This document shows, one piece after another, positions 1 through 64,000 of a stretch of DNA of 64,000 bases. The stretch comes from Lachnospiraceae bacterium (GTDB lineage Bacteria > Bacillota > Clostridia > Lachnospirales > Lachnospiraceae): the NCBI GenBank assembly GCA_015056975.1, contig SVFG01000001.1, positions 1 through 64,000 on the forward strand. The letters are read 5' to 3'. The position numbers were made by a program, and so were the translations under genes. The notes beneath the pieces were generated by a model, which made no database searches, was not told the origin of the DNA, and saw only the letters and a list, made by a program, of their open reading frames with translations. Numbering within the stretch: position 1 is the first letter of the stretch; each line of letters opens with the position of its first letter.

Positions 1-144
1 GAGTTTGACCCCAATCTTCACAACGCAGTGATGCAGGTGGAGAGCGAGGAGTATGAATCCGGCGTGGTTGCGCAGGAACTGATGAAGGGTTATACCTATC
101 GGGAGAATGTGGTAAGACATTCCATGGTAGCAGTAGTACAGTAA
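1..144 (+). CDS. grpE: GrpE co-chaperone, C-terminal part (5' truncated by window)
   Basis: Frame 1 reads EFDPNLHNAVMQVESEEYESGVVAQELMKGYTYRENVVRHSMVAVVQ*, a typical GrpE C-terminus; directly upstream of dnaK. Confidence 0.93.
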   Translation, partial: EFDPNLHNAVMQVESEEYESGVVAQELMKGYTYRENVVRHSMVAVVQ

Positions 145-169
145 CTATACTAAATCATCTCATAAATAA

Positions 170-2053
<1,884 letters not shown>

Positions 2054-2078
2054 TCAAGAAGAGTTTATCTGAAATTAT

Positions 2079-2112
2079 GTACTTCTGGGCGGCATGAGCC
2101 TCCCGGAAGTAC
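2079..2112 (+). promoter_or_regulatory. Intergenic dnaK-dnaJ hairpin (possible mRNA processing or stability element)
   Basis: GTACTTCTGGGCGGC-ATGA-GCCTCCCGGAAGTAC: 15-bp stem with one mismatch and a tetraloop, no following T-run. Confidence 0.6.
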
Positions 2113-2133
2113 TGTGTTATGTAGGAGGCAAGT

Positions 2134-3312
2134 ATGGCTGAAAAGCGAGACTACTACGAGGTCCTTGGCGTAGACAAAAATGCAGACGAAGCTGCAATTA
2201 AAAAAGCATATCGTGTGCTGGCTAAGAAGTATCACCCGGATGCCAATCCCGGTAATGCTGAGGCAGAGAAAAAGTTTAAGGAAGCTTCAGAGGCTTATGC
2301 AGTGTTAAGTGACCCTGAGAAAAAGCGTCAGTATGATCAGTTCGGTCATGCTGCTTTTGAAGGCGGAGCAGGCGGTGCAGGAGGCTTTGATTTCAGCGGT
2401 GCTGATTTTGGAGATATATTTGGAGACATTTTCGGTGATTTCTTCGGCGGTGGTCGCAGAAGCAGTGCCAGAAACAATGGTCCCATGAAGGGTGCCAACC
2501 TTCGTACAAGTGTCCGCATTACCTTCGAGGAGGCAGTGTTTGGCTGTAAGAAGGAAATTGAGCTTACCGTAAAGGAAAACTGTAAGACCTGTAACGGTTC
2601 CGGTGCAAAGCCCGGTACCTCCCCCGAAACCTGTACCAAATGTGGAGGTAAGGGGCAGGTAGTATATACCCAGCAGTCCTTCTTCGGAACAGTCCGCAAT
2701 GTGCAGACCTGTCCCGATTGTCAGGGAAGCGGTAAGGTGATAAAAGAGAAGTGTACGGATTGTCACGGTACCGGTTACATCCCCATGAGAAAGCGTTATT
2801 CTGTGGATATTCCTGCAGGTATTGACAACGGTCAGTCTACCAGAATGCCCGGTCTCGGAGAGCCCGGCACAAACGGTGGTCCCAGAGGTGATGTGCTGGT
2901 AGAGGTAATTGTAGGACGTCATCCCATTTTCCAGCGTCAGGAGTTTAACATATTCTCTACCGTACCGGTATCCTATGCTGTGGCGGCATTGGGTGGAGAA
3001 ATCTTTATTGATACCGTGGATGGCAAGGTTATCTATGATGTGAAGCCCGGAACACAGACCGACACCAAGGTACGTCTGAAAGGTAAGGGTGTTCCTTCCT
3101 GGAGAAATAAGGATGTGCGCGGTGACCACTATGTAACCTTAGTGGTACAGGTGCCTGATAAGCTGAGCCATGAGGCGAAGGAGCTGCTCAAGCAGTTTGA
3201 TGCCCTCACAGGCGATTCCTTAAATACTACCAAGAAAAAGGACGAGAACGACGAAGAACCCAAGGAACCGAAGGATTCCAAGGATGGGAAGAAAAAGAAG
3301 TTTTGGAAATAA
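2134..3312 (+). CDS. dnaJ: Chaperone protein DnaJ (J domain, G/F region, four CxxCxGxG zinc motifs)
   Basis: [30 protein letters not shown] motif, zinc-finger repeats. Confidence 0.99.
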
Positions 3313-3318
3313 AGTAAG

Positions 3319-3350
3319 CTGCCGTGCTAGGGATTAGTACGGCAGTTTTA
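3319..3350 (+). terminator. Rho-independent terminator after dnaJ
   Basis: CTGCCGT ... ACGGCAG followed by TTTTA. Confidence 0.75.
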
Positions 3351-3561
3351 GTTTGGGCGGGCAGCATGGGCGGCTTAGGGCAGGTATTTGTTATCGCAGG
3401 CACGCTTTCGCTACGGTTCGCAGCGCAGCGGCACTAAGCTCGAAGACGAAAATCGCAAGGCGATTTATCGCCTTTACCTCGCTAAGGGCCGGCGTGCTCA
3501 CAGTGCACTGCTTATAACAAACACCTACCCTTGCCTACCATACTGCCCGCCCAAACTAAAA
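3346..3561. repeat. Long hairpin element copy 1 (about 45-bp arms around a conserved core)
   Basis: Left arm agtttgggcgggcagcatgggcggcttagggcaggtatttgttat is near-complementary to right arm ataacaaacacctacccttgcctaccatactgcccgcccaaact; core GCAGGCACGCTTTCGCTACGG...CCGGCGTGCTCACAGTGCACTGCTT is also found at 42.5 kb. Confidence 0.85.
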
Positions 3562-3563
3562 GT

Positions 3564-3583
3564 GCCTGCGGGAATCCGCAGGC
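3564..3583. terminator. Terminator-like hairpin at the outer right edge of element copy 1
   Basis: GCCTGCGG-gaat-CCGCAGGC. Confidence 0.5.
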
Positions 3584-3615
3584 GCTTCATCAAAGTATTA
3601 TTTTATAATAAAAAA

Positions 3616-3801
3616 CTAATTATCGTTAGAATTCCAATATATGCATTTCTTCAAGCATTCGCCACAATTTTTGCAATTTTCATCAACTATGGGGGCAGGA
3701 AATCCCAGCTCATTATTCTTGAATGTAATATGCTCACATCCACCACAATCTGCACACCCAACACATATTCCCATATCCGCAACTTTTTTGACATTATTCA
3801 T
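3616..3801 (-). CDS. Small orphan 2x[4Fe-4S] ferredoxin-like protein (61 aa)
   Basis: Two Cys clusters, CVGCADCGGC and CKNCGECLKKC; GGAGGAA RBS 7 nt upstream of ATG on the minus strand. Confidence 0.8.
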   Translation of the reverse strand: MNNVKKVADMGICVGCADCGGCEHITFKNNELGFPAPIVDENCKNCGECLKKCIYWNSNDN

Positions 3802-4041
3802 CTCTGTTCCTCCACTTCAAATGCATGACCTCTATAAATGAGCATTTGCTTAGTTACTATACAAACTTTATTTGCGATGTGTTGCATGGGGCTCACGGAT
3901 ATTTTACGTTTGCACCACGCAATTACGTTTATAAATCACTATTGTAATAATTCAAACGTAAATCATATACATTTCTTACGTTCATTTTGAGCATAGTTTA
4001 AATATAGGTGGTATTTATTTCAGTGCTTACGGATAAATGAA

Positions 4042-5304
4042 TTATTTCGTAGCAGCTAACGTCTGCTTCAGCTTCTCATACTCAGTCTGCATCTGCTTGA
4101 AGCTTTCCTCATCGCCGCTGTCAGCGTCGGGATGGTAGGTCTTGCAGAGAGATTTATATCTCTTGTCCAGCTTTTCCAAGGTGTTGCAGCCGGCGAAGTA
4201 GAAGGAATTCTTTACGGGATTGCTGTAAACCTCTTTTAATTCACCAATCATCTCGTTGATGCGGTTTCGCTGCTTGTCCAAATCCTGAATGCGGGGAATG
4301 AGTCTCTGTAACTCCGCTTGAGACATGTCCTTCTTGCGGGAAGAGCAGTAGTCGGTAAGAGATTTGAGCTCACGCAGGTATTCGCCCCAGAGTGCACGCA
4401 GTATCTGGTTTTCTCTGGTGGAAAGCAGGGTGTTGATTTCTGCTTCCAAGGGGTCCAGATTTTGGATGTGGGAGTTTAATACCTGAATATATCCGCCGGA
4501 AGCATCGCCTCCGTCCTTTGACTCGATGCTTAAGGTTTTCTTTTGCAGGCGGTCAACAAACTTGGTGTAGCGGTCCTTTGACATTTTCAGTTCGCTTGCC
4601 CACTCGTGCCATTCGATACCCAGAGACAGAAGGATAATTACCAGTGTGGTCATCAAGGAGAGGAAGTACAAAATACCGCAAACAAGTGTCAGCATGTCAA
4701 ACTTTTGTAAATAAGCAAATATGCCAAGGCCGAATACGGTCTGTATGCGGCTGTTTGCTCTCCATAAAGTGAAAATCACCAAAAATGCACTGCCACCGAT
4801 GGACAGATACAGGGAAATGTCCGCGATAAATACGATGGCATAGGTAAGTCCTCTTACAATGGAGAAGAACAGACAGCATAATCCGTTTACATATTTATTG
4901 CCACCAAGGCTTATGAATCGATAATCTGCTTCGCATATTTCATAGAGCTTTAAGTATCTGATATAAGTAAAGCTGTAAAGCAGATTAAAGAAGGATACCA
5001 AACCATCGACTACAATCTTTACGGGTTCTGATGCTACGCGCACCAGCAGGATTGCCAGGAAAATAAGCAGTGCCATTACAGCCAGAATGCCGATGGCAAG
5101 AAGAACAATCAGCCAGGTGGCATCGGGTGTCTTGACAAACTTAAGCACCAGATACAGTCCGAAGGTCAAAAGGCTCATGCCGCCGATTGGCAGAAGCTTT
5201 TCGAATGCCTTTGAAATAAATTTGCAGGCTGTTGCAATCAGCAATAGGGGCAATGCCAACAGGGACAGGAGATTCATTTTTATGATTTTAATAACTTTAC
5301 CCAT
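4042..5304 (-). CDS. Multi-TM membrane protein with C-terminal J-like domain
   Basis: Several hydrophobic helices; C-terminus LDKRYKSLCKTYHPDADSGDEESFKQMQTEYEKLK retains the HPD motif. Confidence 0.75.
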   Translation of the reverse strand: MGKVIKIIKMNLLSLLALPLLLIATACKFISKAFEKLLPIGGMSLLTFGLYLVLKFVKTPDATWLIVLLAIGILAVMALLIFLAILLVRVASEPVKIVVDGLVSFFNLLYSFTYIRYLKLYEICEADYRFISLGGNKYVNGLCCLFFSIVRGLTYAIVFIADISLYLSIGGSAFLVIFTLWRANSRIQTVFGLGIFAYLQKFDMLTLVCGILYFLSLMTTLVIILLSLGIEWHEWASELKMSKDRYTKFVDRLQKKTLSIESKDGGDASGGYIQVLNSHIQNLDPLEAEINTLLSTRENQILRALWGEYLRELKSLTDYCSSRKKDMSQAELQRLIPRIQDLDKQRNRINEMIGELKEVYSNPVKNSFYFAGCNTLEKLDKRYKSLCKTYHPDADSGDEESFKQMQTEYEKLKQTLAATK

Positions 5305-5315
5305 GATGTACCTCC

Positions 5316-6230
5316 TTACTCTGCGTAGGCAAATTCATAAGAAATGCCTGTGATATATTTGCCATCGGCGTCTGCTTTTATTGTGATGGTGTCACCGCTT
5401 GCAGGGTCTTTATAGATTGTCTTGGTGTCCTGCATTCCGGTACCGTAAAAAATTGAGCCACTAAGAGTGGTTGGTTCGCCGTAGAGACCGTCCTTGCTGT
5501 GGAATACGGTAACGGGAGACATGCCCAGAGTCACACCCTCGGGGAAAACCACTGTATTCTTGATAAATTCTAAGCTGAGTACTCTGCAATCTCTGTAAGA
5601 GCGAAGCTCATCGCTTGTGTTTTCTACGGTGATTGTGATGCCGAAATCCTCATCACTTAAAGTGAGCTTTTCGGAGGGCTTCAGTTTTTCATGGTGGTTC
5701 AGAGATAACTGTGCTGCAATCTCCTTGATGGGAATCACCTGACGGTTAATCTGAATCATACGGGAGAACTTGTCCGCCAGCAAAATTTCAGGCATGGGCT
5801 GGGTATCCATCCAACGGGAGGTAAACTCCGCTGCATCCTCTATGGAAAGAAGCAGCTCTGAGGGTGCCTTTGCGGTAAGCTCCAGCTTCTTTGTATTGGT
5901 ATCAATTTCAATACCGTTAAACGCTTCCATGGTGTTAACCACCTCCAACACCTCATAAGTGCCGGGATTTAAGGTGAGCTTTTGATAATAATCGTTGTCG
6001 CTGTTTAAGGAAAAGCTGTAAATCTTTTCGGTAACGGTATTTTGCAGGGTGACCTGAAGCTCGGAACGCTCCTGTAAATTTGCCTCCTGCATATTGTATT
6101 CCTTGGGAATATTGATAAAGCTTACGTTTAAGATGCAGTCGCCCTCGTGAAGCTTCCCCTCTTTGCCGCAGGCAGTTAAGGAGAGAAGTAACAGGCAGGC
6201 TGTTAAAAGTGTCAGTCTTTTCATAGGCAA
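5316..6230 (-). CDS. Lipoprotein of unknown function
   Basis: Signal peptide with lipobox LLSLTACGKEG. Confidence 0.75.
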   Translation of the reverse strand: MPMKRLTLLTACLLLLSLTACGKEGKLHEGDCILNVSFINIPKEYNMQEANLQERSELQVTLQNTVTEKIYSFSLNSDNDYYQKLTLNPGTYEVLEVVNTMEAFNGIEIDTNTKKLELTAKAPSELLLSIEDAAEFTSRWMDTQPMPEILLADKFSRMIQINRQVIPIKEIAAQLSLNHHEKLKPSEKLTLSDEDFGITITVENTSDELRSYRDCRVLSLEFIKNTVVFPEGVTLGMSPVTVFHSKDGLYGEPTTLSGSIFYGTGMQDTKTIYKDPASGDTITIKADADGKYITGISYEFAYAE

Positions 6231-6389
6231 TCCTCCGTGTGTAATAAGCTCTATCTATACTATAGCTTTTTCATAGGAAAACCGCAAGTAAATTATGTAT
6301 GGGTAGATAGGGGAAGATGTAGATGTGAGGTGTAGTGAATTGTTTTCTACCAATATTATTTATCCGAAGCGGAATAAACCGCGATGTGG

Positions 6390-6734
6390 TCATTCTGAGC
6401 CATTCATTTCCTGTAGGGTAAGAATACGTTCTTCTATGCGTATCTTATCTTCCGATGGCAATGTGCGATACAATTCCCAAACATGTATGTCTTGTTCTGT
6501 TATTGTGCATGGTTTGGCAGCTGGGCGATAGTCCTGAGTCATACCGAGCAAATAATCTGAACTGGTATTAAGCGTTTTGCTTAAGCCAATTATAATGGCA
6601 CTCTTAGGATCATAAATATTATTTTCATAGCGAGATAAGCTGGCGGCAGTGATTCCCAACTGCTTAGCCAGCTCTTTTTGACTGATTCCTTGTTGTTCCC
6701 TCAAGTATACAATTCTCTCTCCAATGGTTCTCAT
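6390..6734 (-). CDS. XRE-family HTH transcriptional regulator
   Basis: MRTIGERIVYLREQQGISQKELAKQLGITAASLSRYENNIYDPK; start set at the internal Met of the 133-aa ORF. Confidence 0.88.
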   Translation of the reverse strand: MRTIGERIVYLREQQGISQKELAKQLGITAASLSRYENNIYDPKSAIIIGLSKTLNTSSDYLLGMTQDYRPAAKPCTITEQDIHVWELYRTLPSEDKIRIEERILTLQEMNGSE

Positions 6735-7037
6735 ATGATAACTCCTAAGGCATATTATAAATATATGTCTATGCATCTGTTCAAATGACATAAAGTAGAA
6801 AATTCATCAATTATAAAGCATTTCATTAAAATTAAAATGCCTAGATATATAATAAGATAAAAAGCAAAGTCAACAATAAAAATTGCTAAAAATATAACGC
6901 ACAATGTTGAAATTGCTAAAACTATGTGCTAGGATATATAATAAATGTAACTGTATTTTGTATAGATATAAATAAAGTAATTTTATATAAGATACATAAT
7001 ACTAATAGGTAACTTAAACTTATGTGAGGTACAAAGC

Positions 7038-8210
7038 ATGAAAAGAAGAATAATTATGATTTTAGCTATTATTGCTGTTATGATGTTAGCAGGTTGTGGA
7101 ACAACACAAATTGATTTGAATAAGTACATTAGCATTGAAGTTAATGGTTATAATTCAATGGGTGTTGCAACATATTCATTTGATATGGATGCTTTTGAAA
7201 AGGACTACGCAGATAAAGTAACAATAGACAAGTCATTCAATATTCCAAAAAAAATGGAAGATTTGTCTGATTGTGAAATACTGTTTGCTTCATGTATTAG
7301 CGGCAAATTAAGTAAAAGCGATAAGTTAGATAATGGCGACAAGATAACTTACAAGTGGAAATGTAGTGACGACAAAGCAAAAGAGTATTTCAACAGCGAA
7401 TTAATTTACAGCGATATTGAGTATGAAGTGAAGGGGTTAACTGAGATGAAAAAGTTTAACCCTTTGGAGCATGTCTCGATTGAATATACCGGAGTGGAGC
7501 CTATTGCTGAGGCTACTGTGAAGATTGATAATACATATCCGGAGATGAAATACTTTTTGGTTACATTAGACAAAACCAGTGGCCTGTCCAATAATGATAT
7601 TGTAGTTGCTAATGCATCTCTTTTGATAGAGAAAGAGGAGTTTATTGAGAAATATGATAATTTGCCTGAAACAGGTGAAAAGCAGTTTACTGTTTCAGGT
7701 ATTCCTACTTATGTGGAAGGAACTACAGAAATTGATGGTGATACATTAAGTATGATGAAAAAGCAAGCAGAAGATATCATTAATAGCAAAACTGCATCTT
7801 GGATGTCTATATCACATTTAGATTCTATAGAATATATAGGGAATTACTTTATTTTGCTCAAGCAATATAATTTGGAAGCAAAACATAATAATGAACTAGA
7901 TTTAGTATATCGAATCAATGCTCATCTGGATTCATATGATACCCCAGTATATGTGACATACTATTATGTTGTAGGATTCCCTAATATTACAAAGAATGTT
8001 GACGGAACAGTGAATGTAGATGTGTATAAATATTATGATACGAAGAGTACATTTAGTGTTAGTTATAAGATTAATAGGAAGACCGGTTTGGGTTATTATG
8101 TAGAAAAAGAAGCTTATTTTGATGGTTATTCACAGTTAGAAGAATTAAAGAAGGGTTGGCTTATTTCCAATATGGAAAAATTCTTCTATGAAGACAATGT
8201 TGTAGAATAA
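7038..8210 (+). CDS. Lipoprotein of unknown function
   Basis: MKRRIIMILAIIAVMMLAGCGTTQID lipobox; AT-rich region. Confidence 0.75.
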   Translation: MKRRIIMILAIIAVMMLAGCGTTQIDLNKYISIEVNGYNSMGVATYSFDMDAFEKDYADKVTIDKSFNIPKKMEDLSDCEILFASCISGKLSKSDKLDNGDKITYKWKCSDDKAKEYFNSELIYSDIEYEVKGLTEMKKFNPLEHVSIEYTGVEPIAEATVKIDNTYPEMKYFLVTLDKTSGLSNNDIVVANASLLIEKEEFIEKYDNLPETGEKQFTVSGIPTYVEGTTEIDGDTLSMMKKQAEDIINSKTASWMSISHLDSIEYIGNYFILLKQYNLEAKHNNELDLVYRINAHLDSYDTPVYVTYYYVVGFPNITKNVDGTVNVDVYKYYDTKSTFSVSYKINRKTGLGYYVEKEAYFDGYSQLEELKKGWLISNMEKFFYEDNVVE

Positions 8211-8269
8211 GTTACCATCTCATATTTATCAGCAATGATTCTCATAGTACTTAGAACAGGAGGAGAAAA

Positions 8270-9778
8270 ATGTGTAAGATATATTGGATATTAATAGCGG
8301 CAAGTATTAGTTTACTAATCTTTGCTTCATGTGGAAAGAGTACTTCTGATGCAAGCGAGAATAGTGTGATTGAAGTCAGCGCAGAAGAAAGTATTATAGT
8401 GGAAGAAAGCGTTGCAGTAACAGAAGAAACATTGGAAGCTTCTGAAGAGATTGTTGAAGAAACAAGTGAAGTTGTCAGTTTGGAAAGTGAAGTGGAGAGT
8501 GATACGGATACTCATGAAGAGTATTTATATGCAGTGACAATAAGTATAAATCCTCAAATTACCCTTCATGTCGATAAAAACGAGGCAGAAGAATACTATG
8601 TTACATCTTGGACTTGTGATAATGCCGATGCTGAAGAATTGTTTGAAGGAATAGTTTTTTCTGATAAATCGATTGAGGATGTAATTGAAGAAGCTGTAAA
8701 TGTTTTGACAAAAGAAAACATATTGACTTCTGATAAGGAGATCGCGGTTTCAGTATATACTGCTTTGGGGGAGGAAGTTGAAGCAGAAGATGAACTTGTG
8801 CAATATATCTCAGAAGCAGTTTGTTCGGTAACTAATGAATTATTGCTTGCAATGAGTGTTACAATAAATGGTGATAAACTCGATTTATTTGAAGTAATTG
8901 AGGAAGAAGTAAAACAAGAGGAAGAAAAACAGATAGTTGCAGATAACACGACTGATAATAATGAACAAGCAGATGAAATTGATTATGATGCTTTGGGACA
9001 GGGTGATGTAATTGAAAACACACAGAAACGATACAAAAATTATGAAGGATATCCCAACGTTGCAAAGTGCTGGTATGAAGATGGTAGTCCGTATCAAGTT
9101 ATTCAGTATTCTAATATGCAGGAAATAATGGGAGATGACTGTTATTATAGTGATCATGCATTTAATCATTATACAGAACGAGTGTGTTCTGGGTTGCACG
9201 GTTTGGGAGATAATTGTATACTACTGGGTTTTGTTGCAGATTGGTCTCATGATGAGGGCGATTGGGATTTTTGTCCGTATACAGGAGAAGATTGGATACT
9301 TACTAGAAATCCGGCTAAGGCAAGAGGTTTATTAGGGTACTGTAAAGAGTGTAATAGTGATATTTGGGCTTGGTTTAGTTGCGAAAAGTATATTGCATAT
9401 GGAACGCTACCGGATTTTAACGGAAGACCAGCTAGTGAGTACCATGATTGGAATGCTAAATTACGTAGTAATAATTACACTAATACTACGACACAAGATA
9501 TAGAAGAATTTGAGCAGGAAGAAGGGCAAGTAGAAGTAATAGAAGAGGAAGATATTACTATTACAGATCTTGGATATATTGATGTGGAATCATCCTCCAT
9601 TCCACAGGGGAAGGTATATATCTTACCGGAATTTGCAGGTAAAAACTTTGATGGAAATACCGGTGATTTTGCTGACGGTTCGGGGAACATTCATGATCCT
9701 GAATATGATGAAGTTTGGAAAGTAAGAGAACCAAATTACGAGGGAAGTTCATGGGTTAGTGAAGGAGTACTCAGATAA
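8270..9778 (+). CDS. Lipoprotein with Ser/Glu-rich linker and RsgI-like domain
   Basis: Lipobox LLIFASCGKS; acidic spacer; then VTISINPQITLHVDKNEAEEYYVTSWTCDNADAEELFEGIVFSDKSIEDVIEEAVNVL, resembling RsgI/anti-sigma periplasmic repeats. Confidence 0.65.
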   Translation: MCKIYWILIAASISLLIFASCGKSTSDASENSVIEVSAEESIIVEESVAVTEETLEASEEIVEETSEVVSLESEVESDTDTHEEYLYAVTISINPQITLHVDKNEAEEYYVTSWTCDNADAEELFEGIVFSDKSIEDVIEEAVNVLTKENILTSDKEIAVSVYTALGEEVEAEDELVQYISEAVCSVTNELLLAMSVTINGDKLDLFEVIEEEVKQEEEKQIVADNTTDNNEQADEIDYDALGQGDVIENTQKRYKNYEGYPNVAKCWYEDGSPYQVIQYSNMQEIMGDDCYYSDHAFNHYTERVCSGLHGLGDNCILLGFVADWSHDEGDWDFCPYTGEDWILTRNPAKARGLLGYCKECNSDIWAWFSCEKYIAYGTLPDFNGRPASEYHDWNAKLRSNNYTNTTTQDIEEFEQEEGQVEVIEEEDITITDLGYIDVESSSIPQGKVYILPEFAGKNFDGNTGDFADGSGNIHDPEYDEVWKVREPNYEGSSWVSEGVLR

Positions 9779-9803
9779 GAACTGTTACTTCGGGAGGTAT
9801 ATT

Positions 9804-10763
9804 ATGTATTGCAAAAACTGTGGAAAGCAAATTGATAATGAAAATGCCAGCTTTTGTAATGGCTGTGGAAGTGAACTGAATAGAATAAATTCTGCGGAAG
9901 TAATGCCTGTTGCAGGGGAAAGTACAGTAATATTAACGAAACCGATAAAGAGGCAATTTGTGTTGTTGGGGCAAGAACTGGAAATAGATGAAGAAATGGA
10001 TTTGTTTAATACATGCCGTCAGCAGTACAAAATAATTGCAGATGAGGGAATACGGCTGTTTCAGATGAGTTATACTCAATGTATTCATGAGTTTGATTCA
10101 TTTGTAGGTGAATTCTCTAATATGTATTATTTCTATTTGGAGCCTATTTTGAAAAAAACAATGGATTTGCTAGTTAGAGAGGGTATTTGGTCAATTACAC
10201 TTGACGAACTAAGAAGTACACATGTGAATAATTATCATTGGGGAACAGACGGATATGATATATTGATATATAATGCTGATGTGTTGTTACAGAAAAGAGC
10301 AGATTCAAAAGCTGAAAAGTTGTCGTTTATTCCTAGTTTTGGGGGAATAGGATTTTCTGCCATACTAACAGCCACAGCGTTGAATGTAGTAGCATATACT
10401 GCAAGCAAACAGTTAATGAAGTATACCGTCTTAAAACCATATGAAAAAATAAGCTTGTATAATCAGTTAAATGTGCCGGTGTTGATAAGTCATGTGTATT
10501 CGGATTATATGAATGTGTATTTGACGTTATCATTGATAATGAAGCAGAATGGCAGAAAGATTTGGTATCCTACGGAAGTGGAGAGAGCGCGAAATGTTTT
10601 TGCTAATATATCAAATCCTTATTTTCCGGAAGAAGAAAGGATTAATGCACTGATATCAATCATAAAAATGTGGCCATATGATGAGAATGTATATAATTAT
10701 ATGACAAGCATATACGGAGAAAGAGAAGACATTTTGCAATTACGTAATTATTTTTGTGTCTAA
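9804..10763 (+). CDS. Zinc-ribbon domain protein of unknown function
   Basis: MYCKNCGKQIDNENASFCNGCGSEL; GGGAGG RBS before ATG 9804. Confidence 0.75.
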   Translation: MYCKNCGKQIDNENASFCNGCGSELNRINSAEVMPVAGESTVILTKPIKRQFVLLGQELEIDEEMDLFNTCRQQYKIIADEGIRLFQMSYTQCIHEFDSFVGEFSNMYYFYLEPILKKTMDLLVREGIWSITLDELRSTHVNNYHWGTDGYDILIYNADVLLQKRADSKAEKLSFIPSFGGIGFSAILTATALNVVAYTASKQLMKYTVLKPYEKISLYNQLNVPVLISHVYSDYMNVYLTLSLIMKQNGRKIWYPTEVERARNVFANISNPYFPEEERINALISIIKMWPYDENVYNYMTSIYGEREDILQLRNYFCV

Positions 10764-10824
10764 GTCTGAAATTGTAAATAGTCTCTATGGTAATTACTTG
10801 TCCAAGTGGCCCCCCCAGAAGGAA

Positions 10825-11264
10825 CTAAAACGATAAAAGAACACAAATGGAATTAGGAAATACAAGAATTCCGCACGGATTTGCGGCAGGTATTCGGTTT
10901 CTTACAGCTGGAGAGTAACAAGGAAGCATTGAAGTTGTATGTGAACAGGCATGAAGATGTCTTTAGGAATCTGAGTGACGATGCCTACGATATGATAAGC
11001 GTAATGACGCACTCTGATGAACTGTCGGAAATTAGAGATAAGTATGAAACGGAGGGAAAAGGCGATATGTGTCAGGCGATTAAGGAAATGATTGAAGAGG
11101 GCAGACAAGAGGGCAGACAAGAGGGAAGACAGGAAGGTATCAAGGCTTTTATTGAGTTATGTCAGGAAATTGGTATTTCAAAAGAAGATACCCTGCGTAA
11201 GCTACAGGAGAAGTTTACTCTGACGGAGCCTGTGGAGGCGTATCTGGAGAGGTATTGGAAATAA
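10825..11264 (+). pseudogene. Truncated Rpn-family (PD-(D/E)XK recombination-promoting nuclease) C-terminal relic
   Basis: Reads KEHKWN*EIQEFRTDLRQVFGFLQLESNKEALKLYVNRHEDVF...EEGRQEGRQEGRQEGIKAF; in-frame TAG and missing nuclease domain. Confidence 0.65.
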
Positions 11265-11304
11265 GCGTTGACTTCTTACTCGCTAATTGTTAAAATTATT
11301 GCAG

Positions 11305-11338
11305 AAAAGCCCTTCACCAGAGAGGTGGAGGGCTTTTT
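11305..11338 (+). terminator. Rho-independent terminator
   Basis: AAAAGCCCTTCACC-agaga-GGTGGAGGGCTTTTT. Confidence 0.85.
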
Positions 11339-11422
11339 AACCTTGCTTCGGCAGCGGGACAGAATGACCGGTTGCGGGCAGGATGGCACACTTGATGATG
11401 TATCAGAAAGGCGGAAAAGATC

Positions 11423-12409
11423 ATGAAATGGGTGAAATTTCGGGTAAAGACAATTACAGAGGCTGAGGATATCATTATCAGTACTCTTTATGATATTGGT
11501 TTGGAGGGCGCACAGATTGAGGATAAGATACCTTTGACAGCCCTTGAAAAGGAGCAGATGTTTGTGGACATTCTGCCGGAGGGACCGGAGGATGACGGTA
11601 TCGCGTATCTCAGCTTCTTTGTGGAGAAAAAGGAGGATGGGACCTTGGAGGTACAGGGTGAGTCCGAGGACGCAGAAACCATCCTTGCAAGAGTTCAGGC
11701 AGAGCTTGAGGAATTGCGTGATTTCATGGATATCGGAGAGGGCAGTGTCACCGTGGATGAGACAGAGGATATTGACTGGATTAATAACTGGAAGCAGTAT
11801 TTCCATCAGTTTTATATAGATGATATTTTGGTGATTCCCTCTTGGGAAAATATCAAGGCAGAGGATACGGACAGAATGGTGCTTCATATTGACCCGGGTA
11901 CTGCTTTTGGTACAGGTATGCATGAGACTACGCAGCTTTGTATCCGTCAGCTGCGCAAGTATATCACACCTGAGACAGAGCTTTTGGACGTGGGAACAGG
12001 CAGCGGAATTCTGGCAATTTTGTCTCTGATGTTCGGCGCAAAGCATGCGGTAGGAACGGATTTGGATATCTGTGCCATTGAGGCAGTGGCGCAAAACTGT
12101 GAGGCAAACGGTATTGCTCCCGAGCAGTTTGAGATGATGATTGGTAACATTATTACCGACAAGGAAGTGCAGGATAAGGTGGGCTATGAATGCTATGATA
12201 TCGTAGTGGCAAACATTCTGGCTGATGTGTTGGTGCCCCTGACTCCCGTTATTGTAAATCAGCTGAAAAAAGGCGGTATTTATATTACCTCCGGTATCAT
12301 CGACGATAAGGAGCAGACCGTAGTGGATGCGGTGAAGGCGGCAGGTCTTACGGTGCTTGAGGTTACTTATCAGGGCGAATGGGTCAGCGTTACAGCCAAG
12401 AAGGAGTAA
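11423..12409 (+). CDS. prmA: Ribosomal protein L11 methyltransferase
   Basis: MKWVKFRVKTITEAEDII...LDVGTGSGILAILSLMFGAKHAVGTDLD; followed by rsmE. Confidence 0.96.
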   Translation: MKWVKFRVKTITEAEDIIISTLYDIGLEGAQIEDKIPLTALEKEQMFVDILPEGPEDDGIAYLSFFVEKKEDGTLEVQGESEDAETILARVQAELEELRDFMDIGEGSVTVDETEDIDWINNWKQYFHQFYIDDILVIPSWENIKAEDTDRMVLHIDPGTAFGTGMHETTQLCIRQLRKYITPETELLDVGTGSGILAILSLMFGAKHAVGTDLDICAIEAVAQNCEANGIAPEQFEMMIGNIITDKEVQDKVGYECYDIVVANILADVLVPLTPVIVNQLKKGGIYITSGIIDDKEQTVVDAVKAAGLTVLEVTYQGEWVSVTAKKE

Positions 12410-12411
12410 GC

Positions 12412-13164
12412 ATGTATCAGTTTTTTGTGGAACCCCATCAGATTAATATAAATGACAAATGTGTCACAATAGTGGGCGGCGATGTAAATCACATCAAAAA
12501 TGTATTACGCATGAAGCCAGGCGAGGAATTATCCGTCAGCAATGGACAGGACGGTAAGGAGTATCGTTGCGCCATCATCGACTTTACCCCGGATGCTGTG
12601 GAGTGCGAGCTTCGCTTTATCAAGGAAGACGGCGTGGAGCTTCCCGGCAAAATCTATCTGTTTCAGGGACTTCCCAAAGCGGACAAGATGGAGTTTATTA
12701 TTCAGAAGGCGGTGGAGCTTGGTGTGTATCAGGTGATACCGGTTGCCACAAAGCGTTGTGTAGTGAAGCTGGATGACAAGAAGGCAAAGAGTAAGGTACA
12801 GCGTTGGCAGGGTATCGCAGAGGCGGCCGCAAAGCAGAGCAAGCGTGCCATCATACCGCAGGTGGCAGAGCCGGTAAGCTTCGGGGAGGCACTCAGGATG
12901 GCATCCGTGCTTGACGTGAAGCTGATTCCCTATGAGCTTGCGGAGAACATGGAAAAGACGCGCACTATTATTGGCGATTTGAAGCCCGGACAGAGCATCG
13001 CTGTGTTTATCGGACCGGAGGGTGGCTTTGAGGAGGCAGAGATTGCCAAGGCTCTTTCCGTGGGCGTGGAACCCATTACCCTGGGAAAGCGTATCCTGCG
13101 CACTGAGACGGCAGGTCTTACGGTGCTTTCCTGGATGATGTATCAGTTAGAAGGACTGTCATAG
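12412..13164 (+). CDS. rsmE: 16S rRNA (uracil1498-N3)-methyltransferase
   Basis: MYQFFVEPHQI...IGPEGGFEEAEI...LGKRILRTETAGL. Confidence 0.96.
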   Translation: MYQFFVEPHQININDKCVTIVGGDVNHIKNVLRMKPGEELSVSNGQDGKEYRCAIIDFTPDAVECELRFIKEDGVELPGKIYLFQGLPKADKMEFIIQKAVELGVYQVIPVATKRCVVKLDDKKAKSKVQRWQGIAEAAAKQSKRAIIPQVAEPVSFGEALRMASVLDVKLIPYELAENMEKTRTIIGDLKPGQSIAVFIGPEGGFEEAEIAKALSVGVEPITLGKRILRTETAGLTVLSWMMYQLEGLS

Positions 13165-13232
13165 AAGATAGCAGAACGAGTGGCTTTTGCATATAGTAAA
13201 GCAAGATAGCAATAAAAGGAGATTATTCATAG

Positions 13233-14405
13233 ATGGAAGTATATTTGGACAATTCCGCCACTACCCGGGTATTCCCTGAGGTGGCGGAATTGATGACAAG
13301 AATCATGTGTGAGGATTATGGTAATCCTTCCAGCCTTCACATGAAAGGCGTGCGGGCAGAGCAGTATCTGCGGTATGCCAAGGAAACTCTGGCAAAGCTT
13401 TTGAAGGTTGCGGAGAAGGAGCTTTATTTTACCTCCGGCGGAACGGAATCCGACAACCTCGCCCTGATTGGTGCAGCCATGGCGAACAGAAGACGTGGCA
13501 ATCATCTGATTACCACACAGATAGAGCATCCCGCCATCCTCCAGACCATGCATTATCTGGAAGAACAGGGATTTAGAGTGACGTATCTGCCGGTAGATAA
13601 ATATGGCTGTATCAGTCTTGCTGATTTGCAGCGCGCCATGATGCCACAAACGATTTTGGTGTCCATTATGCATACAAACAATGAAATCGGTTCTCTGCAG
13701 CCCATCGAGGAAGCGGGAGCACTGATAAAGCGGATGAATCCCGGCACTCTGTTTCATGTGGATGCAGTGCAGGGCTTTGGAAAGGCAAAAATTTTCCCCA
13801 AGCGTATGCATATCGACATGCTTTCGGCAAGCGGTCACAAGATTCACGGTCCTAAGGGCGTGGGAATTTTGTATGTGGCAGACAAGGTAAAAATTGCGCC
13901 GCTCTCCCATGGCGGCGGTCAGCAGATGGGACTCCGCCCCGGTACGGAAAATGTGCCCGGTATCGTGGGCATGGCAAAGGCAGCAGAGCTTTTATATCAG
14001 AATTATGATGAGGATATCAATCATCTTTACCACTGTAAAAAACATTTCATTGAGGGTATTAACAGATTGGAACAGGTGCAGATAAACGGTCTTTTGCCTG
14101 AGGACCCCTACGGACAGAGGACAGCGCCTCATGTGGTGAGCGTTTCCTTTGCGGGAGTCAGAAGTGAGGTGCTTTTGCACGCGTTGGAGGACAGCGGTAT
14201 TTATGTTTCCGCAGGAAGTGCATGCTCCGCAAGAAAACCCCAGCCTTCGGCGACCTTAAGGGCAATCGGAGTTGACAAAAATCTGTTGGAATCCACTATT
14301 CGCTTCAGCTTTTCCGTATTTACCACCATAGAAGAGATTGACTATGCATTAAAGGTAATGTATGATAAAATTCCAATGTTGCGGATGTATACCCGCAGGA
14401 AGTAA
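13233..14405 (+). CDS. Cysteine desulfurase (NifS/IscS family)
   Basis: MEVYLDNSATTRVFPEV...SGHKIHGPKGVGILY...SAGSACSARKPQPS; adjacent to thiI. Confidence 0.95.
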   Translation: MEVYLDNSATTRVFPEVAELMTRIMCEDYGNPSSLHMKGVRAEQYLRYAKETLAKLLKVAEKELYFTSGGTESDNLALIGAAMANRRRGNHLITTQIEHPAILQTMHYLEEQGFRVTYLPVDKYGCISLADLQRAMMPQTILVSIMHTNNEIGSLQPIEEAGALIKRMNPGTLFHVDAVQGFGKAKIFPKRMHIDMLSASGHKIHGPKGVGILYVADKVKIAPLSHGGGQQMGLRPGTENVPGIVGMAKAAELLYQNYDEDINHLYHCKKHFIEGINRLEQVQINGLLPEDPYGQRTAPHVVSVSFAGVRSEVLLHALEDSGIYVSAGSACSARKPQPSATLRAIGVDKNLLESTIRFSFSVFTTIEEIDYALKVMYDKIPMLRMYTRRK

Positions 14406-14428
14406 GTATTTAGAGAAAGAGGTACACC

Positions 14429-15607
14429 ATGTTTACAGCTTTTTTGATTAAATATGCCGAAATCGGTATAAAGGGACGTAACAGATATTTGTTTGAGGAT
14501 GCGCTGGTGCATCAGATTAAGTATGCTTTAAAGAAATGCGACGGACAGTTTTTGATTCATAAGACTCAGGGACGTATCTACGTGGACGCCCAGTCTGAAT
14601 TTGATTTTGATGAGGTGGTGGAGCGCCTGCAGACGGTATTTGGTATTTCCGGCATCTGTCCCGTAGTGTATGTGGAGGATGAGGGCTTTGATAAGCTGGT
14701 AGAGACCATCACAGGCTATATTGCAGATGTGTACCCTGACCGTAACAAGACCTTCAAGGTACAGGCGAGACGCGCCCGCAAGAACTATCCCAAGGATTCC
14801 ATGACCATCAACATGGATATGGGAGAGGCGATTTTAAAGGCGTTTCCGGAGATGAAGGTGGATGTACACAATCCGGATATTGTCCTCAATATTGAGGTAA
14901 GAGAAAAGATATATATTTATTCTGAAATTATTCCGGGACCCGGAGGAATGCCTGTGGGAACAGGCGGAAAGGCGATGCTGCTTCTATCCGGCGGTATTGA
15001 CTCTCCGGTTGCCGGTTACATGATAGCCAAGCGCGGTGTTAAGATTGACGCGGTTTATTTCCACGCGCCTCCGTACACCAGTGAGCGGGCAAAGCAGAAG
15101 GTAGTGGATTTGGCACGTATCGTTTCCAGATACACCGGCCCTATTTATCTGCATGTGATTAACTTCACGGATATTCAGCTCTACATTCACGAGAAATGTC
15201 CCCATGAGGAGCTGACCATTATCATGCGTCGTTACATGATGCGTATTGCGGAGCATATTGCAAAGGAGACAGAGTGCCTGGGTCTGATTACCGGTGAGAG
15301 TATCGGTCAGGTGGCATCCCAGACTATGGCTTCCCTGGTTGCGACCAATGAGGTGTGTGAGCTTCCCGTATACCGTCCGTTGATTGGTTTTGATAAACAG
15401 GAGATTGTAGAGGTATCCGAGAAAATCGGTACCTATGAGACTTCCATCCAGCCCTTTGAGGATTGCTGTACCATATTCGTGGCAAAGCATCCTGTTACTA
15501 AGCCCAATGTCAACGTTATCCGCAGACATGAGCACAATTTGGATGAAAAGATTGAAGAGCTTGTGGCAACAGCCCTTGAGACGGATGAAGTCATTATAGT
15601 AGAGTAA
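14429..15607 (+). CDS. thiI: tRNA 4-thiouridine synthase ThiI
   Basis: MFTAFLIKYAEIGIKGRNRYLFED...LLLSGGIDSPVAGYMIAKRGV. Confidence 0.97.
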   Translation: MFTAFLIKYAEIGIKGRNRYLFEDALVHQIKYALKKCDGQFLIHKTQGRIYVDAQSEFDFDEVVERLQTVFGISGICPVVYVEDEGFDKLVETITGYIADVYPDRNKTFKVQARRARKNYPKDSMTINMDMGEAILKAFPEMKVDVHNPDIVLNIEVREKIYIYSEIIPGPGGMPVGTGGKAMLLLSGGIDSPVAGYMIAKRGVKIDAVYFHAPPYTSERAKQKVVDLARIVSRYTGPIYLHVINFTDIQLYIHEKCPHEELTIIMRRYMMRIAEHIAKETECLGLITGESIGQVASQTMASLVATNEVCELPVYRPLIGFDKQEIVEVSEKIGTYETSIQPFEDCCTIFVAKHPVTKPNVNVIRRHEHNLDEKIEELVATALETDEVIIVE

Positions 15608-15614
15608 ATAAAAA

Positions 15615-15648
15615 GGATGTCTCAGGTCATTGCCTGAGGCATCCTATT
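15615..15648. terminator. Terminator after thiI, between convergent genes
   Basis: GGATGTCTCAGG-tcattg-CCTGAGGCATCC plus T-rich tail. Confidence 0.8.
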
Positions 15649-15677
15649 TGTCGCTTGTGTGCTTAAAGCTTCACTGA

Positions 15678-15908
15678 TTATACAGTGTAAGGCTTTAAAA
15701 CATTCAGTACTTCATCAGCACCATCTTCTGCGTGGATGTTCAAGTCGATAGGCTTGGACAAATCAAGACTGAAGATACCCATGATAGATTTTGCGTCGAT
15801 TACGTATCTTCCGGATACGAGATCGAAATCATAATCAAACTTGGTGATGTCATTAACAAAGTTTTTTACTTTGTCGATAGAGTTTAAAGAAATCTGTACT
15901 GTTTTCAT
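15678..15908 (-). CDS. HPr-like protein lacking the active-site His (Crh-like)
   Basis: 76 aa; MKTVQISLNSIDKVKNFVNDI...AKSIMGIFSLDLS: HPr fold signature with Ser site, no GLHARP motif. Confidence 0.8.
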   Translation of the reverse strand: MKTVQISLNSIDKVKNFVNDITKFDYDFDLVSGRYVIDAKSIMGIFSLDLSKPIDLNIHAEDGADEVLNVLKPYTV

Positions 15909-16019
15909 ATAACTACCTCCTTAATGTGTGTCATACCTTCTGAATTCATATTAATGTGTGAACACATAAAAGTCAAGGGAAAAAACAGTCAAAAAATATC
16001 GTAAAAAGGAAAGTTTTCT

Positions 16020-17480
16020 ATGAAAAATGCAGCATTGCACAATTTGGGATGTAAGGTAAATTCCTACGAATTGGATATTATGCAACAGATGCTTGTGGAA
16101 AAGGGCTATAACATTGTGCCTTTTGATGAGATTGCGGATATTTATATCGTAAATACCTGTACCGTAACAAATATAGCCGACAGAAAGAGCAGACAGATGC
16201 TCCATCGTGCAAAGCTTAAGAACCCGGATGCAGTTGTGGTTGCAGTGGGATGTTATGTGCAAACCGGCAAAGAGAATGTGAAGTTGGATGACAGTATTGA
16301 CCTTGCCATCGGCAATAACCGAAAGAAGGATTTGGTGCAGATTCTTGAGGCGTTTCTGGCTGAACGAGAGACCGTAGCCGAAAGGAGTCAGGTGCAGGAG
16401 ATGGAGGTACAGTGTCATATTCCGGACAAACAGGACAAGACCCTGGGTGACACCACCATCCTCGATATAGACAATACTTACGAGTATGAAGAAATGACTC
16501 TGCAAAAGACAGCGGAGCATACCCGCGCCTATATTAAAGTCCAGGATGGCTGTAATCAGTTTTGCAGTTATTGTGCCATTCCCCTTGCCAGAGGCAGGGT
16601 GCGAAGCCGCAAGGCAGAGGATATTATCCGTGAGATAGAGGGCATGGTTAAGACGGGCTATCGTGAAATTGTGCTGACCGGAATTCATATCAGCTCCTAT
16701 GGCATAGATTTTGATGAGGAAGCATGGCAGCAGGGGAAGAGCGTGGAGGTGCACAGAAGCGCGGAAAGGCGTGATTATTCCGGGGAGAGTAAGCTTATCG
16801 ACCTGGTGGAAAGAATCCACGATATAGCTGGACTTGAGCGCATTCGTCTGGGGTCTTTAGAGCCCAGAATCGTGACAAGGGAGGTGGCGCAGAGACTGGC
16901 GGCACTGCCCAAAATCTGTCCTCACTTCCATCTGTCCTTACAGAGCGGCTGTGACGAGGTGCTAAAGAGGATGAACCGTCATTATACCACAGGGGAGTAC
17001 TATGAAAGCGTGACGTATCTTAGGGAGGCCTTTGAACATCCGGCGATTACCACGGATGTCATTGTGGGATTCCCGGGGGAAACGGAGGAAGAGTTTGCCT
17101 GCACAAAGGCATTTTTGGAAAAGACGGACTTTTACGAGATGCACATCTTTAAGTACTCCAAGCGCTCCGGTACCCGTGCGGCAGTGATGCCGGGACAACT
17201 GACAGAGGCGGTGAAGGGTGTGCGAAGTAACGAGCTTCTCGCGCTTGAAAAAGAGCAGTCCAAAGCATTCCGCAGCTTCTACCTGGGACAGAACGTGGAG
17301 GTGCTTTTGGAGGAGCTAAAGGAGATTGCGGGAGAGCGTTATTGGCTGGGACACACCCCTGCGTATGTACGTGTAGCAGTAAAAGAACGAGAGGGTCTTG
17401 GCTCCAATCTTTTGGTGAAGGTGAAAACAGATGCCTTCCTGACGGATGAAATCATGACAGGAGAATTGGTGGAAGAGTGA
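16020..17480 (+). CDS. mtaB: tRNA (t6A37) methylthiotransferase MtaB
   Basis: MKNAALHNLGCKVNSYELDIMQQ; radical SAM VQDGCNQFCSYCAIPLARGRVRSR. Confidence 0.95.
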   Translation: MKNAALHNLGCKVNSYELDIMQQMLVEKGYNIVPFDEIADIYIVNTCTVTNIADRKSRQMLHRAKLKNPDAVVVAVGCYVQTGKENVKLDDSIDLAIGNNRKKDLVQILEAFLAERETVAERSQVQEMEVQCHIPDKQDKTLGDTTILDIDNTYEYEEMTLQKTAEHTRAYIKVQDGCNQFCSYCAIPLARGRVRSRKAEDIIREIEGMVKTGYREIVLTGIHISSYGIDFDEEAWQQGKSVEVHRSAERRDYSGESKLIDLVERIHDIAGLERIRLGSLEPRIVTREVAQRLAALPKICPHFHLSLQSGCDEVLKRMNRHYTTGEYYESVTYLREAFEHPAITTDVIVGFPGETEEEFACTKAFLEKTDFYEMHIFKYSKRSGTRAAVMPGQLTEAVKGVRSNELLALEKEQSKAFRSFYLGQNVEVLLEELKEIAGERYWLGHTPAYVRVAVKEREGLGSNLLVKVKTDAFLTDEIMTGELVEE

Positions 17481-18259
17481 TGAAAATCATATTTTTTGAT
17501 ATAGACGGTACTTTGATTGACAAGAGTTTTCGGATGAGCGAAAGTACCAGGGAAGCGATTGCACGTGCCAGACAAAACGATCATATCTGTATGATAAATA
17601 CCGGAAGAACCTATAAGATGGTGGGGGATTATCTGGCGGACTGGGTTGAATTTGACGGTTGCCTTTGCGGCTGCGGAACCATGGTGATATATAGGGGAAA
17701 GGAGCTTTTACACCGGACCTTTTCGGTGCAGGAGGCTATGCGCATCATAGCAGGGCTGGAAAAGTACGGAATAGATGCAGTGCTGGAGGGTGGAGAAAAC
17801 AATTTCCAGAAAACACTCGCTGACATGCATACGGAGAAATTCAGGAAGTATATGGCGCAGTTTACGAATTTGGGTTACGGAAGCTTTGAACAGGCGCCGG
17901 GTAAGTTTGACAAGTTCTACTGCTATGTAGGAGAGGACGAATACAGAAGAGGGTTCTTTGCAGAATTTGTGGATATCTTGGACTACATTGACAGGGAGAG
18001 AGGTTTTTATGAAATTGTGCCCAAGGGCTTTTCCAAGGCAAGCGGCATGAGGTATCTGGCGGAATATCTCGGAAGGTCCATGGAGGATACGGTGGCTATC
18101 GGTGACAGCAACAATGATATTGCGATGCTTGAAGCAGCACATACAGCTATTGCCATGGGAAATTCGTCGAAGGCTGTACTGGAACTTGCGGATTATATCA
18201 CCACAGATGTGGATAAGGATGGTATTTTCAATGCCTTAAAGTGGCTTGGTGTTTTGTAA
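17477..18259 (+). CDS. Cof-type HAD-IIB family phosphatase
   Basis: IIFFDIDGTLIDKSFRMSEST...VAIGDSNNDIAML. Confidence 0.92.
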   Translation: MMKIIFFDIDGTLIDKSFRMSESTREAIARARQNDHICMINTGRTYKMVGDYLADWVEFDGCLCGCGTMVIYRGKELLHRTFSVQEAMRIIAGLEKYGIDAVLEGGENNFQKTLADMHTEKFRKYMAQFTNLGYGSFEQAPGKFDKFYCYVGEDEYRRGFFAEFVDILDYIDRERGFYEIVPKGFSKASGMRYLAEYLGRSMEDTVAIGDSNNDIAMLEAAHTAIAMGNSSKAVLELADYITTDVDKDGIFNALKWLGVL

Positions 18260-18336
18260 TTAGGCATTGAATTTTGTGGGTAAATGAGGTAAGATAATAA
18301 GAAGCAGATAATGTATTGGCGGTATGGAGGATTTAT

Positions 18337-18600
18337 ATGCAAAACTTAGAAAATACACAATATTTCAAGGTGCAGTCTGAGCCTGAGACAGGGGTGAAGG
18401 TTGTGCTGTCAACTGTGTATGAAGCACTGACGGAGAAGGGGTACAATCCGGTGAATCAGATTGTGGGATATGTTATGAGTGGTGACCCGACTTATATCAC
18501 CAGCCATAAGAATGCCAGAAGCCTGATTATGAAGGTAGAACGTGATGAACTGGTAGAGGAATTGTTGACGGAGTACATACGTAACAACAACTGGAAATAG
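18337..18600 (+). CDS. ireB: IreB family regulatory phosphoprotein
   Basis: [15 protein letters not shown]...[40 protein letters not shown]; upstream of yqgF. Confidence 0.92.
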
Positions 18601-18610
18601 GAGGAATCCC

Positions 18611-19042
18611 ATGCGTATAATGGGCTTGGATTTTGGCTCGAAGACGGTGGGGGTGGCAGTGAGCGACCCGTTACTGATTACGGCACAGGGTTTGGAGATT
18701 ATCAGACGCAAGGAGGAGAATAAGCTCCGCCAGACGCTGGCAAGAATTGAAGAGCTGATAGTAGAGTACGAGGTGGAAGAAATTGTTTTGGGATTGCCCA
18801 AGAACATGAATGCCACAGAGGGTGTACGTGTAGAATTGACCAATGAGTTTAAAGAGAAGCTGGAGAGACGTACGGGACTTCCCGTGACGATGTGGGATGA
18901 ACGTCTTACCACCGTGGCTGCGGACAAGGCCATGATGGAAGCGGGGATACGCAGGGAAAACCGCAAGGATTACGTGGACATGATTGCGGCAACTTTGATT
19001 TTGCAGGGATATCTGGATCGAAGGAGCATGCAGGCAAAATAG
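18611..19042 (+). CDS. yqgF: Holliday junction resolvase-like RuvX/YqgF
   Basis: [29 protein letters not shown]...DERLTTVAA. Confidence 0.95.
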
Positions 19043-19057
19043 ATTATTGGAGAAGCT

Positions 19058-19321
19058 ATGAGTAAATTAGAGAAGATTACGTTTAATCCGGAGGGAGAAG
19101 AACCGGTAGAATTTTTTGTGTTGGAGCAGACCAGAATCGGCGGCTACAATTATATTTTGGTGACCGATTTTGAGGAAGGCGACGGAGAAGCTTTGATATT
19201 AAAGGATTTGTCCAAGGATGGTGAAGAGGAGAGCATCTTTACCATTGTTTCGGATGATGATGAGCTTGCGGCAGTATCGGGTGTGTTTGCCGATATGCTG
19301 GAGGATATCACTTTTGAATAA
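19058..19321 (+). CDS. DUF1292 family protein
   Basis: Short acidic protein with ITFNPEGEEPVEFFVLEQTRIGGYNYILVTD directly after yqgF. Confidence 0.88.
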   Translation: MSKLEKITFNPEGEEPVEFFVLEQTRIGGYNYILVTDFEEGDGEALILKDLSKDGEEESIFTIVSDDDELAAVSGVFADMLEDITFE

Positions 19322-19556
19322 TATGGCGATGGGTATCGTTGCTTATTAACCGGATTTGTGCGCGAAACGGTTTATGTAACAAAATGCAGGGTATACTTTT
19401 ATTACATATAAAGAGCCGTGGATGCAGAAATTCCGTGTGATACACAGAGACAGGCGTAAGGGTTACGACAGAACAAAGAGGCCCGTCCGGATTGTGCAAT
19501 TACATTTGTTGATGAGAACAGGCTGTCAGCCATGTGGAATAATGGAGGAATGATTT

Positions 19557-21230
19557 TTGAAGAAAAAAGAGAATATGAATGCATCCAAGTTAAAGATTAT
19601 CCCTTTGGGGGGCTTGGAGCAAATCGGTATGAACATTACTGCCTTCGAGTATGAAGACAGTATTATTGTGGTGGATTGCGGACTGTCCTTTCCGGCAGAT
19701 GATATGCTGGGAATCGATTTGGTAATCCCCGATGTTACTTATCTGAAGGATAATATTGACAGAGTGAAGGGTTTTATGATTACACACGGTCACGAGGACC
19801 ATATCGGTGCCCTGCCTTATGTACTGAAGGATATTAATGTACCTGTGTATGCCACAAGGCTGACAATGGGTATCATTGAAAATAAGCTAAAAGAGCATAA
19901 TCTGATGAAGGGCACCAAGCGCAAGGTGGTGAAATTCGGTCAGTCCATCAATCTGGGAGATTTCCGAGTTGAGTATATCAAGACCAACCACAGTATTGTG
20001 GATGCGGCGGCACTTGCCATTTATTCGCCTGCAGGCGTGGTAGTGCATACCGGAGACTTTAAGGTGGATTACACTCCTGTATTTGGCGACGCCATTGATT
20101 TGCAAAGATTTGCAGAACTCGGTAAAAAGGGTGTTCTTGCACTGATGTGCGATTCCACCAACGCAGAGCGTCCCGGTTTTACACCTTCCGAGAGAACTGT
20201 GGGTAAGACCTTTGACACCCTGTTTGAGGAGCATAAGAATACCAGAATATTTGTGGCAACCTTTGCTTCCAATGTGGACCGCGTACAGCAGATTATCAAT
20301 ACTGCCTATAAGTTTGGCAGAAAAGTAGCGGTGGAAGGTCGCAGCATGGTCAATATCATTGAGACCGCAAGTAATTTGGAGTGTATCAGTATTCCGGAGA
20401 ACACCTTGATAGATTTGGAGCAGATGAAGAACTATCCCGATGAACAGCAGGTAATCATCACTACCGGCAGTCAGGGTGAAAGTATGGCGGCGCTTAGCCG
20501 TATGGCAAACAACATGCACCGCAAGATTACAATAGGCCCCAGAGATACGGTTATTTTCTCTTCAAGCCCCATACCGGGCAATGAAAAGTCCGTAACTAAG
20601 ATTATTAATGAGCTGCTTCGCAAAGGTGCGGATGTTATCTTCCAGGATGCTCATGTGTCAGGACATGCATGTCAGGAAGAGATTAAATTGATTTATACTC
20701 TGGTACAGCCCAAGTATGCAATTCCCGTGCACGGCGAGTACAAGCATCTGAAGGCGCAGGCTAAGATTGCGGAAAGTCTTGGTATTGACAAGGAGGATAT
20801 TTTTATCCTTTCCTCAGGAGATGTGCTGGAGCTTGATATGGAGCAGGCAGCAGTAACAGGTAAGGTGCCTACCGGTGCCATCCTGGTAGACGGCCTTGGC
20901 GTGGGTGATGTGGGAAATGTGGTTCTTCGTGACAGACAGCATCTGGCTGAGGACGGTATTATGATTGTGGTAATGAGCCTTGACCGCTACAGTAACCAGC
21001 TGGTGGCGGGACCGGATATTGTGTCCAGAGGCTTTGTATATGTGAAGGAATCTGATGAATTGATAGAAGAGGCGCGCAGTACTGTGGATGAAGCTATTCA
21101 GAACTGCCTCGACAGGGGCGTAAGTGATTGGGGCAAATTAAAGTCCACCACCAAGGATGTACTCAGTGACTATGTGTGGAAAAAGACTAAGCGTCGTCCC
21201 ATGATACTTCCCATTATTATGGAAGTATAA
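19557..21230 (+). CDS. Ribonuclease J
   Basis: KLKIIPLGGLEQIGMNITAFEYEDSIIVVDCGLSFP, THGHEDHIGALPY; TTG start with GGAGG RBS. Confidence 0.96.
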   Translation: MKKKENMNASKLKIIPLGGLEQIGMNITAFEYEDSIIVVDCGLSFPADDMLGIDLVIPDVTYLKDNIDRVKGFMITHGHEDHIGALPYVLKDINVPVYATRLTMGIIENKLKEHNLMKGTKRKVVKFGQSINLGDFRVEYIKTNHSIVDAAALAIYSPAGVVVHTGDFKVDYTPVFGDAIDLQRFAELGKKGVLALMCDSTNAERPGFTPSERTVGKTFDTLFEEHKNTRIFVATFASNVDRVQQIINTAYKFGRKVAVEGRSMVNIIETASNLECISIPENTLIDLEQMKNYPDEQQVIITTGSQGESMAALSRMANNMHRKITIGPRDTVIFSSSPIPGNEKSVTKIINELLRKGADVIFQDAHVSGHACQEEIKLIYTLVQPKYAIPVHGEYKHLKAQAKIAESLGIDKEDIFILSSGDVLELDMEQAAVTGKVPTGAILVDGLGVGDVGNVVLRDRQHLAEDGIMIVVMSLDRYSNQLVAGPDIVSRGFVYVKESDELIEEARSTVDEAIQNCLDRGVSDWGKLKSTTKDVLSDYVWKKTKRRPMILPIIMEV

Positions 21231-21267
21231 ACAACCTCTTGAATTATTTGTGGAGAAAAGATACAAT

Positions 21268-21588
21268 ATGAGCAATATGGAACATGCAGTAGAGCAATTA
21301 ATAGATGCGATTCTAAACTCAGAGGAGTACCTGACTTATAGGGATGAGCTTTCGAAGGTGAAGCAAATGCAGGAGCTTAAGGCACAGCTTGATGAGTACA
21401 GAAAGCGGAATTTCATTTTACAACACAGTGAAGGCTACGCTTTTGACAAGCTGGAGGAGTTTGAGAGAGAATTCCAGGAGTTTAGGGAGAATCCGCAGGT
21501 GGAAGCGTTTCTGGCTGCAGAGCTTTCGTTCTGCAGGATGATGCAGGATGTGGAAGCCAGAATTACAGGAGCATTACATTTTGAGTAA
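21268..21588 (+). CDS. YlbF family regulator-like protein
   Basis: Small helical protein, AVEQLIDAILNSEEYLTYRDELSKVKQ...LQHSE. Confidence 0.78.
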   Translation: MSNMEHAVEQLIDAILNSEEYLTYRDELSKVKQMQELKAQLDEYRKRNFILQHSEGYAFDKLEEFEREFQEFRENPQVEAFLAAELSFCRMMQDVEARITGALHFE

Positions 21589-21597
21589 ATAAGGGAA

Positions 21598-21990
21598 GTG
21601 AAGCCAATGAAGACTAGTAAGCTGATACTGACGGTGGTCAGTACCATATTAAAGGTGGTTGTGGCGGTGGCAGTTGTTTTGGTAATTTACCGCGGAGCTA
21701 TGACCTGTTATGAATATGGTTACCGTATATTTGAGGAGGCTCCCATGTCTACGGGAGAAGGAAGGACAGTGACTGTGACAGTGACTGAGAAGATGTCGCC
21801 TAAGGAAATCGGCACCTTGTTTTTGTCCAAGGGCTTAATCCGCGACGACAAATTATTTGTATTGCAGTATCATTTGTCCGAGTTTAAGAAGGATGTAAAA
21901 CCCGGAACATATGAGCTTACTACGGCAATGACGGTAGAAGAAATGATGGAGGTTATGGCTTCCGGTCCCACGAAGGACGAGGAAGAATAA
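21598..21990 (+). CDS. Short MltG/YceG-like membrane protein lacking the lytic transglycosylase domain
   Basis: N-terminal TM then VTVTEKMSPKEIGTLFLSKGLIRDDKLFVLQYHLSEFKKDVKPGTYELTTAMTVEEMMEVM. Confidence 0.75.
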   Translation: MKPMKTSKLILTVVSTILKVVVAVAVVLVIYRGAMTCYEYGYRIFEEAPMSTGEGRTVTVTVTEKMSPKEIGTLFLSKGLIRDDKLFVLQYHLSEFKKDVKPGTYELTTAMTVEEMMEVMASGPTKDEEE

Positions 21991-22001
21991 CAGAAGATGG
22001 A

Positions 22002-22649
22002 GTGCAAATGATAGTAGATGAAAGAATGGCTGCCTTTATCGATTCTCTCGATAAGGGCAACACCCCTTTTTTGGATGAAATTGAAAAGTTTGCCTTGGAG
22101 ACACAGGTGCCGATAATACGCAAATCCATGCAGAGCCTGTTAAAGTTTCTCCTGGCATATGTAAAGCCGAAGAAAATCCTGGAGGTCGGGACTGCTATCG
22201 GCTTTTCTGCTTTGCTTATGAGCGAGTATGCGCCGAAGGGCTGTCATATCACCACTATAGAAAAGTATGAAAAGCGCATACCGGTTGCAAGAGAAAATTT
22301 CAGACGTGCCGGGAAGGAGCAGGACATTACCCTGATAGAGGGAGATGCGACGGAGGTGTTGAAATCCTTGGAAGGTACCTTTGACATCATATTTATGGAT
22401 GCAGCCAAGGGACAGTATATCAACTTCCTGCCTGATATTATGAGATTGTTGCCGCAGGGTGGTCTGCTCATCTCGGATAATGTACTTCAGGACGGTGATA
22501 TTATTGAGTCCCGTTTTGCAGTCACAAGGCGTAACCGCACTATACATGCCAGAATGCGGGAATATTTATATGAACTAAAGCACAACCCGGGACTGGAGAC
22601 GGTTATTTTGCCGGTGGGCGACGGTGTTACCCTGAGCACGAAACTGTGA
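22002..22649 (+). CDS. O-methyltransferase (class I SAM-dependent, YrrM-like)
   Basis: KKILEVGTAIGFSALLMSEYAPKGCHITTIEK...DIIFMDAAKGQYINFLP. Confidence 0.92.
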   Translation: MQMIVDERMAAFIDSLDKGNTPFLDEIEKFALETQVPIIRKSMQSLLKFLLAYVKPKKILEVGTAIGFSALLMSEYAPKGCHITTIEKYEKRIPVARENFRRAGKEQDITLIEGDATEVLKSLEGTFDIIFMDAAKGQYINFLPDIMRLLPQGGLLISDNVLQDGDIIESRFAVTRRNRTIHARMREYLYELKHNPGLETVILPVGDGVTLSTKL

Positions 22650-22695
22650 AGGGAGCGGGCAGAGGTGCTAAAGTTTTGAATCGGAGGAAGGAAAT

Positions 22696-24006
22696 ATGAC
22701 ACAGAGAAGAAAGCCGGAGCTATTGATTCCGGCGAGCAGTCTTGAAGTGTTAAAGACCGCAGTTATTTTTGGAGCGGATGCAGTATATATCGGTGGAGAG
22801 GCTTTTGGGCTTCGTGCGAAAGCCAAGAACTTTTCCATGGAAGAGATGGCGGAAGGAATAGCGTTTGCCCATGCCCATGGAGTAAAAGTGTATGTGACTG
22901 CCAATATTCTGGCACATAATGAAGACTTAGAGGGCGCTGCAACATATTTTGCAGAGCTTCGGGACATGCAGCCCGAAGCCCCGGATGCCCTGATTATTTC
23001 AGATCCGGGTATGTTTACCGTGGCGAAAGAAGTCTGGCCGGAGATTGAAATCCACATTTCCACCCAGGCAAACAATACCAACTATCAGACCTATTTGTTC
23101 TGGTGGAAGATGGGAGCGAAGCGCGTGGTGTCGGCAAGAGAGCTTTCCCTTGCGGAAATCCGTACGATCCGCGACCATATCCCGGAGGAGATGGAGATAG
23201 AGAGCTTTATTCACGGAGCAATGTGTATTTCCTACTCGGGAAGGTGCCTGCTCAGTGCGTATTTTACCGGCAGAGATGCCAATCAGGGTGCCTGTACCCA
23301 CCCATGCCGCTGGAAGTATGCGGTTGTGGAGGAGAAGCGTCCGGGAGAATATCTGCCTGTGTATGAGAACGAGCGGGGGACCTACATTTTCAATTCTAAA
23401 GATTTGTGTATGATAGAGTACATTCCCGAAATTGTGGCGGCGGGAATTGACAGCTTAAAAATAGAAGGACGTATGAAGACGGCGCTTTATGTGGCTACGG
23501 TTGCGCGTACCTATAGGAAAGCGATAGATGATTATTTTGAGTCTGAAGAAAAGTACCGTGCCAATATGGACTGGTACCGTGCAGAGATTTCCAAGTGTAC
23601 CTACAGACAGTTTACTACCGGTTTTTATTTTGGTAAGCCTGATGAAAATACCCAGATATATGACAATAATACTTATGTGAATGAGTATATTTATTTGGGG
23701 ATTGTGGATACCGTGGAAAGCGAAGAGAGTACTGCAACAGGAGAGCGGTCAGAAATGACGGGACAGGGACGCGTCTTGGCACGGTTTGAACAGCGCAACA
23801 AATTCTCCGTGGGAGAGCAGATTGAAATTATGAAGCCGGATGGAAGAAATATCGAGGCAGAGGTGCTTTCTATGTATGATGCAGAGTTTACTTCCGTGGA
23901 GAGCTGCCCCCATTCCAAGCAGGTGATATGGGTGCAATTGTCTAAAACTCCGGAATGTTACGATATTTTGCGCAAAAAGGCAGAGATTTTGGTTGACCAA
24001 TCATAG
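22696..24006 (+). CDS. Peptidase U32 family protein
   Basis: KPELLIPASSLEVLKTAVIFGADAVYIGGEAFGLRAKAKNFSMEEM; follows the O-methyltransferase. Confidence 0.95.
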   Translation: MTQRRKPELLIPASSLEVLKTAVIFGADAVYIGGEAFGLRAKAKNFSMEEMAEGIAFAHAHGVKVYVTANILAHNEDLEGAATYFAELRDMQPEAPDALIISDPGMFTVAKEVWPEIEIHISTQANNTNYQTYLFWWKMGAKRVVSARELSLAEIRTIRDHIPEEMEIESFIHGAMCISYSGRCLLSAYFTGRDANQGACTHPCRWKYAVVEEKRPGEYLPVYENERGTYIFNSKDLCMIEYIPEIVAAGIDSLKIEGRMKTALYVATVARTYRKAIDDYFESEEKYRANMDWYRAEISKCTYRQFTTGFYFGKPDENTQIYDNNTYVNEYIYLGIVDTVESEESTATGERSEMTGQGRVLARFEQRNKFSVGEQIEIMKPDGRNIEAEVLSMYDAEFTSVESCPHSKQVIWVQLSKTPECYDILRKKAEILVDQS

Positions 24007-24072
24007 CGCGTATTGTAAAATGAAGCGTAAATTGATTGCAAACGTTTATTGCAAATAGAGAGGAACGTTAGG

Positions 24073-26184
24073 ATGAGTGAAGAGTTAAAGGTAGAAGAGC
24101 TTTTTGCCAGCAAGGTGTTTACCCTTGGCAAGATGAAGGAGAGATTACCTAAAAGTGTATATAAGGAAGTGGTGACCATCATTGACAATGGTGGAGAACT
24201 ATCACCTGCCACGGCGGATGTGGTTGCAAAAGCGATGAAGGATTGGGCAGTGGAGAATGGCGCGACCCATTATACCCATTGGTTTCAACCACTCACCGGC
24301 ATTACTGCGGAAAAGCATGATTCCTTCGTGACCCATCCCGATGCAGACGGACGGATGATTTTAGAGTTTTCCGGTAAGGAGCTGATTAAGGGTGAACCCG
24401 ATGCATCTTCTTTCCCTTCAGGTGGACTGCGTGCAACCTTTGAGGCGAGAGGCTATACTACATGGGATATTACATCGCCTGCGTTTATCAAGGAGACAGC
24501 TACCGGTCCCACCCTGTGCATTCCTACGGCATTCTGCTCCTATACAGGTGAGGCGTTGGATAAGAAAACGCCGCTTTTGCGTTCCATGGAAGCTTTGGGC
24601 AAGCAGGCAATGCGTATCGTGAGAATGTTCGGCAATGTGGAGGCTACAAAGGTGATTCCTTCCGTAGGTGCGGAGCAGGAATACTTTTTGGTGGATGCCA
24701 AGAAGGCATTGAAGAGAGAGGATATTATTTTCTCCGGAAGAACCTTGTTTGGTGCGCCGGCACCCAAGGGGCAGGAGATGGATGACCACTACTTCGGTGT
24801 TATCAGAGAGCGTATCGGTGCATTTATGCACGATGTAAATATAGAGCTTTGGAAGCTGGGAGTGACTTCCAAGACCCAGCACAACGAGGCTGCCCCTGCA
24901 CAGCATGAAGTGGCGCCTATATACGAGTCTGCCAATGTGGCAGTTGACCACAATCAGCTTGTAATGGAAACCTTAAAGCGTGTGGCAGGCAAGCATGGAC
25001 TGCGCTGTATGCTTCACGAAAAGCCTTTTGCGGGTGTGAATGGTTCCGGCAAGCACAATAACTGGTCCATTACCACGGATACCGGCGTGAACCTCTTAGA
25101 GCCTGGTCAGACACCCAATGAGAACATTCAGTTTTTGCTGGTGTTGGCATGTATTATGAAGGCAGTAGATACTCATGCGGATTTGCTTCGTCAGAGTGCA
25201 TCCAATGTCGGAAACGACCACCGTTTGGGCGGTTATGAGGCACCTCCTGCAATTATCTCCATTTTCCTGGGAGAACAGCTTGAGGATGTAGTATATCAGC
25301 TTGTAGAGACGGGTAAGGCAGATTCTTTAAAGGAAGGCGGAATGCTCTGCACAGGTGTGTCCACCCTGCCTGATTTTGTAAAGGATGCAACGGATAGAAA
25401 CCGTACTTCACCGTTTGCTTTTACCGGTAATAAATTTGAGTTCCGTATGGTGGGTAGTGAGGACTCTATCGGAAGCCCCAACACCACCTTGAATGCTATT
25501 GTAGCAGAGGCATTTTGCGAGGCGGCTGACAGACTGGAGGGCGCTGAAGACTTTGAGATGGCTGTACATGACTTAATTAAGGAGTATATGACAGCACACC
25601 AGAGAATCATCTTCAACGGAAACGGCTATGCAAAGGAATGGGAGGAGGAAGCGGCAAGAAGAGGACTGCCAAATATTCCTTCCATGGTGGAAGCGGTGGA
25701 TACCCTTACCACGGATAAATCCATCAGATTGTTTGAAAAGTTTGGTATCTTTACAGAGGCAGAGCTTCGCTCCCGTGCAGAGATTTTATATGAGACCTAT
25801 GCAAAGACCATCAACATTGAAGCGCTGACCATGATTGACATGGCAAACCAGCAGATTATTCCTGCAGTAATGCGTTTTGCCAAGTCCCTGGCAGACACTA
25901 CGCTGGCAGTGAAGCAGGCAGGTGGTGATGATTTTACATCCACCGAGCTGTTAAAGACTGTAACCGCAAAGCTTACGGAGACAAAGAAGGCCGTAGGAGC
26001 ACTTCTTGAGGCAGAAAAGCAGGCGTCTGAAATGGAACGTGGCAAAGAGCAGGCGTTCTTCTATCATGATGTGGTGATGACTGCCATGAATAATCTGAGA
26101 AAACCTGCAGATGAACTGGAGAAGCTGGTGGACAAAGAGTATTGGCCCTTCCCTACATATGCGGATTTGTTGTTTGAGGTATAA
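24073..26184 (+). CDS. glnN: Glutamine synthetase type III
   Basis: 711-aa [55 protein letters not shown]. Confidence 0.96.
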
Positions 26185-26332
26185 AGATGAAAGAGTAAGG
26201 CTGCGGATATGTTCCGTAGCCTTTTTCATGCACAGTAGGGAGGGAGTAGGTGGGATACCATGGTTTTATGATTCTGGGTTACGGATGGGTATTTTCTAAG
26301 CATTGTGGATTATGTTTTGTGACTTTCGGGTC

Positions 26333-26364
26333 GGTGCGCACATGCCTCCATGCATGGGCGCACC
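26333..26364. repeat. Perfect hairpin in loop of element copy 4
   Basis: GGTGCGC-a-CATGC-ctccat-GCATG-g-GCGCACC. Confidence 0.9.
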
Positions 26365-26365
26365 T

Positions 26366-26389
26366 AAATCGCTCATCCTTGAGCGATTT
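26366..26389. repeat. Second perfect hairpin in loop of element copy 4
   Basis: AAATCGCTCA-tcct-TGAGCGATTT. Confidence 0.9.
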
Positions 26390-26657
26390 TCCCTATATGC
26401 AATAGCACAATGCTTGAAAATGCAGCCATCCTCCACCAAGAACAAAAACTATGGTATCCCCCCGCTCCCCTCCTATCTATACCAGCAAAAGGAACACACA
26501 ATATCCGCAGCCTTACGTTGCACGAAATGAAAAAGTTGGGAGTTGTTTTGGGTATTGCGCATATAGTATCATCAATTTAAAAATTTTTAAAAAATTTTGA
26601 ATTTAGGTATTGCAAAGTGGACATACTTCATGTATAATACATCAAGTAATACGAAAT

Positions 26658-26729
26658 AGCGCTATCGCCAAACGGTAAGGCAACGGACTCTGACTCCGTC
26701 ATCTCAAGGTTCGAATCCTTGTAGCGCTG
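26658..26729 (+). tRNA. tRNA-Gln (anticodon CTG)
   Basis: AGCGCTA acceptor pairs with TAGCGCT; D-loop GCCAAACGGTAAGGC; anticodon arm ACGGA-CTCTGAC-TCCGT; T-arm AAGGTTCGAATCCTT. Confidence 0.93.
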
Positions 26730-26732
26730 CTG

Positions 26733-26767
26733 AAAAAACTCAGTAGAGAAATCTACTGAGTTTTTTT
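26733..26767 (+). terminator. Terminator downstream of tRNA-Gln
   Basis: AAAAAACTCAGTAGA-gaaa-TCTACTGAGTTTTTTT. Confidence 0.92.
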
Positions 26768-26901
26768 GATGTTCGGAAATAGGTTGAAATGGATTGTTTT
26801 TGAATTTTTTTGTATTAGTAGGGGAAAGCTGTTCGCAGGAGCATAGAAAAACGCTGTCAGGAAGAGTCTACGGCGTTTTACGGGTAATTGCGGGAAAATG
26901 A

Positions 26902-26967
26902 GAGTGGATAGGTCAATTCATAGGTCAATTTGAAATCGGTGAAATGCTCCGTATAATCAGGGGGTAG
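26902..26967 (+). pseudogene. Possible integrase C-terminal tail relic
   Basis: Reads EWIGQFIGQFEIGEMLRIIRG* with a stop immediately upstream; similar to VIGNFIGKF at 28.7 kb. Confidence 0.3.
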
Positions 26968-27138
26968 CTTCATTCTGCAAGAAATTTTAAAGGCAAGAGA
27001 TTGCATTGATATAGAATTGTTATGTCGTGCAGATATGGCCTTTCTATTTTATATTCATTATTTGGGTTTATATGTTAACCTTTGAGTTTGCTTGTGTTAT
27101 AATGTAAGTGAAGTATTACTATTGTCAAGTAGCGTTGA

Positions 27139-28560
27139 ATGGGAGGGATGATAATGGGAATTATTAATGAGGAAAATAAAGATAATGGCAGCCAAATTAA
27201 GAATTATTCATCAATGACGATTATAGCTATGATACTAGGAATATGCGGGTTGGTTTTAAGTTGCGCTTGTATAGGAATGTTGCCTGCAATGGCTGGAGCT
27301 GTTTTGTCAATAATTACATTAGTAAAAGGGACAAAGAAAAAAGGAATTGCGTTGATTGCTTTAGTTTCATCTGTTTTGGGAATTGTTATTGCTGTAGTAG
27401 TTGGAATAATAGCGATGTTCGCTTCTGATGATACGGTTAATAGCGATATCGGTCAAGAGCAAGGCGTAATTAAAGACTCCATAGAGGAAGAAAATGATAC
27501 AGTACAAGTATTAGGCAAAAATTTAACAATTCGTGAATGGGGGGAATTAAAGAACGCTGATAAAGTTGAGTTTATAGGTAAGTATTGGGCTAAGCGTGGC
27601 GATGGGTCATATATATTTATATACAAAGAGGCTGATGGAAAAGGGAATATTGTGAATGTTAATATTTTTGCGACGGATAAAACGACAAACAAAAAGTTAT
27701 CGGAGTTGGATAGTGCATCTCATAAAGATGAAAAGTATGTAAAAATAATATGTGACTATGATAAGATGGTTATAAATGATGATGGAATGGTTCACTTTTA
27801 TGTAACAGCGCATGAAGCGGAGATATTAGACCCTAATTCAAAAGAGGTAAAGAAATTAAGTGGTCGTTACTTCTATATTGGAGATACTATTAATTTATCT
27901 GGTGGTGTAGTTTATAAGGTTTTGAGTACAGGCATAGAAGAAAATTTCACGGGTACATGTGTCTACGTTGAGATTGAAATTGAAAACCAAGGTGAAGAAG
28001 AATATTGTACATATGGGTTGAATGCGCGATTTTATGGGGATGGTTATCAGTTAACACCTGCATTGGGGGATGATAGGTCGTTTAATGGCTGTGAATTAAC
28101 AAAAGGTCGAAAGAGTATTGTGAGATTTTACGCAGAATGTCCTAATTACAATCAAATTGGAACGATAGAGGTGGAATTTTCCGATATTGCAGACTTAGTT
28201 ATCGTTATTAAAGAAGAGAAGACTAGTAACGTTGGGCAAAGCGTGGAATATTTGGATTTGTGGAATAATCATACAATGTACATTAGGCTGGATAATACAT
28301 ATTTGGAGATTTATCCAATTGATAAGTCATCGTTCTTTTTGGCTATCAGAGATAGCGATGGTTTGGATTTAAGAGATCTTCGTTTTGGAATTGCAGAAAA
28401 TAGATTGGATGCAAATTGTTTGGATAAGGGATTTAACTTGAAACTTTCGGTATCATCCGATGGTAATTCTATTAGTGTTATACAAGATGGAGATATTCCA
28501 TATTGTGAGGGTATGGACTTTTCTGGAACTTATACAGGTTATTCTGAAACTCCGCAATGA
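27139..28560 (+). CDS. Membrane protein: DUF4190-like TM N-terminus and DUF5067-like domain
   Basis: GICGLVLSCACIGMLPAMAGAVLSIITLVKGTKKKGIALIALVSSVLGIV; GGVVYKVLSTGIEENFTGTCVYVEIEIENQGEE; lies between tRNA-derived repeats. Confidence 0.65.
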   Translation: MGGMIMGIINEENKDNGSQIKNYSSMTIIAMILGICGLVLSCACIGMLPAMAGAVLSIITLVKGTKKKGIALIALVSSVLGIVIAVVVGIIAMFASDDTVNSDIGQEQGVIKDSIEEENDTVQVLGKNLTIREWGELKNADKVEFIGKYWAKRGDGSYIFIYKEADGKGNIVNVNIFATDKTTNKKLSELDSASHKDEKYVKIICDYDKMVINDDGMVHFYVTAHEAEILDPNSKEVKKLSGRYFYIGDTINLSGGVVYKVLSTGIEENFTGTCVYVEIEIENQGEEEYCTYGLNARFYGDGYQLTPALGDDRSFNGCELTKGRKSIVRFYAECPNYNQIGTIEVEFSDIADLVIVIKEEKTSNVGQSVEYLDLWNNHTMYIRLDNTYLEIYPIDKSSFFLAIRDSDGLDLRDLRFGIAENRLDANCLDKGFNLKLSVSSDGNSISVIQDGDIPYCEGMDFSGTYTGYSETPQ

Positions 28561-28793
28561 TACCGATATTAAATGAGATTATTCGCAGAACGATATTTAT
28601 TGTTTTTAAGGGAATATTATTAAAATGGTAGAAAAGAGTTTGAGAAGAATAATCATAATTATGGGCAAGGTAATTTATAGAATGAAAAAGCTCAATTGCC
28701 TGAGAAATAAGGTGATAGGTAATTTCATAGGTAAATTCCTCAATATTATTAATCATAAACCCGCATAAATTCAGGGAATATCGTTTCTGGTAT

Positions 28794-28841
28794 AACGGAC
28801 TCTGACTCCGTCATTTCAAGGTTCGAATCCTTGTAGCGCTG
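28794..28841 (+). repeat. Duplicated 3' part of tRNA-Gln (putative att site)
   Basis: AACGGACTCTGACTCCGTCATtTCAAGGTTCGAATCCTTGTAGCGCTG matches 26682-26729 with one mismatch. Confidence 0.9.
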
Positions 28842-28845
28842 TCCA

Positions 28846-28877
28846 AAAGAACCACAAGCGCATGCATGTGGTTCTTT
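28846..28877. terminator. Bidirectional terminator
   Basis: AAAGAACCACA-agcgcatgca-TGTGGTTCTTT. Confidence 0.8.
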
Positions 28878-28900
28878 GTCTTGAGAGGATAGTGCTTGCG

Positions 28901-29974
28901 CTATTCTACGTGCTCTTTGAGCTCGGCAACAAGTCTTTTAAATACTTCCTCATTCCGTACAAAATCAAATCGTTTGTCTTCCGATGTTTGCAATCTGAGA
29001 TTACAAGCATTACCTTTATAGTTTTTCGAGGTTCCTTTGTTTATATGCTTTATGAGATTAACCATCGGGGCTGTATAATCCATATCCTTTAAGTTGGCTT
29101 CAATAATTGCATATCTGCAGCTTTCTTCCAGTGCTTTTAGTGTATGCACTGTATCTTTCATATCGGCATACTCGAGTGCAATACGACTATAATAAAATGA
29201 AAGATCAAAAGCGTAAAAGCCCACATTGTCATCTGAAAACAGCCGCCGGAGGATATCAATTGCAAAAGTATATGCTTCAATGATTTCCTCATGCGTAAAT
29301 GGAACTTTTGAAGTCATATTGCACGCAGTTAATGCGGCCTCATGGATTAAATTCATTATGTAACTTTGACATGCGCCTACACCTTCTTCTCCATCAAGAA
29401 TGGCACTCCGAAGATTTTCTCTTGTTATGAAAAACGTACCACTCATGTCAGCATAGTATAATGCTTTTTCTTTATCGATATTAGCATAAGTGTAACTCAA
29501 GCGTTGTATGACTCGTTCTCTTTGTCGGGGCTCAGTTGATTTTTGCAAAAGTTCTTCGCCGAGCGTGATGATAAGCGTTGCTTTATCTTGGGGAAATGGA
29601 TATACGGCCTCTCTGTTGATTGCAAACATAAGTCCTTCGATTACACGGCAATCATTTGGAAATTCAGCATATGCCTTTTCCCACATTTCCAGATTTTTTT
29701 GATTTTCTCCATTTTGTTGAAAAATCTCACTTTGTCTTAGATATTCGCATATTGTTTCTTCAACTCTTATCTGATCTACACTGAGTAATTCATCAACAGT
29801 TACATTAAAATAAAAAGCTATTTTAGGCAACAACGTAATATCCGGAAAGCCTTCTCCCCGTTCCCATTTCCCTACGGATTGCGGAGTAATTCCAAGGTGC
29901 TTTGCAAGAGCTTCCTGGGTTATGTTTTTGTGTTGTCGCAATGCACGCAGTTTTTCCTTCAAGTTAATTTCCAT
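28901..29974 (-). CDS. XRE-family HTH regulator with C-terminal helical repeat domain
   Basis: MEINLKEKLRALRQHKNITQEALAKHLGITPQSVGKWERGEGFPDITLLPKIAFYFNVTVDELLSVD; start set at internal Met. Confidence 0.9.
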   Translation of the reverse strand: MEINLKEKLRALRQHKNITQEALAKHLGITPQSVGKWERGEGFPDITLLPKIAFYFNVTVDELLSVDQIRVEETICEYLRQSEIFQQNGENQKNLEMWEKAYAEFPNDCRVIEGLMFAINREAVYPFPQDKATLIITLGEELLQKSTEPRQRERVIQRLSYTYANIDKEKALYYADMSGTFFITRENLRSAILDGEEGVGACQSYIMNLIHEAALTACNMTSKVPFTHEEIIEAYTFAIDILRRLFSDDNVGFYAFDLSFYYSRIALEYADMKDTVHTLKALEESCRYAIIEANLKDMDYTAPMVNLIKHINKGTSKNYKGNACNLRLQTSEDKRFDFVRNEEVFKRLVAELKEHVE

Positions 29975-30195
29975 AAATTTAAACCACCTTTGTTTAGAGT
30001 GATAAGCGCTTATCCTGTTTATATAGTAGCAAAAGAATAATAGCTGTTTCAAGAACCGCAAGGTTTATTTTCGGGCGGATTTCACAACCGAGGGTTGTTT
30101 TTTCGAGGAAAAGTAATGTCTTGAGAAATTCCTGTAATATGAGTATAATAAAAACAGCCTGAAAAGGTTAAAGATACTTAAGAAACGGATAACAT

Positions 30196-31689
30196 ATGAG
30201 AAAACAGGACTCCCTACACGACGGTTATGCAAAACATAATATCAGATTCTCCATCCGAAAGAAAATTCTGATGCTTTCGGCGGCGGCAGCATTGCCTTTT
30301 TTATTGCTGGTAGTGTATCTGGTGATTTCCCTGACCAATTACAGCCGCACTTATGACCAGATTGTGAGCAATCTGACGGTTGCAAATAACTACAATCTGA
30401 ATTTCAAGGAAGAGATGGACGAGAGTCTTTATAAGCTTGTAGTAGGTTATGTGACTTTTGATAATATATCCAAGGATGATACACTGAAAGATCCCTATGT
30501 GTTGATCCGTGAATTGCGGGGAGAGTTTACCAAGCTGATGGACATTACCACAGAGATAGAGAGCAAGATGTGGTTGCAAAGTCTTCTCCGAAATATTAAC
30601 ACCTTGGAAAAGCGGGTGGATGATATAAAAGAAAGCGCGCTTAAGGGCGGCATGTACAATGAAAACATTGAAGTGCTGGATAAAAATATATATATTCTGA
30701 CGGAACTGATTCAGGATGATATTCAGTATTACATATATTATCAGACCAAGAGTATGGATAAGATTACAGATACGCTCAATAAGCAGGTGCAGGATTTTAT
30801 TTTTCTGTGCAGTATCATTATTGTAGTGCTGGTGATAGCGGTGTCGGTTACCACTTGGCTGATTGCATCCGGAATCAGACGCCCCATACAGGAGCTTTAT
30901 GTTGCTACTGAAAAGGTGGCAGAGGGAGATTTCAGCGCCCGCGCGGATGTGACTTCCAAGGACGAGATTGAGGTGCTTGCCAAGGGCTTTAACAATATGA
31001 CTGAGAATATGCAGGCACTTGTGGACGAGATTAAAGAGGACGAGGCGAAGCTCAGAAGGGTGGATCTTCGACTGTTGCAGGAGCAGATAAACCCTCATTT
31101 CCTTTACAACACGCTGGATACTATCGTGTGGCTGATAGAGGGCAATGAAACCGAGAAGGCTGAGGAAATGGTGGTTACATTGTCCAATTTCTTCCGTTTG
31201 GTGCTCAGTAAAGGTAAAGAATTTATAACCATCCGTGAGGAGGAGCAGCATATTGCCAGTTATCTGGCGATTCAAAAGATGCGGTATCATGATATTATGG
31301 AGTATGACATCCAGATAGACAAGGTGCTGTATGACTATCAGATTCCCAAACTGACCTTGCAGCCCTTAGTTGAAAATGCTCTGTATCATGGACTAAAGTA
31401 CAAAAGAGCAAAGGGTTATATCCATATTAATGGTGAGAAGACGGGAGATGTGATAGTCTTAACGGTTAGGGATAACGGTGTTGGTATGGATGAGGAGGAA
31501 CTGGAGCTTTTACGCAAAGAGATTGAGCGTCCCTGCAAGGAGACGGAGAAGGGCTTTGGAATGGCAAACGTCAATGAGCGGATTCATATGTATTTCGGGC
31601 AGGAATATGGTATGACAATCCGGTCAAAGAAAAGAAAAGGTACTATTGTGGAGATAACAATCCCGGCAATCCGGGCAGAAGAAACGTAG
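30196..31689 (+). CDS. Sensor histidine kinase, YesM/LytS type with HAMP
   Basis: Two TMs, HAMP (SGIRRPIQELYVATEKVAEGDFSARADV), LLQEQINPHFLYNTLDTIVWL, ATPase motif. Confidence 0.95.
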   Translation: MRKQDSLHDGYAKHNIRFSIRKKILMLSAAAALPFLLLVVYLVISLTNYSRTYDQIVSNLTVANNYNLNFKEEMDESLYKLVVGYVTFDNISKDDTLKDPYVLIRELRGEFTKLMDITTEIESKMWLQSLLRNINTLEKRVDDIKESALKGGMYNENIEVLDKNIYILTELIQDDIQYYIYYQTKSMDKITDTLNKQVQDFIFLCSIIIVVLVIAVSVTTWLIASGIRRPIQELYVATEKVAEGDFSARADVTSKDEIEVLAKGFNNMTENMQALVDEIKEDEAKLRRVDLRLLQEQINPHFLYNTLDTIVWLIEGNETEKAEEMVVTLSNFFRLVLSKGKEFITIREEEQHIASYLAIQKMRYHDIMEYDIQIDKVLYDYQIPKLTLQPLVENALYHGLKYKRAKGYIHINGEKTGDVIVLTVRDNGVGMDEEELELLRKEIERPCKETEKGFGMANVNERIHMYFGQEYGMTIRSKKRKGTIVEITIPAIRAEET

Positions 31690-31696
31690 TGATTGG

Positions 31697-32743
31697 GTGA
31701 AAAATATGGGTAGAGTAAAAGGACATGGGTTATGGAAAACTGTACCGGTTTATTTCCTGCCGGTTATTATACTGATATGTTTAATCGGTTGTGGCAAAGA
31801 GTTCGGACCGGGAGAGACAGAGCAGGTACTTACACCGAAGGATGAGAATCTGATTGTGGTGGGAGTGTCCCAGGTGGGAAGCGAATCCATGTGGAGAACT
31901 GCCAATACAGAGTCTGTCCAAAGCGTGTTTACAAAAGAAAATGGGTACTTTTTACTTTTTGACAATGCCAGACAGAAGCAGGAGAATCAGATAAAAGCAC
32001 TCCGAAGTTTTATTTCCCAAAAAGTGGACTATATTGTATTTTCACCTATTATGGAGAATGGCTGGGATACGGTTTTGCAGGAGGCAAAGGAGGCAGACAT
32101 TCCGGTGATTATCATGGACCGTATGGTGAATGTTAAGGATGATTCCTTGTACATAACCCGTGTGGGTTCTGATTTTGATGCGGAAGGCAGATGCGCCGGA
32201 GAATGGCTTGCGGAGTATCTGAAAAAGCAGGAACGTGCGGAGGAGCCGGTAAACATAGTGGTGCTTCAGGGGACGGAAGGCTCCACTTCCATGATTGGAA
32301 GAACGGAAGGATTTAATGCAATAGCGGAGCAATATGAAAACTGGAATATATTGGAGCAGGTAAGTGCGGATTATACAACGGCAAAAGGGCATGAGGTCAT
32401 GGAAGGACTGCTTATGCAGTATGATGACATTGATGTAGTGGTATCTCAGAATGATGATATGACTTTCGGTGCGCTGGAAGCTATTGAGGAGGCAGGTTTG
32501 ACCTCCGGTATAGAGGGAGATATTATTATGATTTCCTTTGATGCGGTAAAGGCGGCTCTTAAGCTGGTGCAGGATGGTATTATTAATGTGGATATCGAAT
32601 GTAATCCTGTGTTGGGCGAAGAAGTGGAAAAGGTAATCAGTGCGCTTGAGAACGGAGAGGCGGTTGATAAGACTTATCCGATAGAGGAAAAGGTTTTTAC
32701 GATTGAAAACGTAGGCGAATTTATAGATGACAGAACCTATTGA
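31697..32743 (+). CDS. Sugar-binding lipoprotein (periplasmic-binding-protein type 1)
   Basis: Lipobox LICLIGCGKEF; VGVSQVGSESMWRTANTESVQSVFTKENGY; sits between kinase and response regulator. Confidence 0.92.
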   Translation: MKNMGRVKGHGLWKTVPVYFLPVIILICLIGCGKEFGPGETEQVLTPKDENLIVVGVSQVGSESMWRTANTESVQSVFTKENGYFLLFDNARQKQENQIKALRSFISQKVDYIVFSPIMENGWDTVLQEAKEADIPVIIMDRMVNVKDDSLYITRVGSDFDAEGRCAGEWLAEYLKKQERAEEPVNIVVLQGTEGSTSMIGRTEGFNAIAEQYENWNILEQVSADYTTAKGHEVMEGLLMQYDDIDVVVSQNDDMTFGALEAIEEAGLTSGIEGDIIMISFDAVKAALKLVQDGIINVDIECNPVLGEEVEKVISALENGEAVDKTYPIEEKVFTIENVGEFIDDRTY

Positions 32744-32754
32744 GGAGAGAGAAG

Positions 32755-34365
32755 ATGCTAAAAGTTTTTGTGGTGGATGATGAGAGTGTAATCAGAGAAG
32801 GACTCAGGGATAATATACCGTGGGAGCAGTATGGCTATCAGTTTGTGGGAGAAGCGGCTGATGGAGAGATGGCGCTTCCATTAATCCGCAAAACGACGCC
32901 GGATGTACTTATAACGGATATTAAAATGCCCTTTATGGATGGGTTGTCCTTAAGCAAAATCGTGCATGATGAATTTCCCAAGATGAAGATTATCATTATC
33001 AGCGGTTATGATGACTTTGAATATGCCAGACAGGCAATTGAGGTGGGAGTGGAACAATACATGCTGAAGCCCATTACCAAGCTTTCACTAAAGAAGGCAT
33101 TGCTTGAACTGAAAGAAAAAATAGAGCAGGATATGGAACAGAGCGATTATCAGGTAATGTTCCAGAATGAGATGCATGTGTATGAACAGTTTTCCAGAAG
33201 ACGCTTCTTTGAGAAGGTACTGGAGGGAGAGCTGTCTGTTAAGGAGATTTATGAGGAGGCGGCGAAGCAGTCCATTGAGATTACTGCCTCGGGATATAAT
33301 CTTATGTTTTTCTGCCTGATGGAAAAGAAAAAAGCGGCATCTGCAGAGGAGCAGGAGGAATTTTCGCGTATACAGGACAGCGTGCTGCATTCCTTTTTGC
33401 GCTATCCGCAATACATCCTGTTTCGTTGGAATGTAAGTTGTTATGGTGTGTTGATAAAAGGTGAACTGACTCAGATAGAGGAGTTGACCGACAGAGCGCT
33501 CGGCAACTTAAAGAGAATTTGCGTTCCCGAAGAAGAAATGCTGGAATGGTATGTGGCAATCGGTGAGCCGGTGGAACGATTGAGTATGTTGCCGGAGTGC
33601 TATCAGAAGGTAAATCATTATTTGGCATACCGCTTTATTATGCCGGATATACATGTGCTGTCCCACAAAGTGCTGGAGGAACATCCGGCGGTAAGGGAGG
33701 AAAAGAGCATTGAACATATAGAGTCCTCCAAAATGGATCCGGCGGTCATTCGAGATTTCCTCTCCAGAGGAACAAGAAATGAAATCGATGATTTTGTGGA
33801 TACTTATATGAGAGGAATACGGGAAGCTCTGGAATCCAGAATGTTCCGCGATTATGTGGTGTTAAATATCCGTTTTACAACCATTGCATATGTGGAATCC
33901 ATTGGGGCCACGCAGGAAGAGCTTATCAGTAAAATGGCAAACTGCAGTCAGGATATGAATATGAAGCCGGAGGAAGTGGTTGCATATTTTACAGATTCCC
34001 TCCAGGCAGCAATAGCTATCCGTGACAAAGAAAGCGATTATCAGAGCGGTAAAATTTTGCGGCGTGCATTGGATTACATTGACGCAAACTACGATAAGGA
34101 AAATCTTTCGCTTAACAGTGTTGCAAAAGAGGTTGATGTAAGCTCCAATTATTTCAGTGCCATTTTCAGTCAGGGTATGCAGAAAACCTTTATTGAGTAT
34201 GTTACCGCAAAGCGCATGGAAAAGGCAAAGAAGCTTTTAAAAGCAACGGACAAATCCTCCGGAGAAATTGCTGCAGAAGTCGGATACAAGGACCCCCATT
34301 ATTTCAGCTTTGTATTTAAAAAGACCCAGGGGCAGAGCCCCAGAGAATACCGCACAGGTAAATAG
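32755..34365 (+). CDS. Response regulator, AraC-type output (YesN-like)
   Basis: MLKVFVVDDESVIREGLRDNIPWEQYGYQFVGEAADG; C-terminal AraC HTH KDPHYFSFVFKKTQGQSPREYR. Confidence 0.95.
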   Translation: MLKVFVVDDESVIREGLRDNIPWEQYGYQFVGEAADGEMALPLIRKTTPDVLITDIKMPFMDGLSLSKIVHDEFPKMKIIIISGYDDFEYARQAIEVGVEQYMLKPITKLSLKKALLELKEKIEQDMEQSDYQVMFQNEMHVYEQFSRRRFFEKVLEGELSVKEIYEEAAKQSIEITASGYNLMFFCLMEKKKAASAEEQEEFSRIQDSVLHSFLRYPQYILFRWNVSCYGVLIKGELTQIEELTDRALGNLKRICVPEEEMLEWYVAIGEPVERLSMLPECYQKVNHYLAYRFIMPDIHVLSHKVLEEHPAVREEKSIEHIESSKMDPAVIRDFLSRGTRNEIDDFVDTYMRGIREALESRMFRDYVVLNIRFTTIAYVESIGATQEELISKMANCSQDMNMKPEEVVAYFTDSLQAAIAIRDKESDYQSGKILRRALDYIDANYDKENLSLNSVAKEVDVSSNYFSAIFSQGMQKTFIEYVTAKRMEKAKKLLKATDKSSGEIAAEVGYKDPHYFSFVFKKTQGQSPREYRTGK

Positions 34366-35442
34366 TTACGTGTCAGAGCTTTCGCGCTCCACTAAAAACC
34401 AGGGGATTTCCCGTGAAAGAACGGGAAGTCCTTTTAATTTGTCGATTATCATGGAAGCGGCCGTCTGCCCGGTCTCGTGAAGCTTGTGGGACAGAGAGGT
34501 AATGGAGAGCGGACCGGAGGTGCATAAATAAGTATTGTCAAAGGAAGCAACCGCCATATCCCCGGGCAGGGTATAGCCGGAAAGCTGTAATTCCCGAATC
34601 AGCCAGTATGCAATCTCATCATTGTGACAGACAACGGCAGTGCAGTCCGAGAGACTGTTTTTTATGAATGATTTTAAAAAGAGCGTATCCTGTGCCGCCT
34701 GTAATTGGTTAAGCTCCCTTGTGGAAAACCATCCTACGTGTCCGTCTGATATCGGCAGGCCAAGCTGCGTAAGAGTCTCCAGAAAGCCTCTGTAACGCTC
34801 CGTTCCCTGTAAATCATCAATCTTAAAGATACCTGCAATGGATGTGTGCCCGGCGTTGGCGAGGTGGCGGATTAGCTGTTCGCTGCCGGAAAGATTATCA
34901 TCCTTAATGTAGAGAATGTCAGAAAGCTCGGGATAATAATTATTTAAAAACAGGACGGTGGTACCCATTTCCTGAAGCTTTTTATAGAGTGTAGGATTGG
35001 GATTGGGAAGAGCTGACTTACAGCCTTCCACCAGAATGGCACGCAGGGGTTTACCGATAAGCTCCAAGAGAATTTCACGCTCTCTAGCGATTTCGTTGTG
35101 TGTTTCCCATATCTTGCAGGAATAACCGTATGTCTTCAGGGAGCCGGTAATGTCATCCAAAAGCCCGGGATAAAAATACTCATCTTTATTGGAAATCAGA
35201 ATACCGATTGTGTTTGCAGAGGCGTCGGAAGACAGTCCCGTAATATAGGAACCGCTACCGTGTCTCTTTTCGATTAAGCCCTCTTGCTCCAAAATAGATA
35301 AACTGAGGCGGACAGTTTGCCGGCTTACTTTATATTTGGTACAAAGCTCCATTTCGGAGGGCAGACGCACATTGCCGAGGGATATATTTTTGTGAATCCA
35401 TTCTCTTAAAATTTCGGTAAGCCATTTATATTTGATAGCCAT
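34366..35442 (-). CDS. GntR HTH / LacI-type effector domain transcriptional regulator (AraR-like architecture)
   Basis: IKYKWLTEILREWIHKNISLGNVRLPSEMELCTKYKVSRQTVRLSLSILEQEGLIEKRHGSGSYI plus PBP-like C-terminus. Confidence 0.93.
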   Translation of the reverse strand: MAIKYKWLTEILREWIHKNISLGNVRLPSEMELCTKYKVSRQTVRLSLSILEQEGLIEKRHGSGSYITGLSSDASANTIGILISNKDEYFYPGLLDDITGSLKTYGYSCKIWETHNEIAREREILLELIGKPLRAILVEGCKSALPNPNPTLYKKLQEMGTTVLFLNNYYPELSDILYIKDDNLSGSEQLIRHLANAGHTSIAGIFKIDDLQGTERYRGFLETLTQLGLPISDGHVGWFSTRELNQLQAAQDTLFLKSFIKNSLSDCTAVVCHNDEIAYWLIRELQLSGYTLPGDMAVASFDNTYLCTSGPLSITSLSHKLHETGQTAASMIIDKLKGLPVLSREIPWFLVERESSDT

Positions 35443-35864
35443 GATAAACTCCTCTCTGTTCAAAAGAGACTTTGGTAATATTTTATTTGGAATAATTTAT
35501 GCTTTGTTTATCCGACAGAATCAGACAAAATAAAATAATCCAAAACAGGCATAAAATAATTACAAAAAAGTTACATATCACAATAAACTGCACAACAAAT
35601 AATGGGCAGAAAAGTGGATGGAATTTCCAAAAATCATACAAAATAATAAAAAAACAATACTGTTTAGTAGGAAAACAAAAGAAAAAACAAAAGTTGTATT
35701 TAAAATGAATTATATCATGATAAAGTTGTATTGTAAACAAGTGATAAACCGCAAAAGTACGCGTTTTGTTTGATTGACGCTTAAGAAGTACGGTGATATC
35801 TTGGATACATGGGGAGGAGAAATCCCCAAAGTGATATCAATATAGGTATAGGAGGAAATTATTG

Positions 35865-36830
35865 ATGAAAAAGAAATTAATGGCATTGTTACTTGCATCT
35901 ATGATGGTTGTAGGCCTTGTAGGATGTGGTGGCAAAGACGACAACGGCGGATTGATTAAGGTTGGTATTATCAACAACGACCCTAACGAGTCCGGTTACC
36001 GTACAGCTAACGACAAGGACATGAAGGCTATGTTCACTGAGGAAAACGGCTATGATGCTGAATTCGCATACTCCTTAAAGAACGATGAGCAGATTTCTGC
36101 AGCTCAGAAGTTCATCCAGGACGGTGTTGATTATCTGCTTCTTTCCGCAGCTGATACTGCAGGTTGGGATTCCGTACTGAAGGATGCTCAGGCTGAAGGT
36201 ATCAAGGTTATCCTTTTCGACCGTACCATCGATGCTGACGCTAGTCTCTATGAGGCTTCCATCGTATCCGATATGGCTAAGGAAGGCCAGACCGCAGTTG
36301 ATTGGTTAAAGGGACAGGGTCTCTCCAAGGTAAACGTTATCCATATCCAGGGTGTTATGGGTTCCGCAGCTCAGAAGGGCCGTTCCGGTGCTTTGGATGC
36401 ACAGGTAGCAGCAGATGCTAACTGGTCTATCGTAGAGCAGCAGACCGCTGAGTGGAACGCTGAGAAGGCACAGCAGATTGTTCAGTCCGTTATCGATGCA
36501 GGCAAGGAATTCAACGTAATCTACGCTGAGAACGACGACATGGCTAAGGGTGCTGTGGCAGCTCTTGACAAGGCAAACATCTCTCACGGTGTTGGCAAAG
36601 ACGTAATCGTTATGGGCTTTGACTGCAACAAGTGGGCACTTGAGGAGCTCCTTAAGGGCAACTGGAACTATGATGGTCAGTGTAATCCTTTCCAGGCTTC
36701 TTACATCAATGACATCATCAAGAAGTTAGAGAAGGGTGAGTCTCTCTCTGAGAAGGTTATCATCATGGATGAGAAGGGCTTCGATGCTTCTACCATTACT
36801 CAGGAAGACGTTGACAAGTACGGTATCTAA
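35865..36830 (+). CDS. Sugar ABC transporter substrate-binding lipoprotein
   Basis: Lipobox GLVGCGGKD; VGIINNDPNESGYRTANDKDMKAMFTEENGYD; paralogous to the 31697-32743 product. Confidence 0.95.
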   Translation: MKKKLMALLLASMMVVGLVGCGGKDDNGGLIKVGIINNDPNESGYRTANDKDMKAMFTEENGYDAEFAYSLKNDEQISAAQKFIQDGVDYLLLSAADTAGWDSVLKDAQAEGIKVILFDRTIDADASLYEASIVSDMAKEGQTAVDWLKGQGLSKVNVIHIQGVMGSAAQKGRSGALDAQVAADANWSIVEQQTAEWNAEKAQQIVQSVIDAGKEFNVIYAENDDMAKGAVAALDKANISHGVGKDVIVMGFDCNKWALEELLKGNWNYDGQCNPFQASYINDIIKKLEKGESLSEKVIIMDEKGFDASTITQEDVDKYGI

Positions 36831-36863
36831 TTATACATAGTATTTGTAAATAATTGATTAAAT

Positions 36864-36913
36864 GAGCGCGGCGCAGCGTAACTGAAGATATGTACGCTTG
36901 CCCGCGCTTTTTT
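36864..36913 (+). terminator. Intra-operon stem-loop plus T-run between SBP and ABC ATPase genes (attenuating terminator)
   Basis: AGCGCGGcGCaGCGTA...TACGCttGCCCGCGCT followed by TTTTTT. Confidence 0.8.
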
Positions 36914-36930
36914 GGAAAAAATTTTAAGGA

Positions 36931-38460
36931 GTGAATGCACTGGTGAAAGAAAAATCCGTATTGGAAATGAGAAATATTCACAAGAGCTTTCCCGGAGTAC
37001 GTGCTCTGCAGGGAGTGGATTTCACACTGTGTCAGGGTGAAATTCATGCGCTGATGGGTGAAAACGGTGCCGGAAAGTCCACTTTGATAAAGGTTTTGAC
37101 CGGAGTTTATGAGAAGGATGAAGGTCAGATTTTCTTAAAAGGAATTGATAAAGCTGTGGCAATACGTTCTCCACAGGATGCACAGAAGCTGGGTATCAGC
37201 ACCGTGTACCAGGAGATTACGCTTTGTCCCAATCTTTCAGTGGCTGAAAATATGTACATTGGACGTACCAAGGGTGCAATTCAGAACTGGAAAAAAATGA
37301 ATGAGGATGCTGATAAAATTTTACAGTCTCTTGATATTCCTGCAAAGGCAACACAGCAGCTTTCCACCTGCTCCATAGCCATTCAGCAGATGGTTGCCAT
37401 TGCCCGTGCGGTTGACATGGACTGTAAGGTTTTGATTTTGGATGAGCCTACATCTTCCCTTGATGAGCAGGAGGTTGCAAAGTTATTTGGACTGATGCGT
37501 GATTTAAAGGCAAGAGGCGTAGGAATCATCTTTGTTACGCACTTCCTCGATCAGGTATATGAGGTGTGTGACAAAATTACCGTTCTCCGTGACGGTAAGC
37601 TTGTTGGTGAATATGAAATTAAGGACCTTCCCCGTGTTCAGCTTGTATCCAAGATGCTGGGTAAGGAGTTTGATGATATGTCAGACATCCGTGATGAGAG
37701 TCTGGTATATGATAAAGAGGATGCAGGCACACCGGTATTTGAGGTGGAGGGTCTGCAGAGTAATGCAGGAATCGCGCCCTTTGATTTCCATATTGACAAG
37801 GGTGAGGTTAACGGTTTCACCGGTCTGCTCGGTTCCGGAAGAAGTGAGTGTGTAAGAGCAATCTTCGGTGCGGATCGTGTGGTTGCCGGTACTGTCAAGA
37901 AGAACGGTAAGACAATTAAGATTACAAAGCCCATCGATGCTATGAAAAACGGTATTGCTTATCTGCCTGAGGATCGTAAGATTGACGGTATTGTGGGAGA
38001 TTTGTCCGTTCGTGAGAATATTATATTGGCAGCGCAGGTATTAAAAGGCTTTTTTAAACCCTTTTCTAAGGCAGAAGCAGCTAAGTTTGCGGATGAGTAC
38101 ATAAAGCTTTTGGAGATTAAGACTGCTTCAGCGGATACGCCTATCAAGTCCTTGTCCGGCGGAAACCAGCAGAAGGTAATTGTGGCGCGCTGGCTTTTAA
38201 CCCATCCCGAATATCTGATTCTGGATGAGCCTACCAGAGGTATCGACGTAGGTACCAAGGTTGAGATACAGAAGTTAGTGCTTAAGCTTGCTTCCGAAGG
38301 TATGAGCGTAACCTTTATTTCTTCAGAGACAGATGAAATGCTTCGTACCTGCTCCAGACTTGTAGTTATGAGAGACCGCAAGGTGGTAGGTGAGCTTTCA
38401 GGCAATGATCTTACACAGAGTAAGATTATGAGTACCATTGCCGGAGGTGAAAAAGAATGA
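36931..38460 (+). CDS. Sugar ABC transporter ATP-binding protein (two-domain, MglA/YtfR-like)
   Basis: HKSFPGVRALQGVDFTLCQGEIHALMGENGAGKSTLIKVLTGVY; second domain LSGGNQQKVIVARWLL. Confidence 0.96.
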   Translation: MNALVKEKSVLEMRNIHKSFPGVRALQGVDFTLCQGEIHALMGENGAGKSTLIKVLTGVYEKDEGQIFLKGIDKAVAIRSPQDAQKLGISTVYQEITLCPNLSVAENMYIGRTKGAIQNWKKMNEDADKILQSLDIPAKATQQLSTCSIAIQQMVAIARAVDMDCKVLILDEPTSSLDEQEVAKLFGLMRDLKARGVGIIFVTHFLDQVYEVCDKITVLRDGKLVGEYEIKDLPRVQLVSKMLGKEFDDMSDIRDESLVYDKEDAGTPVFEVEGLQSNAGIAPFDFHIDKGEVNGFTGLLGSGRSECVRAIFGADRVVAGTVKKNGKTIKITKPIDAMKNGIAYLPEDRKIDGIVGDLSVRENIILAAQVLKGFFKPFSKAEAAKFADEYIKLLEIKTASADTPIKSLSGGNQQKVIVARWLLTHPEYLILDEPTRGIDVGTKVEIQKLVLKLASEGMSVTFISSETDEMLRTCSRLVVMRDRKVVGELSGNDLTQSKIMSTIAGGEKE

Positions 38461-39536
38461 CAGTTAAAAAAGATAGTATGATTAAGAAAATTTTGGGAAT
38501 GCAGCTGTTTATTCCCCTTGCGGCAATTCTGATTTTGACGTTGGTCAACCTGATTGCCGACCCCGGTTTCTTTGCCATTAAGTTTGGTTACAACAGTGCG
38601 GGAAATCCTGTGTTGTCGGGATATCCAATCACCATTTTGGACTTTGGTTCAGAGCTTGCTATTCTTGCTATCGGTATGACGCTTGTTACAGCGGCTTCCG
38701 GCGGACAGGATATCAGTGTGGGTGCAGCCATTGCTATCAGCGGAAGCGTTGTGCTGCGTGTGCTTTGCGGTACTGATTCCAGACCGGAAACACTGCAGGC
38801 GCCCATCATCGTTGCATTTTTGGTGAGCTGTGTGGTTGCAATGATTTTTGGCGCATTTAACGGTGTGCTGGTGGCGTATTTGAAGATTCAGCCAATGATT
38901 GCAACATTGATTCTGTTTACGGCAGGACGTTCCATCGCAGCATGGATTAACAATAATGAATTACCTATTGTAAGTGATGAAGCCTTCACCTATTTTGGAG
39001 GATTTATTCCGGGTATCCCTATTCCCACACCATTTTTCATGGCGCTTGCGTGTGTTATTGTAATGGCATTGGTGCTGAAGTTTACCAATCTCGGTCTGTA
39101 CACACAGGCGGTTGGTATCAATGAAAAGTCTGCAAGACTGAATGGCTTAAATCCTGCGTTTATCAAGTTTTTAACCTTTGTAATTTTAGGACTTTGTGTT
39201 GCGGTAGCCGGATTGATTAAGGTAAGCCGTTTGTCATCCATTAACTACTCCGTTATAGCAAAGGACATTGAGATGGACGCTATTCTTGCAGTTGCGCTGG
39301 GCGGTAATGCACTTAGCGGTGGTAAGTTCAGTATGACGGCTTCCATTTTGGGCGCTTATGTCATTCAGTATCTGACAACCACATTGTACAAGTTTAATGT
39401 TGGCGCAAGTGAGCTGGCTGCTTATAAGGCGATTGTAGTAATTGCTTTGGTAGTAATGAGCGCACCAACCACAAGACAGTGGCTGGCAAGTGTAGGTAAG
39501 AAATTAAAGAAACAGCCTGTAAAGGAGGTTGGTTGA
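38457..39536 (+). CDS. Sugar ABC transporter permease 1
   Basis: GQDISVGAAIAISGSVVLRVL; EMDAILAVALGGNALSGGKFSM; overlaps ATPase gene end. Confidence 0.95.
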   Translation: MTVKKDSMIKKILGMQLFIPLAAILILTLVNLIADPGFFAIKFGYNSAGNPVLSGYPITILDFGSELAILAIGMTLVTAASGGQDISVGAAIAISGSVVLRVLCGTDSRPETLQAPIIVAFLVSCVVAMIFGAFNGVLVAYLKIQPMIATLILFTAGRSIAAWINNNELPIVSDEAFTYFGGFIPGIPIPTPFFMALACVIVMALVLKFTNLGLYTQAVGINEKSARLNGLNPAFIKFLTFVILGLCVAVAGLIKVSRLSSINYSVIAKDIEMDAILAVALGGNALSGGKFSMTASILGAYVIQYLTTTLYKFNVGASELAAYKAIVVIALVVMSAPTTRQWLASVGKKLKKQPVKEVG

Positions 39537-39537
39537 T

Positions 39538-40593
39538 ATGGCAACACTTAAAAAATCTTCCGCAACAGGCGGTAAGCTTAGCGATAAGTTTAAAAATTTA
39601 TCAGATACAAATCTGTTGTTAACGATTACAATTGTAGTATTTTTTGTAATGTACATCGGTGCAATTGTGTTTCAGGGAAAAGGATTTTTGAAGCCTCAGA
39701 CCTTCTTTAACATTTTGAATGACAATGCGGCACTGATTATCACATCTTGTGGTTTGAGCCTTGTTATGATTACCGGTGGAATTGATATTTCCGTTGGCGG
39801 TGTTGTGGCACTCGTCAGTATGAGCTGTGCGGTACACCTTGACCATCAGGGTGGCAGCATTTTTACTGCTATTTTGTTGTCAATCGGTATCGGTCTTGCG
39901 TTTGGTCTGGTACAGGGACTTTTGGTTGCATATCTGGATATCCAGCCATTCATCGTGTCCCTGGCGGGTATGTTCTTTGCCAGAGGTATGACGACAATTG
40001 TACATACAAATCCGTTCAACGTAGAAAATGAAGCTTTTGTAGCTTTAAAGGATACCAGAATTATTGTTCCGGGTATGGGTTCCACCAATAAAGTGGGAAA
40101 TTATGTGCCAGCTCGTATAGAAATCGGTGTAATTGTTGCACTTCTTGTTGTCATAATACTGTTTTGTGTGTTAAAATGGACGAAACAGGGGCGTAATTTT
40201 TACGCAGTCGGCGGAAACAATCAAAGTGCCTTGATGCTCGGTATCAACGTGAAGAGAACCAAGTTCTACTCACATCTTATTTGCGGACTGTTGGCAGGTA
40301 TTGCGGGCTTTGTGTATTTCATGCATGTAGGTTCCGGTTCTGCCTCACACGCAAGCGGAATGGAGATGAATGCAATTGCATCTTCCATTATCGGCGGTAC
40401 AATGTTGACCGGTGGTGTCGGTAACATTATCGGTACCTTCTTTGGAGTACTTTCCTTGAGTACTATCCAGAATATTGTACGTTCAGCCGGACTTGATCAG
40501 GCTTGGTGGACAGGAATCACAATTGCTGCTATGCTCTGTCTGTTCCTTGTAGTACAGAGTGTGGTTATGGCACGTAAGAAGAGAGCTTCTTAA
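39538..40593 (+). CDS. Sugar ABC transporter permease 2 (YjfF-like)
   Basis: GGIDISVGGVVALVSMSCAVHL; EMNAIASSIIGGTMLTGGVGNI. Confidence 0.95.
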   Translation: MATLKKSSATGGKLSDKFKNLSDTNLLLTITIVVFFVMYIGAIVFQGKGFLKPQTFFNILNDNAALIITSCGLSLVMITGGIDISVGGVVALVSMSCAVHLDHQGGSIFTAILLSIGIGLAFGLVQGLLVAYLDIQPFIVSLAGMFFARGMTTIVHTNPFNVENEAFVALKDTRIIVPGMGSTNKVGNYVPARIEIGVIVALLVVIILFCVLKWTKQGRNFYAVGGNNQSALMLGINVKRTKFYSHLICGLLAGIAGFVYFMHVGSGSASHASGMEMNAIASSIIGGTMLTGGVGNIIGTFFGVLSLSTIQNIVRSAGLDQAWWTGITIAAMLCLFLVVQSVVMARKKRAS

Positions 40594-40647
40594 GGTGTAA
40601 GATTCCGATGCCCCTCTTAGAATGCATTTCGTAGGAGGAGAACTTAT

Positions 40648-42375
40648 ATGGAACCAAAGACAAAAGAACCCAAAGTGAAAGAACCGAAAATGAAGAAAAA
40701 TAAGGTAAAAAGTCCTAAGGCAAAGGGTATAAATTTATACGCTGTGCTTGTGGGATGCTCTATGATACCGCTGATTATTTCAATCGTTATCATCAGTTCG
40801 ATGTCATCCTATATCATTAAGAAAAATTTGGAGAAGGATGCTGAAAATCTGCTGTTGATTGCTGCAAACGATCTTGCAAGCTACTGCTATGATAATGAGA
40901 TTACGGCTATGAATGCTGCCGATTATTATGAGTATATTGACAGCTTACAGGTGCATGGTATTGAACTTGCTATTATTGCAGAGGGTACCCCTTGTACCAC
41001 GTCCATAAAGAATGAAAACGGCTATCGTGTGCGTGAGATTTTGTTAAGTCTTAATCTGGAGACGGACATGGCAGATTTAAAGGACGGTTATTACGACAAG
41101 AATGTACAGGTGGACGGCAAAGTGTATTTTGGCTATTATCTGCCGATTATGAACGGTGATGAGATGATAGCGGTGGCGTTTGCCGGCAAGCTTAAGGACA
41201 GCATTATGGGTAATATCTCCAATGTTACCACCATGTTTATCGTGGTGGCGGCTGTTTTGGCGGTAGCATTTACGATAGTAGTGCTGTTGTTCAGTACCAG
41301 ACTTAAGAAATTGTTTGATATTTTGGGAGACAGAATTAAGGCATTGGCAGGAGGCGATTTAAGCGCCCGGAAGAAACAGACCGGCTTTGTAAAAGAGATA
41401 AACAATCTGTTTGATTATACAGGTTCCATGCAGCAGGATTTGGCGGCAACAATCGGCAATGTAAAGGATGTTTCCGGAAAGCTTACGGATGACATTGCGG
41501 AAGTAACCGCGCTGAGCGAAGAAAGTACAGATGCAATTAATGTGATTACTGTTTCCATGAATCAGCTGTCTGCAGCATCCACATCCATGGATGAAAACGT
41601 GCAGAATATCAACATGCAGATGCAGGAGATTGACAACTGTGTAAATGATATCTCTCAGAATGTAGAGCATTTGTACAAGAGCTCAGAAAATATTCTTCGT
41701 ACCAACAATGAGTCCAAGGCAAACATGGATATTATTATGGAGAACAGCAAGAAGTCTGTGGAGGCTGTAAGTGATATTTCAGACCAGATTAAGCAGACCA
41801 ATGCATCTATTGCAGAAATTGACCAGGCGGTAGAGCTGATTCTCTCTATTTCCAGACAGACCAACCTGCTTTCCCTGAATGCTTCCATTGAGGCGGCAAG
41901 AGCAGGCGAAATGGGAAAAGGATTCGCTGTCGTTGCACAGGAAATCCGTAATTTGTCCGAGCAGAGTGCGAATGGTGCGGAGATGATTAAGAATCTTGCA
42001 CAGACCATTACAGAGAAATCTGAGAAATCTGTTGAGCTTGTAGGCAGAGTTAATGACTTGATTATGCAGGAGCAGGCGAGTGTTGCGCAGACTCAGAGAA
42101 AGTATGATGAGCACAGTAAGGATATCGGTGAGTCCGTAAATGAGATCAAGGCGATTGCGGAAAAGACTGAGAACCTTGAAAGGGTAAAAGAAATTGTTGT
42201 GGGAAGTGTTCATGAGCTGAGTGCAATCAGTGAAGAGAATGCGGCAAGCAATGAAGAGGTAAGTAATAAGCTTGAATCCATTGTAAGCGGAATCAATAAG
42301 GTAAATGACCGCTGTGAAAAGATGAGCGGTATGGCTCATGAATTGCAGGAATCTGTTGCTTACTTCAAAGAATAA
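40648..42375 (+). CDS. Methyl-accepting chemotaxis protein
   Basis: TM, sensor region, HAMP, and signalling tip [41 protein letters not shown]. Confidence 0.96.
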
Positions 42376-42414
42376 AGATGTTATGGGAATACCCGCGGAG
42401 AAATTCTGCGGGTA

Positions 42415-42622
42415 TTTTTACGTCCGGGGGCAGGAGGAGTGGGGCGGATGGTGCCATGGTAGCCGCAGGCACGCTTTCGCTATGCTTCGCATCGCAGCGG
42501 TACTAAGCTCGCTTAATTGCATCTTGCGACGCAATTACCTCGCTAAGGACCGGCGTGCTCAGAATGCGCTGCTTGTACCATGGTACCCTCCGCCCCGCTC
42601 CTCCTGCCCCCGGACGTAAAAA
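42415..42622. repeat. Long hairpin element copy 2
   Basis: Left arm acgtccgggggcaggaggagtggggcggatggtgccatggtag is near-complementary to gtaccatggtaccctccgccccgctcctcctgcccccggacgt; core near-identical to element copy 1. Confidence 0.88.
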
Positions 42623-42722
42623 TGCACGTTATGCATGTTTTATGTGCGTATTTTTCAACTGTATTTTTCTCAGTAAGTTTATATATAATATATCTATCAT
42701 AGCAAGCACAGAAAGGAGTATT

Positions 42723-43145
42723 ATGCAAAACACATATTACAGAGATGAAATTGAAGAAGCCATAGAGGCGGGAAAAGAGGCACTTAATTGTCTGGGTAGG
42801 GCAAAGGAGAGCTTGTCCAGTGCCGGGAATTGGGGACTGTTTGACATTCTGGGTGGAGATTTTATTGCTACCTTCGTAAAGCATTCCAAGATGAATAAGG
42901 CAAATGAAGAAATTCAGGAGGCAAGACTTGCGCTCAGAAAGTTCCAAAAGGAGCTTATGGATGTGGATAACATACCGGAGTTTCAGATACAAATGGGAGA
43001 CTTTCTGTCCTTTGCAGATTACTTCTTTGATGGTATCATTGCTGACTTAATGGTACAATCGCGAATTAAGGAAGCTAAGAAGCAGGTAGATGACGCCATA
43101 CGCAGGGTACAGTATATTTTGGCACAGCTTCAGAAGCGGGCGTAA
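42723..43145 (+). CDS. Hypothetical helical protein
   Basis: MQNTYYRDEIEEAIEAGKEALNCLGRAKESLSSAGNWGLFDILGGDFIATFVKHSKM; AGAAAGGAG RBS. Confidence 0.8.
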   Translation: MQNTYYRDEIEEAIEAGKEALNCLGRAKESLSSAGNWGLFDILGGDFIATFVKHSKMNKANEEIQEARLALRKFQKELMDVDNIPEFQIQMGDFLSFADYFFDGIIADLMVQSRIKEAKKQVDDAIRRVQYILAQLQKRA

Positions 43146-43215
43146 GAAGTGGACGGCGAGGCGCTGCTTGTGCCATGGTATGCCCTTCGCGCGTCTGACG
43201 CCATCCACTTCTTCG
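43144..43215. repeat. Truncated relic of long hairpin element (copy 3)
   Basis: AAGAAGTGGAcGGCG ... CGCCaTCCACTTCTT ends; contains GCGCTGCTTGTGCCATGGTA (43161-43180) matching element copy 2 GCGCTGCTTGTACCATGGTA (42566-42585). Confidence 0.75.
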
Positions 43216-43305
43216 TGACCTCTCCCTCAAACACAAAGTCCGTCTTGTGGAAAATGTTTTTTTTGCGTATAATGAATGAGAACGCAAGCAGAAAGGATAC
43301 ATAAA

Positions 43306-44304
43306 ATGGAACAGACACAAATGAAACAAGCGAGAAAAGACATTACGGCACTTGGATTATGCTATTTATTCGGTACCATAGGTATTTATCTTGCAAAGTA
43401 TGTAATGAGTAAGCTGATTGTTACCTATAAACCGGAATGGCTTCAAAATCCCGATTTGGCAATTATTCTTGGTATGATACCTATTTATCTGGTGGGGATG
43501 CCCATATTGATGATTATGGTAAAACGCCTTCCGGTGACATTACCTGAGAAACGCCATATGAAAGCGGGAAGCTTTGTTTTGTCCTTTATGATGTGTTATT
43601 CCGTGTCCATTATATGTAATGTGATTGGGCTGGTAATTACATTCCTGATTGGACTTTTAAAGGGAGGCGTGGTGCAGAATAACATTGCGAACCTTACCGC
43701 AGATGCCAGTCTGGGCGTTATGTTTATATGTATGGTTATCTGGGCGCCTATTATGGAGGAGTATCTCTTCAGAAAGCTGATAGTAGACAGGACGGTGCGT
43801 TACGGTCAGGGTGTGGCAGTGTTGGTGTCGGGACTCATGTTCGGATTGTTCCACGGTAATTTGAATCAGTTTGTATATGCTTTTCCTATGGGTATGTTTA
43901 TGGCATTCCTTTATGTAAAAACAGGTAAGCTAAAGATTACCATTGGTATACATATGATTATCAATTTCCTGGGCAGCATTGTGGTAACACTTCTGACGGA
44001 TGCGATAGGGTTGGAAGAATATACTGCGCTGATGTATGGAGGAGTACATGAGGAGATTTTAATGACATTTATTATGGAGCATATGCTGGGATGGCTGCTC
44101 TATTTGGGCTATATCTTCCTGATTTTTGGTACTGTAATTGCAGGCTTTGTGTTGTTTATTGTATTTCGTAAGAAATTTAAAGTGTCCCCCGGTGAAGTGG
44201 AGATACCGAAGGGCAAGAAATTTGCGACCGTGTTTTTAAATCCCGGTATGGGCTTGTTCTGTTTGTTTTGGATTGTTGTGATAGTTTTACAATTATTTAG
44301 ATAG
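43306..44304 (+). CDS. CPBP-family intramembrane glutamic endopeptidase
   Basis: APIMEEYLFRKLIVDRT and SGLMFGLFHGNLNQFVYAFPMG motifs in a multi-TM protein. Confidence 0.93.
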   Translation: MEQTQMKQARKDITALGLCYLFGTIGIYLAKYVMSKLIVTYKPEWLQNPDLAIILGMIPIYLVGMPILMIMVKRLPVTLPEKRHMKAGSFVLSFMMCYSVSIICNVIGLVITFLIGLLKGGVVQNNIANLTADASLGVMFICMVIWAPIMEEYLFRKLIVDRTVRYGQGVAVLVSGLMFGLFHGNLNQFVYAFPMGMFMAFLYVKTGKLKITIGIHMIINFLGSIVVTLLTDAIGLEEYTALMYGGVHEEILMTFIMEHMLGWLLYLGYIFLIFGTVIAGFVLFIVFRKKFKVSPGEVEIPKGKKFATVFLNPGMGLFCLFWIVVIVLQLFR

Positions 44305-44315
44305 AGGTTACCATA

Positions 44316-45026
44316 ATGTACACATTTGAAAGTAGAATACGCTACAGTGAGGCGGACAATAACGGCAGACTCACCATGGCATCATTGCTCAATTATTTTC
44401 AGGATGTTACTACCTTTCACTCTGAGAGCCTGGGGTTTGGTGTAAAATCTATGAAGGAGCTGCAGCAGGCCTGGGTATTGAATGCCTGGCAGATTGTGGT
44501 GGAGGAAATGCCGGAATATTGTGACAAGGTTACAGTCGGAACAATGCCCTATGATTTCAAGGGCTTTTTCGGCTCCCGTAATTTCTTTATGAAGGCTGAG
44601 GATGGAAGATATCTGGCAAAGGGCAATTCGCTTTGGACATTGCTTGATTTGCAAAACGGCAGACCGACAGTTCCTTCGGAGGACATGTTAAATGCTTATG
44701 CATTGAGTCCTAAGCTTGACATGGAGTATGCTCCCAGAAAAATTGCTTTGCCCACGCAAATGGAAGATGAGGAGCCGATAATGGTGAAAAAGCATCATCT
44801 GGATACCAATAATCATGTAAACAACGGGCAGTATGTAAACATGGCGATGGACTTTTTGCCGGAAGGATTTATTGTTAAGCAGCTTCGCGTAGAATATAAA
44901 AAACAGGCTTTTTTGGGTGATGTGATATATCCGAGCGTGTCTTATGAAAGCAACAGATTTGTGGTGAGGCTTGGAGATGCTGAGGGTTCACCCTATGCAG
45001 TTGTTGAATTTTTGGAGAAAGAATAG
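44316..45026 (+). CDS. Acyl-ACP thioesterase family protein
   Basis: Hotdog-like: FESRIRYSEADNNGRLTMASLLNYFQDVTTFHSESLG; LDTNNHVNNGQYVNMA. Confidence 0.93.
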   Translation: MYTFESRIRYSEADNNGRLTMASLLNYFQDVTTFHSESLGFGVKSMKELQQAWVLNAWQIVVEEMPEYCDKVTVGTMPYDFKGFFGSRNFFMKAEDGRYLAKGNSLWTLLDLQNGRPTVPSEDMLNAYALSPKLDMEYAPRKIALPTQMEDEEPIMVKKHHLDTNNHVNNGQYVNMAMDFLPEGFIVKQLRVEYKKQAFLGDVIYPSVSYESNRFVVRLGDAEGSPYAVVEFLEKE

Positions 45027-45037
45027 AGGGTAGATAT

Positions 45038-45880
45038 ATGATTAAGCTGGGTGAAAGACAGATGCTTACCGTTGTAAAGAAAGTGGAATTTGGTGTGTAT
45101 CTGGCAGAGTCCAAGGACAATACGGAGGAGAAGGTGCTGCTTCCCGTCAAGCAGGTGCCTGAAGGCACTATGCCGGGAGATAAAGTGGAAGTATTTATTT
45201 ACAGAGACTCTAAGGACAGGATGATTGCGACCACCAATATACCGAAGCTAAGGATGGGTGAGGTGGCAGAGCTTACCGTGGCGCAGGTTGGTAAATTCGG
45301 GGCCTTTCTTGACTGGGGGCTTGAGAAGGATTTGCTACTCCCATTTAAGCAGCAGAAAAAGCGTGTAAAGCCCGGTGAGAGTGTACTGGTATCACTGTAT
45401 ATTGATAAAAGTGGCAGGCTGTGTGCAACGATGAATGTGTATGAGAATTTAAGCTGTGACAGTCCGTACAAAAAGGATGACCAGGTAACGGGACGTGTCT
45501 ACGAGATAAGTGACAATTTCGGTGCTTTCGTGGCTGTAGATAATATTTATTCCGCACTGATTCCCAAAAAGGAATTATATGGAGCAGTTGCAGTAGGAGA
45601 GGATGTGACTGCCAGAGTTACACAGGTAAAAGAAGACGGCAGATTGGATTTAAGCATCCGTGACAAGGCATATTTGCAAATTGAAAAGGATGCTGAGGTA
45701 ATTTTAAAAATTATTGACAGCTATGACGGAGTGCTTCCGTTTAACGACAAGGTGTCTCCCGAGATTATCAAGCGTGAGACCGGAATGAGCAAAAATGAAT
45801 TCAAACGCGGCGTAGGGAATTTACTCAAGAATGGACTGATTGAAATTACCGACAAGGTGATTCGCAGGAAGGGACGATAA
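45038..45880 (+). CDS. S1 RNA-binding domain protein (CvfB family)
   Basis: Tandem S1 domains and C-terminal winged helix; MIKLGERQMLTVVKKVEFGVYLAE. Confidence 0.92.
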   Translation: MIKLGERQMLTVVKKVEFGVYLAESKDNTEEKVLLPVKQVPEGTMPGDKVEVFIYRDSKDRMIATTNIPKLRMGEVAELTVAQVGKFGAFLDWGLEKDLLLPFKQQKKRVKPGESVLVSLYIDKSGRLCATMNVYENLSCDSPYKKDDQVTGRVYEISDNFGAFVAVDNIYSALIPKKELYGAVAVGEDVTARVTQVKEDGRLDLSIRDKAYLQIEKDAEVILKIIDSYDGVLPFNDKVSPEIIKRETGMSKNEFKRGVGNLLKNGLIEITDKVIRRKGR

Positions 45881-45882
45881 GA

Positions 45883-46896
45883 ATGAAAAGCAGAGTGAAG
45901 AAGCTGGTCCTTTGTATAGTGGTGCTGGTACTTGCAGTGGCATGTGTGTTTGGCAAGGAGTTGTCCGTACAGGCAGGCTTCGGTGACTTTAACGATTATG
46001 TCGATGATTTTGACTTCGATATGGGGGATTTCGATTTTGATATAGGCGATTTCGATACGGACTGGGGCTCTGACTGGAGTTCTGATTGGGATTCCGGAGG
46101 AGACTTTGATTTTGATATAGTCAATATCGGAAGAGCTTTCAGGCTGGTGGGCGGTGGTTCTGCCGGCGTTATTATCTATGTAGTGGTTATCGGAGTTGTG
46201 ATTATTTTAAAGACCCAAAAAAGAACTAAGCAGAGGGAAAATACACAGAGGCGTGTTGTGCAGCCGGTGGTAAAGCGGCGAAAGACTCTTCCGGACCGTA
46301 CGGACGAGATAAATGCACTGATTAAGAAGGAAGATCCCAATTTTACGGCTACGGATTTCTTGAGCTTTGCACGTCAGGTATATATGGACATTCAGAATGC
46401 CTGGGAGAACAGGGATTTAGAGCCGGTGAGAGCAGTGCTGCATCAGAATTTGTACCAGCAGACGCAGAAACAGATAGAAGAGAAAATTGCAGCAGGTATT
46501 GTGAATCATCTTGAGAGAATCAGTGTAAATACAGCTTATCTCACATCCTTTGTCAGGGATAATCAATACGAGTATCTGACTGTTTATCTGACTGCAAGCA
46601 TGATTGATTATCAGGTGCGGGAAGCGACAGGAGAGGTGCTTTACGGCAACAAGGATACCCGTTGGAACATGTACTACAAAATGACTTTTATGAGAAATCG
46701 CGGTGCAGCTACCCGCAGTGCAGAGGAAAAGGCGGAGGGCATTATGTGTCCCAACTGCGGAGCGCCCTTAAAGGGCACATCCTTCGGTGTGTGTGCTTAT
46801 TGCGACAGCGTAATTTTGACAGGGGTATATGACTGGGTATTGTCTTCCTTCGGTGTTGTGAGAGATGATACGGTGGATGAAGGTATCCGTATATAG
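45883..46896 (+). CDS. TIM44-like domain membrane protein with Asp/Phe-rich repeat and C-terminal zinc ribbon
   Basis: FDFDMGDFDFDIGDFDTDWGSDW repeats; TM; NFTATDFLSFARQVYMDIQNAWENRD; CPNCGAPLKGTSFGVCAYCDS. Confidence 0.85.
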   Translation: MKSRVKKLVLCIVVLVLAVACVFGKELSVQAGFGDFNDYVDDFDFDMGDFDFDIGDFDTDWGSDWSSDWDSGGDFDFDIVNIGRAFRLVGGGSAGVIIYVVVIGVVIILKTQKRTKQRENTQRRVVQPVVKRRKTLPDRTDEINALIKKEDPNFTATDFLSFARQVYMDIQNAWENRDLEPVRAVLHQNLYQQTQKQIEEKIAAGIVNHLERISVNTAYLTSFVRDNQYEYLTVYLTASMIDYQVREATGEVLYGNKDTRWNMYYKMTFMRNRGAATRSAEEKAEGIMCPNCGAPLKGTSFGVCAYCDSVILTGVYDWVLSSFGVVRDDTVDEGIRI

Positions 46897-46989
46897 TACA
46901 TATAGAAAAAATACTGGATTTTTTTGCAGATAATTGTTATAATAGAGACACAAGGTACTTTAGTATCATGTACGGAAGGAGGAGCAGTT

Positions 46990-47181
46990 ATGGATATTGC
47001 AGGATTATCAATGGCGCTGGCTACTCATGCTGTTCAGACTGATGTAGGAACGGCAGTACTTAGCAAGGCAATGGATACCAATGAAGAGTTGGGAGCGAGA
47101 ATGGTACAGATGATTGACGCTGCAGCTATGGAGCAGAGTGTAAATCCTCATGTGGGTGGTAATCTGGACATCAGAATTTAA
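46990..47181 (+). CDS. YjfB family putative motility protein
   Basis: 63 aa MDIAGLSMALATHAVQTDVGTAVLSKAMDTNEELGARMVQMIDAAAMEQSVNPHVGGNLDIRI; GGAGG RBS. Confidence 0.88.
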   Translation: MDIAGLSMALATHAVQTDVGTAVLSKAMDTNEELGARMVQMIDAAAMEQSVNPHVGGNLDIRI

Positions 47182-47195
47182 TAATTGATATGAGT

Positions 47196-47232
47196 GGGGC
47201 TGTCTGGCGATGATGTCAGACAGCTCTTTTTT
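47196..47232 (+). terminator. Rho-independent terminator
   Basis: GGGCTGTCTGgcgatgatgtCAGACAGCTCTTTTTT. Confidence 0.9.
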
Positions 47233-47332
47233 GCAAAAAGTGCATAAAAAAGTATTGCTTTTTTGCCGGATTTTTTGTACATTTGTATTATATGGAGTAT
47301 TATGGACACAGAATCCAAAGGAGCGTAAACAT

Positions 47333-48418
47333 ATGATATCAAATCAAATACTACAGAATACAATTGAGGGCTTAAAGAGTATTGCAAGAGCGGAGCTTTG
47401 CGTGATGGATGTGGATGGCAAAGTGGTGGCTTCTACCGCAGACATGGGCAGTTCTTCCAAGGCAGCAGTGGAATTTGCGGCATCATTTGCGGATTCCCAG
47501 GAGATTCAGGGATATCAGTACTTTAAGATTTATGATGAGCAGCAGCTGGAGTATATTCTGGTGGTGGGCGGTGCCGGAGAAGATATTTATGTTATCGGTA
47601 AGATGGCAGCTTTTCAGATTCAGAGTCTTTTAGTAGCATATAAAGAGCGCTTTGACAAAGATAACTTCATTAAGAACCTCTTGTTGGATAATTTGCTTTT
47701 GGTAGATATTTACAGCAGAGCTAAAAAGCTTCACATCCAGACAGATGTTTCCAGAGTGGTGATGATTGTGGAGCATGGTCATTCCAAGGAAAATAATTTG
47801 CTTGAGATGATGCGTGTTCACTTCGCAAACAGTAGTAAGGATTTCATTACTGCCGTTGATGAGAACAATGTCATAGTGGTGAAGGATTTGACGGAATCTG
47901 ACAGCGCGAAGGAAATAGAGAAAGCGGCAAAGAGTCTGGAGAGCTTTTTCCAGAAGGAGGGCATCAAGGGCGTCCGCATAGCTTACGGTACGGTTGTCAA
48001 AGAGATTAAGGAGGTCAGCCGTTCCTACAAAGAAGCTAAGATGGCACTTGATGTGGGAAAGATATTCTTTGATGACAGAAATATTGTCGCTTACAGCGAG
48101 CTTGGTATCGGACGATTGATTTATCAGTTACCCATTCCTCTGTGCAAAATGTTTATCAAGGAGATTTTCGGGGGTAAGAGCCCGGATGAATTTGACGAGG
48201 AGACATTGACGACCATTTACAAGTTCTTTGAGAACAGTCTGAATGTGTCTGAGACCTCCAGACAGCTGTTTATCCATCGTAATACATTGGTATATCGTTT
48301 GGATAAGTTACAGAAGAGCACGGGTCTTGACCTGCGCGTTTTTGAAGATGCAATTACCTTTAAGATTGCGCTGATGGTTGTGAAATATATGCGTTACATG
48401 GAAAATTTTGAGTACTAG
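47333..48418 (+). CDS. CdaR/PucR-family transcriptional regulator
   Basis: C-terminal PucR HTH: TLTTIYKFFENSLNVSETSRQLFIHRNTLVYRLDKLQKSTGLDLR; start set at the RBS-preceded ATG. Confidence 0.9.
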   Translation: MISNQILQNTIEGLKSIARAELCVMDVDGKVVASTADMGSSSKAAVEFAASFADSQEIQGYQYFKIYDEQQLEYILVVGGAGEDIYVIGKMAAFQIQSLLVAYKERFDKDNFIKNLLLDNLLLVDIYSRAKKLHIQTDVSRVVMIVEHGHSKENNLLEMMRVHFANSSKDFITAVDENNVIVVKDLTESDSAKEIEKAAKSLESFFQKEGIKGVRIAYGTVVKEIKEVSRSYKEAKMALDVGKIFFDDRNIVAYSELGIGRLIYQLPIPLCKMFIKEIFGGKSPDEFDEETLTTIYKFFENSLNVSETSRQLFIHRNTLVYRLDKLQKSTGLDLRVFEDAITFKIALMVVKYMRYMENFEY

Positions 48419-48435
48419 AGATAGGTGGTTTTTAC

Positions 48436-49179
48436 ATGGCAAACAAAGAAGCGTTGAGAAAAAGGCGTGAGAAGATGATACAGGAGAAAGGCATTATATA
48501 CCTGGAAAATGTGAGTAAATCTTACGCAACGGGAACTCCTGCCCTGAATGGCGTGACATTGAGTATCGGTAAGGGTGAGTTTGTTTTTATTGTGGGAGAC
48601 AGTGGCTCCGGCAAGTCCACCCTGATTAAGCTGTTGCTTCGTGAGCTTACTGCCACCAGTGGAGATGTTCATGTTATGGGACTTAACATGACAAAGCTGA
48701 AGCACAGACAGATTCCCAAATATCGTCGTAATTTGGGAGTGGTTTTTCAGGATTTCAGATTATTGAATGACAGAAATGTTTATGAAAATGTTGCATTTGC
48801 TCAAAGAATTGTAGAAAAGTCAGCAAGTGAAATCCGTAGGAATGTTCCTGCGATTTTGGCAACAGTCGGTCTTGCAGGTAAGTATAAAGCGAAGACAAAA
48901 CAGCTTTCCGGAGGAGAGCAGCAGAGAGTTGCTCTTGCGAGAGCGTTGGTAAACAAACCATCCATTCTGCTTGCCGATGAGCCGACAGGTAATCTGGACC
49001 CTAAGAATTCATGGGAGATTATGAAGCTTTTGGAGGAAATCAATGCCAAGGGCACAACTGTGGTGGTGGTAACTCACAACAGAGAAATTGTCAATGCCAT
49101 GGAAAAGAGAGTAATCACCATGAAAAAAGGTGTGATTGTGAGCGACGAAGAGAAGGGCGGTTATATTGATGAAGATTAG
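48436..49179 (+). CDS. ftsE: Cell division ATP-binding protein FtsE
   Basis: IIYLENVSKSYATGTPALNGVTLSIGKGEFVFIVGDSGSGKSTLIKLLLREL; overlaps ftsX. Confidence 0.96.
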   Translation: MANKEALRKRREKMIQEKGIIYLENVSKSYATGTPALNGVTLSIGKGEFVFIVGDSGSGKSTLIKLLLRELTATSGDVHVMGLNMTKLKHRQIPKYRRNLGVVFQDFRLLNDRNVYENVAFAQRIVEKSASEIRRNVPAILATVGLAGKYKAKTKQLSGGEQQRVALARALVNKPSILLADEPTGNLDPKNSWEIMKLLEEINAKGTTVVVVTHNREIVNAMEKRVITMKKGVIVSDEEKGGYIDED

Positions 49180-50104
49180 TACGCTTTTTTATACCATCAA
49201 GCAGGGCTTTGCCAATATATTCCGTAATAAGTGGTATTCATTGGCATCTATAGCTACCATTTCAGCATGCTTGTTTTTGTTCGGCTTATTTTATGCTGTT
49301 GTGGCAAATTTTCAAAATATTATAAAGACAGCCGAAGAGGGTGTATCTGTAACTGTTTTTTTTCACAATGAAGGAGATAGATGTGAAAGTCATGAGGAGG
49401 GACAGATTCCCACAGATTTACGGTTGGAAGAAATCGGGCAGGACATAGCAAAACGTATTGAGGTATCAGAAGTAAAGTTTATTTCTGACGATGAAGCATG
49501 GGCAACCTTTGGACCGGATTATTTTGGTGAAGATTACGCAGAAGGCTTTCCGGAGAATCCTTTGGAGGGTGAGAACAGCTATGAGGTTTATTTAAGTGAT
49601 GTGTCTTTGCAGGATGCGCTGGTTACCTGGCTCAAATCCCTGCCGGAGGTGTACAAGGTAAATTATTCTGAGCTGACGGCAAATACCTTAAGCGGCGCAA
49701 ACCTGCTGATTGCGTATGTGTCCATAGGTATTATTGTCATACTGTTGGCAGTAAGTATTTTCTTAATCAGTAATACTGTAGCCATCGGTATTTCTGTGCG
49801 CAAGGAAGAGATTAACATTATGAAATATATTGGTGCCACTGATTTTTTTGTACGTGCGCCGTTTGTGCTGGAAGGAATGATTATCGGTGCCCTGGGGGCA
49901 GGTCTTCCGCTGATACTGATTTACAGCTTGTATAATTATGCTTTGAATTATATCGTGGAAAGATTTTCGGTATTGGGTGGTTTCCTGAGCTTTTTGAGTG
50001 TGGATCAGATATTCAAATTCCTGACACCGGTGTCGCTTTTGGTGGGCATAGGAATCGGATTTTTGGGAAGTATTTCAACAGTACGTAAACACCTTCATGT
50101 ATAA
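49169..50104 (+). CDS. ftsX: Cell division permease-like FtsX
   Basis: MKISTLFYTIKQGFANIFRNKWYSLASIATISACLFLFG; four-TM FtsX topology. Confidence 0.96.
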   Translation: MKISTLFYTIKQGFANIFRNKWYSLASIATISACLFLFGLFYAVVANFQNIIKTAEEGVSVTVFFHNEGDRCESHEEGQIPTDLRLEEIGQDIAKRIEVSEVKFISDDEAWATFGPDYFGEDYAEGFPENPLEGENSYEVYLSDVSLQDALVTWLKSLPEVYKVNYSELTANTLSGANLLIAYVSIGIIVILLAVSIFLISNTVAIGISVRKEEINIMKYIGATDFFVRAPFVLEGMIIGALGAGLPLILIYSLYNYALNYIVERFSVLGGFLSFLSVDQIFKFLTPVSLLVGIGIGFLGSISTVRKHLHV

Positions 50105-50132
50105 ACCGTGTCGTTTTGTAAAAGGATAATTT

Positions 50133-51350
50133 ATGAAGAAAAAAAGGATACTTATTTGTCTGATAGTTGTGATGCTAACCCTTACTGCTAACGGTATGGA
50201 TTTAGCAGCCACAACAAATTCTTCCATTACTTCTGACAGCATAAAAGAAAAGGAACAACAGATTTCCAAGGCTCAGAAGGAAAAAGAAAATATGAAAAAC
50301 AGTCTTTCCGATCTGCAAAAGATAAAGAAAGAGCTGGAGACCCAGAAAAAGAATCTGAAGAGTTATGTAGAACAACTGGATAAGAATCTGGAACAGATAG
50401 AGCAGAATGTGTCAGAGCTAAAAGCAAAAATAGAAAACAAGGAACAGGAGATAGCTCAGTCGGAGGCTGAGCTTGCTCTTGCGCTTGACAGAGAAGAAAA
50501 TCAGAAAGAATCCATGATTCACCGCATAAGATTGATGTATGAGCAGAAGGATTCTTATATGACGGATATGCTTTTGAAGTCTGAGAATTTTGGGGATTTC
50601 CTAAACAAAGCGGACTATATGGAGCGCATTGTAACTTATGATAAGCAGCAGTGGAATGATTTTCAGGAAAACCGTCATCTGGTTGAATTATGTAAGGAAC
50701 AGCTGGAGCTTGAGAAACAGCTGTTGGATCAGGCAAAGATTAATGTTGAAATCGAGCAGGAGAACCTTGAAAAGCTGATAGAGCAGAAGCATGAAGATTT
50801 GCTGGCATATGAGAATGATATTTCCAATAAGGAAAATATCATAAAGGAATATGAGGAAGAAATCAAGGCACAGGAAGAAGAGATTAAGGCACTGGAGCAG
50901 GCAATAGCGGAAGAGAAAAAGAAGCTGTTGGCTGAAAGCCTGCTGAAGTACGACGGCGGTAAGTTTAAGTTCCCCCTTGCATCCTATACCAGAGTATCCA
51001 GTGAATATGGTGATCGTATGCATCCTATCCTGAATGTCCCTCAGTTTCACAATGGTGTGGATTTTGCTGCACCTAAGGGAACGGCTATTTATGCTGCGTA
51101 TGATGGTAAGGTGGTGGCTGCCACTTATAGCTCTACCATGGGTAATTATGTAATGATTGACCATGGGGACGGATTGTACACCATATATATGCATGCATCG
51201 AAATTGTATGTAAAGAAGGATACAATCGTAGTCAGGGGTGAGACCATTGCGGCGGTTGGCTCTACGGGGCGTTCTACTGCCAGTCATTTGCACTTCAGTG
51301 TGCGTTTAAATGGTGAGTATGTGTCACCATGGAATTATTTATCCAAGTAG
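50133..51350 (+). CDS. Coiled-coil M23 peptidase (EnvC-like murein hydrolase activator)
   Basis: Signal peptide, long coiled coil, HNGVDFAAPKGTAIYAAYDGKVV...STASHLHFSV. Confidence 0.94.
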   Translation: MKKKRILICLIVVMLTLTANGMDLAATTNSSITSDSIKEKEQQISKAQKEKENMKNSLSDLQKIKKELETQKKNLKSYVEQLDKNLEQIEQNVSELKAKIENKEQEIAQSEAELALALDREENQKESMIHRIRLMYEQKDSYMTDMLLKSENFGDFLNKADYMERIVTYDKQQWNDFQENRHLVELCKEQLELEKQLLDQAKINVEIEQENLEKLIEQKHEDLLAYENDISNKENIIKEYEEEIKAQEEEIKALEQAIAEEKKKLLAESLLKYDGGKFKFPLASYTRVSSEYGDRMHPILNVPQFHNGVDFAAPKGTAIYAAYDGKVVAATYSSTMGNYVMIDHGDGLYTIYMHASKLYVKKDTIVVRGETIAAVGSTGRSTASHLHFSVRLNGEYVSPWNYLSK

Positions 51351-51362
51351 TGAGGCGTTAAA

Positions 51363-52622
51363 ATGGAAACAGATAATCTGCAAAGTGTGACTGAAAAGAA
51401 GAAATTCGGAGCCGGGAGTTTTCTGCTGGGTATTATAGCGGGACTTGCGGTTTCGCTTTTGATAGTAGGCATCATTTCACTGGTGACTCCGAAGCATAAA
51501 ACGGAAGAAGAGAAAAAATCGAACAGTATCGGAATTATAAAGGATGCAGCGGTCAGTCCGGAAATGATTCGCAAGCTCCAGACACTGGAGGCTACAATCG
51601 ATCACTATTTCTATCTGGATGAGAAGACAACCGAGGAACTCCAAAACGGCATTTACAACGGATTGTTGACAGCACTGGAAGATCCCTACTCCGTGTATTA
51701 TACGCCGGAGGAACTGGAAGAATTAATGACACAAATGTCAGGCATTTATTACGGTATCGGTTCCTACGTAAGTTTGGATACTGAGACATCTCTCCCCAAG
51801 ATTAGCGGTATTATTTCCAATACTCCTGCAGAGGAAGCAGGGCTTAGGGAAAACGATTTGATTTATCAGGTGGATGACGTGCCTACGTATGGTTTGTCTC
51901 TGGATGAAGCAGTTTCCTATATCCGTGGCGAAGAGGGCACGGAGGTATTACTTACCATCATCCGTGAGGGTGAGAATGATTACCTAAAGATACCGGTCAT
52001 AAGGCGTAAAGTGGAAAGTCCCACAGTGGAGTATGAAATGCTGGAGGATGGTATCGGATATTTGCAGATAGTGGAGTTTGATGAAGTGACTCCCGGGCAG
52101 TTTTCGGAAGCCATGGAATCCTTGAAAAATTCCGGTATGGAGAAGCTGATTATCGATTTGCGCGGCAATCCGGGCGGAAGCCTTACGGATGTTGTGGATA
52201 TAGCAGGTATGCTTTTGCCGGAGGGCCTGATTGTGTATACTGAGGATAAGTCCGGTAAGCGCGAGGAATATTTCAGTGACGGTGCCGGAGAAATAGAGAT
52301 ACCATTGGTGGTGCTGATTGATATGAATTCTGCCAGCGCGTCCGAGATTTTGGCAGGAGCAATTCAGGATTACGGCAAGGGAACGCTTGTTGGCACCACT
52401 ACCTTTGGAAAAGGAATCGTTCAGCAGATTATACCTTTTTCGGATGGCTCTGCAGTAAAGCTTACCGTAAGCAGCTACTTCACGCCCAAGGGCCGCAATA
52501 TTCATGGCACTGGTATAGAACCGGATATTATCTGTGAATTTGACGGAGAGGCTTACTATGGTAGTGAGGAGCATCCGGATAATCAGCTGGAAAAGGCAAA
52601 GGAAGTACTAAAGAATGAATAA
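51363..52622 (+). CDS. S41 family C-terminal processing peptidase (PDZ domain)
   Basis: IIDLRGNPGGSLTDVVDIAGMLLP; MNSASASEILAGAIQDYGKGTLVGTTTFGKG. Confidence 0.96.
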   Translation: METDNLQSVTEKKKFGAGSFLLGIIAGLAVSLLIVGIISLVTPKHKTEEEKKSNSIGIIKDAAVSPEMIRKLQTLEATIDHYFYLDEKTTEELQNGIYNGLLTALEDPYSVYYTPEELEELMTQMSGIYYGIGSYVSLDTETSLPKISGIISNTPAEEAGLRENDLIYQVDDVPTYGLSLDEAVSYIRGEEGTEVLLTIIREGENDYLKIPVIRRKVESPTVEYEMLEDGIGYLQIVEFDEVTPGQFSEAMESLKNSGMEKLIIDLRGNPGGSLTDVVDIAGMLLPEGLIVYTEDKSGKREEYFSDGAGEIEIPLVVLIDMNSASASEILAGAIQDYGKGTLVGTTTFGKGIVQQIIPFSDGSAVKLTVSSYFTPKGRNIHGTGIEPDIICEFDGEAYYGSEEHPDNQLEKAKEVLKNE

Positions 52623-53310
52623 TTATTTAAGAGGATTACGGTACGGGATACCCATTGGCTTAGGCTACTTGTCGGTATCCTTTACCTTTGGAATCATGGC
52701 TGTGTCCTATGGACTTTATTGGTGGCAGGCAGTAGTAATATCCATGCTGACGGTTACCTCCGCAGGACAGTTCGCGGGCATTGGGATTATGATGCATCCC
52801 GGCCAATATATTGAAATGCTGGTGAGTCAGCTGACAATCAATGTGAGATATTCTTTTATGTCAATATCCCTGTCCCAGAAGGTGGACAGTAAATTCAAGG
52901 GGCTGTATCGCTGGCTACTTGGATTTTTTATGACGGACGAGATATTTGCGGTTGCAAGTACAGAGAAAAGCGTAAAGCGCTCCTTTTTTGCAGGACTGGC
53001 TACCCTGCCTTATTTTGGATGGGCTTTTGGTACGCTGGTGGGTGCGCTTCTCGGTAATATTCTGCCCCAGAGGCTTATGAGTGCACTCAGTCTTGCTATT
53101 TACGGTATGTTTGTGGCGATTGTGGTGCCGGAGATGAAGCACAAGAAGACGGTGAGTATTGTGGTAGTGTTTGCCATTATCTTTAGTTGTCTGTTTACCT
53201 ATGTACCGGTTATCAATGAGATTTCCAGCGGCCTGTCCATCAGTATCTGCGCCATTGCAGCGGCAATATTAGGGGCTTTGTTATTCCCGGTAAAGGAGGA
53301 TGAGGCATAA
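52615..53310 (+). CDS. azlC: AzlC family branched-chain amino acid exporter subunit
   Basis: GIPIGLGYLSVSFTFGIMAVSYGLYWWQAVVISMLTVTSAGQFAGIG. Confidence 0.94.
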   Translation: MNNYLRGLRYGIPIGLGYLSVSFTFGIMAVSYGLYWWQAVVISMLTVTSAGQFAGIGIMMHPGQYIEMLVSQLTINVRYSFMSISLSQKVDSKFKGLYRWLLGFFMTDEIFAVASTEKSVKRSFFAGLATLPYFGWAFGTLVGALLGNILPQRLMSALSLAIYGMFVAIVVPEMKHKKTVSIVVVFAIIFSCLFTYVPVINEISSGLSISICAIAAAILGALLFPVKEDEA

Positions 53311-53627
53311 TGAATACGAGAGAGTTTTTTATCTACCTGTTGATTTTGTCAGGGTCCACTTATCTGATTCGTTCCATTCCCTTTGCACTATTGCGAAAGA
53401 AGATTGAGAACAGATTTATCAAGTCCTTTTTGTATTACATACCTTATGCAGTGTTAACAGCCATGACCATTCCTGCTATTTTTTATGCAACGGATTATAA
53501 ACTGTCGGCGGCAGCGGGTCTTGTGGTAGCAGTGGGACTGGCCTTAAAGGGAAAGAGTCTGACCGTGGTAGCAGTAGCAGCCTGTGCCATGGTGTTTTTG
53601 GTGGAGAGTATAATTGTGATGCTGTGA
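53310..53627 (+). CDS. azlD: AzlD family branched-chain amino acid exporter subunit
   Basis: TYLIRSIPFALLRKKIENRFIKSFLYYIPYAVLTAMTIPAIF; overlaps azlC stop. Confidence 0.93.
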   Translation: MNTREFFIYLLILSGSTYLIRSIPFALLRKKIENRFIKSFLYYIPYAVLTAMTIPAIFYATDYKLSAAAGLVVAVGLALKGKSLTVVAVAACAMVFLVESIIVML

Positions 53628-53645
53628 TGTAAATGCTCCGGCATT

Positions 53646-54548
53646 CTACTCGCGCTCCTTACGGAAACCGGAGGGAGTCACATTGTAATAGCGTTTAAAT
53701 GCATTGGTAAAATGTTCGGCAGAGGAGTAGCCCAGTTCGTCGGCGATGGCAGCTATGCTTTTTTGACTTTCGTTCAAAAGCAGGCATGCCGCTGACATGC
53801 GCGCCTCTGTCCTTTTTTGTAAAAAAGTCTTGTTGTAATGCTTCTGAAGCAGACGTTCCGTCTGGCGTTTCCCCAGATTCACCTGTCTTGCAAGGGTATC
53901 CAAGGTCAAATCCCGATAGTCGTAGAGAAAGGCTTCCTCGATAATCAGATATGTCAGGTCGCTCAAATTAGTGGGGGAGGAGCTGCGGTTTGAGGCGTTT
54001 CCTTCCTTTTGGTTGTAATGTCTTGTGGTCTGCAAAATCAACTGCTGCAATAAGGATTGCAGCATCAGCTCATAGCCTTGATTTTGCGTCTCCAGCTCTG
54101 CGAAAATCTGCTTCATCAGCTCGTGGATACCACTTTCAGCCATGCCTATCCAGAAGTCACACTTTAAAAAAGTATCCATCATAGAACCTTGGACGGTCTG
54201 TCCCTGAGAATTCACCTGAAGATAAATACAATATTCCGTCATAGGGTCGGAGGGCAGGGAAACCTGCTCATGCGCCACACCCGGACCCGTCATAAAGAAG
54301 GTACCGGGAGTAATGTCGTATTCCTTCCCGTCGGCAATCAATGTGCCGTAGCCGTAGGAAATATAATGCAGTTCATAGCTGTTCTTGCTGTGACTGTGCT
54401 TGGGGATGGGCTTTACAAGCTTTTCAAGACAGATACTCAGGATAGTAAAGCTGGTATTCTCTATGGAAAATGTAAATTTAAAGTTTCTATACTTCATAAT
54501 AATCTCCATTCCGCAGGCGAAAAACGCTCCAAATCTCGGGGGATTCAT
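53646..54548 (-). CDS. AraC-family transcriptional regulator
   Basis: Cupin N-terminus; C-terminal HTH IAAIADELGYSSAEHFTNAFKRYYNVTPSGFRKE; divergent to the GH2 operon. Confidence 0.93.
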   Translation of the reverse strand: MNPPRFGAFFACGMEIIMKYRNFKFTFSIENTSFTILSICLEKLVKPIPKHSHSKNSYELHYISYGYGTLIADGKEYDITPGTFFMTGPGVAHEQVSLPSDPMTEYCIYLQVNSQGQTVQGSMMDTFLKCDFWIGMAESGIHELMKQIFAELETQNQGYELMLQSLLQQLILQTTRHYNQKEGNASNRSSSPTNLSDLTYLIIEEAFLYDYRDLTLDTLARQVNLGKRQTERLLQKHYNKTFLQKRTEARMSAACLLLNESQKSIAAIADELGYSSAEHFTNAFKRYYNVTPSGFRKERE

Positions 54549-54753
54549 TTGCTGTTACATAAATCTTACTTCAACCCTACCACAGTCCATTCCCACCGTC
54601 AATCACAAATCTGCGAAAATGCGACATGAATTATAAGAATACGTCACATGACAGCCTTGTTTACGGGGGACGCCATTGTATAATGAAAGTAGAAGCTGAG
54701 TTGTAATGACTCTGGGGATGGATGTACAAAAATGTAACTTAGGAGGGTTAAAG

Positions 54754-57213
54754 ATGAAGTGTATTAATTTGGATGAAAAGTGGACATTTCGAAGAGGTTT
54801 TCTGGATTCCATCGGTGCGCTCGAGGGAGCTCCCGGAGTGGAAGTAAATCTTCCTCATGACGGAATGATTGGTACGGCTGTGACACCGGATGCACCTGCA
54901 AAATCAGATATGGGATACTTTAAGGGTGATATCACCAATTATACGAAATATGTGATGATTCCCAAGGAGTGGGAAAATGAGTGTGTGGGACTACAATTTG
55001 ACGGAGTAATGATGAATGCCACGGTTGACATTAATGGTGGTAAGGTGGCTCTTCAGCATTATGGTTACGCACCTTTTTATGTGGATTTGACCAAGTATGT
55101 GACATTTGGCGAGGAGAATCGTATTACCATTCATACCAATACCAGTATGGAGACCACCTCACGCTGGTATACCGGTTCCGGATTGTTCAGAGAGGTGAAG
55201 CTTTGCCATGCACCCAGAGTACATATCGTCCCGGACGGAGTGTTTGTATACACCAAGGAAGTAGCAGATGGCTATGCCTTTTTGGAAGCACAGGTAGAAA
55301 TCGAGAATACTACCTTGGAGAATCGTATGGTCGAGGTATCCATATCTCTTGTGAAAGACGGAAGTGAAGAGATTGAGACTCAGACCAAGCGTGTGATTCA
55401 GGTGAACTCCTGTGACAGGGAAATTGCCAGAATCGCTTTGAATGTAAAAAATCCCATGCTCTGGGATGCAGAGAATCCTAACCTGTATCAGGTGAAGGTG
55501 CAGGCTAAAAACTTGGGTGTATATCGTACCCGTCTTGTAAAGGATGACACTGCTACAGTGGATGAGGCTGTTACATTATTCGGTATCCGTACCATTACCG
55601 CAGACTCTGTGCGCGGACTTCGCATCAACGGCAAGGAAGTAAAGCTGAAGGGCGGTTGCGTGCATCATGACAACGGATTATTGGGTGCAGTATCCTTATA
55701 TGAAAGCGAAGCAAGAAAAGTCAGAAAATTGAAAGAGGTAGGCTTCAATGCCATTCGTACCGCACATAATCCTCCGTCCGCAGCATTGATTGAAGCGTGT
55801 GACAGAGAGGGTATGTATGTCTTTGATGAGGCCTTTGATGCTTGGGGAATGGCAAAGCGCGGCGGAGATTACAGCCAGTTCTTTGCAGACTGTTGGGAGA
55901 AGGACCTTACTGCTTTTGTAAGGAGAGACCGTAATCACCCCTCTGTTATTATCTGGTCTACCGGAAATGAGATTCCGGAGCGCGGTGGTCTGGACAATGG
56001 TTATACACTGGCTACACAGCTTGCAGAGACCATGCGCAAAGTGGACGGCACCAGACCGGTAAGCAACGGAATCTGTACCCTTTGGGCAGGCTTGGATGAC
56101 ACCCTGGCAAAGGGACAGAATCAGTCACAGAACGCTGCTGACAGTGAAGCAATTAAGTGGGAAAACGTTACGGAGCCCTTTACCAACGGACTTGATATTG
56201 TGGGCTATAATTATATGGAATACCTGTATGAGAATGATCACGAGATGTTCCCTGAGAGAGTCATTTTAGGCTCTGAGAATTTCCCTCAGGTGATTGGTTA
56301 CAGATGGCCTATGGTAGAAAGACTTCCCTATGTCATCGGTGATTTTACCTGGACAGCTTGGGATTACTTGGGAGAAGCAGGAATCGGTAAGGCGGTTTAT
56401 GTGGATAAAGATGATCCGTTAGTAGAGAAAGGCTCCTGGTCATTGATGCCCCAGCCCGGTTCTCCTTTCCCTTGGAGAACTGCAAATGATGCAGACTTTG
56501 ACATTACAGGTCATATGCTTCCTCAGGGTGCTTACAGAAATGTTGTGTACGGAAGTGACAAGACCTATCTGTTCTCCATGCATCCCGAAACCTTTGGAAA
56601 GGTGGAAATGATAACCATGTGGGGCTTCCCTGTAGTCCTTTCCAATTGGAACTACAGCGGTTTTGAAGGAAAGCCTGTGGAGCTTGTTGTTTATTCAAGG
56701 GCAGAGGAAGTGGAAGTAATCGTAAACGGTCAGTCCCTTGGAAGGAAACCGGTTGGTACGGAGCCTCCCATGCCAAACTCCGTGCGTTTTGAGACCGTTT
56801 ATCAGCCCGGTAAGGTGGAGGCAATCAGTTACCGTGGAGGTAAAGAGATTAGCAGAGACACCTTGCTGACAACAGGAGAGGCGGCAGAGATTCGAATCAC
56901 TCCCGAAAAGCTTGAGATGAAAGCAGATGGTCATGATGTGATTTACGTGGGAATCGAAGTTCTGGATAAGGACGGACTTGTAGTACCGGATGCGGCTGCC
57001 AAATTATCTGCGAAGGTGTCCGGCTGTGCGGTTCTTGCCGGCTTTGGTTCAGGAAATCCCATAACGGATGAGGACTATACGGATGAAGAGACCGTAAGCT
57101 ACAGAGGCCGCGCTATGGCAATACTGCGTTCCGGCTATGAGAAGGGTGCAGTTAACCTTACGGTATCCGCGGAAGGACTGAATACGGTACAGGTAGATTT
57201 GCAGGTAATTTAA
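54754..57213 (+). CDS. Glycoside hydrolase family 2 protein (beta-galactosidase-like, cytoplasmic)
   Basis: VIIWSTGNEIPERGG acid/base motif; ERVILGSENFPQ nucleophile region; no signal peptide. Confidence 0.93.
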   Translation: MKCINLDEKWTFRRGFLDSIGALEGAPGVEVNLPHDGMIGTAVTPDAPAKSDMGYFKGDITNYTKYVMIPKEWENECVGLQFDGVMMNATVDINGGKVALQHYGYAPFYVDLTKYVTFGEENRITIHTNTSMETTSRWYTGSGLFREVKLCHAPRVHIVPDGVFVYTKEVADGYAFLEAQVEIENTTLENRMVEVSISLVKDGSEEIETQTKRVIQVNSCDREIARIALNVKNPMLWDAENPNLYQVKVQAKNLGVYRTRLVKDDTATVDEAVTLFGIRTITADSVRGLRINGKEVKLKGGCVHHDNGLLGAVSLYESEARKVRKLKEVGFNAIRTAHNPPSAALIEACDREGMYVFDEAFDAWGMAKRGGDYSQFFADCWEKDLTAFVRRDRNHPSVIIWSTGNEIPERGGLDNGYTLATQLAETMRKVDGTRPVSNGICTLWAGLDDTLAKGQNQSQNAADSEAIKWENVTEPFTNGLDIVGYNYMEYLYENDHEMFPERVILGSENFPQVIGYRWPMVERLPYVIGDFTWTAWDYLGEAGIGKAVYVDKDDPLVEKGSWSLMPQPGSPFPWRTANDADFDITGHMLPQGAYRNVVYGSDKTYLFSMHPETFGKVEMITMWGFPVVLSNWNYSGFEGKPVELVVYSRAEEVEVIVNGQSLGRKPVGTEPPMPNSVRFETVYQPGKVEAISYRGGKEISRDTLLTTGEAAEIRITPEKLEMKADGHDVIYVGIEVLDKDGLVVPDAAAKLSAKVSGCAVLAGFGSGNPITDEDYTDEETVSYRGRAMAILRSGYEKGAVNLTVSAEGLNTVQVDLQVI

Positions 57214-57264
57214 ATAATAAAAAGTATACAGTTTTAGCTTAACAGTTATTAACAGGAGGCAATT

Positions 57265-58467
57265 ATGCAGGTAAAAGGAACTTATTTTCAAAATGACGCC
57301 GAGAAACCCTTGGTTTACGGCGATGTGGAGATTACCAATGTAAAGCGCAGGAGACTGCGCGGCGAGGAAGAAAAGGAAGGCGTATTGTGTGAGCCCGTTA
57401 TGGTGGGATTCTGCGGTACGGATAACGAGCTGATGCACATGGGCAGCGAGGGAAGACTTGGCGCAAAGTTCCCCGAGGGAACCAACCGCCTTATCAACGG
57501 ACACGAGGGAATTGTGTGGGTGCCCTCTGAGAACCGCTTTGCCATCGTACTGATTCGCGGCGGTGACAGCTATGACCCCACCAGATACACTGAGGATGAG
57601 ACCTATTTTGAATATGGCTGTGATCAGGCGGACGGATTGTTCTGTGATAAGCAGTACTTCAACCCAGACATGCTGTTACCCATTCCTGACGGTTATGTGG
57701 AGAACGGGAAGCTTAAGCTTTCCTTTGCTAAGAAGATGGTGTTCCCCGATCCCTTTGCCTGCATGCTGTTCCAGTTAGAGAGAATGGAGGATTTGGGCAG
57801 TGCTCATAACTTCCGCGTGGCTATGAAGAAGTATAAGTGCAGTGAAGAGGAAGCGCGCAAAATTGCCATGGATGAGGTGTTTGACCGCACGGTTATCTTT
57901 GGCCTGGGTACCACAGGTATGTTTATCGGTGATTTGATTCTGCGTAACCACAAGGATGCCAAGGTGTTGTTTGTGGCAAGAAGCGCTGAGGATTCTCCCA
58001 AGGTACAGTTTGCACTTAAGCAGACCAATGCAGAATATTTGCAGAACACCTTCGATTCCGAGGAGGAGCTCGCGAAGGCAATCATCGAGAAGCTGGGCGG
58101 CAGAGCAACCACCTTTATCGGTGTCAGCGGTGCCAATGTGGAGCACAGAATTGCTTTTGAACACAAGGTGCTCGGCTGTAACGGTATTTACAACAGCTTC
58201 TCCTTAGGACCTAAGATTACCTTTGATACCATGCCCTTCGGCTTTGAGAATCATTTGATTTTGGGCTCCATCAACTTCAGACAGGATCATATGGAAAAGG
58301 CTATAGAGCTTCTGGCTACCAGCCATTATGATGAAATTGTGGAGCTGATTGACAGGGACGAGTTTACAAAAGACCCCATTGACGCTTATAAGAACAAAAT
58401 TTACAGTAAGAACGCACCTATGAAGACTGCGGTTATCTGGAATAAGAATTATGTGGAAACAGAATAA
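57265..58467 (+). CDS. MDR-family sugar dehydrogenase (archaeal glucose dehydrogenase-like)
   Basis: VGFCGTDNELMHMGSEGRLGAKFPEGTNRLINGHEGIVWV; TVIFGLGTTGMFIGDLILR. Confidence 0.85.
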   Translation: MQVKGTYFQNDAEKPLVYGDVEITNVKRRRLRGEEEKEGVLCEPVMVGFCGTDNELMHMGSEGRLGAKFPEGTNRLINGHEGIVWVPSENRFAIVLIRGGDSYDPTRYTEDETYFEYGCDQADGLFCDKQYFNPDMLLPIPDGYVENGKLKLSFAKKMVFPDPFACMLFQLERMEDLGSAHNFRVAMKKYKCSEEEARKIAMDEVFDRTVIFGLGTTGMFIGDLILRNHKDAKVLFVARSAEDSPKVQFALKQTNAEYLQNTFDSEEELAKAIIEKLGGRATTFIGVSGANVEHRIAFEHKVLGCNGIYNSFSLGPKITFDTMPFGFENHLILGSINFRQDHMEKAIELLATSHYDEIVELIDRDEFTKDPIDAYKNKIYSKNAPMKTAVIWNKNYVETE

Positions 58468-58480
58468 GAGGAGATAAATT

Positions 58481-59494
58481 ATGAAGACAGTATTGATTGA
58501 GAAGCCCTTTGAAATTGCAGTAACTGACACCGAGATGCCCGTTCCCAAGGAGGGAGAGGCACTGCTAAAGGTATTATATTGCGGTATCTGCGGTGCAGAT
58601 GTGGCAAGCTATACAGGTAATCAGCCTTTTACTACCTATCCCCGCATCCCGGGACATGAGTTCAGTGCACAGATTGTTTCTATCCCTGAGAATGACAGAA
58701 ATTTGAAGCCCGGTGATATTGTAACCGCGAACCCTTATTTTAACTGCGGCAGCTGCTACTCCTGCCAGAGAGGCTATGTAAACTGCTGTACCGACAACCA
58801 GACCATGGGTGTGCAGAGAGACGGAAGCTTCCGTGAGTATATTGTAATGCCTATCGAGCGTATCTATGAGGGCAAGGGTCTGTCCGCAAAGGAGCTTGCA
58901 CTGGTAGAGCCCTTTACCATCAGCTATCACGCACTTCACAGAGCACCTGTGAAAAAAGGTGACAAGGTATTGGTAGTGGGTGCAGGTCCCATCGGTCTCT
59001 TTGCCCTGATTGCAGCAAAGGCACAGGGCGCAGAGGTGTATGTGGCAGATGTGCTGGACGGCAGACTGGAGAAGGCAATGCAGTTTGGCGCAGCAGGAAC
59101 TATCAACTCCGGCAAGTGTAATATTGTGGATGAGGCCATGAAGATTACAAACGGTAACGGTTTTGATGTGTGTGTGGAGGCATGTGGTCTCTCTGTAACC
59201 TTCTTGTCCTGCATCGATTGTGCAGCCTTTGCGGCAAACATCATACTGATTGGAAACGGCAAGAAGGAGACCACCTTCTTACATTCTATTCTGCTTAAGA
59301 AGGAGCTGAATGTATTTGGAAGCCGTAATTCCTATGCAAGCGATTTCAAGGCAGTTATTGACTTGATTGCAGAGGGTAATGTGAATGTGCTTAATATGGT
59401 CAGTGCAGTGTATCCCATGGACAGAGCAGACGAGGCATTCAAGGCACTTGCGGACAATGACGGTAGCCTGGCTAAGGTATTGATTGAGATGTAA
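58481..59494 (+). CDS. Zinc-binding MDR dehydrogenase (sorbitol/L-galactonate dehydrogenase-like)
   Basis: LYCGICGADVASYTGNQPFTTYPRIPGHEF; CGSCYSCQRGYVNCC; VVGAGPIGLFALIAAK. Confidence 0.88.
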   Translation: MKTVLIEKPFEIAVTDTEMPVPKEGEALLKVLYCGICGADVASYTGNQPFTTYPRIPGHEFSAQIVSIPENDRNLKPGDIVTANPYFNCGSCYSCQRGYVNCCTDNQTMGVQRDGSFREYIVMPIERIYEGKGLSAKELALVEPFTISYHALHRAPVKKGDKVLVVGAGPIGLFALIAAKAQGAEVYVADVLDGRLEKAMQFGAAGTINSGKCNIVDEAMKITNGNGFDVCVEACGLSVTFLSCIDCAAFAANIILIGNGKKETTFLHSILLKKELNVFGSRNSYASDFKAVIDLIAEGNVNVLNMVSAVYPMDRADEAFKALADNDGSLAKVLIEM

Positions 59495-59508
59495 GGAGGT
59501 TACTTACC

Positions 59509-60834
59509 ATGAAAGAAAGAATTATTCAGTTTGGCGAGGGCGGATTCTTAAGAAGCTTTGCCGATGTATTTGTACATAAAATGAACGAGCAGGGTCTGTA
59601 TGACGGCAAGGTAGTTGTGGTACAGCCCATTGCCAAGGGACTGATTCCCGTACTCAATGAGCAGAAGGGTGTGTATCATCAGTTCCTGCGCGGTATCGAG
59701 GATGGTGAGGTAATCAATGATTGCATTAAGGTGACTTCTATCTCCAGAGGTGTTGACCCTTACACGGATTTTGAAGAGTATCTGAAGCTGGCACACAATC
59801 CCGATATGCATGTGATTATCTCCAACACCACCGAGGCGGGTATTGAGTATCTTGGAACAGAGTCCATAAATGACGCACCGCCCAAGTCCTTCCCTGCAAA
59901 GCTGACCGTGCTTTTGTATGAGAGATTTAAGGCAGGACTTCCCGGTTTTATCATTCTTTCCTGCGAGCTCATTGACAACAACGGCAAGGAGCTTCTGGAC
60001 TGTGTGTTAAAGTATGCGAAGCTTTGGGAGTTGTCCGATGAATTTGTGGAGTGGATTCAGAAGGAAAATCACTTCTGCAACACCTTGGTAGACCGTATCT
60101 GTACCGGCTATCCCAAGGATGAGGTGGCAGAATTAACCGAACGTCTTGGCGAGGAAGATAAGCTGATGAATACCGCTGAGATTTTCCACCTGTGGGTAAT
60201 CGAGGGTGATTTCGAGAAGGAATTCCCCTTACAGGCAGCAGGCATCAATGTAATTTGGACCAAGGATGTAAAGCCTTACAAGAAGAGAAAGGTGCGTATC
60301 TTAAATGGTGGACACACCTCTATGGTATTGGCGGCAAGACTGTATGGTCTTTCCACTGTTAAGGAATGTCTGGATGATAAGATTGTAGGCGCTTTCCTAA
60401 ACAAGACGTTGTTTGAGGAGATTATCCCTACCCTTGGCAATACGGAGGAGGATATTCAGTTTGGTAAGGCAGTGCTTGAGAGATTTGCCAATCCCTTTGT
60501 AAAGCATCAGTTATTAAGCATTGCATTAAATTCCGTAAGTAAGTTTAAGGCGAGAGTGCTTCCCACCATTTTGGAATATTATGAGGCGAAGGGTGAGCTT
60601 CCCAAGTGCATGACCTTCTCTTTGGCGGCATTGATTGCCTTCTACCGCACTGATGAGGCAAATGACGGTGAGGACATCATGGCATTTATGAAGGATGCTT
60701 CCGTTGCTGATATCCTGAAGAAGGAGCAGTATTGGGGCAGAGACTTGAGTTTTATGCAGTCCGAGGTTGAGAAGTATCTTGAGATGATGAATACACAGGG
60801 TATGGAAAAGGCATTTTTGGAGGTGCTTGGATGA
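59509..60834 (+). CDS. uxaB: Tagaturonate reductase (altronate oxidoreductase)
   Basis: IIQFGEGGFLRSFADVFVHKMNEQG; ISNTTEAGI; RKVRILNGGHTSMVLAARLYG. Confidence 0.92.
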   Translation: MKERIIQFGEGGFLRSFADVFVHKMNEQGLYDGKVVVVQPIAKGLIPVLNEQKGVYHQFLRGIEDGEVINDCIKVTSISRGVDPYTDFEEYLKLAHNPDMHVIISNTTEAGIEYLGTESINDAPPKSFPAKLTVLLYERFKAGLPGFIILSCELIDNNGKELLDCVLKYAKLWELSDEFVEWIQKENHFCNTLVDRICTGYPKDEVAELTERLGEEDKLMNTAEIFHLWVIEGDFEKEFPLQAAGINVIWTKDVKPYKKRKVRILNGGHTSMVLAARLYGLSTVKECLDDKIVGAFLNKTLFEEIIPTLGNTEEDIQFGKAVLERFANPFVKHQLLSIALNSVSKFKARVLPTILEYYEAKGELPKCMTFSLAALIAFYRTDEANDGEDIMAFMKDASVADILKKEQYWGRDLSFMQSEVEKYLEMMNTQGMEKAFLEVLG

Positions 60835-62207
60835 AGCAGTTAAAAATTCATCCCTTAGACAATGTAGCGGTGGATATTGAGACCGGACATAAGGAAGCCC
60901 TTGTGGATATTCCGGAGGGAGCAAATGTGGTAAAATACGGCTTCCCCATCGGGCATGCCACAAAGGCTATCAAAAAGGGTGAACGTGTACATACGGACAA
61001 TTTGAAAACCAATCTGGGTGAAAAGCTCACTTACACCTATGAGCCGGTGTCCTATGAGCTTCCTGAGGTGGCTGATTACACCATCAATGCCTATGTCCGT
61101 GAAAATGGTGAAATCGGTATCCGCAACGACATCTGGATTATCAATACTGTGGGTTGTGTGAATAAAATTGCAGAAAAGCTCAGTGCCCTTACCGGAGCGT
61201 TGTGCTTTACCCACCCCTACGGCTGCTCCCAGCTGGGGGATGACCATCTGGTGACACAGCAGATTTTAAAGGGTCTTATTATGCATCCCAATGCAGGCGG
61301 GGTGCTGGTGTTGGGACTGGGCTGTGAAAATAATAATATCACAACCTTCCGTGAAATGCTGGGCCCGGTGAATGAAAACCGTGTGAAGTTTTTGAATGCC
61401 CAGGACTGCGAGGATGAGCTTGCAGAGGGCGTGAAAATCATCGAGGAGCTGAAGGCATATGCAGCAACCTTTGAGAGAAAGAGCGTATCCATTGCAGGCC
61501 TTAAGGTGGGTCTTAAGTGCGGCGGCTCTGACGGCTTTTCCGGCATTACCGCCAATCCTCTGATTGGACAGTTTTCGGATATGCTGATTGCAGCAGGAGG
61601 AAGCACCGTTCTCACAGAGGTTCCTGAAATGTTCGGCGCAGAAACCATTCTCATGAACCGCTGTGTGGACGAGGCAGTGTTTGATAAGACTGTGAATCTG
61701 ATAAATGACTTTAAGGATTATTTCACCCAGCACAATCAGGTGATTTATGAAAATCCTTCCCCCGGCAACAAGGCGGGCGGTATTTCCACTTTGGAAGAAA
61801 AGTCCTTAGGCTGTACCCAGAAGGGCGGCATGGCTCCTGTGGTGGATGTGCTTAGTTATGGAGACAGAGTGACGAAGAACGGTCTGAATTTGTTAAACGG
61901 TCCCGGAAATGATATGGTGGCAGTAACCAATCTGGTGGCGGCGGGCTGCCACATGGTACTGTTTTCCACAGGAAGAGGAACACCTTTGGGTGGTCCCGTG
62001 CCCACCGTAAAGATTGCCACGAACTCCAAATTGGCAGAGCAAAAGAGCAATTGGATTGATTTTAATGCAGGCCCCATGCTGGAGGGCAGGGAGCTTTCGG
62101 AGGAGCTGCTTAAGTATGTGATGGCAGTGGCAAACGGTGAGCCGACCAGGAATGAGAAGAACGGTTACAGGGAAATTGCAATTTTTAAGGATGGTGTAAC
62201 ACTTTGA
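60831..62207 (+). CDS. uxaA: Altronate dehydratase
   Basis: SAF N-terminus plus IWIINTVGCVNKIAEKL, FTHPYGCSQLGDDH, GLKCGGSDGFSGITANP; overlaps uxaB. Confidence 0.94.
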   Translation: MKQLKIHPLDNVAVDIETGHKEALVDIPEGANVVKYGFPIGHATKAIKKGERVHTDNLKTNLGEKLTYTYEPVSYELPEVADYTINAYVRENGEIGIRNDIWIINTVGCVNKIAEKLSALTGALCFTHPYGCSQLGDDHLVTQQILKGLIMHPNAGGVLVLGLGCENNNITTFREMLGPVNENRVKFLNAQDCEDELAEGVKIIEELKAYAATFERKSVSIAGLKVGLKCGGSDGFSGITANPLIGQFSDMLIAAGGSTVLTEVPEMFGAETILMNRCVDEAVFDKTVNLINDFKDYFTQHNQVIYENPSPGNKAGGISTLEEKSLGCTQKGGMAPVVDVLSYGDRVTKNGLNLLNGPGNDMVAVTNLVAAGCHMVLFSTGRGTPLGGPVPTVKIATNSKLAEQKSNWIDFNAGPMLEGRELSEELLKYVMAVANGEPTRNEKNGYREIAIFKDGVTL

Positions 62208-63085
62208 GTAATTATATTATCATTGATGCCCACCTGCACCTTTGGGAAAAGCAGGAGGGCAGAGTAAACGGCAAGCCGGTGTTTGGCGTAGGGGACGGCA
62301 GGAGCGATTTCGGCGGAGAAATCCGTCAGATGATGCCCCCCTATATGACGGATGACAAGAACACCGTGGAGCGTTTGATTGCCAATATGAATTATGCCTG
62401 TGTGGGCGGTTGCGTGGTGACTCAGGAGTACATCGACGGCAATCAGGATGCCTATCTGCTAAAGGCAAAGGCAAAATATCCCGACCGCATCAAAATCTGC
62501 TCCCTTTATGAGGAGAAGCCGGATTTCTCCTTGGAGGGTTTTGACGGTGTAAAAATCTGTGCGGGAAGACTGGCAGATAAGGATTTAAAGAAGCTGCTTC
62601 CTGTTTTCAAGAAGGTAGAGGCGGCAGGTAAGTTTATCTCTATTGATTTGGCAGACGGTGATGAGCAGGTGGAGGATATGGAGTATCTGATAAAGGAATG
62701 CCCCGACCTTCGGATAGCCATCGGTCATTTCGGCATGGTGACAACTCCCGGCTGGCAGAAGCAGATTGCCCTTGCCAAGAATAAAAATGTTTATATTGAG
62801 AGCGGTGGTCTGACATGGCTGTTCCACAAGGAGTTTTACCCTTATCCTTCCGCAATTGATGCTATTTTAGAGGCACGGGATATCTGCGGCATGGAGAAGC
62901 TGATGTGGGGCAGCGATTACCCCCGTACCATGACAGACATCACATATATTATGGCAGTGCGCTTTATTGCAGAGTCTGTAAAGCTTACTGAGGCGGAGAA
63001 AAAGGCTTTCCTTGGAGAGAACGCCGTGAGGTTTTATGGATTTGAGCATATGAAGCCGATAGAGGATTCGTTGAATATGTTGTAG
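62204..63085 (+). CDS. Amidohydrolase (COG3618-like, candidate sugar lactonase)
   Basis: YIIIDAHLHLWEKQEGR; MWGSDYPRTM; overlaps uxaA. Confidence 0.88.
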   Translation: MSNYIIIDAHLHLWEKQEGRVNGKPVFGVGDGRSDFGGEIRQMMPPYMTDDKNTVERLIANMNYACVGGCVVTQEYIDGNQDAYLLKAKAKYPDRIKICSLYEEKPDFSLEGFDGVKICAGRLADKDLKKLLPVFKKVEAAGKFISIDLADGDEQVEDMEYLIKECPDLRIAIGHFGMVTTPGWQKQIALAKNKNVYIESGGLTWLFHKEFYPYPSAIDAILEARDICGMEKLMWGSDYPRTMTDITYIMAVRFIAESVKLTEAEKKAFLGENAVRFYGFEHMKPIEDSLNML

Positions 63086-63180
63086 TGCGAGCTGGTCTTG
63101 GCTGTTCGCAGCTAAGCACAGAATGCCTGATATGAAAATCAGATGCGGTTGCACCGCGACTGCAGACAGGAGGAAGAATT

Positions 63181-63621
63181 ATGTTAAAAGGAATTTCACC
63201 CATACTTTCACCCATGCTTTTAAAGGTGCTTTGTGAGATGGGACACAGTGATACCATAGTGATTGCAGACGGTAATTTCCCTGCAGAAACCATGGGAAAG
63301 AACGGCATTGTCATCCGCATGGACGGACATGGCGTGCCTGAGATTTTAGAGGCGATTTTGGAGGTATTCCCTCTGGACCAGTATGTGGAAAAGCCCGTAA
63401 GTCTCATGGAGAGAGTACCCGGAGACAATGCAGATGTATCTATTTGGAAGACCTATGAGGAAATGATTACAAAGGCGGAGGAGCGCGGTGTAAGCGTTAT
63501 TGATAAGTTGGAGCGCTTTGCCTTCTATGAGGAAGCTAAGAAGGCTTATGCAGTGATTGCAACCTCTGAAACCAGCCAGTACGCAAACGTGATTTTGCAG
63601 AAGGGTTGCGTGTTGCTGTAA
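63181..63621 (+). CDS. RbsD/FucU family sugar mutarotase (FucU-like)
   Basis: LLKVLCEMGHSDTIVIADGNFPAETMG; VIDKLERFAFYEEAKKAYAVIATSETSQYANVILQKGC. Confidence 0.92.
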   Translation: MLKGISPILSPMLLKVLCEMGHSDTIVIADGNFPAETMGKNGIVIRMDGHGVPEILEAILEVFPLDQYVEKPVSLMERVPGDNADVSIWKTYEEMITKAEERGVSVIDKLERFAFYEEAKKAYAVIATSETSQYANVILQKGCVLL

Positions 63622-63640
63622 GTGATGTGGTGTTCCTGAC

Positions 63641-63680
63641 TGGCGATTGTTCAGTGATTGTTCGGTGATTGTCTGGCGAT
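63641..63680 (+). repeat. Short approximately 11-bp tandem repeat
   Basis: tggcgattgt tcagtgattgt tcggtgattgt ctggcgat. Confidence 0.7.
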
Positions 63681-63692
63681 AAATGCGACCCG

Positions 63693-63781
63693 TGGGCACC
63701 ACAAGGTTGATTTCTCTCCCCAGACCCCGCTTTTTTCCAAAATGAGGGTCTGGGGAGTTATTATTTCACTCCTGGTGCCCA
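63693..63781. terminator. Nested hairpin, terminator-like, after the sugar operon
   Basis: TGGGCACCA..CTCCCCAGACCC...GGGTCTGGGGAG..TGGTGCCCA, both blocks in register. Confidence 0.75.
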
Positions 63782-63876
63782 TAAACTGTGTTTTTTAGGG
63801 CTTAGAGAGGCCTTTTGTGGGTCTGAGAGAGCTAAAACAATTGTGGAGACCCACGGGGTGCTGATTTGACTGCGTG

Positions 63877-64000
63877 CTATGCCAGGGGCTTTGTATACTC
63901 TGCCAAATACCAATTCTCAAAAGGAATATAATCAGTTCTTGTCAATCCGGCATCGGCGGCAAGGGCATCAAACTGTTCAAAATCCGCATACAAGCGCACT
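63877..64000 (-). CDS. C-terminal fragment of a protein running off the window
   Basis: Reverse strand reads VRLYADFEQFDALAADAGLTRTDYIPFENWYLAEYTKPLA*. Confidence 0.6.
   Translation of the reverse strand, partial: VRLYADFEQFDALAADAGLTRTDYIPFENWYLAEYTKPLA

Follow-up and report, generated by a model that had tools for sequence, protein, structure and literature searches.

The window, i.e., the whole stretch of 64,000 nucleotides analysed here, contains a giant hairpin element just beyond the terminator of a gene that we take, from its J-domain sequence, to be dnaJ. The element consists of a conserved core flanked by inverted arms. A second copy and a remnant were also located, as was another giant hairpin that is built alike but has a different core. 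The features are given below; all element-end coordinates are approximate.

2133–3312, plus strand: open frame of 392 amino acids, presumably dnaJ, the upstream neighbour
3319–3349, plus strand: putative intrinsic terminator of dnaJ (hairpin followed by TTTT), assigned from sequence; abuts and partly overlaps the 5′ arm of copy 1
3341–3394, plus strand: 5′ arm of copy 1, G-rich, hypervariable among copies
3395–3512, plus strand: conserved structured core of copy 1, family A (core A); 88.4 bits with covariance model R1
3404–3411, plus strand: bulged mini-hairpin GCTTTCGC in the core of copy 1; in nearly all copies its loop is a GNRA tetraloop when read on the minus strand
3442–3473 (limits approximate), plus strand: variable apical hairpin in the core of copy 1; length and sequence vary by subfamily, pairing is kept
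3513–3566, plus strand: C-rich 3′ arm of copy 1, the complement of 3341–3394
3556–3586, minus strand: putative intrinsic terminator on the far side of copy 1 (minus-strand GCGCCTGCGGATTCCCGCAGGCACTTTT), assigned from sequence
26220–26492, no strand assigned: third giant hairpin, same build, different core; inner arms GGATACCATGG / CTATGGTATCC
26276–26438, minus strand: TwoAYGGAY RNA (RF01731), alternative core, family B; 72.6 bits (gathering 43), E = 2.6e-10
42409–42463, plus strand: 5′ arm of copy 2
42464–42573, plus strand: family A core of copy 2; in G079, a relative, its orientation to the flank is reversed
42574–42628, plus strand: 3′ arm of copy 2
43161–43190, plus strand: family A remnant (3′ end of the core and inner 3′ arm); 87% over 30 nt

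By inverted-repeat detection, the arms of copy 1 were placed at 3341–3374 and 3533–3566, and local alignment paired 46 of 54 arm positions. The stretch 3310–3600 had a folding energy of −152 kcal/mol (z = −11.3). The preliminary description had spoken of inverted arms ending in T-tracts; the inverted arms were found, but the T-tracts belong mainly to the neighbouring intrinsic terminators (3319–3349 and 3556–3586). For copy 2, the segments 42409–42468 and 42569–42628 were 87% complementary, with a folding z of −11.9. The claim that the same core recurs at 42.5 kb was borne out, the cores at 3395–3512 and 42464–42573 being 77% identical. The outer arms of the two copies are unrelated and each copy is nevertheless self-complementary, as had been described, and the same was observed in copies beyond the window. 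It may be noted that the remnant at 43161–43190 lies ~530 bp past copy 2.

Copy number, range and fold of core A

When core A was searched by BLAST in the 2.7-Mb draft genome from which the window comes (G000, the own genome), 40 full places were found, plus one short weak match. The covariance model R1 (87 positions, 20 pairs) was built from 17 sequences, the own-genome rows of the alignment being freed of the apical hairpin. At E ≤ 0.01 it located 63 places in the own genome, the weakest of them close to the threshold, so that the element is not confined to the two copies first described. R1 matched 72 of the 101 sampled genomes of the same genus. In a sample of 196 genomes of the order, 13 of the 22 from the same family (Lachnospiraceae) gave matches, and there were none outside that family. 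An exact-pattern scan of named genomes returned at least 117 stretches, mostly from Lachnospiraceae; the matches listed include Roseburia inulinivorans, Eisenbergiella tayi, and Oribacterium sinus. A few pattern matches carried other labels (e.g., Mogibacterium, Schwartzia, and Muribaculaceae metagenome bins), which are given here as recorded.

Core A had no match in Rfam 15, either for the element (at the gathering threshold and at E 10) or for its relatives (at gathering), and a literature search found no paper on the family. Core A is a widespread structured family that is missing from Rfam. The preliminary description had made its case depend on arms, copies and Rfam, and it stands on each count: the outer arms are not shared among copies, more copies exist, and an Rfam match is absent.

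Giant hairpins were also sought directly over 1.62 Mb (the window plus G079, a close relative), using a hairpin score threshold that, like the arm window length and the 60% same-change assumption of other statistics, was set by us. There were 50, against one in Markov-shuffled sequence; a stricter scan had given 34, and the threshold was relaxed before families were counted, the shuffled control then being 1. Among the 50, 22 clustered with core A, 16 with TwoAYGGAY, seven formed one tandem array, and ~5 were of other kinds; the TwoAYGGAY match of the window belongs to this set. On contig C24 of G079 (L271:11071–13044), tandem units of ~256 bp, each a giant hairpin, match neither core A nor core B.

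The core (~90–120 nt) is predicted to form, on one strand, a basal stem, a bulged mini-hairpin, internal helices, and a variable apical hairpin. Among 108 distinct copies, drawn from many species, standard pairs filled 96.4% of the paired cells, 16 of the 20 modelled pairs had changed on both sides, and compensatory cells numbered 300, compared with 82 in shuffles. The covariation score was 0.395, as against 0.165 ± 0.006 for shuffled alignments and at most 0.094 with the structure slid, for an alignment that was fitted to R1 itself and so is biased towards the modelled pairs. The two strongest covarying pairs overall (columns 20–178 and 21–177) are unpaired in R1, and the equivalent of pair 20–178 was also seen in a structure-free MAFFT alignment of 38 own-genome copies. 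This covariation supports selection on a single-strand fold of core A, which is the part of the element for which the earlier suggestion of selection on structure finds support. There are also conserved features that are unpaired, namely the bulge CACGCTYNCGCT and an A at column 176 (105 of 107 copies). Since these persist within an otherwise homogenising palindrome, selection on the core would be needed to explain them.

The mini-hairpin, GC-UYNC-GC, is nearly invariant, and its loop on the minus strand is of the GNRA type in nearly all copies. A plus-strand U.G occurs at columns 42–160 in 29 of 108 copies. Hence, the strand signals of the core conflict, the U.G fitting the plus strand and the GNRA loop the minus. 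Folding energy was lower on the minus strand for 85 of 109 cores. Wobble pairs of the core were tried as a strand test and set aside, one column favouring plus and another minus. In one own-genome subfamily (L239–L246), the family A base carries an apex of two hairpins (GAGAATTGC..GCGATTCTC and GTCGCTGCCGAGCGAC).

The copies lie at the 3′ ends of genes. Where neighbours of own-genome copies could be read (n = 31), 15 lay between convergent and 16 between co-directional genes, and none between divergent ones; ORF calling was crude here, and in 11 further copies a frame was called right through the palindrome. In the co-directional pairs, the orientation of the core was even (8:8). The copies are intergenic, and often stand beside or behind ordinary intrinsic terminators. 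No telling ORF family or cis transposase was found to recur next to the copies, the only neighbours to recur in many genomes being large paralogous families (ABC transporter, regulator-like). Neither of the draft genomes G000 and G079 contained the Y1 (HUH) transposase, PF01797, and mobilisation by a Y1/RAYT enzyme was rejected on this ground.

Arms and orthologous loci

In most copies, the arms pair at 72–98% over ~30–70 nt; a few copies that are decayed or at contig ends pair over less. For deduplicated loci, outer arms scored 16.3 within a copy and 6.6 across copies. Next to the core, ~12–16 nt of arm show partial conservation, in two types (GGATACCATG and GGTATCTGTTAT). Farther out, little information is left at any position, with values tending to zero in the outer arms, and most of it reflects base composition: 15–25 nt from the core, the 5′ arm is 54–59% G and 14% C. 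In the own genome and G079, 5′ arms were strongly G-rich and 3′ arms C-rich on both strands; that the bias holds on both strands follows from the arms being inverted repeats. Identical cores were found in unrelated arms (L030/L031). Two places on contigs C10 and C163 of G000 (L007/L008) hold nearly the same element with an identical 3′ arm and an altered 5′ arm, and may be strain variants or a duplication.

Arm mismatches of the G.T and A.C types numbered 46 and 85 in the own genome, 45 and 37 in G079, and 158 and 198 overall, with no consistent preference for G.U over A.C. As the own genome favours A.C and G079 does not, arm wobble is uninformative as a strand test.

Orthologous loci were compared with G079 (~1.56 Mb; flanks mostly 84–99% identical), i.e., within one species pair represented by two draft metagenome assemblies. 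At the 11 loci where core identity was ≥ 96%, on which the inversion count rests, the core had the same orientation in six and was inverted in place in five (L038/L104, L023, L024, L020, and L033; L023, L024, and L020 were anchored by a single flank). For L038/L104 the cores are identical and the arms near-identical, and the core alone is reversed. The longest exact arm matches in the inverted pairs were 6–26 nt (11–26 nt for L023, L020, and L033), and 46 and 24 nt for L038. The k-mers usual in final assembly exceed these lengths, and assembly collapse is therefore an unlikely source of the inversions.

Changes in the two arms were correlated. Of 362 columns compared at 11 loci, 10 were altered identically in both arms, compared with ~2.1 expected if the arms changed independently (P = 7.5e-5). 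The signal is strong at one locus, L033, which contributes six of the 10 compensated columns and in which the two arms share a 2-bp insertion; without L033, the correlated change is weak.

Core replacement was also observed. At L016, L031, L233, and L234 the arms match the ortholog, yet for the own core there are 18–31 other G079 cores more similar to it than the ortholog, a pattern that could come from gene conversion between cores. The converse was seen at L229 and L004, where the ortholog's core matches best, in outer arms that are unrelated. At three loci (L002, L032, and L037), G079 has TwoAYGGAY where the own genome has core A. Arm homology across this replacement was equalled by seven of 2424 background pairs for L002 and by 28 of 2424 for L032, and a swap of cores within old arms is possible at these two loci, judging from such homology. 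There was no arm homology across the difference at L037, which fits replacement of the whole intergenic region. Several core-less orthologs resemble deletions, that at L010 lying between TAGCC direct repeats; a clean empty insertion site was not found among the orthologous loci, most of the core-less ones being of this deletion-like kind.

TwoAYGGAY has been published as a probable RNA that is non-cis-regulatory (PMC2864571), and CsrA binding has been suggested for it (PMC4333381). It was present in 25 of the 101 genomes of the genus, as against 72 for core A. Like core A, it is multicopy in some of these genomes, and it takes the place of core A at orthologous loci; the inner arm motif GGATACCATGG is common to some copies of both. 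Unlike TwoAYGGAY, core A had no RF01731 match even at E 10 and no evident sequence similarity to it, and a pair of AYGGAY loops was not evident by eye in the aligned family A cores. By their architecture, the TwoAYGGAY hairpins appear to be the same kind of object as the core A hairpins. A candidate RNA since 2010, TwoAYGGAY thereby gains a genomic context, that of multicopy hairpins able to replace a core A that itself flips.

In a closed genome, G006, core A and TwoAYGGAY are joined in a composite of ~500 bp, the ends of which are conserved (TAAATGGAAAGTTAGT / ACTAACTTTCCATTTA). These composite units are often inserted flush with stop codons, and, as is usual for a repeat family, one copy resembles another in its arms. 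Units with paired ends ranged from ~470 to 1216 bp. The 1.2-kb unit bounded by terminal inverted repeats was considered as an autonomous partner and rejected, as it contains a tandem array and no transposase. At L390 (G006:1674200–1675900), composite-like ends surround a tandem-repeat array. At L393 (G006:672400–673600), a separate hairpin with core A alone was seen between an atpG-like end and an atpD-like start, a position that is probably inside an ATP synthase operon.

Origin and maintenance of the hairpins

We consider it probable, with a fair measure of doubt, that the hairpins are non-autonomous mobile structured elements residing at gene 3′ ends, whose arms are kept paired by template switching in replication and whose core is flipped likewise. 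A base change or gain in one arm would, on template switching by the polymerase, be copied to the other arm, so that the stem of each copy could drift independently and yet stay paired, without selection on the arm sequence. The same switching between arms would invert the core in place, and cores may be replaced or homogenised between copies. Both homogenisation of the arms and inversion of the spacer are documented outcomes of template switching at inverted repeats (PMC8604942), and such switching predicts that arm mismatches show no G.U preference, as was seen overall. Homogenisation of arms by templated copying had been offered as the other explanation in the preliminary description, and the compensated changes, the shared insertion at L033, the lack of a G.U preference, and the core inversions all speak for it. 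The published spacer inversions involve very short spacers, with 2–5 substituted bases (PMC8604942). As these are far below the ~110 nt found here, recombination between the arms or a site-specific enzyme could be what flips the core. Moreover, template switching alone does not explain the multiplication of copies, and trans-acting mobility or conversion would be required; the core may be moved by an enzyme acting in trans, with selection favouring propagation of the element and not a host function. No mobilising enzyme turned up beside the copies or, for Y1, in the own genome and G079, and this speaks against the reading, as do the lack of a clean empty site and the clustering of the few compensated changes at one locus.

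More tentatively, the giant hairpins might be long-lived, locus-specific landing sites, and the cores interchangeable mobile units that enter at the tips, core only and in either orientation. This we hold to be possible but doubtful. If true, mobile elements would here propagate by aiming at the tips of palindromes that renew themselves, and TwoAYGGAY would become a mobile element instead of a regulatory RNA.

Two explanations would place the hairpins in the service of the host. In one, the core is a trans-acting small RNA, multicopy for reasons of dosage or location, that is protected or presented by the arms. The strong covariation of the core, the nearly universal GNRA-type loop on the minus strand, and the lower folding energy of that strand (85 of 109) agree with it, as does the resemblance in site type and architecture to TwoAYGGAY, the suggested CsrA binder (PMC4333381), for which a sponge role has been proposed as possible. 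However, the core is evenly oriented with respect to neighbouring genes and flips between orthologs, its own strand signals (plus for the U.G at 42–160, minus for the GNRA loop) disagree, the outer arms keep no common sequence that might serve as a promoter, copies often stand behind terminators, and the arm mismatches show no consistent G.U preference; we therefore regard a small RNA family as unlikely. That the hairpins are bidirectional terminators or mRNA 3′-end structures, blocking read-through between genes, is suggested by their position at gene 3′ ends, where no own-genome copy separates divergent genes, and by the terminator-like T-tracts at the arm ends. Separate ordinary terminators are, however, often already there, a conserved core of 110 nt with a bulge and internal loops would be superfluous for termination, and the G006 copy at L393 apparently lies inside the ATP synthase operon, which makes such a role quite improbable.

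Still less probable, in our estimate, is that the element is an ordinary MITE, mobilised by a DDE transposase through terminal inverted repeats that have decayed past recognition here. The composite unit of G006, with its conserved ends TAAATGGAAAGTTAGT / ACTAACTTTCCATTTA and its frequent placement flush with stop codons, speaks for such a history. Against it, the own genome and G079 have no such ends, identical cores sit in unrelated arms (L030/L031), and of the G006 paired-end units (~470–1216 bp) the 1.2-kb one holds a tandem array and not a transposase. The ends of ERIC- and Correia-type MITEs are conserved across a family. The core A hairpins are like them in being ~100–200 bp, intergenic, and able to form a long hairpin, but differ in that the arms are unrelated between copies; terminal repeats conserved in the MITE manner were lacking in the own genome and G079 and were found solely in the G006 composite unit.

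The elements also resemble REPINs, and the REP sequences associated with RAYT (TnpA-REP), as small intergenic palindromes that carry no gene and are present in at least tens of copies. REPINs keep their palindromic ends and vary in the middle. Core A elements have the reverse arrangement, a conserved middle and variable arms, and the Y1 family is absent from the own genome and G079; GTAG- or CGTC-tagged conserved palindromic ends were not seen, the information in the outer arms falling towards zero. Template switching at quasipalindromes is alike in that both arm homogenisation and spacer inversion, as described there (PMC8604942), were seen here. It differs in that the yeast cases concern single short repeats whose spacers are very short, and here a dispersed family has structured spacers of ~110–180 nt. 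Each genome offers dozens of natural replicates in which the rewriting of palindromes can be followed over evolutionary time, and elements lying in both strand orientations can separate explanations at the RNA level from those at the DNA level.
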